Assembly: GCA_946699065.1 (NCBI GenBank)
Contig: CAMPDV010000709.1
Span: 62,001 to 126,000, forward strand
From: Loxodes magnus
Lineage: Eukaryota > Ciliophora > Karyorelictea > Loxodida > Loxodidae
Length of the DNA: 64,000 bases
Direction: 5' to 3'
The notes under the pieces are model-generated. The model was given only the letters and a program-made list of their open reading frames with translations. It searched no databases and was not told the DNA's origin. Each line of letters begins with the position of its first letter. The first letter of the stretch is position 1. Below, in pieces: positions 1-64,000 of the stretch. Position numbers and translations under genes: made by a program.

Positions 1-1013
1 AAGAAGATAGTGTTTCATTTTTAAGGAGTATGCTTTGAGAAGTAATAAGTTTTTTGAAAAGTGAATAAGTAAAGTAAGTAAAGAAGATAGAGTTTCAGTT
101 TCAAGGAGTATGCTTAGAGAAGGAATATGTATTTAGAAAAGTGAAGAAGTAAAGTAAGAAAAGAAGATAGAATTTCAGTTTCAAAGAGTATGCTTAGAGA
201 AGTAATAAGTATTTAGAAAAGTGAAGAAGTAAAGTAAGAAAAAAGGAAAGAATTTCAGTTTTAAAGAGTATGCTTTGAGAAGTAATAAGTATTTAGAAAA
301 AGTTCAATAAGTAAAGTAAGAAAAGAAGATAGAGTTTCAGTTTCAAGGAGTATGCTTAGAGAAGTAATAAGTTTTTTGAAAAGTGAATAAGTAAAGTAAG
401 AAAAAAAGAAAGAATTTCAGTTTTAAGGAGTATGCTTAGAGAAGGAATAAGTATTTATAAAGTGAAGAAGTAAAGTAAGAAAAGAAGATAGAGTTTCAGT
501 TTCAAGGAGTATGCTTAGAGAAGTAATATGTTTTTAAAAAAGTGAAGAAGTAAAGTAAGAAAAGAAGATAGAGTTTCAGTTTTAAGGAGTATGATTTGAG
601 AAGTAATAAGTATTTAGAAAAGTGAATAAGTAAAGTAAGAAAAGAAGATAAAATTTCATTTTTGTGATAGTATGATTTGAGAAGAAAAAAGTATTTGGAA
701 AAGTGAAGAAGTAAAGTAAGAAAAGAAGATAGAGTTTCAGTTTTAAGGAGTATGATTTGAGAAGTAATAAGTTTTTTGAAAAGTTGAATAAGTAAAGTAA
801 GAAAAGAAGAAAGAATTTCAGTTTTAAAGAATATGCTTTGAGAAGTAATAAGTATTTATAAAAGTGAAGAAGTAAAGTAAGAAAAGAAGATAGAGTTTCA
901 GTTTCAAAGAGTATGCTTAGAGAAGGAATATGTATTTAGAAAAGTGAAGAAGTAAAGTAAGAAAAGAAGAAAGAATTTCAGTTTTAAGGAGTATGCTTTG
1001 AGAAGAAATAAGT
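1..1013. repeat. 1.0-kb higher-order block, copy 1
   Basis: Reading line by line, this block has no difference from 3287-4299 (offset 3,286 bp). It ends at 1013, where the partner changes from agtattta to agtttttt. Because the window opens inside the block, its true left end is unknown. It contains the rare 82-bp monomer with agttcaataag near 301 and the divergent tttttgtgatag monomer near 660, which make the match unambiguous. Confidence 0.85.
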
Positions 1014-3286
1014 ATTTAGAAAAGTGAATAAGTAAAGTAAGAAAAGAAGATAAAATTTCATTTTTGTGATAGTATGATTTGAGAAGAAAAAAGTATTTGG
1101 AAAAGTGAAGAAGTAAAGTAAGAAAAGAAGATAGAGTTTCAGTTTTAAGGAGTATGATTTGAGAAGTAATAAGTTTTTTGAAAAGTTGAATAAGTAAAGT
1201 AAGAAAAGAAGAAAGAATTTCAGTTTTAAAGAATATGCTTTGAGAAGTAATAAGTATTTATAAAAGTGAAGAAGTAAAGTAAGAAAAGAAGATAGAGTTT
1301 CAGTTTCAAAGAGTATGCTTAGAGAAGGAATATGTATTTAGAAAAGTGAATAAGTAAAGTAAGAAAAAAAGAAAGAATTTTAGTTTTAAGGAGTATGCTT
1401 TGAGAAGTAATAAGTATTTAGAAAAGTGAAGTAGTAAAGTAAGAAAAGAAGAAAGAATTTCAGTTTTAAGGAGTATGATTTGAGAAGTAATAAGTATTTA
1501 GAAAAGTGAAGAAGTAAAGTAAGAAAAGATAGAGTTTCAGTTTTAAGGAGTATGCTTTGAGAAGTAATAAGTTTTTTGAAAAGTGAATAAGTAAAGTAAG
1601 AAAAGAAGATAGAGTTTCAGTTTTAAGGAGTATGCTTTGAGAAGTAATAAGTATTTAGAAAAAGTTGAATAAGTAAAGTAAGAAAAAAAGATAGAGTTTC
1701 AGTTTTAAGGAGTATGCTTTGAGAAGGAATATGTATTTAGAAAAGTGAAGAAGTAAAGTAAGAAAAAAGGAAAGAATTTCAGTTTTAAAGAGTATGCTTT
1801 GAGAAGTAATAAGTATTTAGAAAAAGTTCAATAAGTAAAGTAAGAAAAGAAGATAGAGTTTCAGTTTCAAGGAGTATGCTTAGAGAAGTAATAAGTTTTT
1901 TGAAAAGTGAATAAGTAAAGTAAGAAAAGAAGAAAGAATTTCATATTTAGGTAGTATGATTTGAGAAGAAATAAGTATTTATAAAGTGAAGAAGTAAAGT
2001 AAGAAAAGAAGATAGAGTTTCAGTTTCAAGGAGTATGCTTAGAGAAGTAATATGTTTTTAAAAAAGTGAAGAAGTAAAGTAAGAAAAGAAGATAGAGTTT
2101 CAGTTTTAAGGAGTATGATTTGAGAAGTAATAAGTATTTAGAAAAGTGAATAAGTAAAGTAAGAAAAGAAGATAAAATTTCATTTTTGTGATAGTATGAT
2201 TTGAGAAGAAAAAAGTATTTGGAAAAGTGAAGAAGTAAAGTAAGAAAAGAAGATAGAGTTTCAGTTTTAAGGAGTATGATTTGAGAAGTAATAAGTTTTT
2301 TGAAAAGTTGAATAAGTAAAGTAAGAAAAGAAGAAAGAATTTCAGTTTTAAAGAATATGCTTTGAGAAGTAATAAGTATTTATAAAAGTGAAGAAGTAAA
2401 GTAAGAAAAGAAGATAGAGTTTCAGTTTCAAAGAGTATGCTTAGAGAAGGAATATGTATTTAGAAAAGTGAATAAGTAAAGTAAGAAAAAAAGAAAGAAT
2501 TTTAGTTTTAAGGAGTATGCTTTGAGAAGTAATAAGTATTTAGAAAAGTGAAGTAGTAAAGTAAGAAAAGAAGAAAGAATTTCAGTTTTAAGGAGTATGC
2601 TTTGAGAAGAAATAAGTATTTAGAAAAGTGAATAAGTAAAGTAAGAAAAGAAGATAAAATTTCATTTTTGTGATAGTATGATTTGAGAAGAAAAAAGTAT
2701 TTGGAAAAGTGAAGAAGTAAAGTAAGAAAAGAAGATAGAGTTTCAGTTTTAAGGAGTATGCTTAGAGAAGTAATAAGTATTTAGAAAAAGTTGAATAAGT
2801 AAAGTAAGAAAAAAAGATAGAGTTTCAGTTTTAAGGAGTATGCTTTGAGAAGTAATAAGTTTTTTGAAAAGTGAATAAGTAAAGTAAGAAAAAAAGAAAG
2901 AATTTCAGTTTTAAGGAGTATGCTTAGAGAAGGAATATGTATTTAGAAAAGTGAATAAGTAAAGTAAGAAAAGAAGATAGAGTTTCAGTTTTAAGGAGTA
3001 TGCTTAGAGAAGTAATAAGTATTTAGAAAAGTGAAGAAGTAAAGTAAGAAAAGATAGAGTTTCAGTTTTAAGGAGTATGCTTTGAGAAGTAATAAGTTTT
3101 TTGAAAAAGTTGAATAAGTAAAGTAAGAAAAGAAGATAGAATTTCAGTTTTAAGGAGTATGCTTAGAGAAGTAATAAGTATTTAGAAAAGTGAAGAAGTA
3201 AAGTAAGAAAAGATAGAGTTTCAGTTTTAAGGAGTATGCTTTGAGAAGTAATAAGTATTTAGAAAAGTGAAGAAGTAAAGTAAGAA

Positions 3287-4299
3287 AAGAAGATAGTGTT
3301 TCATTTTTAAGGAGTATGCTTTGAGAAGTAATAAGTTTTTTGAAAAGTGAATAAGTAAAGTAAGTAAAGAAGATAGAGTTTCAGTTTCAAGGAGTATGCT
3401 TAGAGAAGGAATATGTATTTAGAAAAGTGAAGAAGTAAAGTAAGAAAAGAAGATAGAATTTCAGTTTCAAAGAGTATGCTTAGAGAAGTAATAAGTATTT
3501 AGAAAAGTGAAGAAGTAAAGTAAGAAAAAAGGAAAGAATTTCAGTTTTAAAGAGTATGCTTTGAGAAGTAATAAGTATTTAGAAAAAGTTCAATAAGTAA
3601 AGTAAGAAAAGAAGATAGAGTTTCAGTTTCAAGGAGTATGCTTAGAGAAGTAATAAGTTTTTTGAAAAGTGAATAAGTAAAGTAAGAAAAAAAGAAAGAA
3701 TTTCAGTTTTAAGGAGTATGCTTAGAGAAGGAATAAGTATTTATAAAGTGAAGAAGTAAAGTAAGAAAAGAAGATAGAGTTTCAGTTTCAAGGAGTATGC
3801 TTAGAGAAGTAATATGTTTTTAAAAAAGTGAAGAAGTAAAGTAAGAAAAGAAGATAGAGTTTCAGTTTTAAGGAGTATGATTTGAGAAGTAATAAGTATT
3901 TAGAAAAGTGAATAAGTAAAGTAAGAAAAGAAGATAAAATTTCATTTTTGTGATAGTATGATTTGAGAAGAAAAAAGTATTTGGAAAAGTGAAGAAGTAA
4001 AGTAAGAAAAGAAGATAGAGTTTCAGTTTTAAGGAGTATGATTTGAGAAGTAATAAGTTTTTTGAAAAGTTGAATAAGTAAAGTAAGAAAAGAAGAAAGA
4101 ATTTCAGTTTTAAAGAATATGCTTTGAGAAGTAATAAGTATTTATAAAAGTGAAGAAGTAAAGTAAGAAAAGAAGATAGAGTTTCAGTTTCAAAGAGTAT
4201 GCTTAGAGAAGGAATATGTATTTAGAAAAGTGAAGAAGTAAAGTAAGAAAAGAAGAAAGAATTTCAGTTTTAAGGAGTATGCTTTGAGAAGAAATAAGT
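3287..4299. repeat. 1.0-kb higher-order block, copy 2
   Basis: Second copy of the block at 1-1013, beginning with the rare aagatagtgtttca form. The near-perfect identity over about 12.5 monomers, against frequent differences between adjacent monomers, means the block was duplicated as one piece and recently. The pair implies a local HOR period of 41 monomers. Confidence 0.85.
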
Positions 4300-4865
4300 T
4301 TTTTGAAAAGTGAATAAGTAAAGTAAGAAAAGAAGATAGAGTTTCAGTTTTAAGGAGTATGCTTAGAGAAGTAATAAGTATTTAGAAAAAGTTGAATAAG
4401 TAAAGTAAGAAAAGAAGAAAGAATTTCATATTTAGGTAGTATGATTTGAGAAGAAATAAGTATTTATAAAGTGAAGAAGTAAAGTAAGAAAAGAAGATAG
4501 AGTTTCAGTTTCAAGGAGTATGCTTAGAGAAGGAATATGTTTTTAAAAAAGTGAATAAGTAAAGTAAGAAAAGAAGATAGAATTTCAGTTTTAAGGAGTA
4601 TGCTTTGAGAAGAAATATGTATTTAGAAAAGTGAATAAGTAAAGTAAGAAAAAAAGAAAGAATTTTAGTTTTAAGGAGTATGCTTTGAGAAGTAATAAGT
4701 ATTTAGAAAAGTGAAGTAGTAAAGTAAGAAAAGAAGAAAGAATTTCAGTTTTAAGGAGTATGATTTGAGAAGTATTAAGTATTTAGAAAAGTGAAGAAGT
4801 AAAGTAAGAAAAGAAGATAGAATTTCAGTTTTAAGGAGTATGCTTTGAGAAGAAATAAGTTTTTT

Positions 4866-6491
4866 GAAAAGTGAATAAGTAAAGTAAGAAAAGAAGATAG
4901 AGTTTCAGTTTTAAGGAGTATGCTTTGAGAAGTAATAAGTATTTAGAAAAGTGAATAAGTAAAGTATGAAAAGAAGATAGAGTTTCAGTTTTAAGGAGTA
5001 TGCTTTGAGAAGTAATAAGTATTTAGAAAAGTGAAGAAGTAAAGTAAGAAAAGAAGAAAGAATTTCAGTTTTAAGGAGTATGATTTGAGAAGTAATAAGT
5101 ATTTAGAAAAAGTTGAATAAGTAAAGTAAGAAAAAAAGATAGAGTTTCAGTTTTAAGGAGTATGCTTTGAGAAGTAATAAGTATTTAGAAAAGTGAAGAA
5201 GTAAAGTAAGAAAAGAAGAAAGAATTTCAGTTTTAAGGAGTATGCTTTGAGAAGAAATAAGTTTTTTGAAAAGTGAATAAGTAAAGTAAGAAAAGAAGAT
5301 AGAGTTTCAGTTTTAAGGAGTATGCTTAGAGAAGTAATAAGTATTTAGAAAAGTGAATAAGTAAAGTATGAAAAGAAGATAGAGTTTCAGTTTTAAGGAG
5401 TATGCTTTGAGAAGTAATAAGTATTTAGAAAAGCGAAGAAGTAAAGTAAGAAAAGAAGATAGAGTTTCAGTTTTAAAGAGTATGCTTTGAGAAGTAATAA
5501 GTATTTAAAAAAGTGAAGAAGTAAAGTAAAAAAAAAGATAGAATTTCAGTTTTAAAGAGTATGCTTAGAGAAGAAATAAGTATTTAAAAAAGCGAAGAAG
5601 TAAAGTAAAAAAAGAAGATAGAGTTTCAGTTTTAAGGAGTATGCTTTGAGAAGTAATAAGTATTTAAAAAAGTGAAGAAGTAAAGTAAAAAAAAAGATAG
5701 AATTTCAGTTTTAAAGAGTATGCTTAGAGAAGAAATAAGTATTTAAAAAAGCGAAGAAGTAAAGTAAAAAAAGAAGATAGAGTTTCAGTTTTAAGGAGTA
5801 TGCTTTGAGAAGAAATAAGTATTTTGAAAAGTGAATAAGTAAAGTAAGAAAAAAAGATAAAGTTTCAGTTTTAAGGAGTATGCTTAGAGAAGGAATAAGT
5901 ATTTATAAAAGTGAAGAAGTAAAGTAAGAAAAGAAGATAGAATTTCAGTTTTAAAGAGTATGCTTAGAGAAGAAATAAGTATTTAGAAAAGCGAAGAAGT
6001 AAAGTAAGAAAAGAAGATAGAGTTTCAGTTTTAAGGAGTATGCTTTGAGAAGAAATAAGTATTTAGAAAAGTGAATAAGTAAAGTAAGAAAAGAAGATAA
6101 AATTTCAGTTTTAAGGAGTATGATTTGAGAAGAAATAAGTTTTTTGAAAAAGTTGAATAAGTAAAGTAAGAAAAGAAGATAGAGTTTCAGTTTTAAGGAG
6201 TATGATTTGAGAAGTAATAAGTTTTTTGAAAAGTGAATAAGTAAAGTAAGAAAAGAAGATAGAGTTTCAGTTTTATTGAGTGTGCTTTGAGAAGAAATAA
6301 GTATTTAGAAAAGTGAAGAAGTAGAGTAAGAAAAGAAGAAAGAATTTCAGTTTTAAAGAGTATGCTTTGAGAAGTAATAAGTATTTTGAAAAGTGAATAA
6401 GTAAAGTAAGAAAAAAAGAAAGTAATTCAGTTTTAAGGAGTATGCTTAGAGAAGGAATATGTATTTAAAAAAGTGAAGAAGTAAAGTAAGA
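4866..6491. repeat. Domain-2 higher-order block, copy A
   Basis: First of three copies. It matches copy B at an offset of 1,924 bp up to the agcgaag cluster and 1,765 bp after it, and copy C at a constant 4,975 bp. It carries two successive agcgaag dimers near 5540-5760, one of which is missing from copy B. It differs from B and C near 5907 in having tatttataaaagtg where they have tatttaaaaaagtg. Confidence 0.75.
4971..5050 (+). repeat. Reference monomer, left-type satellite
   Basis: This 80-bp copy carries the commonest state at most variable sites of the left 58 kb and serves as a type sequence. Composition by hand count is A36 T22 G20 C2. The only two C residues are in tttcag (position 16) and tatgc (position 33). 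Variable sites across the array are: gatag or gaaag (3-10); gag or gaa before tttcag; ttttaagg, ttttaaag or tttcaagg (19-26); gctttgag, gcttagag, gatttgag or gattggag (32-39); agtaataag, agaaataag, aggaataag or aggaatatg (41-49); tatttag, ttttttg, tatttat, tatttgg or tatttaa (50-56); gtgaagaag, gtgaataag, gttgaataag or agttgaataag (61-69). Confidence 0.9.
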
Positions 6492-6628
6492 AAAGAAGAA
6501 AGAATTTCAGTTTTAAAGAATATGCTTTGAGAAGTAATAAGTATTTATAAAAGTGAATAAGTAAAGTAAGAAAAGAAGATAGAGTTTCAGTTTTAAGGAG
6601 TATGCTTTGAGAAGTAATAAGTTTTTTG

Positions 6629-8750
6629 AAAAAGTTGAATAAGTAAAGTAAGAAAAGAAGAAAGAATTTCAGTTTTAAAGAATATGCTTTGAGAAGTAAT
6701 AAGTATTTATAAAAGTGAAGAAGTAAAGTAAGAAAAAAAGAAAGAATTTCAGTTTTAAGGAGTATGCTTAGAGAAGGAATATGTATTTAGAAAAGTGAAT
6801 AAGTAAAGTAAGAAAAGAAGATAGAGTTTCAGTTTTAAGGAGTATGCTTTGAGAAGTAATAAGTATTTAGAAAAGTGAATAAGTAAAGTATGAAAAGAAG
6901 ATAGAGTTTCAGTTTTAAGGAGTATGCTTTGAGAAGTAATAAGTATTTAGAAAAGTGAAGAAGTAAAGTAAGAAAAGAAGAAAGAATTTCAGTTTTAAGG
7001 AGTATGATTTGAGAAGTAATAAGTATTTAGAAAAAGTTGAATAAGTAAAGTAAGAAAAAAAGATAGAGTTTCAGTTTTAAGGAGTATGCTTTGAGAAGTA
7101 ATAAGTATTTAGAAAAGTGAAGAAGTAAAGTAAGAAAAGAAGAAAGAATTTCAGTTTTAAGGAGTATGCTTTGAGAAGAAATAAGTTTTTTGAAAAGTGA
7201 ATAAGTAAAGTAAGAAAAGAAGATAGAGTTTCAGTTTTAAGGAGTATGCTTAGAGAAGTAATAAGTATTTAGAAAAGTGAATAAGTAAAGTATGAAAAGA
7301 AGATAGAGTTTCAGTTTTAAGGAGTATGCTTTGAGAAGTAATAAGTATTTAGAAAAGCGAAGAAGTAAAGTAAGAAAAGAAGATAGAGTTTCAGTTTTAA
7401 AGAGTATGCTTTGAGAAGTAATAAGTATTTAAAAAAGTGAAGAAGTAAAGTAAAAAAAAAGATAGAATTTCAGTTTTAAAGAGTATGCTTAGAGAAGAAA
7501 TAAGTATTTAAAAAAGCGAAGAAGTAAAGTAAAAAAAGAAGATAGAGTTTCAGTTTTAAGGAGTATGCTTTGAGAAGAAATAAGTATTTTGAAAAGTGAA
7601 TAAGTAAAGTAAGAAAAAAAGATAAAGTTTCAGTTTTAAGGAGTATGCTTAGAGAAGGAATAAGTATTTAAAAAAGTGAAGAAGTAAAGTAAGAAAAAAA
7701 GATAGAATTTCAGTTTTAAAGAGTATGCTTAGAGAAGAAATAAGTATTTAGAAAAGCGAAGAAGTAAAGTAAGAAAAGAAGATAGAGTTTCAGTTTTAAG
7801 GAGTATGCTTTGAGAAGAAATAAGTATTTAGAAAAGTGAATAAGTAAAGTAAGAAAAGAAGATAAAATTTCAGTTTTAAGGAGTATGATTTGAGAAGAAA
7901 TAAGTTTTTTGAAAAAGTTGAATAAGTAAAGTAAGAAAAGAAGATAGAGTTTCAGTTTTAAGGAGTATGATTTGAGAAGTAATAAGTTTTTTGAAAAGTG
8001 AATAAGTAAAGTAAGAAAAGAAGATAGAGTTTCAGTTTTATTGAGTGTGCTTTGAGAAGAAATAAGTATTTAGAAAAGTGAAGAAGTAGAGTAAGAAAAG
8101 AAGAAAGAATTTCAGTTTTAAAGAGTATGCTTTGAGAAGTAATAAGTATTTTGAAAAGTGAATAAGTAAAGTAAGAAAAAAAGAAAGTAATTCAGTTTTA
8201 AGGAGTATGCTTAGAGAAGGAATATGTATTTAAAAAAGTGAAGAAGTAAAGTAAGAAAAAAAGAAAGAATTTCAGTTTTAAGGAGTATGCTTAGAGAAGG
8301 AATATGTATTTAGAAAAGTGAATAAGTAAAGTAAGAAAAGAAGATAGAGTTTCAGTTTTAAGGAGTATGCTTTGAGAAGTAATAAGTTTTTTGAAAAAGT
8401 TGAATAAGTAAAGTAAGAAAAGAAGAAAGAATTTCAGTTTTAAAGAATATGCTTTGAGAAGTAATAAGTATTTATAAAAGTGAAGAAGTAAAGTAAGAAA
8501 AAAAGAAAGAATTTCAGTTTTAAGGAGTATGCTTAGAGAAGGAATATGTATTTAGAAAAGTGAATAAGTAAAGTAAGAAAAGAAGATAAAATTTCAGTTT
8601 TAAGGAGTATGATTTGAGAAGAAATAAGTTTTTTGAAAAAGTTGAATAAGTAAAGTAAGAAAAGAAGATAGAGTTTCAGTTTTAAGGAGTATGATTTGAG
8701 AAGTAATAAGTTTTTTGAAAAGTGAATAAGTAAAGTAAGAAAAGAAGATA
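6629..8750. repeat. Domain-2 higher-order block, copy B (159-bp deletion)
   Basis: Pairs with copy C at an offset of 3,051 bp before the agcgaag cluster and 3,210 bp after it. The 159-bp change equals one 80-bp plus one 79-bp monomer, so one dimer is absent here near 7440-7560. Identity with copy C extends over about 2.1 kb, from the aaaaagttg at 6629 to 8750, where the two part company. I saw one substitution near 6720. Confidence 0.78.
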
Positions 8751-9308
8751 GAGTTTCAGTTTTATTGAGTGTGCTTTGAGAAGAAATAAGTATTTAGAAA
8801 AGTGAAGAAGTAGAGTAAGAAAAGAAGAAAGAATTTCAGTTTTAAAGAGTATGCTTTGAGAAGTAATAAGTATTTTGAAAAGTGAATAAGTAAAGTAAGA
8901 AAAAAAGAAAGTAATTCAGTTTTAAGGAGTATGCTTAGAGAAGGAATATGTATTTAAAAAAGTGAAGAAGTAAAGTAAGAAAAAAAGAAAGAATTTCAGT
9001 TTTAAGGAGTATGCTTAGAGAAGGAATATGTATTTAGAAAAGTGAATAAGTAAAGTAAGAAAAGAAGATAGAGTTTCAGTTTTAAGGAGTATGCTTTGAG
9101 AAGTAATAAGTTTTTTGAAAAAGTTGAATAAGTAAAGTAAGAAAAGAAGAAAGAATTTCAGTTTTAAAGAATATGCTTTGAGAAGTAATAAGTATTTATA
9201 AAAGTGAAGAAGTAAAGTAAGAAAAAAAGAAAGAATTTCAGTTTTAAGGAGTATGCTTAGAGAAGGAATATGTATTTAGAAAAGTGAATAAGTAAAGTAA
9301 GAAAAGAA
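7861..9308. repeat. Tandem duplication of a 724-bp, 9-monomer unit
   Basis: Unit 1 is 7861-8584 and unit 2 is 8585-9308, both opening with gataaaattt and containing ttttattgagtgtgc and gtagagtaag monomers in the same order. The same junction spacing of 724 bp recurs in copy C of the domain-2 block (11071 and 11795), so the duplication predates the copying of B and C. Confidence 0.75.
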
Positions 9309-9540
9309 GATAGAGTTTCAGTTTTAAGGAGTATGCTTTGAGAAGTAATAAGTATTTAGAAAAGTGAAGAAGTAAAGTAAGAAAAGAAGATAGAATTTCA
9401 GTTTTAAGGAGTATGCTTAGAGAAGGAATATGTATTTAAAAAAGTGAAGAAGTAAAGTAAGAAAAAAAGAAAGAATTTCAGTTTTAAGGAGTATGCTTAG
9501 AGAAGGAATATGTATTTAGAAAAGTGAATAAGTAAAGTAA

Positions 9541-9913
9541 GAAAAGAAGATTGAGTTTAAGTTTTATTGAGTGTGCTTTTAGAAGAAATAATTATTTAGA
9601 AAAGTGAATATGTAAAGTAAGAAAAGAAGAAAGAATTTCAGTTTTAAAGAGTATGCTTTGAGAAGTAATAAGTATTTATAAAAAGTTGAATAAGTAAAGT
9701 AAGAAAAGAAGAAAGAATTTCAGTTTTAAAGAATATGCTTTGAGAAGTAATAAGTATTTATAAAAGTGAATAAGTAAAGTAAGAAAAAAAGAAAGAATTT
9801 CAGTTTTAAGGAGTATGCTTAGAGAAGGAATATGTATTTAGAAAAGTGAATAAGTAAAGTAAGAAAAGAAGATAGAGTTTCAGTTTTAAGGAGTATGCTT
9901 TGAGAAGTAATAA
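9541..9913. repeat. attgagtttaag block, pairs with 12833-13205
   Basis: Offset 3,292 bp. The shared run starts with gaagattgagtttaag and passes through gtgaatatgtaaag, an 82-bp aaaagttgaataag monomer and an aaagaatatgc monomer. It diverges where this copy has agtattta and the partner agtttttt. It links domain 2 to domain 3 and shows that blocks moved across the domain boundary. Confidence 0.65.
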
Positions 9914-11960
9914 GTATTTAGAAAAGTGAATAAGTAAAGTATGAAAAGAAGATAGAGTTTCAGTTTTAAGGAGTATGCTTTGAGAAGTAATAAGTATTTA
10001 GAAAAGTGAAGAAGTAAAGTAAGAAAAGAAGAAAGAATTTCAGTTTTAAGGAGTATGATTTGAGAAGTAATAAGTATTTAGAAAAAGTTGAATAAGTAAA
10101 GTAAGAAAAAAAGATAGAGTTTCAGTTTTAAGGAGTATGCTTTGAGAAGTAATAAGTATTTAGAAAAGTGAAGAAGTAAAGTAAGAAAAGAAGAAAGAAT
10201 TTCAGTTTTAAGGAGTATGCTTTGAGAAGAAATAAGTTTTTTGAAAAGTGAATAAGTAAAGTAAGAAAAGAAGATAGAGTTTCAGTTTTAAGGAGTATGC
10301 TTAGAGAAGTAATAAGTATTTAGAAAAGTGAATAAGTAAAGTATGAAAAGAAGATAGAGTTTCAGTTTTAAGGAGTATGCTTTGAGAAGTAATAAGTATT
10401 TAGAAAAGCGAAGAAGTAAAGTAAGAAAAGAAGATAGAGTTTCAGTTTTAAAGAGTATGCTTTGAGAAGTAATAAGTATTTAAAAAAGTGAAGAAGTAAA
10501 GTAAAAAAAAAGATAGAATTTCAGTTTTAAAGAGTATGCTTAGAGAAGAAATAAGTATTTAAAAAAGCGAAGAAGTAAAGTAAAAAAAGAAGATAGAGTT
10601 TCAGTTTTAAGGAGTATGCTTTGAGAAGTAATAAGTATTTAAAAAAGTGAAGAAGTAAAGTAAAAAAAAAGATAGAATTTCAGTTTTAAAGAGTATGCTT
10701 AGAGAAGAAATAAGTATTTAAAAAAGCGAAGAAGTAAAGTAAAAAAAGAAGATAGAGTTTCAGTTTTAAGGAGTATGCTTTGAGAAGAAATAAGTATTTT
10801 GAAAAGTGAATAAGTAAAGTAAGAAAAAAAGATAAAGTTTCAGTTTTAAGGAGTATGCTTAGAGAAGGAATAAGTATTTAAAAAAGTGAAGAAGTAAAGT
10901 AAGAAAAAAAGATAGAATTTCAGTTTTAAAGAGTATGCTTAGAGAAGAAATAAGTATTTAGAAAAGCGAAGAAGTAAAGTAAGAAAAGAAGATAGAGTTT
11001 CAGTTTTAAGGAGTATGCTTTGAGAAGAAATAAGTATTTAGAAAAGTGAATAAGTAAAGTAAGAAAAGAAGATAAAATTTCAGTTTTAAGGAGTATGATT
11101 TGAGAAGAAATAAGTTTTTTGAAAAAGTTGAATAAGTAAAGTAAGAAAAGAAGATAGAGTTTCAGTTTTAAGGAGTATGATTTGAGAAGTAATAAGTTTT
11201 TTGAAAAGTGAATAAGTAAAGTAAGAAAAGAAGATAGAGTTTCAGTTTTATTGAGTGTGCTTTGAGAAGAAATAAGTATTTAGAAAAGTGAAGAAGTAGA
11301 GTAAGAAAAGAAGAAAGAATTTCAGTTTTAAAGAGTATGCTTTGAGAAGTAATAAGTATTTTGAAAAGTGAATAAGTAAAGTAAGAAAAAAAGAAAGTAA
11401 TTCAGTTTTAAGGAGTATGCTTAGAGAAGGAATATGTATTTAAAAAAGTGAAGAAGTAAAGTAAGAAAAAAAGAAAGAATTTCAGTTTTAAGGAGTATGC
11501 TTAGAGAAGGAATATGTATTTAGAAAAGTGAATAAGTAAAGTAAGAAAAGAAGATAGAGTTTCAGTTTTAAGGAGTATGCTTTGAGAAGTAATAAGTTTT
11601 TTGAAAAAGTTGAATAAGTAAAGTAAGAAAAGAAGAAAGAATTTCAGTTTTAAAGAATATGCTTTGAGAAGTAATAAGTATTTATAAAAGTGAAGAAGTA
11701 AAGTAAGAAAAAAAGAAAGAATTTCAGTTTTAAGGAGTATGCTTAGAGAAGGAATATGTATTTAGAAAAGTGAATAAGTAAAGTAAGAAAAGAAGATAAA
11801 ATTTCAGTTTTAAGGAGTATGATTTGAGAAGAAATAAGTTTTTTGAAAAAGTTGAATAAGTAAAGTAAGAAAAGAAGATAGAGTTTCAGTTTTAAGGAGT
11901 ATGATTTGAGAAGTAATAAGTTTTTTGAAAAGTGAATAAGTAAAGTAAGAAAAGAAGATA
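9680..11960. repeat. Domain-2 higher-order block, copy C
   Basis: Third copy, retaining the agcgaag dimer lost from copy B but sharing with B the tatttaaaaaagtg state near 10870. It includes the 724-bp tandem unit discussed separately and ends at 11960, where it switches to a 162-bp repeat of its own preceding dimer (gataaaattt at 11795 and again at 11957). Confidence 0.78.
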
Positions 11961-14900
11961 AAATTTCAGTTTTAAGGAGTATGATTTGAGAAGAAATAAG
12001 TTTTTTGAAAAAGTTGAATAAGTAAAGTAAGAAAAGAAGATAGAGTTTCAGTTTTAAGGAGTATGATTTGAGAAGTAATAAGTTTTTTGAAAAGTGAATA
12101 AGTAAAGTAAGAAAAGAAGATAGAGTTTCAGTTTTATTGAGTGTGCTTTGAGAAGAAATAAGTATTTAGAAAAGTGAAGAAGTAAAGTAAGAAAAGAAGA
12201 TAGAGTTTCAGTTTTAAGGAGTATGCTTTGAGAAGTAATAAGTATTTAGAAAAGTGAAGAAGTAAAGTAAGAAAAGAAGATAGAATTTCAGTTTTAAGGA
12301 GTATGCTTAGAGAAGGAATATGTATTTAAAAAAGTGAAGAAGTAAAGTAAGAAAAAAAGAAAGAATTTCAGTTTTAAGGAGTATGCTTAGAGAAGGAATA
12401 TGTATTTAGAAAAGTGAATAAGTAAAGTAAGAATAGAAGATAGAGTTTCAGTTTTAAGGAGTATGCTTTGAGAAGTAATAAGTATTTGGAAAAGTGAATA
12501 AGTAAAGTATGAAAAGAAGATAGAGTTTCAGTTTTAAGGAGTATGCTTTGAGAAGTAATAAGTATTTGGAAAAGTGAAGAAATAAAGTAAGAAAAGAAGA
12601 TAGAATTTCAGTTTTAAGGAGTATGATTTGAGAAGTAATAAGTATTTAGAAAAAGTTGAATAAGTAAAGTAAGAAAAGAAGAAAGAATTTCAGTTTTAAG
12701 GAGTATGATTTGAGAAGTAATAAGTTTTTTGAATAGTGAATAAGTAAAGTAAGAAAAGAAGATAGAGTTTCAGTTTTAAGGAGTATGATTGGAGAAGTAA
12801 TAAGTTTTTTGAAAAGTGAATAAGTAAAGTAAGAAAAGAAGATTGAGTTTAAGTTTTATTGAGTGTGCTTTGAGAAGAAATAATTATTTAGAAAAGTGAA
12901 TATGTAAAGTAAGAAAAGAAGAAAGAATTTCAGTTTTAAAGAGTATGCTTTGAGAAGTAATAAGTATTTATAAAAAGTTGAATAAGTAAAGTAAGAAAAG
13001 AAGAAAGAATTTCAGTTTTAAAGAATATGCTTTGAGAAGTAATAAGTATTTATAAAAGTGAATAAGTAAAGTAAGAAAAAAAGAAAGAATTTCAGTTTTA
13101 AGGAGTATGCTTAGAGAAGGAATATGTATTTAGAAAAGTGAATAAGTAAAGTAAGAAAAGAAGATAGAGTTTCAGTTTTAAGGAGTATGCTTTGAGAAGT
13201 AATAAGTTTTTTGAAAAGTGAATAAGTAAAGTAAGAAAAGAAGATAGAGTTTCAGTTTTAAGGAGTATGCTTAGAGAAGTAATAAGTATTTAGAAAAGTG
13301 AATAAGTAAAGTAAGAAAAGAAGATAGAATTTCAGTTTTAAGGAGTATGCTTTGAGAAGTAATAAGTATTTAGAAAAGTGAAGAAGTAGAGTAAGAAAAG
13401 AAGATAGAATTTCAGTTTTAAGGAGTATGCTTTGAGAAGTAATAAGTATTTGGAAAAGTGAATAAGTAAAGTATGAAAAGAAGATAGAGTTTCAGTTTTA
13501 AGGAGTATGCTTTGAGAAGTAATAAGTATTTGGAAAAGTGAAGAAATAAAGTAAGAAAAGAAGATAGAATTTCAGTTTTAAGGAGTATGCTTTGAGAAGT
13601 AATAAGTATTTAGAAAAGTGAAGAAGTAAAGTAAGAAAAGATAGAGTTTCAGTTTTAAGGAGTATGCTTTGAGAAGTAATAAGTTTTTTGAAAAGTGAAT
13701 AAGTAAAGTAAGAAAAGAAGATAGAGTTTCAGTTTTAAGGAGTATGCTTTGAGAAGTAATAAGTTTTTTGAAAAGTGAATAAGTAAATTAAGAAAAAAAG
13801 ATAGAATTTCAGTTTTAAGGAGTATGCTTTGAGAAGTAATAAGTTTTTTGAAAAGTGAATAAGTAAAGTAAGAAAAGAAGATAGAATTTCAGTTTTAAGG
13901 AGTATGCTTTGAGAAGTAATAAGTTTTTTGAAAAGTGAATAAGTAAAGTAAGAAAAAAAGATAGAATTTCAGTTTTAAGGAGTATGCTTAGAGAAGTAAT
14001 AAGTATTTAGAAAAGTGAATAAGTAAAGTAAGAAAAGATAGAGTTTCAGTTTTAAGGAGTATGCTTTGAGAAGTAATAAGTATTTAGAAAAGTGAAGAAG
14101 TAAAGTAAGAAAAGATAGAGTTTCAGTTTTAAGGAGTATGCTTAGAGAAGAAATAAGTATTTATAAAAGTGAATAAGTAAAGTAAGAAAAAAAGAAAGAG
14201 TTTCAGTTTTAAGGAGTATGCTTTGAGAAGTAATAAGTATTTATAAAAGTGAATAAGTAAAGTAAGAAAAAAAGAAAGAGTTTCAGTTTTAAGGAGTATG
14301 CTTTGAGAAGTAATAAGTTTTTTGAAAAAGTTGAATAAGTAAAGTAAGAAAAGAAGATAGAGTTTCAGTTTTAAGGAGTATGCTTTGAGAAGTAATAAGT
14401 ATTTGGAAAAGTGAAGAAATAAAGTAAGAAAAGAAGATAGAATTTCAGTTTTAAGGAGTATGCTTTGAGAAGTAATAAGTATTTAGAAAAGTGAAGAAGT
14501 AAAGTAAGAAAAGAAGATAGAATTTCAGTTTTAAGGAGTATGCTTTGAGAAGTAATAAGTTTTTTGAAAAGTGAATAAGTAAAGTAAGAAAAGATAGAGT
14601 TTCAGTTTTAAGGAGTATGCTTTGAGAAGTAATAAGTATTTAGAAAGTGAAGAAGTAAAGTATGAAAAGAAGAAAGAATTTCAGTTTTAAAGAGTATGCT
14701 TTGAGAAGTAATAAGTTTTTTGAAAAGTGAATAAGTAAAGTAAGAAAAAAAGAAAGAATTTCAGTTTTAAGGAGTATGCTTTGAGAAGTAATAAGTTTTT
14801 TGAAAAAGTTGAATAAGTAAAGTAAGAAAAGAAGATAGAGTTTCAGTTTTAAGGAGTATGCTTTGAGAAGTAATAAGTATTTGGAAAAGTGAAGAAATAA

Positions 14901-15839
14901 AGTAAGAAAAGAAGATAGAATTTCAGTTTTAAGGAGTATGCTTTGAGAAGTAATAAGTATTTAGAAAAGTGAAGAAGTAGAGTAAGAAAAGAAGATAGAA
15001 TTTCAGTTTTAAGGAGTATGCTTTGAGAAGTAATAAGTTTTTTGAAAAGTGAATAAGTAAAGTAAGAAAAGAAGATAGAGTTTCAGTTTTAAGGAGTATG
15101 CTTTGAGAAGTAATAAGTTTTTTGAAAAGTGAATAAGTAAAGTAAGAAAAAAAGAAAGAATTTCAGTTTTAAGGAGTATGCTTAGAGAAGGAATATGTAT
15201 TTAGAAAAGTGAATAAGTAAAGTAAGAAAAGAAGATAGAGTTTCAGTTTTAAGGAGTATGATTAGAGAAGTAATAAGTATTTAGAAAAGTGAAGAAGTAA
15301 AGTAAGAAAAGATAGAGTTTCAGTTTTAAGGAGTATGCTTTGAGAAGTAATAAGTTTTTTGAAAAAGTTGAATAAGTAAAGTAAGAAAAGAAGATAGAGT
15401 TTCAGTTTTAAGGAGTATGCTTTGAGAAGTAATAAGTATTTGGAAAAGTGAAGAAATAAAGTAAGAAAAGAAGATAGAATTTCAGTTTTAAGGAGTATGC
15501 TTTGAGAAGTAATAAGTTTTTTGAAAAGTGAATAAGTAAAGTAAGAAAAGAAGATAGAGTTTCAGTTTTAAGGAGTATGCTTTGAGAAGTAATAAGTTTT
15601 TTGAAAAGTGAATAAGTAAAGTAAGAAAAGATAGAGTTTCAGTTTTAAGGAGTATGATTGGAGAAGTAATAAGTATTTAGAAAAGTGAAGAAGTAAAGTA
15701 AGAAAAGAAGATAAAATTTCATTTTTAGATAGTATGATTTGAGAAGAAATAAGTATTTAGAAAAGTGAAGAAGTAAAGTAAGAAAAGAAGATAGAGTTTC
15801 AGTTTTAAGGAGTATGCTTAGAGAAGTAATAAGTATTTA

Positions 15840-17949
15840 GAAAAGTGAATAAGTAAAGTAAGAAAAGAAGATTGAGTTTAAGTTTTATTGAGTGTGCTTT
15901 GAGAAGAAATAATTATTTAGAAAAGTGAATAAGTAAAGTAAGAAAAGAAGAAAGAATTTCAGTTTTAAAGAGGATGCTTTGAGAAGAAATAAGTATTTAG
16001 AAAAGTGAAGAAGTAAAGTAAGAATAGAAGATAGAGTTTCAGTTTTAAGGAGTATGCTTTGAGAAGTAATAAGTATTTGGAAAAGTGAATAAGTAAAGTA
16101 TGAAAAGAAGAAAGAGTTTCAGTTTTAAGGAGTATGCTTAGAGAAGTAATAAGTATTTAGAAAAGTGAATAAGTAAAGTAAGAAAAGATAGAGTTTCAGT
16201 TTTAAGGAGTATGCTTAGAGAAGGAATAAGTATTTAGAAAAGTGAAGAAGTAAAGTAAGAAAAGATAGAGTTTCAGTTTTAAGGAGTATGATTGGAGAAG
16301 TAATAAGTATTTTGAAAAGTGAATAAGTAAAGTAAGAAAAGAAGATAGAGTTTCAGTTTTAAAGAGTATGCTTTGAGAAGTAATAAGTATTTAGAAAAGT
16401 GAAGAAGTAAAGTAAGAAGAGAAGATAGAGTTTCAGTTTTAAGGAGTATGATTTGAGAAGTAATAAGTTTTTTGAAAAAGTTGAATAAGTAAAGTAAGAA
16501 AAAAAGAAAGAATTTCAGTTTTAAGGAGTATGATTTGAGAAGTAATAAGTATTTAGAAAAAGTTGAATAAGTAAAGTAAGAAAAGAAGAAAGAATTTCAG
16601 TTTTAAGGAGTATGATTTGAGAAGTAATAAGTTTTTTGAATAGTGAATAAGTAAAGTAAGAAAAGAAGATAGAGTTTCAGTTTTAAGGAGTATGATTGGA
16701 GAAGTAATAAGTTTTTTGAAAAGTGAATAAGTAAAGTAAGAAAAGAAGATTGAGTTTAAGTTTTAAGGAGTGTGCTTTGAAAAGAAATAAGTTTTTTGAA
16801 AAGTGAAGAAGTAAAGTAAGAAAAGAAGAAAGAATTTCAGTTTTAAAGAGTATGCTTTGAGAAGTAATAAGTTTTTTGAAAAGTGAATAAGTAAAGTAAG
16901 AAAAGAAGATAGAGTTTCAGTTTTAAGGAGTATTCTTTGAAAAGAAATAATTATTTAGAAAAGTGAATAAGTAAAGTAAGAAAAGAAGATAGAATTTCAG
17001 TTTTAAGGAGTATGCTTTGAGAAGTAATAAGTATTTGGAAAAGTGAAGAAATAAAGTAAGAAAAGAAGATAGAATTTCAGTTTTAAGGAGTATGCTTTGA
17101 GAAGTAATAAGTATTTAGAAAAGTGAAGAAGTAGAGTAAGAAAAGAAGATAGAATTTCAGTTTTAAGGAGTATGCTTTGAGAAGTAATAAGTTTTTTGAA
17201 AAGTGAATAAGTAAAGTAAGAAAAGAAGATAGAGTTTCAGTTTTAAGGAGTATGCTTTGAGAAGTAATAAGTATTTAGAAAGTGAAGAAGTAAAGTATGA
17301 AAAGAAGAAAGAATTTCAGTTTTAAAGAGTATGCTTTGAGAAGTAAAAAGTTTTTTGAAAAGTGAATAAGTAAAGTAAGAAAAAAAGAAAGAATTTCAGT
17401 TTTAAGGAGTATGCTTTGAGAAGTAATAAGTTTTTTGAAAAAGTTGAATAAGTAAAGTAAGAAAAGAAGATAGAGTTTCAGTTTTAAGGAGTATGCTTTG
17501 AGAAGTAATAAGTATTTGGAAAAGTGAAGAAATAAAGTAAGAAAAGAAGATAGAATTTCAGTTTTAAGGAGTATGCTTTGAGAAGTAATAAGTATTTAGA
17601 AAAGTGAAGAAGTAAAGTAAGAAAAGATAGAGTTTCAGTTTTAAGGAGTATGCTTTGAGAAGTAATAAGTTTTTTGAAAAGTGAATAAGTAAAGTAAGAA
17701 AAGAAGATAGAGTTTCAGTTTTAAGGAGTATGCTTTGAGAAGTAATAAGTTTTTTGAAAAGTGAATAAGTAAATTAAGAAAAAAAGAAAGAATTTCAGTT
17801 TTAAGGAGTATGCTTAGAGAAGGAATATGTATTTAGAAAAGTGAATAAGTAAAGTAAGAAAAGAAGATAGAGTTTCAGTTTTAAGGAGTATGATTGGAGA
17901 AGTAATAAGTATTTAGAAAAGTGAAGAAGTAAAGTAAGAAAAGAAGATA
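15840..17949. repeat. Domain-3 higher-order block, copy 1
   Basis: Matches 18474-20501. The offset is 2,634 bp up to the gtaagaagagaag monomer near 16417 and 2,552 bp after about 16560, because copy 2 lacks one 82-bp monomer. Distinctive shared landmarks are attgagtttaag at 15871 and 16749, gaggatgc near 15970, and aaagtatgaaaag in the agaaagtgaagaag monomer near 17290. The match ends at 17949 where this copy has gataaaattt and the other gatagagttt. Confidence 0.78.
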
Positions 17950-18473
17950 AAATTTCATTTTTAGATAGTATGATTTGAGAAGAAATAAGTATTTGGAAAA
18001 GTGAAGAAGTAAAGTAAGAAAAGAAGATAGAGTTTCAGTTTTAAGGAGTATGCTTAGAGAAGTAATAAGTATTTAGAAAAGTGAAGAAGTAAAGTAAGAA
18101 GAGAAGATAGAGTTTCAGTTTTAAGGAGTATGATTTGAGAAGTAATAAGTTTTTTGAAAAAGTTGAATAAGTAAAGTAAGAAAAAAAGAAAGAATTTCAG
18201 TTTTAAGGAGTATGCTTTGAGAAGTAATAAGTTTTTTGAAAAAGTTGAATAAGTAAAGTAAGAAAAGAAGATAGAGTTTCAGTTTTAAGGAGTATGCTTT
18301 GAGAAGTAATAAGTATTTGGAAAAGTGAATAAGTAAAGTAAGAAAAGATAGAGTTTCAGTTTTAAGGAGTATGCTTAGAGAAGGAATAAGTATTTAGAAA
18401 AGTGAAGAAGTAAAGTAAGAAAAGATAGAGTTTCAGTTTTAAGGAGTATGATTGGAGAAGTAATAAGTATTTT

Positions 18474-20501
18474 GAAAAGTGAATAAGTAAAGTAAGAAAA
18501 GAAGATTGAGTTTAAGTTTTATTGAGTGTGCTTTGAGAAGAAATAATTATTTAGAAAAGTGAATAAGTAAAGTAAGAAAAGAAGAAAGAATTTCAGTTTT
18601 AAAGAGGATGCTTTGAGAAGAAATAAGTATTTAGAAAAGTGAAGAAGTAAAGTAAGAATAGAAGATAGAGTTTCAGTTTTAAGGAGTATGCTTTGAGAAG
18701 TAATAAGTATTTTGAAAAGTGAATAAGTAAAGTAAGAAAAGAAGAAAGAGTTTCAGTTTTAAGGAGTATGCTTAGAGAAGTAATAAGTATTTAGAAAAGT
18801 GAATAAGTAAAGTAAGAAAAGATAGAGTTTCAGTTTTAAGGAGTATGCTTAGAGAAGGAATAAGTATTTAGAAAAGTGAAGAAGTAAAGTAAGAAAAGAT
18901 AGAGTTTCAGTTTTAAGGAGTATGATTGGAGAAGTAATAAGTATTTTGAAAAGTGAATAAGTAAAGTAAGAAAAGAAGATAGAGTTTCAGTTTTAAAGAG
19001 TATGCTTTGAGAAGTAATAAGTATTTAGAAAAGTGAAGAAGTAAAGTAAGAAGAGAAGATAGAGTTTCAGTTTTAAGGAGTATGATTTGAGAAGTAATAA
19101 GTTTTTTGAAAAAGTTGAATAAGTAAAGTAAGAAAAAAAGAAAGAATTTCAGTTTTAAGGAGTATGATTTGAGAAGTAATAAGTTTTTTGAATAGTGAAT
19201 AAGTAAAGTAAGAAAAGAAGATAGAGTTTCAGTTTTAAGGAGTATGATTGGAGAAGTAATAAGTTTTTTGAAAAGTGAATAAGTAAAGTAAGAAAAGAAG
19301 ATTGAGTTTAAGTTTTAAGGAGTGTGCTTTGAAAAGAAATAAGTTTTTTGAAAAGTGAAGAAGTAAAGTAAGAAAAGAAGAAAGAATTTCAGTTTTAAAG
19401 AGTATGCTTTGAGAAGTAATAAGTATTTTGAAAAGTGAATAAGTAAAGTAAGAAAAGAAGATAGAGTTTCAGTTTTAAGGAGTATTCTTTGAAAAGAAAT
19501 AATTATTTAGAAAAGTGAATAAGTAAAGTAAGAAAAGAAGATAGAATTTCAGTTTTAAGGAGTATGCTTTGAGAAGTAATAAGTATTTGGAAAAGTGAAG
19601 AAATAAAGTAAGAAAAGAAGATAGAATTTCAGTTTTAAGGAGTATGCTTTGAGAAGTAATAAGTATTTAGAAAAGTGAAGAAGTAGAGTAAGAAAAGAAG
19701 ATAGAATTTCAGTTTTAAGGAGTATGCTTTGAGAAGTAATAAGTTTTTTGAAAAGTGAATAAGTAAAGTAAGAAAAGAAGATAGAGTTTCAGTTTTAAGG
19801 AGTATGCTTTGAGAAGTAATAAGTATTTAGAAAGTGAAGAAGTAAAGTATGAAAAGAAGAAAGAATTTCAGTTTTAAAGAGTATGCTTTGAGAAGTAATA
19901 AGTTTTTTGAAAAGTGAATAAGTAAAGTAAGAAAAAAAGAAAGAATTTCAGTTTTAAGGAGTATGCTTTGAGAAGTAATAAGTTTTTTGAAAAAGTTGAA
20001 TAAGTAAAGTAAGAAAAGAAGATAGAGTTTCAGTTTTAAGGAGTATGCTTTGAGAAGTAATAAGTATTTGGAAAAGTGAAGAAATAAAGTAAGAAAAGAA
20101 GATAGAATTTCAGTTTTAAGGAGTATGCTTTGAGAAGTAATAAGTATTTAGAAAAGTGAAGAAGTAAAGTAAGAAAAGATAGAGTTTCAGTTTTAAGGAG
20201 TATGCTTTGAGAAGTAATAAGTTTTTTGAAAAGTGAATAAGTAAAGTAAGAAAAGAAGATAGAGTTTCAGTTTTAAGGAGTATGCTTTGAGAAGTAATAA
20301 GTTTTTTGAAAAGTGAATAAGTAAATTAAGAAAAAAAGAAAGAATTTCAGTTTTAAGGAGTATGCTTAGAGAAGGAATATGTATTTAGAAAAGTGAATAA
20401 GTAAAGTAAGAAAAGAAGATAGAGTTTCAGTTTTAAGGAGTATGATTGGAGAAGTAATAAGTATTTAGAAAAGTGAAGAAGTAAAGTAAGAAAAGAAGAT
20501 A
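18474..20501. repeat. Domain-3 higher-order block, copy 2
   Basis: Second copy of 15840-17949, shorter by one 82-bp monomer near 19130. Other differences are local, for example tatttgg against tattttg near 18710, and agtttttt against agtatttt near 19420. The spacing of the copies is 32-33 monomers. About 525 bp of related but reshuffled monomers (17950-18473) separate them. Confidence 0.78.
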
Positions 20502-23500
20502 GAGTTTCAGTTTTAAGGAGTATGCTTTGAGAAGTAATAAGTTTTTTGAAAAAGTTGAATAAGTAAAGTAAGAAAAGAAGATAGAGTTTCAGTTTTAAGG
20601 AGTATGCTTTGAGAAGTAATAAGTATTTGGAAAAGTGAAGAAATAAAGTAAGAAAAGAAGATAGAATTTCAGTTTTAAGGAGTATGCTTTGAGAAGTAAT
20701 AAGTATTTAGAAAAGTGAAGAAGTAGAGTAAGAAAAGAAGATAGAATTTCAGTTTTAAGGAGTATGCTTTGAGAAGTAATAAGTTTTTTGAAAAGTGAAT
20801 AAGTAAAGTAAGAAAAGAAGATAGAGTTTCAGTTTTAAGGAGTATGCTTTGAGAAGTAATAAGTTTTTTGAAAAGTGAATAAGTAAAGTAAGAAAAGATA
20901 GAGTTTCAGTTTTAAGGAGTATGATTGGAGAAGTAATAAGTATTTAGAAAAGTGAAGAAGTAAAGTAAGAAAAGAAGATAAAATTTCATTTTTAGATAGT
21001 ATGATTTGAGAAGAAATAAGTATTTGGAAAAGTGAAGAAGTAAAGTAAGAAAAGAAGATAGAGTTTCAGTTTTAAGGAGTATGATTTGAGAAGTAATAAG
21101 TTTTTAGAAAAGTGAAGAAGTAAAGTAAGAAGAGAAGATAGAGTTTCAGTTTTATTGAGTGTGCTTTGAGAAGAAATAATTATTTAGAAAAGTGAATAAG
21201 TAAAGTAAGAAAAGAAGAAAGAATTTCAGTTTTAAAGAGGATGCTTTGAGAAGAAATAAGTATTTAGAAAAGTTGAATAAGTAAAGTAAGAAAAGAAGAA
21301 AGAATTTCAGTTTTAAGGAGTATGATTGGAGAAGTAATAAGTATTTGGAAAAGTGAATAAGTAAAGTATGAAAAGAAGAAAGAGTTTCAGTTTTAAGGAG
21401 TATGCTTAGAGAAGTAATAAGTATTTAGAAAAGTGAAAAAGTAAAGTAAGAAAAGATAGAGTTTCAGTTTTAAGGAGTATGCTTAGAGAAGGAATAAGTA
21501 TTTAGAAAAGTGAAGAAGTAAAGTAAGAAAAGATAGAGTTTCAGTTTTAAGGAGTATGCTTAGAGAAGTAATAAGTATTTTGAAAAGTGAATAAGTAAAG
21601 TAAGAAAAGAAGATAGAGTTTCAGTTTTATTGAGTATGCTTAGAGAAGTAATAGTTTTTTGAAAAGTGAATAAGTAAAGTAAGAAAAGAAGAAAGAATTT
21701 CAGTTTTAAAGAGTATTCTTTGAGAAGTAATAAGTTTTTTGAAAAAGTTGAATAAGTAAAGTAAGAAAAAAAGAAAGAATTTCAGTTTTAAGGAGTATGA
21801 TTTGAGAAGTAATAAGTATTTAGAAAAAGTTGAATAAGTAAAGTAAGAAAAGAAGAAAGAATTTCAGTTTTAAGGAGTATGATTTGAGAAGTAATAAGTT
21901 TTTTGAATAGTGAATAAGTAAAGTAAGAAAAGAAGATAGAGTTTCAGTTTTAATGAGTATGATTGGAGAAGTAATAAGTTTTTTGAAAAGTGAATAAGTA
22001 AAGTAAGAAAAGAAGATTGAGTTTAAGTTTTAAGGAGTTGGCTTTGAAAAGAAATAAGTTTTTTGAAAAGTGAAGAAGTAAAGTAAGAAAAGAAGAAAGA
22101 ATTTCAGTTTTAAAGAGTATGCTTTGAGAAGTAATAAGTATTTTGAAAAGTGAATAAGTAAAGTAAGAAAAGAAGATAGAGTTTCAGTTTTAAGGAGTAT
22201 TCTTTGAAAAGAAATAATTATTTAGAAAAGTGAATAAGTAAAGTAAGAAAAGAAGAAAGAATTTCAGTTTTAAAGAGTATGCTTTGAGAAGTAATAAGTT
22301 TTTTGAAAAGTGAATAAGTAAAGTAAGAAAAGAAGATAGAGTTTCAGTTTTAAGGAGTATTCTTTGAAAAGAAATAATTATTTAGAAAAGTAAAGAAGTA
22401 AAGTAAGAAAAGAAGAAAGAATTTCAGTTTTAAAGAGTATGCTTTGAGAAGTAATAAGTTTTTTGAAAAGTGAATAAGTAAAGTAAGAAAAAAAGAAAGA
22501 ATTTCAGTTTTAAAGAGTATGCTTTGAGAAGTAATAAGTATTTAGAAAAGTTGAATAAGTAAAGCAAGAAAAGAAGATAGAGTTTCAGTTTTAAGGAGTA
22601 TGCTTTGAGAAGTAATAAGTATTTAGAAAAGCGAAGAAGTAAAGTAAAAAAAGAAGATAGAGTTTCAGTTTTAAATAGTATTCTTTGAGAAGTAATAAGT
22701 ATTTATAAAAGCGAAGAAGTAAAGTAAGAAAAGATAGAGTTTCAGTTTTAAGGAGTATGCTTAGAGAAGGAATAAGTATTTAGAAAAGTGAAGAAGTAAA
22801 GTAAGAAAAGATAGAGTTTCAGTTTTAAGGAGTATGATTGGAGAAGTAATAAGTATTTAGAAAAGTGAAGAAGTAAAGTAAGAAAAGAAGATAGAGTTTC
22901 AGTTTTAAGGAGTATGCTTTGAGAAGTAATAAGAATTGAGATAAGTGAAGAAGTAAAGTAAGAAAAGAAGATAGAGTTTCAGTTTAAGGAGTATGCTTTG
23001 AGAAGTAATAAGTATTACGAAAAGTGAAGAAGTAAAGTAAGAAAAGAAGATAGAGTTTCAGTTTTAAAGAGTATGCTTTGAGAAGTATTAAGTATTACGA
23101 AAAGTGAAGAAGTAAAGTAAGAAAAGAAGATAGAGTTTCAGTTTTAAGGAGTATGCTTAGAGAAGTAATAAGTATTTAGAAAAGTGAATAAGTAAAGTAA
23201 GAAAAGATAGAGTTTCAGTTTTAAGGAATATGCTTAGAGAAGGAATAAGTATTTAGAAAAGTGAAGAAGTAAAGTAAGAAAAGATAGAGTTTCAGTTTTA
23301 AGGAGTATGATTGGAGAAGTAATAAGTATTTTGAAAAGTGAATAAGTAAAGTAAGAAAAGAAGATAGAGTTTCAGTTTTAAGGAGTATGCTTTGAGAAGT
23401 AATAAGTATTTAGAAAAGTGAAGAAGTAAAGTAAGAAGAGAAGATAGAGTTTCAGTTTTAAGGAGTATGATTTGAGAAGTAATAAGTTTTTTGAAAAAGT

Positions 23501-25759
23501 TGAATAAGTAAAGTAAGAAAAAAAGAAAGAATTTCAGTTTTAAGGAGTATGATTTGAGAAGTAATAAGTATTTAGAAAAAGTTGAATAAGTAAAGTAAGA
23601 AAAGAAGAAAGAATTTCAGTTTTAAGGAGTATGATTTGAGAAGTAATAAGTTTTTTGAATAGTGAATAAGTAAAGTAAGAAAAGAAGATAGAGTTTCAGT
23701 TTTAAGGAGTATGATTGGAGAAGTAATAAGTTTTTTGAAAAGTGAATAAGTAAAGTAAGAAAAGAAGATTGAGTTTAAGTTTTATTGAGTGTGCTTTGAG
23801 AAGAAATAATTATTTAGAAAAGTGAATAAGTAAAGTAAGAAAAGAAGAAAGAATTTCAGTTTTAAAGAGTATGCTTTGAGAAGTAATAAGTATTTTGAAA
23901 AGTGAATAAGTAAAGTAAGAAAAGAAGATAGAGTTTCAGTTTTAAGGAGTATTCTTTGAAAAGAAATAATTATTTAGAAAAGTGAATAAGTAAAGTAAGA
24001 AAAGAAGAAAGAATTTCAGTTTTAAAGAGTATGCTTTGAGAAGTAATAAGTTTTTTGAAAAGTTGAATAAGTAAAGTAAGAAAAGAAGATAGAGTTTCAG
24101 TTTTAAGGAGTATTCTTTGAGAAGTAATAAGTATTTAGAAAAAGTTGAATAAGTAAAGTAAGAAATGAAGATAGAATTTTAGTTTTAAGGAGTATGCTTT
24201 GAGAAGAAATAAGTATTTAGAAAAAGTTGAATAAGTAAAGTAAGAAAAGAAGATAGAGTTTCAGTTTTAAGGAGTATGATTTGAGAAGAAATAAGTATTT
24301 AGAAAAGTGAAGAAGTAAAGTAAGAAAAGAAGAAAGAATTTCAGTTTTAAGGAGTATGCTTAGAGAAGTAATAAGTATTTAGAAAAGTGAAGAAGTAAAG
24401 TAAGAAAAGATAGAGTTTCAGTTTTAAGGAGTATGCTTAGAGAAGGAATAAGTATTTAGAAAAGTGAAGAAGTAAAGTAAGAAAAAAAGAAAGAATTTCA
24501 GTTTTAAGGAGTATGCTTTGAGAAGTAATAAGTATTTAGAAAAAGTTGAATAAGTAAAGTAAGAAAAGAAGAAAGAATTTCAGTTTTATTGAGTATGATT
24601 GGAGAAGTAATAAGTTTTTTGAAAAGTGAATAAGTAAAGTAAGAAAAGAAGATTGAGTTTAAGTTTTATTGAGTGTGCTTTGAGAAGAAATAATTATTTA
24701 GAAAAGTGAATAAGTAAAGTAAGAAAAGAAGAAAGAATTTCAGTTTTAAAGAGTATGCTTTGAGAAGTAATAAGTATTTTGAAAAGTGAATAAGTAAAGT
24801 AAGAAAAGAAGATAGAGTTTCAGTTTTAAGGAGTATTCTTTGAAAAGAAATAATTATTTAGAAAAGTGAATAAGTAAAGTAAGAAAAGAAGAAAGAATTT
24901 CAGTTTTAAAGAGTATGCTTTGAGAAGTAATAAGTTTTTTGAAAAGTGAATAAGTAAAGTAAGAAAAGAAGATAGAGTTTCAGTTTTAAGGAGTATTCTT
25001 TGAAAAGAAATAATTATTTAGAAAAGTGAATAAGTAAAGTAAGAAAAGAAGAAAGAATTTCAGTTTTAAAGAGTATGCTTTGAGAAGTAATAAGTTTTTT
25101 GAAAAGTGAAGAAGTAAAGTAAGAAAAGAAAGAATTTCAGTTTTAAGGAGTATGCTTAGAGAAGGAATAAGTATTTAGAAAAGTTGAATAAGTAAAGCAA
25201 GAAAAGAAGATAGAGTTTCAGTTTTAAGGAGTATGCTTAGAGAAGTAATAAGTATTTAGAAAAGTGAAGAAGTAAAGTAAGAAAAGATAGAGTTTCAGTT
25301 TTAAGGAGTATGCTTAGAGAAGTAATAAGTATTTGGAAAAGTGAAGAAGTAAAGTAAGAAAAGATAGAGTTTCAGTTTTAAGGAGTATGCTTTGAGAAGT
25401 AATAAGTATTTAGAAAAAGTTGAATAAGTAAAGTAAGAAAAGAAGAAAGAATTTCAGTTTTAAGGAGTATGATTTGAGAAGTAATAAGTTTTTATAAAAG
25501 TGAAGAAGTAAAGTAAGAAAAAAAGATAGAGTTTCAGTTTTAAGGAGTATGATTGGAGAAGTAATAAGTTTTTTGAAAAGTGAATAAGTAAAGTAAGAAA
25601 AGAAGATTGAGTTTAAGTTTTATTGAGTGTGCTTTGAGAAGAAATAATTATTTAGAAAAGTGAATAAGTAAAGTAAGAAAAGAAGAAAGAATTTCAGTTT
25701 TAAAGAGTATGCTTTGAGAAGTAATAAGTTTTTTGGAAAAGTGAATAAGTAAAGTAAGA

Positions 25760-27285
25760 AAAGAAGAAAGAATTTCAGTTTTAAAGAGTATGCTTTGAGA
25801 AGTAATAAGTTTTTTGAAAAGTGAATAAGTAAAGTAAGAAAAGAAGATAGAGTTTCAGTTTTAAGGAGTATTCTTTGAAAAGAAATAATTATTTAGAAAA
25901 GTGAATAAGTAAAGTAAGAAAAGAAGAAAGAATTTCAGTTTTAAAGAGTATGCTTTGAGAAGTAATAAGTTTTTTGAAAAGTGAATAAGTAAAGTAAGAA
26001 AAAAAGAAAGAATTTCAGTTTTAAGGAGTATGCTTAGAGAAGGAATAAGTATTTAGAAAAGTTGAATAAGTAAAGCAAGAAAAGAAGATAGAGTTTCAGT
26101 TTTAAGGAGTATGCTTAGAGAAGTAATAAGTATTTAGAAAAGTGAAGAAGTAAAGTAAGAAAAGATAGAGTTTCAGTTTTAAGGAGTATGCTTAGAGAAG
26201 TAATAAGTATTTAGAAAAGTGAAGAAGTAAAGTAAGAAAAGATAGAGTTTCAGTTTTAAGGAGTATGCTTAGAGAAGGAATAAGTATTTAGAAAAGTGAA
26301 GAAGTAAAGTAAGAAAAGAAGAAAGAATTTCAGTTTTAAGGAGTATGCTTAGAGAAGTAATAAGTATTTAGAAAAGTGAAGAAGTAAAGTAAGAAAAGAT
26401 AGAGTTTCAGTTTTAAGGAGTATGCTTAGAGAAGGAATAAGTATTTAGAAAAGTGAAGAAGTAAAGTAAGAAAAGAAGATAGAGTTTCAGTTTTAAGGAG
26501 TATGATTTGAGAAGTAATAAGTTTTTTGAAAAGTGAATAAGAAAGTAAGAAAAGAAGATTGAGTTTAAGTTTTATTGAGTGTGCTTTGAGAAGAAATAAT
26601 TATTTAGAAAAGTGAATAAGTAAAGTAAGAAAAGAAGAAAGAATTTCAGTTTTAAAGAGTATGCTTTGAGAAGTAATAAGTTTTTTGAAAAGTGAATAAG
26701 TAAAGTAAGAAAAAAAGAAAGAATTTCAGTTTTAAGGAGTATGCTTAGAGAAGGAATATGTATTTAGAAAAGTGAATAAGTAAAGTAAGAAAAGAAGATA
26801 GAGTTTCAGTTTTAAGGAGTATGCTTTGAAAAGTAATAAGTTTTTTGAAAAAGTTGAATAAGTAAAGTAAGAAAAGAAGATAGAGTTTCAGTTTTAAGGA
26901 GTATGCTTTGAGAAGTAATAAGTATTTAGAAAAAGTTGAATAAGTAAAGTAAGAAAAGAAGATAGAGTTTCAGTTTTAAGGAGTATGATTTGAGAAGAAA
27001 TAAGTATTTAGAAAAGCGAAGAAGTAAAGTAAAAAAAGAAGATAGAGTTTCAGTTTTAAATAGTATGCTTTGAGAAGTAATAAGTATTTAGAAAAAGTTG
27101 AATAAGTAAAGTAAGAAAAGAAGATAGAGTTTCAGTTTTAAGGAGTATGATTTGAGAAGTAATAAGTTTTTTGAAAAGTGAATAAGTAAAGTATGAAAAG
27201 AAGATAGAGTTTCAGTTTTAAGGATTATGCTTTGAGAAGTAATAAGTATTTAGAAAAGTGAAGAAGTAAAGTAAGAAAAGAAGAA
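25760..27285. repeat. 1.5-kb block, copy 1 (offset 2,228)
   Basis: Pairs with 27988-29513. Anchors are aagaagaaag at 25921, gaagattgag at 26554 inside the rare 78-bp monomer with ataagaaagtaag, and aaggattatgc at 27221. About one monomer is different: this copy has a gcgaagaag monomer near 27010 where the partner has the imported patch at 29256-29297. Confidence 0.72.
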
Positions 27286-27987
27286 AGAATTTCAGTTTTA
27301 AGGAGTATGATTTGAGAAGAAATAAGTATTTAGAAAAGTTGAATAAGTAAAGCAAGAAAAGAAGATAGAGTTTCAGTTTTAAGGAGTATGCTTAGAGAAG
27401 TAATAAGTATTTAGAAAAGTGAAGAAGTAAAGTAAGAAAAGATAGAGTTTCAGTTTTAAGGAGTATGCTTAGAGAAGTAATAAGTATTTAGAAAAGTGAA
27501 GAAGTAAAGTAAGAAAAGATAGAGTTTCAGTTTTAAGGAGTATGCTTTGAGAAGTAATAAGTATTTAGAAAAAGTTGAATAAGTAAAGTAAGAAAAGAAG
27601 AAAGAATTTCAGTTTTAAGGAGTATGATTTGAGAAGTAATAAGTTTTTATAAAAGTGAAGAAGTAAAGTAAGAAAAGATAGAGTTTCAGTTTTAAGGAGT
27701 ATGCTTAGAGAAGGAATAAGTATTTAGAAAAGTGAAGAAGTAAAGTAAGAAAAGAAGATAGAGTTTCAGTTTTAAGGAGTATGATTTGAGAAGTAATAAG
27801 TTTTTTGAAAAGTGAATAAGAAAGTAAGAAAAGAAGATAGAATTTCAGTTTTAAGGAGTATGATTTGAGAAGTAATAAGTTTTTTGAAAAGTGAATAAGA
27901 AAGTAAGAAAAGAAGAAAGAATTTCAGTTTTAAGGAGTATGCTTTGAGAAGTAATAAGTATTTAGAAAAAGTTGAATAAGTAAAGTA

Positions 27988-29513
27988 AGAAAAGAAAGAA
28001 TTTCAGTTTTAAAGAGTATGCTTTGAGAAGTAATAAGTTTTTTGAAAAGTGAATAAGTAAAGTAAGAAAAGAAGAAAGAGTTTCAGTTTTAAGGAGTATT
28101 CTTTGAAAAGAAATAATTATTTAGAAAAGTGAATAAGTAAAGTAAGAAAAGAAGAAAGAATTTCAGTTTTAAAGAGTATGCTTTGAGAAGTAATAAGTTT
28201 TTTGAAAAGTGAATAAGTAAAGTAAGAAAAAAAGAAAGAATTTCAGTTTTAAGGAGTATGCTTAGAGAAGGAATAAGTATTTAGAAAAGTTGAATAAGTA
28301 AAGCAAGAAAAGAAGATAGAGTTTCAGTTTTAAGGAGTATGCTTAGAGAAGTAATAAGTATTTAGAAAAGTGAAGAAGTAAAGTAAGAAAAGATAGAGTT
28401 TCAGTTTTAAGGAGTATGCTTAGAGAAGTAATAAGTATTTAGAAAAGTGAAGAAGTAAAGTAAGAAAAGATAGAGTTTCAGTTTTAAGGAGTATGCTTAG
28501 AGAAGGAATAAGTATTTAGAAAAGTGAAGAAGTAAAGTAAGAAAAGAAGAAAGAATTTCAGTTTTAAGGAGTATGCTTAGAGAAGTAATAAGTATTTAGA
28601 AAAGTGAAGAAGTAAAGTAAGAAAAGATAGAGTTTCAGTTTTAAGGAGTATGCTTAGAGAAGGAATAAGTATTTAGAAAAGTGAAGAAGTAAAGTAAGAA
28701 AAGAAGATAGAGTTTCAGTTTTAAGGAGTATGATTTGAGAAGTAATAAGTTTTTTGAAAAGTGAATAAGAAAGTAAGAAAAGAAGATTGAGTTTAAGTTT
28801 TATTGAGTGTGCTTTGAGAAGAAATAATTATTTAGAAAAGTGAATAAGTAAAGTAAGAAAAGAAGAAAGAATTTCAGTTTTAAAGAGTATGCTTTGAGAA
28901 GTAATAAGTTTTTTGAAAAGTGAATAAGTAAAGTAAGAAAAAAAGAAAGAATTTCAGTTTTAAGGAGTATGCTTAGAGAAGGAATATGTATTTAGAAAAG
29001 TGAATAAGTAAAGTAAGAAAAGAAGATAGAGTTTCAGTTTTAAGGAGTATGCTTTGAAAAGTAATAAGTTTTTTGAAAAAGTTGAATAAGTAAAGTAAGA
29101 AAAGAAGATAGAGTTTCAGTTTTAAGGAGTATGCTTTGAGAAGTAATAAGTATTTAGAAAAAGTTGAATAAGTAAAGTAAGAAAAGAAGATAGAGTTTCA
29201 GTTTTAAGGAGTATGATTTGAGAAGAAATAAGTATTTAGAAAAGTAAATAAGTAAAGTAAGTAAAGAAGATAGAGTTTCAGTTTCAAGGAGTATGCTTTG
29301 AGAAGTAATAAGTATTTAGAAAAAGTTGAATAAGTAAAGTAAGAAAAGAAGATAGAGTTTCAGTTTTAAGGAGTATGATTTGAGAAGTAATAAGTTTTTT
29401 GAAAAGTGAATAAGTAAAGTATGAAAAGAAGATAGAGTTTCAGTTTTAAGGATTATGCTTTGAGAAGTAATAAGTATTTAGAAAAGTGAAGAAGTAAAGT
29501 AAGAAAAAAAGAA
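27988..29513. repeat. 1.5-kb block, copy 2 (offset 2,228)
   Basis: Second copy, with matching anchors at 28149, 28782 and 29449. The offset stays 2,228 bp on both sides of the swapped monomer near 29240-29300, so that monomer was exchanged without any net length change. Between the copies (27286-27987) are related monomers including two more ataagaaagtaag forms near 27805 and 27890. Confidence 0.72.
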
Positions 29514-30250
29514 AGGATTTCAGTTTTAAAGAGTAAGCTTTGAGAAGTAATAAGTATTTAGAAAAGTGAAGAAGTAAAGTAAGAAAAGAAGATAGAATTT
29601 CAGTTTTAAAGAGTATGCTTAGAGAAGGAATAAGTATTACGAAAAGTGAAGAAGTAAAGTAAAAAAAGAAGATAGAGTTTCAGTTTTAAGGAGTATGCTT
29701 TGAGAAGAAATAAGTATTTAGAAAAGTGAAGAAGTAAAGTAAGAAGAGAAGATAGAGTTTCAGTTTTAAGGAGTATGATTTGAGAAGTAATAAGTTTTTT
29801 GAAAAAGTTGAATAAGTAAAGTAAGAAAAAAAGAAAGAATTTCAGTTTTAAAGAGTATGCTTTGAGAAGTAATAAGTATTTAAAAAAGTGAAGAAGTAAA
29901 GTAAAAAAAAAGATAGAATTTCATATTTAGGTAGTATGATTTGAGAAGTAATATGTATTTAGAAAAGTGAAGAAGTAAAGTAAGAAAAGAAAAAAGAATT
30001 TCAGTTTTAAGGAGTATGATTTGAGAAAAAATAAGTATTTAGAAAAAGTTGAATAAGTAAAGTAAGAAAAGAAGATAGAATTTCAGTTTTAAGGAGTATG
30101 ATTTGAGAAGTAATAAGTTTTTTGAATAGTGAATAAGTAAAGTAAGAAAAGAAGATAGAGTTTCAGTTTTAAGGAGTGTGCTTTGAAAAGAAATAAGTTT
30201 TTTGAAAAGTGAAGAAGTAAAGTAAGAAAAGAAGATAGAGTTTCAGTTTT
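29443..30250. repeat. 0.8-kb block shared with the 5.37-kb units
   Basis: Matches about 37968-38775 (offset 8,525) and 43335-44142 (offset 13,892). Anchors: gatttcag with agtaagctt at 29516, attacgaaaag near 29638 and tcatatttaggtagtatg at 29921. It is a partial third copy of the 5.37-kb unit lying upstream of it, and starts near the end of the 1.5-kb block. Confidence 0.75.
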
Positions 30251-33200
30251 AAGGAGTATGCTTAGAGAAGTAATAGTTTTTTATAAAAGTGAAGAAGTAA
30301 AGTAAGAAAAGAAGAAAGAATTTCAGTTTTAAGGAGTATGCTTAGAGAAGTAATAAGTATTTAGAAAAAGTTGAATAAGTAAAGTAAGAAAAGAAGATAG
30401 AGTTTCAGTTTTAAGGAGTATGATTTGAGAAGTAATAAGTTTTTTGAATAGTGAATAAGTAAAGTAAGAAAAGAAGAAAGAATTTCAGTTTTAAGGAGTA
30501 TGCTTTGAGAAGAAATAAGTATTTAGAAAAAGTTGAATAAGTAAAGTAAGAAAAGAAGATAGAGTTTCAGTTTTAAGGAGTATTCTTTGAGAAGTAATAA
30601 GTATTTAGAAAAAGTTGAATAAGTAAAGTAAGAAATGAAGATAGAATTTTAGTTTTAAGGAGTATGCTTTGAGAAGAAATAAGTATTTAGAAAAAGTTGA
30701 ATAAGTAAAGTAAGAAAAGAAGATAGAGTTTCAGTTTTAAGGAGTATGATTTGAGAAGAAATAAGTATTTAGAAAAGTGAAGAAGTAAAGTAAGAAAAGA
30801 AGAAAGAATTTCAGTTTTAAGGAGTATGCTTAGAGAAGTAATAAGTATTTAGAAAAGTGAAGAAGTAAAGTAAGAAAAGATAGAGTTTCAGTTTTAAGGA
30901 GTATGCTTAGAGAAGGAATAAGTATTTAGAAAAGTGAAGAAGTAAAGTAAGAAAAAAAGAAAGAATTTCAGTTTTAAGGAGTATGCTTAGAGAAGTAATA
31001 GTTTTTTGAAAAGTGAATAAGTAAAGTAAGAAAAGAAGAAAGAATTTCAGTTTTAAAGAGTATGCTTTGAGAAGTAATAAGTATTTAGAAAAAGTTGAAT
31101 AAGTAAAGTAAGAAAAGAAGAAAGAATTTCAGTTTTAAGGAGTATGATTTGAGAAGTAATAAGTTTTTTGAATAGTGAATAAGTAAAGTAAGAAAAGAAG
31201 AAAGAATTTCAGTTTTAAGGAGTATGCTTTGAGAAGAAATAAGTATTTAGAAAAAGTTGAATAAGTAAAGTAAGAAAAGAAGATAGAGTTTCAGTTTTAA
31301 GGAGTATTCTTTGAGAAGTAATAAGTATTTAGAAAAAGTTGAATAAGTAAAGTAAGAAATGAAGATAGAATTTTAGTTTTAAGGAGTATGCTTTGAGAAG
31401 TAATAAGTATTTTGAAAAGTGAATAAGTAAAGTAAGAAAAGAAGATAGAGTTTCAGTTTTAAGGAGTATTCTTTGAAAAGAAATAATTATTTAGAAAAGT
31501 GAATAAGTAAAGTAAGAAAAGAAGAAAGAATTTCAGTTTTAAAGAGTATGCTTTGAGAAGGAATAAGTATTTAGAAAAAGTTGAATAAGTAAAGTAAGAA
31601 AAGAAGAAAGAATTTCAGTTTTAAGGAGTATGCTTTGAGAAGAAATAAGTATTTAGAAAAGTGAATAAGTAAAGTAAGAAAAAAAGAAAGAATTTCAGTT
31701 TTAAAGAGTATGCTTTGAGAAGTAATAAGTATTTAGAAAAAGTTGAATAAGTAAAGTAAGAAAAGAAGATAGAGTTTCAGTTTTAAGGAGTATGCTTTGA
31801 GAAGTAATAAGTTTTTTGAATAGTGAATAAGTAAAGTAAGAAAAGAAGAAAGAATTTCAGTTTTAAGGAGTATGCTTAGAGAAGTAATAAGTATTTAGAA
31901 AAGTGAAGAAGTAAAGTAAGAAAAGATAGAGTTTCAGTTTTAAGGAGTATGCTTAGAGAAGGAATAAGTATTTAGAAAAGTGAAGAAGTAAAGTAAGAAA
32001 AAAAGAAAGAATTTCAGTTTTAAGGAGTATGCTTTGAGAAGTAATAAGTATTTAGAAAAAGTTGAATAAGTAAAGTAAGAAAAGAAGAAAGAATTTCAGT
32101 TTTAAGGAGTATGCTTTGAGAAGAAATAAGTATTTAGAAAAGTGAATAAGTAAAGTAAGAAAAAAAGAAAGAATTTCAGTTTTAAAGAGTATGCTTTGAG
32201 AAGTAATAAGTATTTAGAAAAAGTTGAATAAGTAAAGTAAGAAAAGAAGATAGAGTTTCAGTTTTAAGGAGTATGCTTTGAGAAGGAATATGTATTTAGA
32301 AAAGTGAAGAAGTAAAGTAAGAAAAGAAGAAAGAATTTCAGTTTTAAAGAGTATGCTTTGAGAAGTAATAAGTATTTAGAAAAAGTTGAATAAGTAAAGT
32401 AAGAAAAGAAGAAAGAATTTCAGTTTTAAGGAGTATGATTTGAGAAGTAATAAGTTTTTTGAATAGTGAATAAGTAAAGTAAGAAAAGAAGAAAGAATTT
32501 CAGTTTTAAGGAGTATGCTTTGAGAAGAAATAAGTATTTAGAAAAAGTTGAATAAGTAAAGTAAGAAAAGAAGATAGAGTTTCAGTTTTAAGGAGTATGC
32601 TTTGAGAAGGAATATGTATTTAGAAAAGTGAAGAAGTAAAGTAAGAAAAGAAGAAAGAATTTCAGTTTTAAGGAGTATGCTTTGAGAAGTAATAAGTATT
32701 TAGAAAAAGTTGAATAAGTAAAGTAAGAAAAGAAGAAAGAATTTCAGTTTTAAGGAGTATGATTTGAGAAGTAATAAGTTTTTTGAATAGTGAATAAGTA
32801 AAGTAAGAAAAGAAGAAAGAATTTCAGTTTTAAGGAGTATGCTTTGAGAAGAAATAAGTATTTAGAAAAAGTTGAATAAGTAAAGTAAGAAAAGAAGATA
32901 GAGTTTCAGTTTTAAGGAGTATGATTTGAGAAGAAATAAGTATTTAGAAAAGTGAAGAAGTAAAGTAAGAAAAAAAGAAAGAATTTCAGTTTTAAGGAGT
33001 ATGCTTAGAGAAGGAATAAGTATTTAGAAAAGTGAAGAAGTAAAGTAAGAAAAAAAGAAAGAATTTCAGTTTTAAGGAGTATGCTTTGAGAAGTAATAAG
33101 TATTTAGAAAAAGTTGAATAAGTAAAGTAAGAAAAGAAGAAAGAATTTCAGTTTTAAGGAGTATGCTTTGAGAAGAAATAAGTATTTAGAAAAGTGAATA

Positions 33201-33489
33201 AGTAAAGTAAGAAAAAAAGAAAGAATTTCAGTTTTAAAGAGTATGCTTTGAGAAGTAATAAGTATTTAGAAAAAGTTGAATAAGTAAAGTAAGAAAAGAA
33301 GAAAGAATTTCAGTTTTAAGGAGTATGATTTGAGAAGTAATAAGTTTTTTGAATAGTGAATAAGTAAAGTAAGAAAAGAAGAAAGAATTTCAGTTTTAAG
33401 GAGTATGATTTGAGAAGTAATAAGTTTTTTGAAAAAGTTGAATAAGTAAAGTAAGAAAAGAAGATAGAGTTTCAGTTTTAAGGAGTATT

Positions 33490-36400
33490 CTTTGAGAAGT
33501 AATAAGTATTTAGAAAAAGTTGAATAAGTAAAGTAAGAAAAGAAGATAGAATTTCAGTTTTAAGGAGTATGATTTGAGAAGTAATAAGTTTTTTGAAAAA
33601 GTTGAATAAGTAAAGTAAGAAAAGAAGATAGAGTTTCAGTTTTAAGGAGTATTCTTTGAGAAGTAATAAGTATTTAGAAAAAGTTGAATAAGTAAAGTAA
33701 GAAATGAAGATAGAATTTTAGTTTTAAGGAGTATGCTTAGAGAAGTAATAAGTATTTAGAAAAGTGAATAAGTAAAGTAAGAAAAGAAGATAGAGTTTCA
33801 GTTTTAAGGAGTATGATTTGAGAAGAAATAAGTATTTAGAAAAGTGAAGAAGTAAAGTAAGAAAAGAAGAAAGAATTTCAGTTTTAAGGAGTATGCTTAG
33901 AGAAGTAATAAGTATTTAGAAAAGTGAAGAAGTAAAGTAAGAAAAGATAGAGTTTCAGTTTTAAGGAGTATGCTTAGAGAAGGAATAAGTATTTAGAAAA
34001 GTGAAGAAGTAAAGTAAGAAAAAAAGAAAGAATTTCAGTTTTAAGGAGTATGCTTTGAGAAGTAATAAGTATTTAGAAAAAGTTGAATAAGTAAAGTAAG
34101 AAAAGAAGAAAGAATTTCAGTTTTAAGGAGTATGCTTTGAGAAGAAATAAGTATTTAGAAAAGTGAATAAGTAAAGTAAGAAAAAAAGAAAGAATTTCAG
34201 TTTTAAAGAGTATGCTTTGAGAAGTAATAAGTATTTAGAAAAAGTTGAATAAGTAAAGTAAGAAAAGAAGATAGAGTTTCAGTTTTAAGGAGTATGATTT
34301 GAAAAGAAATAATTATTTAGAAAAGTGAAGAAGTAAAGTAAGAAAAGAAGAAAGAATTTCAGTTTTAAAGAGTATGCTTTGAGAAGTAATAAGTATTTAG
34401 AAAAGTGAAGAAGTAAAGTAAGAAAAGATAGAGTTTCAGTTTTAAGGAGTATGCTTAGAGAAGTAATAAGTATTTAGAAAAGTGAAGAAGTAAAGTAAGA
34501 AAAAAAGAAAGAATTTCAGTTTTAAGGAGTATGCTTAGAGAAGGAATAAGTATTTAGAAAAGTTGAATAAGTAAAGTAAGAAAAGAAGAAAGAATTTCAG
34601 TTTTAAAGAGTATGCTTAGAGAAGTAATAAGTATTTAGAAAAGTGAAGAAGTAAAGTAAGAAAAGATAGAGTTTCAGTTTTAAGGAGTATGCTTAGAGAA
34701 GGAATAAGTATTTAGAAAAGTGAAGAAGTAAAGTAAGAAAAAAAGAAAGAATTTCAGTTTTAAGGAGTATGCTTTGAGAAGTAATAAGTATTTAGAAAAA
34801 GTTGAATAAGTAAAGTAAGAAAAGAAGAAAGAATTTCAGTTTTAAGGAGTATGCTTTGAGAAGAAATAAGTATTTAGAAAAGTGAATAAGTAAAGTAAGA
34901 AAAAAAGAAAGAATTTCAGTTTTAAAGAGTATGCTTTGAGAAGTAATAAGTATTTAGAAAAAGTTGAATAAGTAAAGTAAGAAAAGAAGATAGAGTTTCA
35001 GTTTTAAGGAGTATGATTTGAAAAGAAATAATTATTTAGAAAAGTGAAGAAGTAAAGTAAGAAAAGAAGAAAGAATTTCAGTTTTAAAGAGTATGCTTTG
35101 AGAAGTAATAAGTATTTAGAAAAGTGAAGAAGTAAAGTAAGAAAAGATAGAGTTTCAGTTTTAAGGAGTATGCTTAGAGAAGTAATAAGTATTTAGAAAA
35201 GTGAAGAAGTAAAGTAAGAAAAAAAGAAAGAATTTCAGTTTTAAGGAGTATGCTTAGAGAAGGAATAAGTATTTAGAAAAGTTGAATAAGTAAAGTAAGA
35301 AAAGAAGAAAGAATTTCAGTTTTAAGGAGTATGATTTGAGAAGTAATAAGTTTTTTGAATAGTGAATAAGTAAAGTAAGAAAAGAAGAAAGAATTTCAGT
35401 TTTAAGGAGTATGATTTGAGAAGTAATAAGTTTTTTGAAAAAGTTGAATAAGTAAAGTAAGAAAAGAAGATAGAGTTTCAGTTTTAAGGAGTATTCTTTG
35501 AGAAGTAATAAGTATTTAGAAAAAGTTGAATAAGTAAAGTAAGAAAAGAAGATAGAATTTCAGTTTTAAGGAGTATGATTTGAGAAGTAATAAGTTTTTT
35601 GAAAAAGTTGAATAAGTAAAGTAAGAAAAGAAGATAGAGTTTCAGTTTTAAGGAGTATTCTTTGAGAAGTAATAAGTATTTAGAAAAAGTTGAATAAGTA
35701 AAGTAAGAAATGAAGATAGAATTTTAGTTTTAAGGAGTATTCTTTGAGAAGTAATAAGTATTTAGAAAAAGTTGAATAAGTAAAGTAAGAAATGAAGATA
35801 GAATTTCAGTTTTAAAGAGTATGCTTAGAGAAGTAATAAGTATTTAGAAAAGTGAATAAGTAAAGTAAGAAAAGAAGATAGAGTTTCAGTTTTAAGGAGT
35901 ATGATTTGAGAAGAAATAAGTATTTAGAAAAGTGAAGAAGTAAAGTAAGAAAAGAAGAAAGAATTTCAGTTTTAAGGAGTATGCTTAGAGAAGTAATAAG
36001 TATTTAGAAAAGTGAAGAAGTAAAGTAAGAAAAGATAGAGTTTCAGTTTTAAGGAGTATGCTTAGAGAAGGAATAAGTATTTAGAAAAGTGAAGAAGTAA
36101 AGTAAGAAAAAAAGAAAGAATTTCAGTTTTAAGGAGTATGCTTTGAGAAGTAATAAGTATTTAGAAAAAGTTGAATAAGTAAAGTAAGAAAAGAAGAAAG
36201 AATTTCAGTTTTAAGGAGTATGCTTTGAGAAGAAATAAGTATTTAGAAAAGTGAATAAGTAAAGTAAGAAAAAAAGAAAGAATTTCAGTTTTAAAGAGTA
36301 TACTTTGAAAAGTAATAAGTATTCAGAAAAAGTTGAATAAGTAAAGTAAGAAAAGAAGATAGAGTTTCAGTTTTAAGGAGTATGATTTGAAAAGAAATAA

Positions 36401-38864
36401 TTATTTAGAAAAGTGAAGAAGTAAAGTAAGAAAAGAAGAAAGAATTTCAGTTTTAAAGAGTATGCTTTGAGAAGTAATAAGTATTTAGAAAAGTGAAGAA
36501 GTAAAGTAAGAAAAGATAGAGTTTCAGTTTTAAGGAGTATGCTTAGAGAAGTAATAAGTATTTAGAAAAGTGAAGAAGTAAAGTAAGAAAAAAAGAAAGA
36601 ATTTCAGTTTTAAGGAGTATGCTTAGAGAAGGAATAAGTATTTAGAAAAGTTGAATAAGTAAAGTAAGAAAAGAAGAAAGAATTTCAGTTTTAAGGAGTA
36701 TGCTTAGAGAAGTAATAAGTATTTAGAAAAGTGAATAAGTAAAGTATGAAAAGAAGATAGAGTTTCAGTTTTAAGGAGTATGCTTTGAGAAGTAATAAGT
36801 ATTTAGAAAAGTGAATAAGTAAAGTAAGAAAAAAAGAAAGAATTTCAGTTTTAAAGAGTATGCTTTGAGAAGTAATAAGTATTTAGAAAAAGTTGAATAA
36901 GTAAAGTAAGAAAAGAAGAAAGAATTTCAGTTTTAAAGAATATGCTTTGAGAAGTAATAAGTATTTATAAAAGTGAATAAGTAAAGTAAGAAAAAAAGAA
37001 AGAATTTCAGTTTTAAGGAGTATGCTTAGAGAAGGAATATGTATTTAGAAAAGTGAATAAGTAAAGTAAGAAAAGAAGATAGAGTTTCAGTTTTAAGGAG
37101 TATGCTTTGAGAAGTGATAAGTTTTTTGAAAAGTGAATAAGTAAAGTAAGAAAAAAGATAGAGTTTCAGTTTTAAGGAGTATGCTTAGAGAAGTAATAAG
37201 TATTTAGAAAAGTGAATAAGTAAAGTAAGAAAAGAAGATAGAATTTCAGTTTTAAGGAGTATGCTTTGAGAAGTAATAAGTATTTAAAAAAGTGAAGAAG
37301 TAAAGTAAAAAAAAAGATAGAATTTCAGTTTTAAGGAGTATGCTTTGAGAAGTAATAAGTTTTTTGAAAAGTGAATAAGTAAAGTAAGAAAAGAAGATAG
37401 AGTTTCAGTTTTAAGGAGTATGCTTTGAGAAGTAATAAGTATTTGGAAAAGTGAATAAGTAAAGTATGAAAAGAAGAAAGAATTTCAGTTTTAAGGAGTA
37501 TGATTTGAGAAGTAATAAGTTTTTTGAATAGTGAATAAGTAAAGTAAGAAAAGAAGATAGAGTTTCAGTTTTAAGGAGTGTGCTTTGAAAAGAAATAAGT
37601 TTTTTGAAAAGTGAAGAAGTAAAGTAAGAAAAGAAGATAGAGTTTCAGTTTTAATGAGTATGATTGGAGAAGTAATAAGTTTTTTGAAAAGTGAATAAGT
37701 AAAGTAAGAAAAGAAGATTGAGTTTAAGTTTTAAGGAGTGTGCTTTGAAAAGAAATAAGTTTTTTGAAAAGTGAAGAAGTAAAGTAAGAAAAGAAGATAG
37801 AGTTTCAGTTTTAAGGAGTATGCTTTGAGAAGGAATATGTATTTAGAAAAGTGAAGAAGTAAAGTAAGAAAAAAAGAAAGAATTTCAGTTTTAAGGAGTA
37901 TGCTTTGAGAAGGAATAAGTATTTAGAAAAGTGAATAAGTAAAGTAAGAAAAAAAGAAAGAATTTCAGTTTTAAGGATTATGCTTTGAGAAGTAATAAGT
38001 ATTTAGAAAAGTGAAGAAGTAAAGTAAGAAAAAAAGAAAGGATTTCAGTTTTAAAGAGTAAGCTTTGAGAAGTAATAAGTATTTAAAAAAGTGAAGAAGT
38101 AAAGTAAGAAAAGAAGATAGAATTTCAGTTTTAAAGAGTATGCTTAGAGAAGGAATAAGTATTACGAAAAGTGAAGAAGTAAAGTAAAAAAAGAAGATAG
38201 AGTTTCAGTTTTAAGGAGTATGCTTTGAGAAGAAATAAGTATTTAGAAAAGTGAAGAAGTAAAGTAAGAAGAGAAGATAGAGTTTCAGTTTTAAGGAGTA
38301 TGATTTGAGAAGTAATAAGTTTTTTGAAAAAGTTGAATAAGTAAAGTAAGAAAAAAAGAAAGAATTTCAGTTTTAAAGAGTATGCTTTGAGAAGTAATAA
38401 GTATTTAAAAAAGTGAAGAAGTAAAGTAAAAAAAAAGATAGAATTTCATATTTAGGTAGTATGATTTGAGAAGTAATATGTATTTAGAAAAGTGAAGAAG
38501 TAAAGTAAGAAAAGAAAAAAGAATTTCAGTTTTAAGGAGTATGATTTGAGAAAAAATAAGTATTTAGAAAAAGTTGAATAAGTAAAGTAAGAAAAGAAGA
38601 TAGAATTTCAGTTTTAAGGAGTATGATTTGAGAAGTAATAAGTTTTTTGAATAGTGAATAAGTAAAGTAAGAAAAGAAGATAGAGTTTCAGTTTTAAGGA
38701 GTGTGCTTTGAAAAGAAATAAGTTTTTTGAAAAGTGAAGAAGTAAAGTAAGAAAAGAAGATAGAGTTTCAGTTTTATTGAGTATGCTTAGAGAAGTAATA
38801 GTTTTTTGAAAAGTGAATAAGTAAAGTAAGAAAAGAAGAAAGAATTTCAGTTTTAAAGAGTATG
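33490..38864. repeat. 5.37-kb higher-order unit, copy 1
   Basis: About 67 monomers, immediately followed by copy 2. Offsets to copy 2 run 5,375 at 33721, 5,373 at 35011, 5,372 at 35701 and 36301, 5,368 at 36683 and 5,367 from 37081 to the end. Each step comes from one identifiable monomer-length difference. Landmarks are two gaaatgaagatag monomers near 35709 and 35790, the rare tactttgaaaag with attcagaaaaag at 36301, gaagtgataag near 37114, agtaagctt near 38058, attacgaaaag at 38161 and tcatatttaggtagtatg at 38446. The exact unit start is arbitrary within about 250 bp because several phasings fit. Confidence 0.8.
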
Positions 38865-41800
38865 CTTTGAGAAGTAATAAGTATTTAGAAAAAGTTGAAT
38901 AAGTAAAGTAAGAAAAGAAGAAAGAATTTCAGTTTTAAGGAGTATGATTTGAGAAGTAATAAGTTTTTTGAAAAAGTTGAATAAGTAAAGTAAGAAAAGA
39001 AGATAGAGTTTCAGTTTTAAGGAGTATTCTTTGAGAAGTAATAAGTATTTAGAAAAAGTTGAATAAGTAAAGTAAGAAATGAAGATAGAATTTTAGTTTT
39101 AAGGAGTATGCTTAGAGAAGTAATAAGTATTTAGAAAAGTGAATAAGTAAAGTAAGAAAAGAAGATAGAGTTTCAGTTTTAAGGAGTATGATTTGAGAAG
39201 AAATAAGTATTTAGAAAAGTGAAGAAGTAAAGTAAGAAAAGAAGAAAGAATTTCAGTTTTAAGGAGTATGCTTAGAGAAGTAATAAGTATTTAGAAAAGT
39301 GAAGAAGTAAAGTAAGAAAAGATAGAGTTTCAGTTTTAAGGAGTATGCTTAGAGAAGGAATAAGTATTTAGAAAAGTGAAGAAGTAAAGTAAGAAAAAAA
39401 GAAAGAATTTCAGTTTTAAGGAGTATGCTTTGAGAAGTAATAAGTATTTAGAAAAAGTTGAATAAGTAAAGTAAGAAAAGAAGAAAGAATTTCAGTTTTA
39501 AGGAGTATGCTTTGAGAAGAAATAAGTATTTAGAAAAGTGAATAAGTAAAGTAAGAAAAAAAGAAAGAATTTCAGTTTTAAAGAGTATGCTTTGAAAAGA
39601 AATAAGTTTTTTGAAAAGTGAAGAAGTAAAGTAAGAAAAGAAGATAGAGTTTCAGTTTTAAGGAGTATGATTTGAAAAGAAATAATTATTTAGAAAAGTG
39701 AAGAAGTAAAGTAAGAAAAGAAGAAAGAATTTCAGTTTTAAAGAGTATGCTTTGAGAAGTAATAAGTATTTAGAAAAGTGAAGAAGTAAAGTAAGAAAAG
39801 ATAGAGTTTCAGTTTTAAGGAGTATGCTTAGAGAAGTAATAAGTATTTAGAAAAGTGAAGAAGTAAAGTAAGAAAAAAAGAAAGAATTTCAGTTTTAAGG
39901 AGTATGCTTAGAGAAGGAATAAGTATTTAGAAAAGTTGAATAAGTAAAGTAAGAAAAGAAGAAAGAATTTCAGTTTTAAGGAGTATGCTTTGAGAAGTAA
40001 TAAGTATTTAGAAAAGTGAAGAAGTAAAGTAAGAAAAGATAGAGTTTCAGTTTTAAGGAGTATGCTTAGAGAAGGAATAAGTATTTAGAAAAGTGAAGAA
40101 GTAAAGTAAGAAAAAAAGAAAGAATTTCAGTTTTAAGGAGTATGCTTTGAGAAGTAATAAGTATTTAGAAAAAGTTGAATAAGTAAAGTAAGAAAAGAAG
40201 AAAGAATTTCAGTTTTAAGGAGTATGCTTTGAGAAGAAATAAGTATTTAGAAAAGTGAATAAGTAAAGTAAGAAAAAAAGAAAGAATTTCAGTTTTAAAG
40301 AGTATGCTTTGAGAAGTAATAAGTATTTAGAAAAAGTTGAATAAGTAAAGTAAGAAAAGAAGATAGAGTTTCAGTTTTAAGGAGTATGATTTGAAAAGAA
40401 ATAATTATTTAGAAAAGTGAAGAAGTAAAGTAAGAAAAGAAGAAAGAATTTCAGTTTTAAAGAGTATGCTTTGAGAAGTAATAAGTATTTAGAAAAGTGA
40501 AGAAGTAAAGTAAGAAAAGATAGAGTTTCAGTTTTAAGGAGTATGCTTAGAGAAGTAATAAGTATTTAGAAAAGTGAAGAAGTAAAGTAAGAAAAAAAGA
40601 AAGAATTTCAGTTTTAAGGAGTATGCTTAGAGAAGGAATAAGTATTTAGAAAAGTTGAATAAGTAAAGTAAGAAAAGAAGAAAGAATTTCAGTTTTAAGG
40701 AGTATGATTTGAGAAGTAATAAGTTTTTTGAATAGTGAATAAGTAAAGTAAGAAAAGAAGAAAGAATTTCAGTTTTAAGGAGTATGATTTGAGAAGTAAT
40801 AAGTTTTTTGAAAAAGTTGAATAAGTAAAGTAAGAAAAGAAGATAGAGTTTCAGTTTTAAGGAGTATGCTTAGAGAAGGAATAAGTATTTAGAAAAGTTG
40901 AATAAGTAAAGTAAGAAAAGAAGAAAGAATTTCAGTTTTAAGGAGTATGATTTGAGAAGTAATAAGTTTTTTGAAAAAGTTGAATAAGTAAAGTAAGAAA
41001 AGAAGATAGAGTTTCAGTTTTAAGGAGTATTCTTTGAGAAGTAATAAGTATTTAGAAAAAGTTGAATAAGTAAAGTAAGAAATGAAGATAGAATTTTAGT
41101 TTTAAGGAGTATTCTTTGAGAAGTAATAAGTATTTAGAAAAAGTTGAATAAGTAAAGTAAGAAATGAAGATAGAATTTCAGTTTTAAAGAGTATGCTTAG
41201 AGAAGTAATAAGTATTTAGAAAAGTGAATAAGTAAAGTAAGAAAAGAAGATAGAGTTTCAGTTTTAAGGAGTATGATTTGAGAAGAAATAAGTATTTAGA
41301 AAAGTGAAGAAGTAAAGTAAGAAAAGAAGAAAGAATTTCAGTTTTAAGGAGTATGCTTAGAGAAGTAATAAGTATTTAGAAAAGTGAAGAAGTAAAGTAA
41401 GAAAAGATAGAGTTTCAGTTTTAAGGAGTATGCTTAGAGAAGGAATAAGTATTTAGAAAAGTGAAGAAGTAAAGTAAGAAAAAAAGAAAGAATTTCAGTT
41501 TTAAGGAGTATGCTTTGAGAAGTAATAAGTATTTAGAAAAAGTTGAATAAGTAAAGTAAGAAAAGAAGAAAGAATTTCAGTTTTAAGGAGTATGCTTTGA
41601 GAAGAAATAAGTATTTAGAAAAGTGAATAAGTAAAGTAAGAAAAAAAGAAAGAATTTCAGTTTTAAAGAGTATACTTTGAAAAGTAATAAGTATTCAGAA
41701 AAAGTTGAATAAGTAAAGTAAGAAAAGAAGATAGAGTTTCAGTTTTAAGGAGTATGATTTGAAAAGAAATAATTATTTAGAAAAGTGAAGAAGTAAAGTA

Positions 41801-44231
41801 AGAAAAGAAGAAAGAATTTCAGTTTTAAAGAGTATGCTTTGAGAAGTAATAAGTATTTAGAAAAGTGAAGAAGTAAAGTAAGAAAAGATAGAGTTTCAGT
41901 TTTAAGGAGTATGCTTAGAGAAGTAATAAGTATTTAGAAAAGTGAAGAAGTAAAGTAAGAAAAAAAGAAAGAATTTCAGTTTTAAGGAGTATGCTTAGAG
42001 AAGTAATAAGTATTTAGAAAAGTGAAGAAGTAAAGTAAGAAAAGATAGAGTTTCAGTTTTAAGGAGTATGCTTAGAGAAGTAATAAGTATTTAGAAAAGT
42101 GAATAAGTAAAGTATGAAAAGAAGATAGAGTTTCAGTTTTAAGGAGTATGCTTTGAGAAGTAATAAGTATTTAGAAAAGTGAATAAGTAAAGTAAGAAAA
42201 AAAGAAAGAATTTCAGTTTTAAAGAGTATGCTTTGAGAAGTAATAAGTATTTAGAAAAGTTGAATAAGTAAAGTAAGAAAAGAAGAAAGAATTTCAGTTT
42301 TAAAGAATATGCTTTGAGAAGTAATAAGTATTTATAAAAGTGAATAAGTAAAGTAAGAAAAAAAGAAAGAATTTCAGTTTTAAGGAGTATGCTTAGAGAA
42401 GGAATATGTATTTAGAAAAGTGAATAAGTAAAGTAAGAAAAGAAGATAGAGTTTCAGTTTTAAGGAGTATGCTTTGAGAAGTGATAAGTTTTTTGAAAAG
42501 TGAATAAGTAAAGTAAGAAAAAAGATAGAGTTTCAGTTTTAAGGAGTATGCTTAGAGAAGTAATAAGTATTTAGAAAAGTGAATAAGTAAAGTAAGAAAA
42601 GAAGATAGAATTTCAGTTTTAAGGAGTATGCTTTGAGAAGTAATAAGTATTTAAAAAAGTGAAGAAGTAAAGTAAAAAAAAAGATAGAATTTCAGTTTTA
42701 AGGAGTATGCTTTGAGAAGTAATAAGTTTTTTGAAAAGTGAATAAGTAAAGTAAGAAAAGAAGATAGAGTTTCAGTTTTAAGGAGTATGCTTTGAGAAGT
42801 AATAAGTATTTGGAAAAGTGAATAAGTAAAGTATGAAAAGAAGAAAGAATTTCAGTTTTAAGGAGTATGATTTGAGAAGTAATAAGTTTTTTGAATAGTG
42901 AATAAGTAAAGTAAGAAAAGAAGATAGAGTTTCAGTTTTAAGGAGTGTGCTTTGAAAAGAAATAAGTTTTTTGAAAAGTGAAGAAGTAAAGTAAGAAAAG
43001 AAGATAGAGTTTCAGTTTTAATGAGTATGATTGGAGAAGTAATAAGTTTTTTGAAAAGTGAATAAGTAAAGTAAGAAAAGAAGATTGAGTTTAAGTTTTA
43101 AGGAGTGTGCTTTGAAAAGAAATAAGTTTTTTGAAAAGTGAAGAAGTAAAGTAAGAAAAGAAGATAGAGTTTCAGTTTTAAGGAGTATGCTTTGAGAAGG
43201 AATATGTATTTAGAAAAGTGAAGAAGTAAAGTAAGAAAAAAAGAAAGAATTTCAGTTTTAAGGAGTATGCTTTGAGAAGGAATAAGTATTTAGAAAAGTG
43301 AATAAGTAAAGTAAGAAAAAAAGAAAGAATTTCAGTTTTAAGGATTATGCTTTGAGAAGTAATAAGTATTTAGAAAAGTGAAGAAGTAAAGTAAGAAAAA
43401 AAGAAAGGATTTCAGTTTTAAAGAGTAAGCTTTGAGAAGTAATAAGTATTTAAAAAAGTGAAGAAGTAAAGTAAGAAAAGAAGATAGAATTTCAGTTTTA
43501 AAGAGTATGCTTAGAGAAGGAATAAGTATTACGAAAAGTGAAGAAGTAAAGTAAAAAAAGAAGATAGAGTTTCAGTTTTAAGGAGTATGCTTTGAGAAGA
43601 AATAAGTATTTAGAAAAGTGAAGAAGTAAAGTAAGAAGAGAAGATAGAGTTTCAGTTTTAAGGAGTATGATTTGAGAAGTAATAAGTTTTTTGAAAAAGT
43701 TGAATAAGTAAAGTAAGAAAAAAAGAAAGAATTTCAGTTTTAAAGAGTATGCTTTGAGAAGTAATAAGTATTTAAAAAAGTGAAGAAGTAAAGTAAAAAA
43801 AAAGATAGAATTTCATATTTAGGTAGTATGATTTGAGAAGTAATATGTATTTAGAAAAGTGAAGAAGTAAAGTAAGAAAAGAAAAAAGAATTTCAGTTTT
43901 AAGGAGTATGATTTGAGAAAAAATAAGTATTTAGAAAAAGTTGAATAAGTAAAGTAAGAAAAGAAGATAGAATTTCAGTTTTAAGGAGTATGATTTGAGA
44001 AGTAATAAGTTTTTTGAATAGTGAATAAGTAAAGTAAGAAAAGAAGATAGAGTTTCAGTTTTAAGGAGTGTGCTTTGAAAAGAAATAAGTTTTTTGAAAA
44101 GTGAAGAAGTAAAGTAAGAAAAGAAGATAGAGTTTCAGTTTTATTGAGTATGCTTAGAGAAGTAATAGTTTTTTGAAAAGTGAATAAGTAAAGTAAGAAA
44201 AGAAGAAAGAATTTCAGTTTTAAAGAGTATG
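38865..44231. repeat. 5.37-kb higher-order unit, copy 2
   Basis: Tandem partner of copy 1. Landmarks repeat in the same order: gaaatgaag near 41081, tactttgaaaag at 41673, gaagtgataag near 42481, agtaagctt near 43425, attacgaaaag near 43529, tcatatttaggtagtatg at 43813. Differences from copy 1 that I found are mostly whole-monomer replacements, near 39590, 39980, 40870 and 41970-42050, plus a one-base length change near 42259 and a substitution near 38920 (gaaag for gatag). Confidence 0.8.
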
Positions 44232-46025
44232 CTTTGAGAAGTAATAAGTATTTAGAAAAAGTTGAATAAGTAAAGTAAGAAAAGAAGAAAGAATTTCAGT
44301 TTTAAGGAGTATGATTTGAGAAGTAATAAGTTTTTTGAATAGTGAATAAGTAAAGTAAGAAAAGAAGAAAGAATTTCAGTTTTAAGGAGTATGATTTGAG
44401 AAGTAATAAGTTTTTTGAAAAAGTTGAATAAGTAAAGTAAGAAAAGAAGATAGAGTTTCAGTTTTAAGGAGTATTCTTTGAGAAGTAATAAGTATTTAGA
44501 AAAAGTTGAATAAGTAAAGTAAGAAATGAAGAAAGAATTTTAGTTTTAAGGAGTATGCTTTGAGAAGAAATAAGTATTTAGAAAAAGTTGAATAAGTAAA
44601 GTAAGAAAAGAAGATAGAGTTTCAGTTTTAAGGAGTATGATTTGAGAAGAAATAAGTATTTAGAAAAGTGAAGAAGTAAAGTAAGAAAAGAAGAAAGAAT
44701 TTCAGTTTTAAGGAGTATGCTTAGAGAAGTAATAAGTATTTAGAAAAGTGAAGAAGTAAAGTAAGAAAAGATAGAGTTTCAGTTTTAAGGAGTATGCTTA
44801 GAGAAGGAATAAGTATTTAGAAAAGTGAAGAAGTAAAGTAAGAAAAAAAGAAAGAATTTCAGTTTTAAGGAGTATGCTTTGAGAAGTAATAAGTATTTAG
44901 AAAAAGTTGAATAAGTAAAGCAAGAAAAGAAGAAAGAATTTCAGTTTTAAGGAGTATGCTTTGAGAAGAAATAAGTATTTAGAAAAGTGAATAAGTAAAG
45001 TAAGAAAAAAAGAAAGAATTTCAGTTTTAAAGAGTATGCTTTGAGAAGTAATAAGTATTTAGAAAAAGTTGAATAAGTAAAGTAAGAAAAGAAGATAGAG
45101 TTTCAGTTTTAAGGAGTATGCTTTGAGAAGGAATATGTATTTAGAAAAGTGAAGAAGTAAAGTAAGAAAAAAAGAAAGAATTTCAGTTTTAAGGAGTATG
45201 CTTTGAGAAGGAATAAGTATTTAGAAAAGTGAATAAGTAAAGTAAGAAAAGAAGATAGAGTATTAGTTTCAAGGAGTATGCTTAGAGAAGTAATAAGTAT
45301 TTAGAAAAGTGAAGAAGTAAAGTAAGAAAAAAAGAAAGAATTTCAGTTTTAAGGAGTATGCTTAGAGAAGGAATAAGTATTTAGAAAAGTTGAATAAGTA
45401 AAGTAAGAAAAGAAGAAAGAATTTCAGTTTTAAGGAGTATGCTTAGAGAAGTAATAAGTATTTAGAAAAGTGAATAAGTAAAGTATGAAAAGAAGATAGA
45501 GTTTCAGTTTTAAGGAGTATGCTTTGAGAAGTAATAAGTATTTAGAAAAGTGAATAAGTAAAGTAAGAAAAAAAGAAAGAATTTCAGTTTTAAAGAGTAT
45601 GCTTTGAGAAGTAATAAGTATTTAGAAAAAGTTGAATAAGTAAAGTAAGAAAAGAAGAAAGAATTTCAGTTTTAAAGAATATGCTTTGAGAAGTAATAAG
45701 TATTTATAAAAGTGAATAAGTAAAGTAAGAAAAAAAGAAAGAATTTCAGTTTTAAGGAGTATGCTTAGAGAAGGAATATGTATTTAGAAAAGTGAATAAG
45801 TAAAGTAAGAAAAGAAGATAGAGTTTCAGTTTTAAGGAGTATGCTTTGAGAAGTGATAAGTTTTTTGAAAAGTGAATAAGTAAAGTAAGAAAAAAGATAG
45901 AGTTTCAGTTTTAAGGAGTATGCTTAGAGAAGTAATAAGTATTTAGAAAAGTGAATAAGTAAAGTAAGAAAAGAAGATAGAATTTCAGTTTTAAGGAGTA
46001 TGCTTTGAGAAGTAATAAGTATTTA
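44232..46025. repeat. 5.37-kb unit, shortened copy 3
   Basis: Begins as copies 1 and 2 begin but has an extra monomer (ttttttgaatagtg) near 44330, then rejoins the unit much further along. Offset to copy 1 is 10,986 near 44218 and 8,739 near 45421, so about 2.25 kb (28 monomers) of the unit is missing between. The final part, 45421-46020, follows 36682-37270 with the gaagtgataag monomer near 45850. Near 45250 sits an unusual gatagagtattag followed by tttcaagg, a state otherwise typical of domain 1. Confidence 0.68.
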
Positions 46026-46616
46026 GAAAAGTGAAGAAGTAAAGTAAGAAAAGAAGATAAAATTTCATTTTTAGATAGTATGATTTGAGAAGAAATAAGT
46101 ATTTGGAAAAGTGAAGAAGTAAAGTAAGAAAAGAAGATAGAGTTTCAGTTTTAAGGAGTATGCTTAGAGAAGTAATAAGTATTTGGAAAAGTGAATAAGT
46201 AAAGTATGAAAAGAAGAAAGAATTTCAGTTTTATTGAGTGTGCTTTGAGAAGAAATAATTATTTAGAAAAGTGAATATGTAAAGTAAGAAAAGAAGAAAG
46301 AATTTCAGTTTTAAAGAGTATGCTTTGAGAAGTAATAAGTATTTAGAAAAAGTTGAATAAGTAAAGTAAGAAAAAAAGATAGAGTTTCAGTTTTAAGGAG
46401 TATGATTTGAGAAGTAATAAGTATTTAGAAAAAGTTGAATAAGTAAAGTAAAAAAAGAAGATAGAGTTTCAGTTTTAAGGAGTATGCTTTGAGAAGTAAT
46501 AAGTATTTAGAAAAGTGAAGAAGTAAAGTAAGAAAAGAAGATAGAATATCAGTTTTAAAGAGTATGCTTAGAGAAGAAATAAGTATTTAGAAAAGTGAAT
46601 AAGTAAAGTAAGAAAA

Positions 46617-47759
46617 GAAGATAGAGTTTCAGTTTTAAAGAGTATGCTTTGTAAAGTAATAAGTTTTTTGAAAAGTGAATAAGTAAAGTAAGAAAAAAAG
46701 AAAGAATTTCAGTTTTAAGGAGTATGCTTAGAGAAGGAATATGTATTTAAAAAAGTGAAGAAGTAAAGTAAGAAAAGAAGATAGAGTTTCAGTTTTAAGG
46801 AGTATGCTTTAAGAAGGAATAAGTATTTAGAAAAAGTTGAATAAGTAAAGTAAGAAAAAAAGAAAGAATTTCAGTTTTAAGGAGTATGATTTGAGAAGTA
46901 ATAAGTTTTTTGAATAGTGAATAAGTAAAGTAAGAAAAGAAGATTGAGTTTAAGTTTTATTGAGTGTGCTTTGAGAAGAAATAATTATTTAGAAAAGTGA
47001 ATATGTAAAGTAAGAAAAGAAGAAAGAATTTCAGTTTTAAAGAGTATGCTTTGAGAAGTAATAAGTATTTAGAAAAAGTTGAATAAGTAAAGTAAGAAAA
47101 AAAGAAAGAATTTCAGTTTTAAGGAGTATGATTTGAGAAGTAATAAGTATTTAGAAAAGTGAAGAAGTAAAGTAAGAAAAGATAGAGTTTCAGTTTTAAA
47201 GAGTATGCTTTGTAAAGTAATAAGTTTTTTGAAAAGTGAATAAGTAAAGTAAGAAAAAAAGAAAGAATTTCAGTTTTAAGGAGTATGCTTAGAGAAGGAA
47301 TATGTATTTAAAAAAGTGAAGAAGTAAAGTAAGAAAAGAAGATAGAGTTTCAGTTTTAAGGAGTATGCTTTAAGAAGGAATAAGTATTTAGAAAAAGTTG
47401 AATAAGTAAAGTAAGAAAAAAAGAAAGAATTTCAGTTTTAAGGAGTATGATTTGAGAAGTAATAAGTTTTTTGAATAGTGAATAAGTAAAGTAAGAAAAG
47501 AAGATTGAGTTTAAGTTTTATTGAGTGTGCTTTGAGAAGAAATAATTATTTAGAAAAGTGAATATGTAAAGTAAGAAAAGAAGAAAGAATTTCAGTTTTA
47601 AAGAGTATGCTTTGAGAAGTAATAAGTATTTAGAAAAAGTTGAATAAGTAAAGTAAGAAAAAAAGAAAGAATTTCAGTTTTAAGGAGTATGATTTGAGAA
47701 GTAATAAGTATTTAGAAAAGTGAAGAAGTAAAGTAAGAAAAGATAGAGTTTCAGTTTTA
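46617..47759. repeat. Tandem duplication of a 561-bp, 7-monomer unit
   Basis: The unit carries the rare gctttgtaaagtaataag (46646 and 47207), gctttaagaaggaataag (near 46806 and 47368) and attgagtttaag followed by gtgaatatgtaaag. The offset is 561 bp throughout. The second unit ends near 47743 with a few more bases of the same pattern before divergence at 47760. One further gctttaagaagg monomer occurs near 49377. Confidence 0.78.
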
Positions 47760-50629
47760 AGGAGTATGATTGGAGAAGTAATAAGTATTTAGAAAAGTGA
47801 AGAAGTAAAGTAAGAAAAGAAGATAAAATTTCATTTTTAGATAGTATGATTTGAGAAGAAATAAGTATTTGGAAAAGTGAAGAAGTAAAGTAAGAAAAGA
47901 AGATAGAGTTTCAGTTTTAAGGAGTATGATTTGAGAAGTAATAAGTTTTTTGAAAAGTGAATAAGTAAAGTAAGAAAAGAAGATTGAGTTTAAGTTTTAT
48001 TGAGTGTGCTTTGAGAAGTAATAAGTTTTTTGAAAAAGTTGAATAAGTAAAGTAAGAAAAGAAGATAGAGTTTCAGTTTTAAGGAGTATGCTTTGAGAAG
48101 TAATAAGTATTTAGAAAAAGTTGAATAAGTAAAGTAAGAAAAGAAGATAGAGTTTCAGTTTTAAGGAGTATGCTTTGAGAAGTAATAAGTATTTAGAAAA
48201 AGTTGAATAAGTAAAGTAAGAAAAGATAGAGTTTCAGTTTTAAGGAGTATGATTTGAGAAGTAATAAGTATTTATAAAAGTGAAGAAGTAAAGTAAGAAA
48301 AGAAGAAAGAATTTCAGTTTTAAGGAGTGTGCTTTGAAAAGAAATAAGTTTTTTGAAAAAGTTGAATAAGTAAAGTAAGAAAAGAAGATAGAGTTTCAGT
48401 TTTATTGAGTATGCTTAGAGAAGTAATAGTTTTTTGAAAAGTGAATAAGTAAAGTAAGAAAAGAAGAAAGAATTTCAGTTTTAAAGAGTATGCTTTGAGA
48501 AGTAATAAGTATTTAGAAAAAGTTGAATAAGTAAAGTAAGAAAAGAAGAAAGAATTTCAGTTTTAAGGAGTATGATTTGAGAAGTAATAAGTTTTTTGAA
48601 AAGTGAATAAGTAAAGTAAGAAAAGAAGATTGAGTTTAAGTTTTATTGAGTGTGCTTTGAGAAGTAATAAGTTTTTTGAAAAAGTTGAATAAGTAAAGTA
48701 AGAAAAGAAGATAGAGTTTCAGTTTTAAGGAGTATGCTTTGAGAAGTAATAAGTATTTAGAAAAAGTTGAATAAGTAAAGTAAGAAATGAAGATAGAATT
48801 TTAGTTTTAAGGAGTATGCTTTGAGAAGAAATAAGTATTTAGAAAAAGTTGAATAAGTAAAGTAAGAAAAGAAGATAGAGTTTCAGTTTTAAGGAGTATG
48901 ATTTGAGAAGTAATAAGTATTTATAAAAGTGAAGAAGTAAAGTAAGAAAAGAAGAAAGAATTTCAGTTTTAAGGAGTATGCTTAGAGAAGTAATAAGTAT
49001 TTAGAAAAGTGAAGAAGTAAAGTAAGAAAAGATAGAGTTTCAGTTTTAAGGAGTATGCTTAGAGAAGGAATAAGTATTTAGAAAAGTGAAGAAGTAAAGT
49101 AAGAAAAGATGGAGTTTCAGTTTTAAGGAGTATGCTTTGAGAAGAAATAAGTATTTAAAAAAATTGAATAAGTAAAGTAAGAAAAGAAGATAGAGTTTCA
49201 GTTTTAAGGAGTATGCTTTGAGAAGTAATAAGTATTTAGAAAAAGTTGAATAAGTAAAGTAAGAAAAAAAGAAAGAATTTCAGTTTTAAGGAGTATGATT
49301 TGAGAAGTAATAAGTATTTATAAAAGTGAAGAAGTAAAGTAAGAAAAGAAGATAGAGTTTCAGTTTTAAGGAGTATGCTTTAAGAAGGAATAAGTATTTA
49401 GAAAAAGTTGAATAAGTAAAGTAAGAAAAAAAGAAAGAATTTCAGTTTTAAGGAGTATGATTTGAGAAGTAATAAGTTTTTTGAATAGTGAATAAGTAAA
49501 GTAAGAAAAGAAGATTGAGTTTAAGTTTTATTGAGTGTGCTTTGAGAAGTAATAAGTTTTTTGAAAAGTGAATAAGTAAAGTAAGAAAAGAAGATAGAGT
49601 TTCAGTTTTAAGGAGTATGCTTAGAGAAGTAATAAGTATTTAGAAAAGTGAATAAGTAAAGTAAGAAAAAAAGAAAGAATTTCAGTTTTAAAGAGTATGA
49701 TTTGAGAAGTAATAAGTTTTTTGAAAAGTGAATAAGTAAAGTAAGAAAAAAAGAAAGAATTTCAGTTTTAAGGAGTATGATTTGAGAAGTAATAAGTATT
49801 TATAAAAGTGAAGAAGTAAAGTAAGAAAAGAAGAAAGAATTTCAGTTTTAAATAGTATTCTTTGAGAAGTAATAAGTATTTATAAAAGCGAAGAAGTAAA
49901 GCAAGAAAAGAAGATAGAATTTCAGTTTTAAGGAGTATGCTTTGAGAAGTAATAAGTATTTAGAAAAAGTTGAATAAGTAAAGTAAGAAAAAAAGAAAGA
50001 ATTTCAGTTTTAAGGAGTATGATTTGAGAAGTAATAAGTATTTATAAAAGTGAAGAAGTAAAGTAAGAAAAAAAGATAGAGTTTCAGTTTTAAGGAGTAT
50101 GCTTTGAGAAGTAATAAGTATTTAGAAAAGTGAAGAAGTAAAGTAAGAAAAGAAGATAGAATATCAGTTTTAAGGAGTATGCTTTGAGAAGTAATAAGTA
50201 TTTAGAAAAGTGAAGAAGTAAAGTATGAAAAGAAGATAGAGTTTCAGTTTTAAGGAGTATGCTTTGAGAAGTAATAAGTATTTAGAAAAGTGAAGAAGTA
50301 AAGTAAGAAAAGATAGAGTTTCAGTTTTAAGGAGTATGCTTAGAGAAGTAATAAGTATTTAGAAAAGTGAAGAAGTAAAGTAAGAAAAAAAGAAAGAATT
50401 TCAGTTTTAAAGAGTATGCTTTGAGAAGTAATAAGTATTTAGAAAAGTGAAGAAGTAAAGTAAGAAAAGAAGAAAGAATTTCAGTTTTAAGGAGTATGCT
50501 TTGAGAAGAAATAAGTTTTTTGAAAAGTGAATAAGTAAAGTAAGAAAAGAAGATAGAGTTTCAGTTTTAAGGAGTATGCTTAGAGAAGTAATAAGTATTT
50601 ATAAAAGTGAATAAGTAAAGTAAGAAAAG

Positions 50630-51110
50630 AAGAAAGAATTTCAGTTTTAAAGAGTATGCTTTGAGAAGTAATAAGTTTTTTGAAAAGTGAATAAGTAAAG
50701 TAAGAAAAAAAGAAAGAATTTCAGTTTTAAGGAGTATGCTTAGAGAAGGAATAAGTATTTAGAAAAGTTGAATAAGTAAAGCAAGAAAAGAAGATAGAGT
50801 TTCAGTTTTAAGGAGTATGCTTAGAGAAGTAATAAGTATTTAGAAAAGTGAAGAAGTAAAGTAAGAAAAGATAGAGTTTCAGTTTTAAGGAGTATGCTTT
50901 GAGAAGGAATAAGTATTTAGAAAAGTGAAGAAGTAAAGTAAGAAAAGATAGAGTTTCAGTTTTAAGGAGTATGATTGGAGAAGTAATAAGTATTTAGAAA
51001 AGTGAAGAAGTAAAGTAAGAAAAGAAGATAAAATTTCATTTTTAGATAGTATGATTTGAGAAGAAATAAGTATTTGGAAAAGTGAAGAAGTAAAGTAAGA
51101 AAAGAAGATA
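50630..51110. repeat. 0.48-kb block, pairs with 52393-52873
   Basis: Offset 1,763 bp (22 monomers). The shared order is aaagcaag, two 77-bp gaaaagatagag monomers, gattggagaag, then gataaaatttc with atttttagatagtatg and tatttggaaaagtg. The same tail recurs near 55350-55600 and, in part, at 46060, 47820 and in domain 3. Confidence 0.7.
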
Positions 51111-53264
51111 GAGTTTCAGTTTTAAGGAGTATGATTTGAGAAGTAATAAGTTTTTTGAAAAGTGAATAAGTAAAGTAAGAAAAGAAGATTGAGTTTAAGT
51201 TTTATTGAGTGTGCTTTGAGAAGTAATAAGTTTTTTGAAAAAGTTGAATAAGTAAAGTAAGAAAAAAAGATAGAGTTTCAGTTTTAAGGAGTATGCTTTG
51301 AGAAGTAATAAGTATTTAGAAAAGTGAATAAGTAAAGTAAGAATAGAAGATAGAGTTTCAGTTTCAAGGAGTATGATTTGAGAAGAAATAAGTATTTAGA
51401 ATAAGTTGAATAAGTAAAGTAAGAAAAGAAGATAGAATTTCAGTTTTAAGGAGTATGATTTGAGAAGTAATAAGTTTTTTGAAAAAGTTGAATAAGTAAA
51501 GTAAGAAAAGAAGATAGAGTTTCAGTTTTAAGGAGTATTCTTTGAGAAGTAATAAGTATTTAGAAAAGTGAATAAGTAAAGTAAGAAAAGAAGAAAGAAT
51601 TTCAGTTTTAAGGAGTATTCTTTGAGAAGTAATAAGTTTTTTGAAAAAGTTGAATAAGTAAAGTAAGAAAAGAAGATAGAGTTTCAGTTTTAAGGAGTAT
51701 GATTTGAGAAGTAATAAGTATTTATAAAAGTGAAGAAGTAAAGTAAGAAAAGAAGAAAGAATTTCAGTTTTAAGGAGTATGCTTAGAGAAGTAATAAGTA
51801 TTTAGAAAAGTGAAGAAGTAAAGTAAGAAAAAAAGATAGAGTTTCAGTTTTAAGGAGTATGCTTTGAGAAGTAATAAGTTTTTTGAAAAGTGAATAAGTA
51901 AAGTAAGAAAAGAAGATAGAGTTTCAGTTTTAAGGAGTATGCTTTGAGAAGTAATAAGTTTTTTAAAAAGTGAATAAGTAAAGTAAGAAAAGAAGATAGA
52001 GTTTCAGTTTTAAGGAGTATTCTTTGAAAAGAAATAATTATTTAGAAAAGTGAATAAGTAAAGTAAGAAAAGAAGAAAGAATTTCAGTTTTAAAGAGTAT
52101 GCTTTGAGAAGTAATAAGTTTTTTGAAAAGTGAATAAGTAAAGTAAGAAAAGAAGAAAGAATTTCAGTTTTAAAGAGTATGCTTAGAGAAGTAATAAGTA
52201 TTTAGAAAAGTGAATAAGTAAAGTAAGAAAAGAAGATAGAGTTTCAGTTTTAAGGAGTATTCTTTGAAAAGAAATAATTATTTAGAAAAGTGAATAAGTA
52301 AAGTAAGAAAAGAAGAAAGAATTTCAGTTTTAAAGAGTATGCTTTGAGAAGTAATAAGTATTTAGAAAAGTGAATAAGTAAAGTAAGAAAAGAAGAAAGA
52401 ATTTCAGTTTTAAAGAGTATGCTTTGAGAAGTAATAAGTTTTTTGAAAAGTGAATAAGTAAAGTAAGAAAAAAAGAAAGAATTTCAGTTTTAAGGAGTAT
52501 GCTTAGAGAAGGAATAAGTATTTAGAAAAGTTGAATAAGTAAAGCAAGAAAAGAAGATAGAGTTTCAGTTTTAAGGAGTATGCTTAGAGAAGTAATAAGT
52601 ATTTAGAAAAGTGAAGAAGTAAAGTAAGAAAAGATAGAGTTTCAGTTTTAAGGAGTATGCTTTGAGAAGGAATAAGTATTTAGAAAAGTGAAGAAGTAAA
52701 GTAAGAAAAGATAGAGTTTCAGTTTTAAGGAGTATGATTGGAGAAGTAATAAGTATTTAGAAAAGTGAAGAAGTAAAGTAAGAAAAGAAGATAAAATTTC
52801 ATTTTTAGATAGTATGATTTGAGAAGAAATAAGTATTTGGAAAAGTGAAGAAGTAAAGTAAGAAAAGAAGATAGAATTTCAGTTTTAAGGAGTATGCTTT
52901 GAGAAGTAATAAGTATTTAGAAAAAGTTGAATAAGTAAAGTAAGAAAAGAAGATAGAGTTTCAGTTTTAAGGAGTATGCTTTGAGAAGTAATAAGTATTT
53001 AGAAAAAGTTGAATAAGTAAAGTAAGAAAAGAAGATAGAGTTTCAGTTTTAAGGAGTATGCTTTGAGAAGTAATAAGTATTTAGAAAAAGTTGAATAAGT
53101 AAAGTAAGAAATGAAGATAGAATTTCAGTTTTAAGGAGTATGATTTGAGAAGTAATAAGTATTTATAAAAGTGAAGAAGTAAAGTAAGAAAAGAAGAAAG
53201 AATTTCAGTTTTAAGGAGTATGCTTAGAGAAGTAATAAGTATTTAGAAAGTTGAATAAGTAAAG

Positions 53265-54163
53265 TAAGAAAAGAAGATAGAGTTTCAGTTTTAAGGAGTA
53301 TGCTTTGAGAAGTAATAAGTATTTAGAAAAAGTTGAATAAGTAAAGTAAGAAAAGAAGATAGAGTTTCAGTTTTAAGGAGTATGCTTTGAGAAGTAATAA
53401 GTATTTAGAAAAAGTTGAATAAGTAAAGTAAGAAATGAAGATAGAATTTTAGTTTTAAGGAGTATGCTTTGAGAAGAAATAAGTATTTAGAAAAAGTTGA
53501 ATAAGTAAAGTAAGAAAAGAAGATAGAGTTTCAGTTTTAAGGAGTATGATTTGAGAAGTAATAAGTATTTAGAAAAGTGAATAAGTAAAGTAAGAAAAGA
53601 AGAAAGAATTTCAGTTTTAAAGAGTATGCTTAGAGAAGGAATAAGTATTTAGAAAAGTGAAGAAGTAAAGTAAGAAAAGATAGAGTTTCAGTTTTAAGGA
53701 GTATGCTTAGAGAAGGAATAAGTATTTAGAAAAGTGAAGAAGTAAAGTAAGAAAAGAAGAAAGAATTTCAGTTTTAAGGAGTATGATTTGAGAAGTAATA
53801 AGTATTTATAAAAGTGAAGAAGTAAAGTAAGAAAAGAAGATAGAGTTTCAGTTTTAAGGAGTATTCTTTGAGAAGTAATAAGTATTTAGAAAAAGTTGAA
53901 TAAGTAAAGTAAGAAAAGAAGATAGAGTTTCAGTTTTAAGGAGTATGCTTTGAGAAGTAATAAGTATTTAGAAAAAGTTGAATAAGTAAAGTAAGAAATG
54001 AAGATAGAATTTTAGTTTTAAGGAGTATGCTTTGAGAAGAAATAAGTATTTAGAAAAAGTTGAATAAGTAAAGTAAGAAAAGAAGATAGAGTTTCAGTTT
54101 TAAGGAGTATGATTTGAGAAGTAATAAGTATTTAGAAAAGTGAATAAGTAAAGTAAGAAAAGA
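53265..54163. repeat. Tandem duplication with 563-bp spacing
   Basis: Segment 53265-53600 matches 53828-54163; gaaatgaag falls at 53433 and 53996. Both carry successive aaaaagttgaataag 82-bp monomers and the attttag form. The intervening monomers include 77-bp gaaaagatagag forms. Confidence 0.65.
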
Positions 54164-55716
54164 AGATAGAGTTTCAGTTTTAAGGAGTATTCTTTGAGAA
54201 GGAATAAGTATTTAGAAAAGTGAAGAAGTAAAGTAAGAAAAGATAGAGTTTCAGTTTTAAGGAGTATGCTTAGAGAAGGAATAAGTATTTAGAAAAGTGA
54301 AGAAGTAAAGTAAGAAAAGAAGATAGAGTTTCAGTTTTAAGGAGTATGCTTTGAGAAGAAATAAGTATTTAAAAAAATTGAATAAGTAAAGTAAGAAAAG
54401 AAGATAGAGTTTCAGTTTTAAGGAGTATTCTTTGAGAAGTAATAAGTATTTAGAAAAAGTTGAATAAGTAAAGTAAGAAAAAAAGAAAGAATTTCAGTTT
54501 TAAGGAGTATGATTTGAGAAGTAATAAGTATTTATAAAAGTGAAGAAGTAAAGTAAGAAAAGAAGATAGAATTTAAGTTTTAAATAGTATTCTTTGAGAA
54601 GTAATAAGTATTTATAAAAGCGAAGAAGTAAAGCAAGAAAAGAAGATAGAATTTCAGTTTTAAGGAGTATGCTTTGAGAAGTAATAAGTATTTAGAAAAA
54701 GTTGAATAAGTAAAGTAAGAAAAAAAGAAAGAATTTCAGTTTTAAGGAGTATGATTTGAGAAGTAATAAGTATTTAGAAAAAGTTGAATAAGTAAAGTAA
54801 GAAAAGAATAAAGAATTTCAGTTTTAAGGAGTATGCTTTGAGAAGTAATAAGTATTTAGAAAAGTGAAGAAGTAAAGTAAGAAAAGAAGATAGAATATCA
54901 GTTTTAAGGAGTATGCTTTGAGAAGTAATAAGTATTTAGAAAAGTGAATAAGTAAAGTATGAAAAGAAGATAGAGTTTCAGTTTTAAGGAGTATGCTTTG
55001 AGAAGTAATAAGTATTTAGAAAAGTGAAGAAGTAAAGTAAGAAAAAAAGAAAGAATTTCAGTTTTAAGGAGTATGCTTTGAGAAGTAATAAGTTTTTTGA
55101 AAAGTGAATAAGTAAAGTAAGAAAAGAAGATAGAATTTAAGTTTTAAATAGTATTCTTTGAGAAGTAATAAGTATTTATAAAAAGTTGAATAAGTAAAGT
55201 AAGAAAAGAATAAAGAATTTCAGTTTTAAGGAGTATGATTTGAGAAGTAATAAGTTTTTTGAATAGTGAATAAGTAAAGTAAGAAAAAAAGAAAGAATTT
55301 CAGTTTTAAGGAGTATGCTTAGAGAAGGAATAAGTATTTAGAAAAGTTGAATAAGTAAAGCAAGAAAAGAAGATAGAGTTTCAGTTTTAAGGAGTATGCT
55401 TAGAGAAGTAATAAGTATTTAGAAAAGTGAAGAAGTAAAGTAAGAAAAGATAGAGTTTCAGTTTTAAGGAGTATGATTGGAGAAGTAATAAGTATTTAGA
55501 AAAGTGAAGATGTAAAGTAAGAAAAGAAGATAAAATTTCATTTTTAGATAGTATGATTTGAGAAGAAATAAGTATTTGGAAAAGTGAAGAAGTAAAGTAA
55601 GAAAAGAAGATAGAGTTTCAGTTTTAAGGAGTATGATTTGAGAAGTAATAAGTTTTTTGAAAAGTGAATAAGTAAAGTAAGAAAAGAAGATTGAGTTTAA
55701 GTTTTATTGAGTGTGC

Positions 55717-57050
55717 TTTGAGAAGTAATAAGTTTTTTGAAAAAGTTGAATAAGTAAAGTAAGAAAAGAAGATAGAGTTTCAGTTTTAAGGAGTATGCTT
55801 TGAGAAGTAATAAGTATTTAGAAAAAGTTGAATAAGTAAAGTAAGAAAAGAAGATAGAGTTTCAGTTTTATTGAGTATGCTTAGAGAAGTAATAGTTTTT
55901 TGAAAAGTGAATAAGTAAAGTAAGAAAAGAAGAAAGTATTTCAGTTTTAAAGAGTATGCTTTGAGAAGAAATAAGTATTTAGAAAAGTGAATAAGTAAAG
56001 TAAGAAAAAAAGAAAGAATTTCAGTTTTAAAGAGTATGATTTGAGAAGTAATAAGTATTTATAAAAGTGAAGAAGTAAAGTAAGAAAAGATAGAGTTTCA
56101 GTTTTAAGGAGTATGCTTTGAGAAGAAATAAGTATTTAAAAAAGTTGAATAAGTAAAGTAAGAAAAGAAGATAAAATTTCATTTTTAGATAGTATGATTT
56201 GAGAAGAAATAAGTATTTGGAAAAGTGAAGAAGTAAAGTAAGAAAAAAAGATAGAGTTTCAGTTTTAAGGAGTATGCTTTGAGAAGTAATAAGTATTTAG
56301 AAAAGTGAATAAGTAAAGTAAGAAAAAAAGAAAGAATTTCAGTTTTAAAGAGTATGATTTGAGAAGTAATAAGTTTTTTGAAAAAGTTGAATAAGTAAAG
56401 TAAGAAAAGAAGATAGAGTTTCAGTTTTAAGGAGTATGCTTTGAGAAGTAATAAGTATTTAGAAAAAGTTGAATAAGTAAAGTAAGAAAAGAAGATAGAG
56501 TTTCAGTTTTATTGAGTATGCTTAGAGAAGTAATAGTTTTTTGAAAAGTGAATAAGTAAAGTAAGAAAAGAAGAAAGTATTTCAGTTTTAAAGAGTATGC
56601 TTTGAGAAGAAATAAGTATTTAGAAAAGTGAATAAGTAAAGTAAGAAAAAAAGAAAGAATTTCAGTTTTAAAGAGTATGATTTGAGAAGTAATAAGTATT
56701 TATAAAAGTGAAGAAGTAAAGTAAGAAAAGATAGAGTTTCAGTTTTAAGGAGTATGCTTTGAGAAGAAATAAGTATTTAAAAAAGTTGAATAAGTAAAGT
56801 AAGAAAAGAAGATAAAATTTCATTTTTAGATAGTATGATTTGAGAAGAAATAAGTATTTGGAAAAGTGAAGAAGTAAAGTAAGAAAAAAAGATAGAGTTT
56901 CAGTTTTAAGGAGTATGCTTTGAGAAGTAATAAGTATTTAGAAAAGTGAATAAGTAAAGTAAGAAAAAAAGAAAGAATTTCAGTTTTAAAGAGTATGATT
57001 TGAGAAGTAATAAGTTTTTTGAAAAAGTTGAATAAGTAAAGTAAGAAAAG
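55717..57050. repeat. Tandem duplication of a 641-bp, 8-monomer unit
   Basis: Unit 1 about 55717-56357 and unit 2 about 56358-56998, with agaaagtatttcag at 55931 and 56572. Each holds ttttattgagtatgc with the 79-bp agtaatagtttttt form, a tatttaaaaaagttg monomer and a gataaaatttc/tttagatag monomer. Similarity continues about 50 bp past unit 2. I saw no substitution between the units, so this looks like one of the youngest events here. Confidence 0.8.
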
Positions 57051-58637
57051 AAGAAAGAATTTCAGTTTTAAGGAGTATGATTTGAGAAGTAATAAGTTTT
57101 TTGAAAAAGTTGAATAAGTAAAGTAAGAAAAGAAGATAGAGTTTCAGTTTTAAGGAGTATTCTTTGAGAAGTAATAAGTATTTAGAAAAAGTTGAATAAG
57201 TAAAGTAAGAAATGAAGATAGAATTTTAGTTTTAAGGAGTATGCTTTGAGAAGAAATAAGTATTTAAAAAAGTTGAATAAGTAAAGTAAGAAAAGAAGAT
57301 AGAGTTTCAGTTTTAAGGAGTATGATTTGAGAAGTAATAAGTATTTAGAAAAGTGAAGAAGTAAAGTAAGAAAAGATAGAGTTTCAGTTTTAAGGAGTAT
57401 GCTTAGAGAAGTAATAAGTATTTAGAAAAGTGAAGAAGTAAAGTAAGAAAAGATAGAGTTTCAGTTTTAAGGAGTATGCTTAGAGAAGGAATAAGTATTT
57501 AGAAAAGTGAAGAAGTAAAGTAAGAAAAGATGGAGTTTCAGTTTTAAGTAGTATGCTTTGAAAAGTAATAAGTTTTTTGAAAAAGTTGAATAAGTAAAGT
57601 AAGAAAAGAAGATAGAGTTTCAGTTTTAAGGAGTATGCTTTGAGAAGTAATAAGTATTTAGAAAAAGTTGAATAAGTAAAGTAAGAAAAAAAGAAAGAAT
57701 TTCAGTTTTAAGGAGTATGATTTGAGAAGTAATAAGTATTTATAAAAGTGAAGAAGTAAAGTAAGAAAAGAAGATAGAATTTAAGTTTTAAATAGTATTC
57801 TTTGAGAAGTAATAAGTATTTATAAAAGCGAAGAAGTAAAGCAAGAAAAGAAGATAGAGTTTCAGTTTTAAGGAGTATGCTTAGAGAAGTAATAAGTATT
57901 TAGAAAAGTGAAGAAGTAAAGTAAGAAAAGATAGAGTTTCAGTTTTAAGGAGTATGCTTTGAGAAATAATAAGTATTTAGAAAAGTGAAGAAGTAAAGTA
58001 AGAAAAGATAGAGTTTCAGTTTTAAGGAGTATGCTTTGAGAAGAAATAAGTATTTAAAAAAGTTGAATAAGTAAAGTAAGAAAAGAAGATAGAGTTTCAG
58101 TTTTAAGGAGTATGCTTTGAGAAGTAATAAGTATTTAGAAAAGTGAAGAAGTAAAGTAAGAAAAGATAGAGTTTCAGTTTTAAGGAGTATGCTTAGAGAA
58201 GGAATAAGTATTTAGAAAAGTGAAGAAGTAAAGTAAGAAAAGATGGAGTTTCAGTTTTAAGGAGTATGATTTGAGAAGTAATAAGTTTTTTGAAAAAGTT
58301 GAATAAGTAAAGTAAGAAAAAAAGAAAGAATTTCAGTTTTAAGGAGTATGCTTTGAGAAGAAATAAGTATTTAGAAAAAGTTGAATAAGTAAAGTAAGAA
58401 AAGAATAAAGAATTTCAGTTTTAAGGAGTATGATTTGAGAAGTAATAAGTTTTTTGAATAGTGAATAAGTAAAGTAAGAAAAGAAGAAAGAATTTCAGTT
58501 TTAAGGAGTATGCTTAAAGAAGGAATAAGTATTTAGAAAAGTGAAGAAGTAAAGTAAGAAAAGATAGAGTTTCAGTTTTAAGGAGTATGCTTTGAGAAGT
58601 AATAAGTATTTAGAAAAGTGAATAAGTGAAGTAAGAA

Positions 58638-59610
58638 AAGAAGGTAGAGTTTCAGTTTTAAGGAGTATGCTTTGAGAAGTAATAATTATTTAGAAAAGTG
58701 AATAAGTAAAGTAAGAAAAGAAGGTAGAGTTTCAGTTTTAAGGAGTATGCTTTGAGAAGTAATAAGTATTTAGAAAAGTGAAGAAGTAAAGTAAGAAAAG
58801 AAGGTAGAGTTTCAGTTTAAAGGAGTATGCTTTGAGAATTAATAAGTAATTAGAAAATTGAATAAGTAAAGCAAGAAAAGAAGGTAGAGTTTCAGTTTAA
58901 AGGAGTATGCTTTGAGAGATAATAAGTATTTAGAAAAGTGAATAAGTAAAGCAAGAAAAGAAGGTAGAGTTTCAGTTTAAAGGAGTATGCTTTGAGAAGT
59001 AATAAGTAATTAGAAAAGTGAATAAGTAAAGCAAGAAAAGAAGGTAGAGTTTCAGTTTTAAGGAGTATGATTTGAGAAGTAATAAGTATTTAGAAAAGTG
59101 AATAAGTAAAGTAAGAAAAGAAGGTAGAGTTTCAGTTTAAAGGAGTATGCTTTGAGAAGTAATAAGTATTTAGAAAAGTGAATAAGTAAAGCAAGAAAAG
59201 AAGGTAGAGTTTCAGTTTTAAGGAGTATGCTTTGAGAAGTAATAATTATTTAGAAAGTGAATAAGTAAAGTAAGAAAAGAAGGTAGAGTTTCAGTTTTAA
59301 GGAGTATGCTTTGAGAAGTAATAAGTATTTAGAAAAGTGAAGAAGTAAAGTAAGAAAAGAAGGTAGAGTTTCAGTTTTAAGGAGTATGCTTTGAGAAGTA
59401 ATAAGTATTTAGAAAAGTGAAGAAGTGAAGTAAGAAAAGAAGGTAGAGTTTCAGTTTAAAGGAGTATGCTTTGAGAAGTAATAAGTATTTAGAAAATTGA
59501 ATAAGTAAAGCAAGAAAAGAAGGTAGAGTTTCAGTTTTAAGGAGTATGCTTTGAGAAGAAATAAGTATTTAAAAAAGTTGAATAAGTAAAGCAAGAAAAG
59601 AAGGTAGAGT
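58638..59610. repeat. 12-monomer block in domain 5, copy 1
   Basis: Pairs with about 62957-63927 at an offset of 4,317-4,318 bp (54 monomers). Diagnostic monomers appear in the same order: aataattattt, tttgagagataataag at 58911, aagtaattagaaaag, gatttgag near 59068, gaagaagtgaag near 59420, then agaaataagtatttaaaa at 59557. Some interior monomers differ (for example near 59150 and 59230). Confidence 0.68.
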
Positions 59611-61780
59611 TTCAGTTTTAAGGAGTATGATTTGAGAAGTAATAAGTATTTAGAAAAGTGAATAAGTAAAGTAAGAAAAGAAGGTAGAGTTTCAGTTTTA
59701 AGGAGTATGCTTTGAGAAGTAATAAGTATTTAGAAAAGTGAATAAGTAAAGCAAGAAAAGAAGGTAGAGTTTCAGTTTTAAGGAGTATGCTTTGAGAAGT
59801 AATAAGTATTTAGAAAAGTGAAGAAGTAAAGTAAGAAAAGAAGGTAGAGTTTCAGTTTTAAGGAGTATGCTTTGAGAAGTAATAAGTATTTAGAAAAGTG
59901 AATAAGTAAAGCAAGAAAAGAAGGTAGAGTTTCAGTTTTAAGGAGTATGCATTGAGAATTAATAAGTATTTAGAAAAGTGAAGAAGTAAAGTAAGAAAAG
60001 AAGGTAGAGTTTCAGTTTTAAGGAGTATGCTTTGAGAAGTAATAAGTATTTAGAAAAGTGAAGAAGTAAAGTAAGAAAAGAAGGTAGAGTTTCAGTTTTA
60101 AGGAGTATGCTTTGAGAAGTAATAAGTAATTAGAAAAGTGAATAAGTAAAGCAAGAAAAGAAGGTAGAGTTTCAGTTTAAAGGAGTATGCTTTGAGAAGT
60201 AATAAGTAATTAGAAAAGTGAAGAAGTAAAGCAAGAAAAGAAGGTAGAGTTTCAGTTTTAAGGAGTATGCTTTGAGAAGTAATAAGTATTTAGAAAAGTG
60301 AATAAGTGAAGTAAGAAAAGAAGGTAGAGTTTCAGTTTTAAGGAGTATGCTTTGAGAAGTAATAAGTATTTAGAAAAGTGAATAAGTGAAGTAAGAAAAG
60401 AAGGTAGAGTTTCAGTTTTAAGGAGTATGCTTTGAGAAGTAATAAGTATTTAGAAAAGTGAATAAGTGAAGTAAGAAAAGAAGGTAGAGTTTCAGTTTTA
60501 AGGAGTATGCTTTGAGAATTAATAAGTAATTAGAAAAGTGAATAAGTAAAGCAAGAAAAGAAGGTAGAGTTTCAGTTTTAAGGAGTATGATTTGAGAAGT
60601 AATAAGTATTTATAAAAGTGAAGAAGTAAAGTAAGAAAAGAAGGTAGAGTTTCAGTTTTAAGGAGTATGCTTTGAGAATTAATAAGTATTTAGAAAAGTG
60701 AAGGAGCAAAGCAAGAAAAGAAGGTAGAGTTTCAGTTTAAAGGAGTATGCTTTGAGAAGTAATAAGTATTTAGAAAATTGAAGGAGCAAAGTAAGAAAAG
60801 AAGGTAGAGTTTCAGTTTTAAGGAGTATGCTTTGAGAATTAATAAGTATTTAGAAAAGTGAAGAAGTAAAGTAAGAAAAGAAGGTAGAGTTTCAGTTTAA
60901 AGGAGTATGCTTTGAGAAGTAATAAGTATTTAGAAAAGTGAAGAAGTAAAGCAAGAAAAGAAGGTAGAGTTTCAGTTTAAAGGAGTATGCTTTGAGAAGT
61001 AATAAGTATTTAGAAAAGTGAATAAGTGAAGTAAGAAAAGAAGGTAGAGTTTCAGTTTTAAGGAGTATGCTTTGAGAATTAATAAGTATTTAAAAATTGA
61101 ATAAGTAAAGTAAGAAAAGAAGGTAGAGTTTCAGTTTTAAGGAGTATGCTTTGAGAAGTAATAAGTAATTAGAAAATTGAATAAGTAAAGTAAGAAAAGA
61201 AGGTAGAGTTTCAGTTTTAAGGAGTATGCTTTGAGAAGTAATAAGTATTTAGAAAAGTGAATAAGTAAAGTAAGAAAAGAAGGTAGAGTTTCAGTTTTAA
61301 GGAGTATGCTTTGAGAAGTAATAAGTATTTAGAAAATTGAATAAGTAAAGCAAGAAAAGAAGGTAGAGTTTCAGTTTTAAGGAGTATGCTTTGAGAAGTA
61401 ATAAGTATTTAGAAAAGTGAATAAGTAAAGCAAGAAAAGAAGGTAGAGTTTCAGTTTTAAGGAGTATGCTTTGAGAAGTAATAAGTATTTAGAAAAGTGA
61501 ATAAGTAAAGCAAGAAAAGAAGGTAGAGTTTCAGTTTTAAGGAGTATGCTTTGAGAAGTAATAAGTATTTAGAAAAGTGAATAAGTAAAGTAAGAAAAGA
61601 AGGTAGAGTTTCAGTTTTAAGGAGTATGCTTTGAGAAGTAATAAGTAATTAGAAAATTGAATAAGTAAAGCAAGAAAAGAAGGTAGAGTTTCAGTTTTAA
61701 GGAGTATGCTTTGAGAAGTAATAAGTATTTAGAAAAGTGAATAAGTAAAGCAAGAAAAGAAGGTAGAGTTTCAGTTTTAA

Positions 61781-62740
61781 GGAGTATGCATTGAGAATTA
61801 ATAAGTATTTAGAAAAGTGAAGAAGTAAAGTAAGAAAAGAAGGTAGAGTTTCAGTTTTAAGGAGTATGCTTTGAGAAGTAATAAGTATTTAGAAAAGTGA
61901 AGAAGTAAAGTAAGAAAAGAAGGTAGAGTTTCAGTTTTAAGGAGTATGCTTTGAGAAGTAATAAGTATTTAGAAAATTGAAGAAGTAAAGTAAGAAAAGA
62001 AGGTAGAGTTTCAGTTTAAAGGAGTATGCTTTGAGAAGTAATAAGTATTTAGAAAAGTGAAGAAGTAAAGTAAGAAAAGAAGGTAGAGTTTCAGTTTTAA
62101 GGAGTATGCATTGAGAATTAATAAGTATTTAGAAAAGTGAAGAAGTAAAGTAAGAAAAGAAGGTAGAGTTTCAGTTTTAAGGAGTATGCTTTGAGAAGTA
62201 ATAAGTATTTAGAAAAGTGAAGAAGTAAAGTAAGAAAAGAAGGTAGAGTTTCAGTTTTAAGGAGTATGCTTTGAGAAGTAATAAGTATTTAGAAAAGTGA
62301 ATAAGTAAAGCAAGAAAAGAAGGTAGAGTTTCAGTTTTAAGGAGTATGCTTTGAGAAGTAATAAGTATTTAGAAAAGTGAATAAGTAAAGCAAGAAAAGA
62401 AGGTAGAGTTTCAGTTTTAAGGAGTATGCATTGAGAATTAATAAGTATTTAGAAAAGTGAAGAAGTAAAGTAAGAAAAGAAGGTAGAGTTTCAGTTTTAA
62501 GGAGTATGCTTTGAGAAGTAATAAGTATTTAGAAAAGTGAAGAAGTAAAGTAAGAAAAGAAGGTAGAGTTTCAGTTTTAAGGAGTATGCTTTGAGAAGTA
62601 ATAAGTATTTAGAAAATTGAAGAAGTAAAGTAAGAAAAGAAGGTAGAGTTTCAGTTTTAAGGAGTATGCTTTGAGAAGTAATAAGTATTTAGAAAAGTGA
62701 AGAAGTAAAGTAAGAAAAGAAGGTAGAGTTTCAGTTTTAA
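61781..62740. repeat. 320-bp (4-monomer) sub-repeat marked by gcattgagaatt
   Basis: The gcattgagaattaataag monomer recurs near 61789, 62108 and 62428, at 4-monomer spacing. Every second interval repeats more closely: an aaattgaagaag monomer follows two monomers after the first (near 61974) and the third (near 62614), giving a 640-bp 8-mer. Further single gcattgagaatt monomers lie near 59949 and 63946. Confidence 0.6.
62157..62236 (+). repeat. Reference monomer, right-type (gaaggtag) satellite
   Basis: Type copy for the right-hand domain, 80 bp. It differs from the left reference at position 7 of the monomer (gaaggtag instead of gaagatag) and otherwise carries the common states ttttaagg, gctttgag, agtaataag, tatttag and gtgaagaag. 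Right-domain variation is mainly tttaaagg for ttttaagg, gaattaataag for gaagtaataag, aaattg for aaagtg, aagtgaag for aagtaaag, agtaatta for agtattta, and gcaag for gtaag. Confidence 0.88.
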
Positions 62741-62956
62741 GGAGTATGCTTTGAGAAGTAATAAGTAATTAGAAAATTGAATAAGTAAAGTAAGAAAAGA
62801 AGGTAGAGTTTCAGTTTTAAGGAGTATGCTTTGAGAAGTAATAAGTATTTAGAAAAGTGAATAAGTGAAGTAAGAAAAGAAGGTAGAGTTTCAGTTTTAA
62901 GGAGTATGCTTTGAGAAGTAATAAGTATTTAGAAAAGTGAATAAGTGAAGTAAGAA

Positions 62957-63927
62957 AAGAAGGTAGAGTTTCAGTTTTAAGGAGTATGCTTTGAGAAGTA
63001 ATAATTATTTAGAAAGTGAATAAGTAAAGTAAGAAAAGAAGGTAGAGTTTCAGTTTTAAGGAGTATGCTTTGAGAAGTAATAAGTATTTAGAAAAGTGAA
63101 GAAGTAAAGTAAGAAAAGAAGGTAGAGTTTCAGTTTAAAGGAGTATGCTTTGAGAATTAATAAGTAATTAGAAAATTGAATAAGTAAAGTAAGAAAAGAA
63201 GGTAGAGTTTCAGTTTAAAGGAGTATGCTTTGAGAGATAATAAGTATTTCAAAAGTGAATAAGTAAAGCAAGAAAAGAAGGTAGAGTTTCAGTTTAAAGG
63301 AGTATGCTTTGAGAAGTAATAAGTAATTAGAAAAGTGAATAAGTAAAGCAAGAAAAGAAGGTAGAGTTTCAGTTTTAAGGAGTATGATTTGAGAAGTAAT
63401 AAGTATTTAGAAAAGTGAATAAGTGAAGTAAGAAAAGAAGGTAGAGTTTCAGTTTAAAGGAGTATGCTTTGAGAATTAATAAGTAATTAGAAAATTGAAT
63501 AAGTAAAGCAAGAAAAGAAGGTAGAGTTTCAGTTTTAAGGAGTATGCTTTGAGAATTAATAAGTATTTAGAAAGTGAATAAGTAAAGTAAGAAAAGAAGG
63601 TAGAGTTTCAGTTTTAAGGAGTATGCTTTGAGAAGTAATAAGTATTTAGAAAAGTGAATAAGTGAAGTAAGAAAAGAAGGTAGAGTTTCAGTTTTAAGGA
63701 GTATGCTTTGAGAAGTAATAAGTATTTAGAAAAGTGAAGAAGTGAAGTAAGAAAAGAAGGTAGAGTTTCAGTTTAAAGGAGTATGCTTTGAGAAGTAATA
63801 AGTATTTAGAAAATTGAATAAGTAAAGCAAGAAAAGAAGGTAGAGTTTCAGTTTTAAGGAGTATGCTTTGAGAAGAAATAAGTATTTAAAAAAGTTGAAT
63901 AAGTAAAGCAAGAAAAGAAGGTAGAGT
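62957..63927. repeat. 12-monomer block in domain 5, copy 2
   Basis: Second copy, with tttgagagataataag at 63229, gatttgag near 63386, gaagaagtgaag near 63737 and agaaataagtatttaaaa near 63873. It ends where the next monomer carries gcattgagaattaat instead of gatttgag. The single-base losses near 63015 and 63250 are private to this copy. Confidence 0.68.
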
Positions 63928-64000
63928 TTCAGTTTTAAGGAGTATGCATTGAGAATTAATAAGTATTTAGAAAAGTGAAGAAGTAAAGTAAGAAAAGAAG

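Follow-up and report, generated by a model that had tools for sequence, protein, structure and literature searches.

A probable local tandem duplication of a 67-monomer block in an 80-bp satellite array of Loxodes magnus

An array of ~80-bp satellite monomers in the genome of the ciliate Loxodes magnus contains two directly abutting units of 67 monomers each which are 99.572% identical (23 edits in monomer-phased coordinates). The best reading of this locus is a local tandem duplication within a satellite array and not a homogenised higher-order array, and its probable origin is one recent local head-to-tail duplication of the 67-monomer block by homologous exchange, real in the genome. The window, i.e., the whole stretch of DNA that was analysed, is 64 kb long and corresponds to bases 62001-126000 of the 198,219-bp contig C709; positions without a contig name are those of the window, and the array features described in it lie on the + strand. 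Unit 1 occupies 33552-38926 (5375 bp) and unit 2 38927-44293 (5367 bp). Tandem duplication in a satellite is a known and ordinary type of event, found here in a little-studied lineage.

The satellite array covers the entire window (1-64000) and is A-rich and C-poor on the + strand. TRF returned a single row for 1-64000 with a period of 80, 799.1 copies and 91% matches, and anchor decomposition gave monomer lengths of mostly 77, 79, 80, 81, and 82 bp. Scans of the rest of C709 found the same 80-bp satellite, in forward orientation up to ~184.4 kb and on the other strand beyond. The first 184 kb of the contig were cut into 2,292 monomers, 609 of which are distinct, and random monomers of C709 differ by a mean of 7.5 edits. 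Near position 58000 (~120 kb of C709) the array changes domain, with G+C rising from ~0.243 to 0.28 and monomer diversity dropping at the same point (mean distance 7.76 edits before and 5.05 after). The satellite switches strand at ~184.37 kb of C709 (C709:184372-198219, to the right of the window), and from 184.7 kb the tail of the contig matches C709:162953-176485, ~8 kb away, in reverse complement over 13.5 kb with 99.58% identity; megablast counted 17 mismatches and 39 gap openings, and a MAFFT alignment placed 25 single-base gaps within runs of at least 3. This right end of C709 looks doubtful, and reflects either an inverted duplication or an end read that is chimeric and unpolished.

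Genome-wide exact-place counts were taken over an assembly of 705,730,643 bases in 7,843 contigs. A 35-letter stretch of the monomer has 133,442 exact places (72,396 on the + strand and 61,046 on the - strand) and is present in 35.4% of the decomposed C709 monomers; if that carriage is typical, extrapolation would put the satellite at ~30 Mb of the assembly. A coding or structured RNA reading of the array was ruled out, as the window holds no open reading frame of at least 60 aa under table 11 and no Rfam match at gathering score. A phage collection gave no match to 33490-34500, the telomere-type repeats TTAGGG, TTTAGGG, and CCCCAA had zero exact matches, and a literature text search for the monomer sequence in print found no paper. 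The length of two 80-bp monomers coincides with the nucleosome spacing of 160 bp that has been reported for Loxodes magnus, a value measured with low-complexity repeats masked; this is suggestive only, and phasing of nucleosomes on the satellite is possible.

The preliminary description of this DNA had proposed two adjacent units of about 67 monomers which stay in register, and the analysis bears this out, with 99.57% identity and exact abutment. The units share 62 of their 67 monomers without any difference. A global alignment in the phase originally given, 33490-38864 against 38865-44231 (5375 and 5367 bp), has an edit distance of 24, which places the pair far above random array segments. 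In a control of 200 random non-overlapping pairs of 67-monomer segments, drawn from positions 1-58000 of the window with the 67-monomer diagonal of the locus itself excluded, mean identity was 90.81% (sd 0.46) and the maximum 91.97%. For adjacent 67-monomer pairs, one start in three along the forward contig was sampled (n = 719), and the 671 pairs which start below 27500 or above 39000, away from the locus, had a mean of 92.33% and a maximum of 95.99%. The drift in offset from 5,375 to 5,367 that had been described is exact, and occurs in the steps 5375, 5373, 5372, 5368, and 5367 at four monomers differing in length. The units also contain smaller repeats, namely a nested tandem duplication of 9 monomers (719 bp) at 33876-35313, in which 33876-34594 and 34595-35313 share eight of nine identical monomers, and an internal repeat at a shift of 26 monomers (33634-34594 with 35722-36682).

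Unit 2 is followed by a partial and more diverged third segment of 21 monomers (44294-45982). Its greater part, 44620-45982, registers with unit monomers 30-46 at a shift of 109 from unit 1, or two full units less 25 monomers; in this register 12 of 17 monomers are identical to unit 1 and 10 of 17 to unit 2. An alternative register, at a shift of 135, gives six identical monomers out of nine for 44374-45100, and from 44294 on the segment resembles unit monomers 23 onward in ambiguous register. This ambiguity arises because the unit holds the internal repeat at a shift of 26 monomers. A third copy with about 28 monomers missing had been proposed; the partial segment does exist and the slip is close to that figure, being 25-26 monomers. 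The copy is much less complete than had been implied, as its similarity stops at 45982, corresponding to unit monomer 46, the last 21 unit monomers are absent, and what remains is more diverged than units 1 and 2 are from each other. Nor does the 5.37-kb diagonal go on past unit 2, since per-monomer distances along it are at background (2-14 edits) over 38927-46000.

Analysis of the junction showed that the unit end has 4 bp in common with the left flank, and that 46 bp of the unit start recur in the right flank. If the event was a simple exchange, the point of exchange would fall in the interval 38923-38972, within ~50 bp of perfect homology and in the same monomer phase, because the flanks share these 4 + 46 bp. 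The 200-mer across the junction (38800-38999) matches the 705.7-Mb assembly exactly at a single place. Upstream of the units a partial copy of unit monomers 56-65 is present at 29438-30240 (10 monomers, one edit with respect to unit 1), and the longer stretch 29438-30965 aligns with 43330-44856, with 14 of 19 monomers identical; the adjacency found after unit 2 thus also exists upstream. As this adjacency recurs and the unit-unit junction occurs once, the junction is the derived state, and the sequence following unit 2 is the older adjacency. Exact abutment of the copies (38926/38927), together with a junction that is both unique and derived, is the pattern of a local tandem (segmental) duplication.

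The differences between the two units are not scattered, and all 23 edits sit in five of the 67 monomers (9, 14, 25, 39, and 42), where the differing columns span 30, 12, 59, 51, and 1 positions, respectively. Scattered edits would be expected to hit 19.6 monomers, and none of 5000 draws was as low as five; multi-base gaps were counted as several edits in this test. Monomer 9 of unit 2 (39570-39649) differs from unit 1 by seven edits and its state is unique on the contig. Monomer 14 of unit 1 (34595-34671) differs by two edits from its counterpart in unit 2 (39968-40044); here it is the unit 1 state which is unique on the contig, and the unit 2 state is found at six other places. The exact state of monomer 25 of unit 2 (40849-40929; five edits) occurs at six other places on the contig, and that of monomer 39 of unit 2 (41974-42050; eight edits, three of which are one 3-base gap) at 27 other places. 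In monomer 42 of unit 2 (42211-42291) a run of A is one base shorter. Overall, the four sites with more than one edit comprise eight monomer states, and six of these recur exactly at other places on the contig; monomer 9 as found in unit 2 and monomer 14 as found in unit 1 do not. At monomers 9, 39, and 42 comparison to the third segment, which retains the unit 1 state of monomer 39, places the change in unit 2 (for monomer 9 this holds in one of the two registers), and comparison to the flank upstream of unit 1 does so for monomer 25. The simplest reading of these clusters would be short-tract gene conversion, and polishing with mismapped reads could be a partial source of them. The 25 pairs with the highest scores among those segment pairs of the contig that carry edits include 11 with clustering at p < 0.01; the other 14 do not reach this level, and eight of these have only 1-3 edits.

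In the scenario which we propose, misaligned monomers underwent homologous exchange, and a single head-to-tail duplication of the 67-monomer block resulted. A possible route would be unequal sister exchange, or replication or repair re-invading the template 5.37 kb back; unequal homologous exchange and a repair process copying the block twice both fit the sequence data. A point of exchange inside the ~50 bp of perfect homology would have preserved the monomer phase. After the duplication mainly unit 2 would have acquired a few changes, mostly replacements of part of a monomer by another variant, which is the outcome expected from short tracts of gene conversion. The duplication is probably one event among many, the array being a patchwork of duplications of many sizes.

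That pieces of several kilobases are exchanged here, as had been suggested for this array, is supported by near-identical ungapped segments on the forward part of C709, of which there are 93 at a score of 16 or above, at 80 distinct shifts. None of five shuffles, in which monomer order was permuted within three domains, gave any segment at this score; with the random-pair controls, this rules out chance similarity of the units. Segment length has a median of 15 monomers and reaches 102; together the segments account for 1,396 of the 2,292 monomers (60.9%) of the forward 184 kb and for 404 of the 798 in the window. Six of the 93 are placed head to tail or nearly so and 87 otherwise. The longest pair, 86963-95108 and 100078-108229 (window coordinates extended rightward; add 62000 for C709), comprises 102 monomers with 11 edits (99.86%), and its members are non-adjacent, lying 13.1 kb apart. 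Short stretches at the array edges of three other contigs contained no duplication of at least 600 bp at 97% identity; they covered 9.1 kb on C3 and, with some flanking sequence included, 12.9 kb on C9 and 6.5 kb on C5. C3000:1-6000 consists of a related satellite with ~93-bp monomers and holds a 2.5-kb duplication at an offset of 3.5 kb with 98.1% identity. Block duplication is documented here by one contig and by this single 2.5-kb case on C3000.

The assembler could have joined two haplotypes, or two overlapping paths, of one 5.37-kb segment end to end, in which case each chromosome carries one unit. This is the alternative that survives best, and we consider it unlikely but worth serious attention. 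The assembly is an unphased Falcon assembly at 20-30x with an overlap identity of 96%, and its authors suspect that low-complexity repeats were misassembled (PMC11441545). The divergence of the units, 0.43%, is near the reported heterozygosity of ~0.6%, so that 99.57% identity falls in the allelic range (PMC11441545), and the strand switch and the 13.5-kb inverted copy rich in one-base gaps at the end of the same contig add to this concern. Against it, the junction is a clean one with 50 bp of homology, which should derive from some read. Allelic differences or read errors would be expected to be scattered, whereas here they are confined to five monomers and leave 62 free of any difference, and simple stitching would leave unexplained the 87 of 93 near-identical pairs which are not head to tail. 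On balance the locus is probably assembled correctly and the duplication probably exists in the genome.

A true long higher-order repeat (HOR), in which the 67-monomer unit would be the homogenised repeat of a longer array represented in the assembly by two copies and a fragment, is very improbable. Two full units followed in series by a partial third segment are in its favor, and the unit copies are, as in a HOR, far more alike (99.57%) than are monomers (7.5 edits per monomer). In an array of this kind the unit would recur many times in register, and here two complete copies are seen. The third segment has diverged and slipped in register, no 67-monomer diagonal exists outside the two units in 31.5-46 kb, and among the 671 adjacent pairs elsewhere on the forward contig none exceeds 96%. 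A 200-mer internal to the unit, used as a single probe of the whole assembly, was found only on C709, twice exactly and once with 1 mismatch, and the junction 200-mer is single, as noted above. The best shifts in eight stretches vary (49, 156, 41, 33, 173/67 at the locus, 88, 1, and 164), with no period shared between them; shifts 67 and 173 are prominent in the locus stretch and not in the other seven. A dimer or other short HOR was likewise rejected, as mean edit distance at shifts 1-12 had no clear period in the eight stretches. The label of a 67-mer HOR originally given to the locus is therefore not retained, given two full copies, a unique junction and a unit probe private to C709. Also very improbable is a duplication confined to somatic copies, a reading suggested by the report that Loxodes keeps repeats in a never-dividing somatic nucleus remade from the germline, in which case arrays may rearrange at each development of a somatic nucleus.

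A unit of 67 monomers had also been regarded as very long for a satellite; it is not without precedent, in view of the 58mer superHOR reported on the orangutan Y and a preliminary 84mer on chromosome 5 (PMC12428378). Primate alpha-satellite long HORs are similar to the present unit in having tens of monomers per unit and monomer types which recur within it (PMC12428378); in Loxodes magnus such recurrence takes the form of the nested 9- and 26-monomer repeats. The orangutan Y array, in contrast, holds the 58mer 67 times, with a divergence of 0.25% for the 46 canonical copies (PMC12428378), whereas the Loxodes magnus locus has two copies, built from a different monomer in a different phylum. Human centromeric arrays resemble this one in that multi-monomer gains are intermixed with older pieces (PMC11062924). 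Their turnover has been attributed to unequal crossing over, conversion and saltatory amplification, with sister-chromatid conversion proposed and simple unequal crossover found insufficient (PMC11062924). It should be noted that the human work compares many haplotypes (PMC11062924), whereas for Loxodes magnus there is one contig.

The genetic code of the host was read from its tubulin genes. Tubulin matches, with 150 of 258 candidates scored, carry in-frame TAA and TAG, and many also TGA. One copy from a tubulin gene cluster with many copies (C64:618992-934095) was read as alpha-tubulin, and reads through with in-frame TAA as Gln. At C441:147748-175110 there are nine tubulin copies at a spacing of 3,342 bp, one of which was read as beta-tubulin; in it TAA and TAG stand for Gln, and TGA is found at the Trp of the stretch NNWAKGYYTEG. 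We take this Trp to be conserved, and the beta-tubulin reading requires TGA to encode Trp. The tubulin genes thus display the karyorelict code (TAA/TAG = Gln, TGA = Trp), which is the code reported for Loxodes magnus (PMC11441545). The same source gives a MAC assembly of 706 Mbp that includes 231 Mbp of low-complexity tandem repeat; it describes the repeats of this species in bulk amounts, and the terms "satellite" and "centromer-" are absent from its main text (PMC11441545). The MIC assembly is 848 Mbp, and HiFi reads of both MAC and MIC are deposited as ENA PRJEB55123 (PMC11441545).

As a local duplication, the locus would be a clean case of satellite change in a ciliate, with duplication of a block first and replacement at the scale of monomers later, in a host belonging to the ciliates reported to be without extensive somatic genome editing. 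Should the two units turn out to be an assembly join, they would be a useful warning for work on satellite DNA assembled without phasing. Purified libraries are available for both germline and soma of Loxodes magnus (PMC11441545), and so whether the duplication arose in one or the other can be addressed directly; were it somatic only, satellite exchange would show up within a single organism as a difference in structure between soma and germline.
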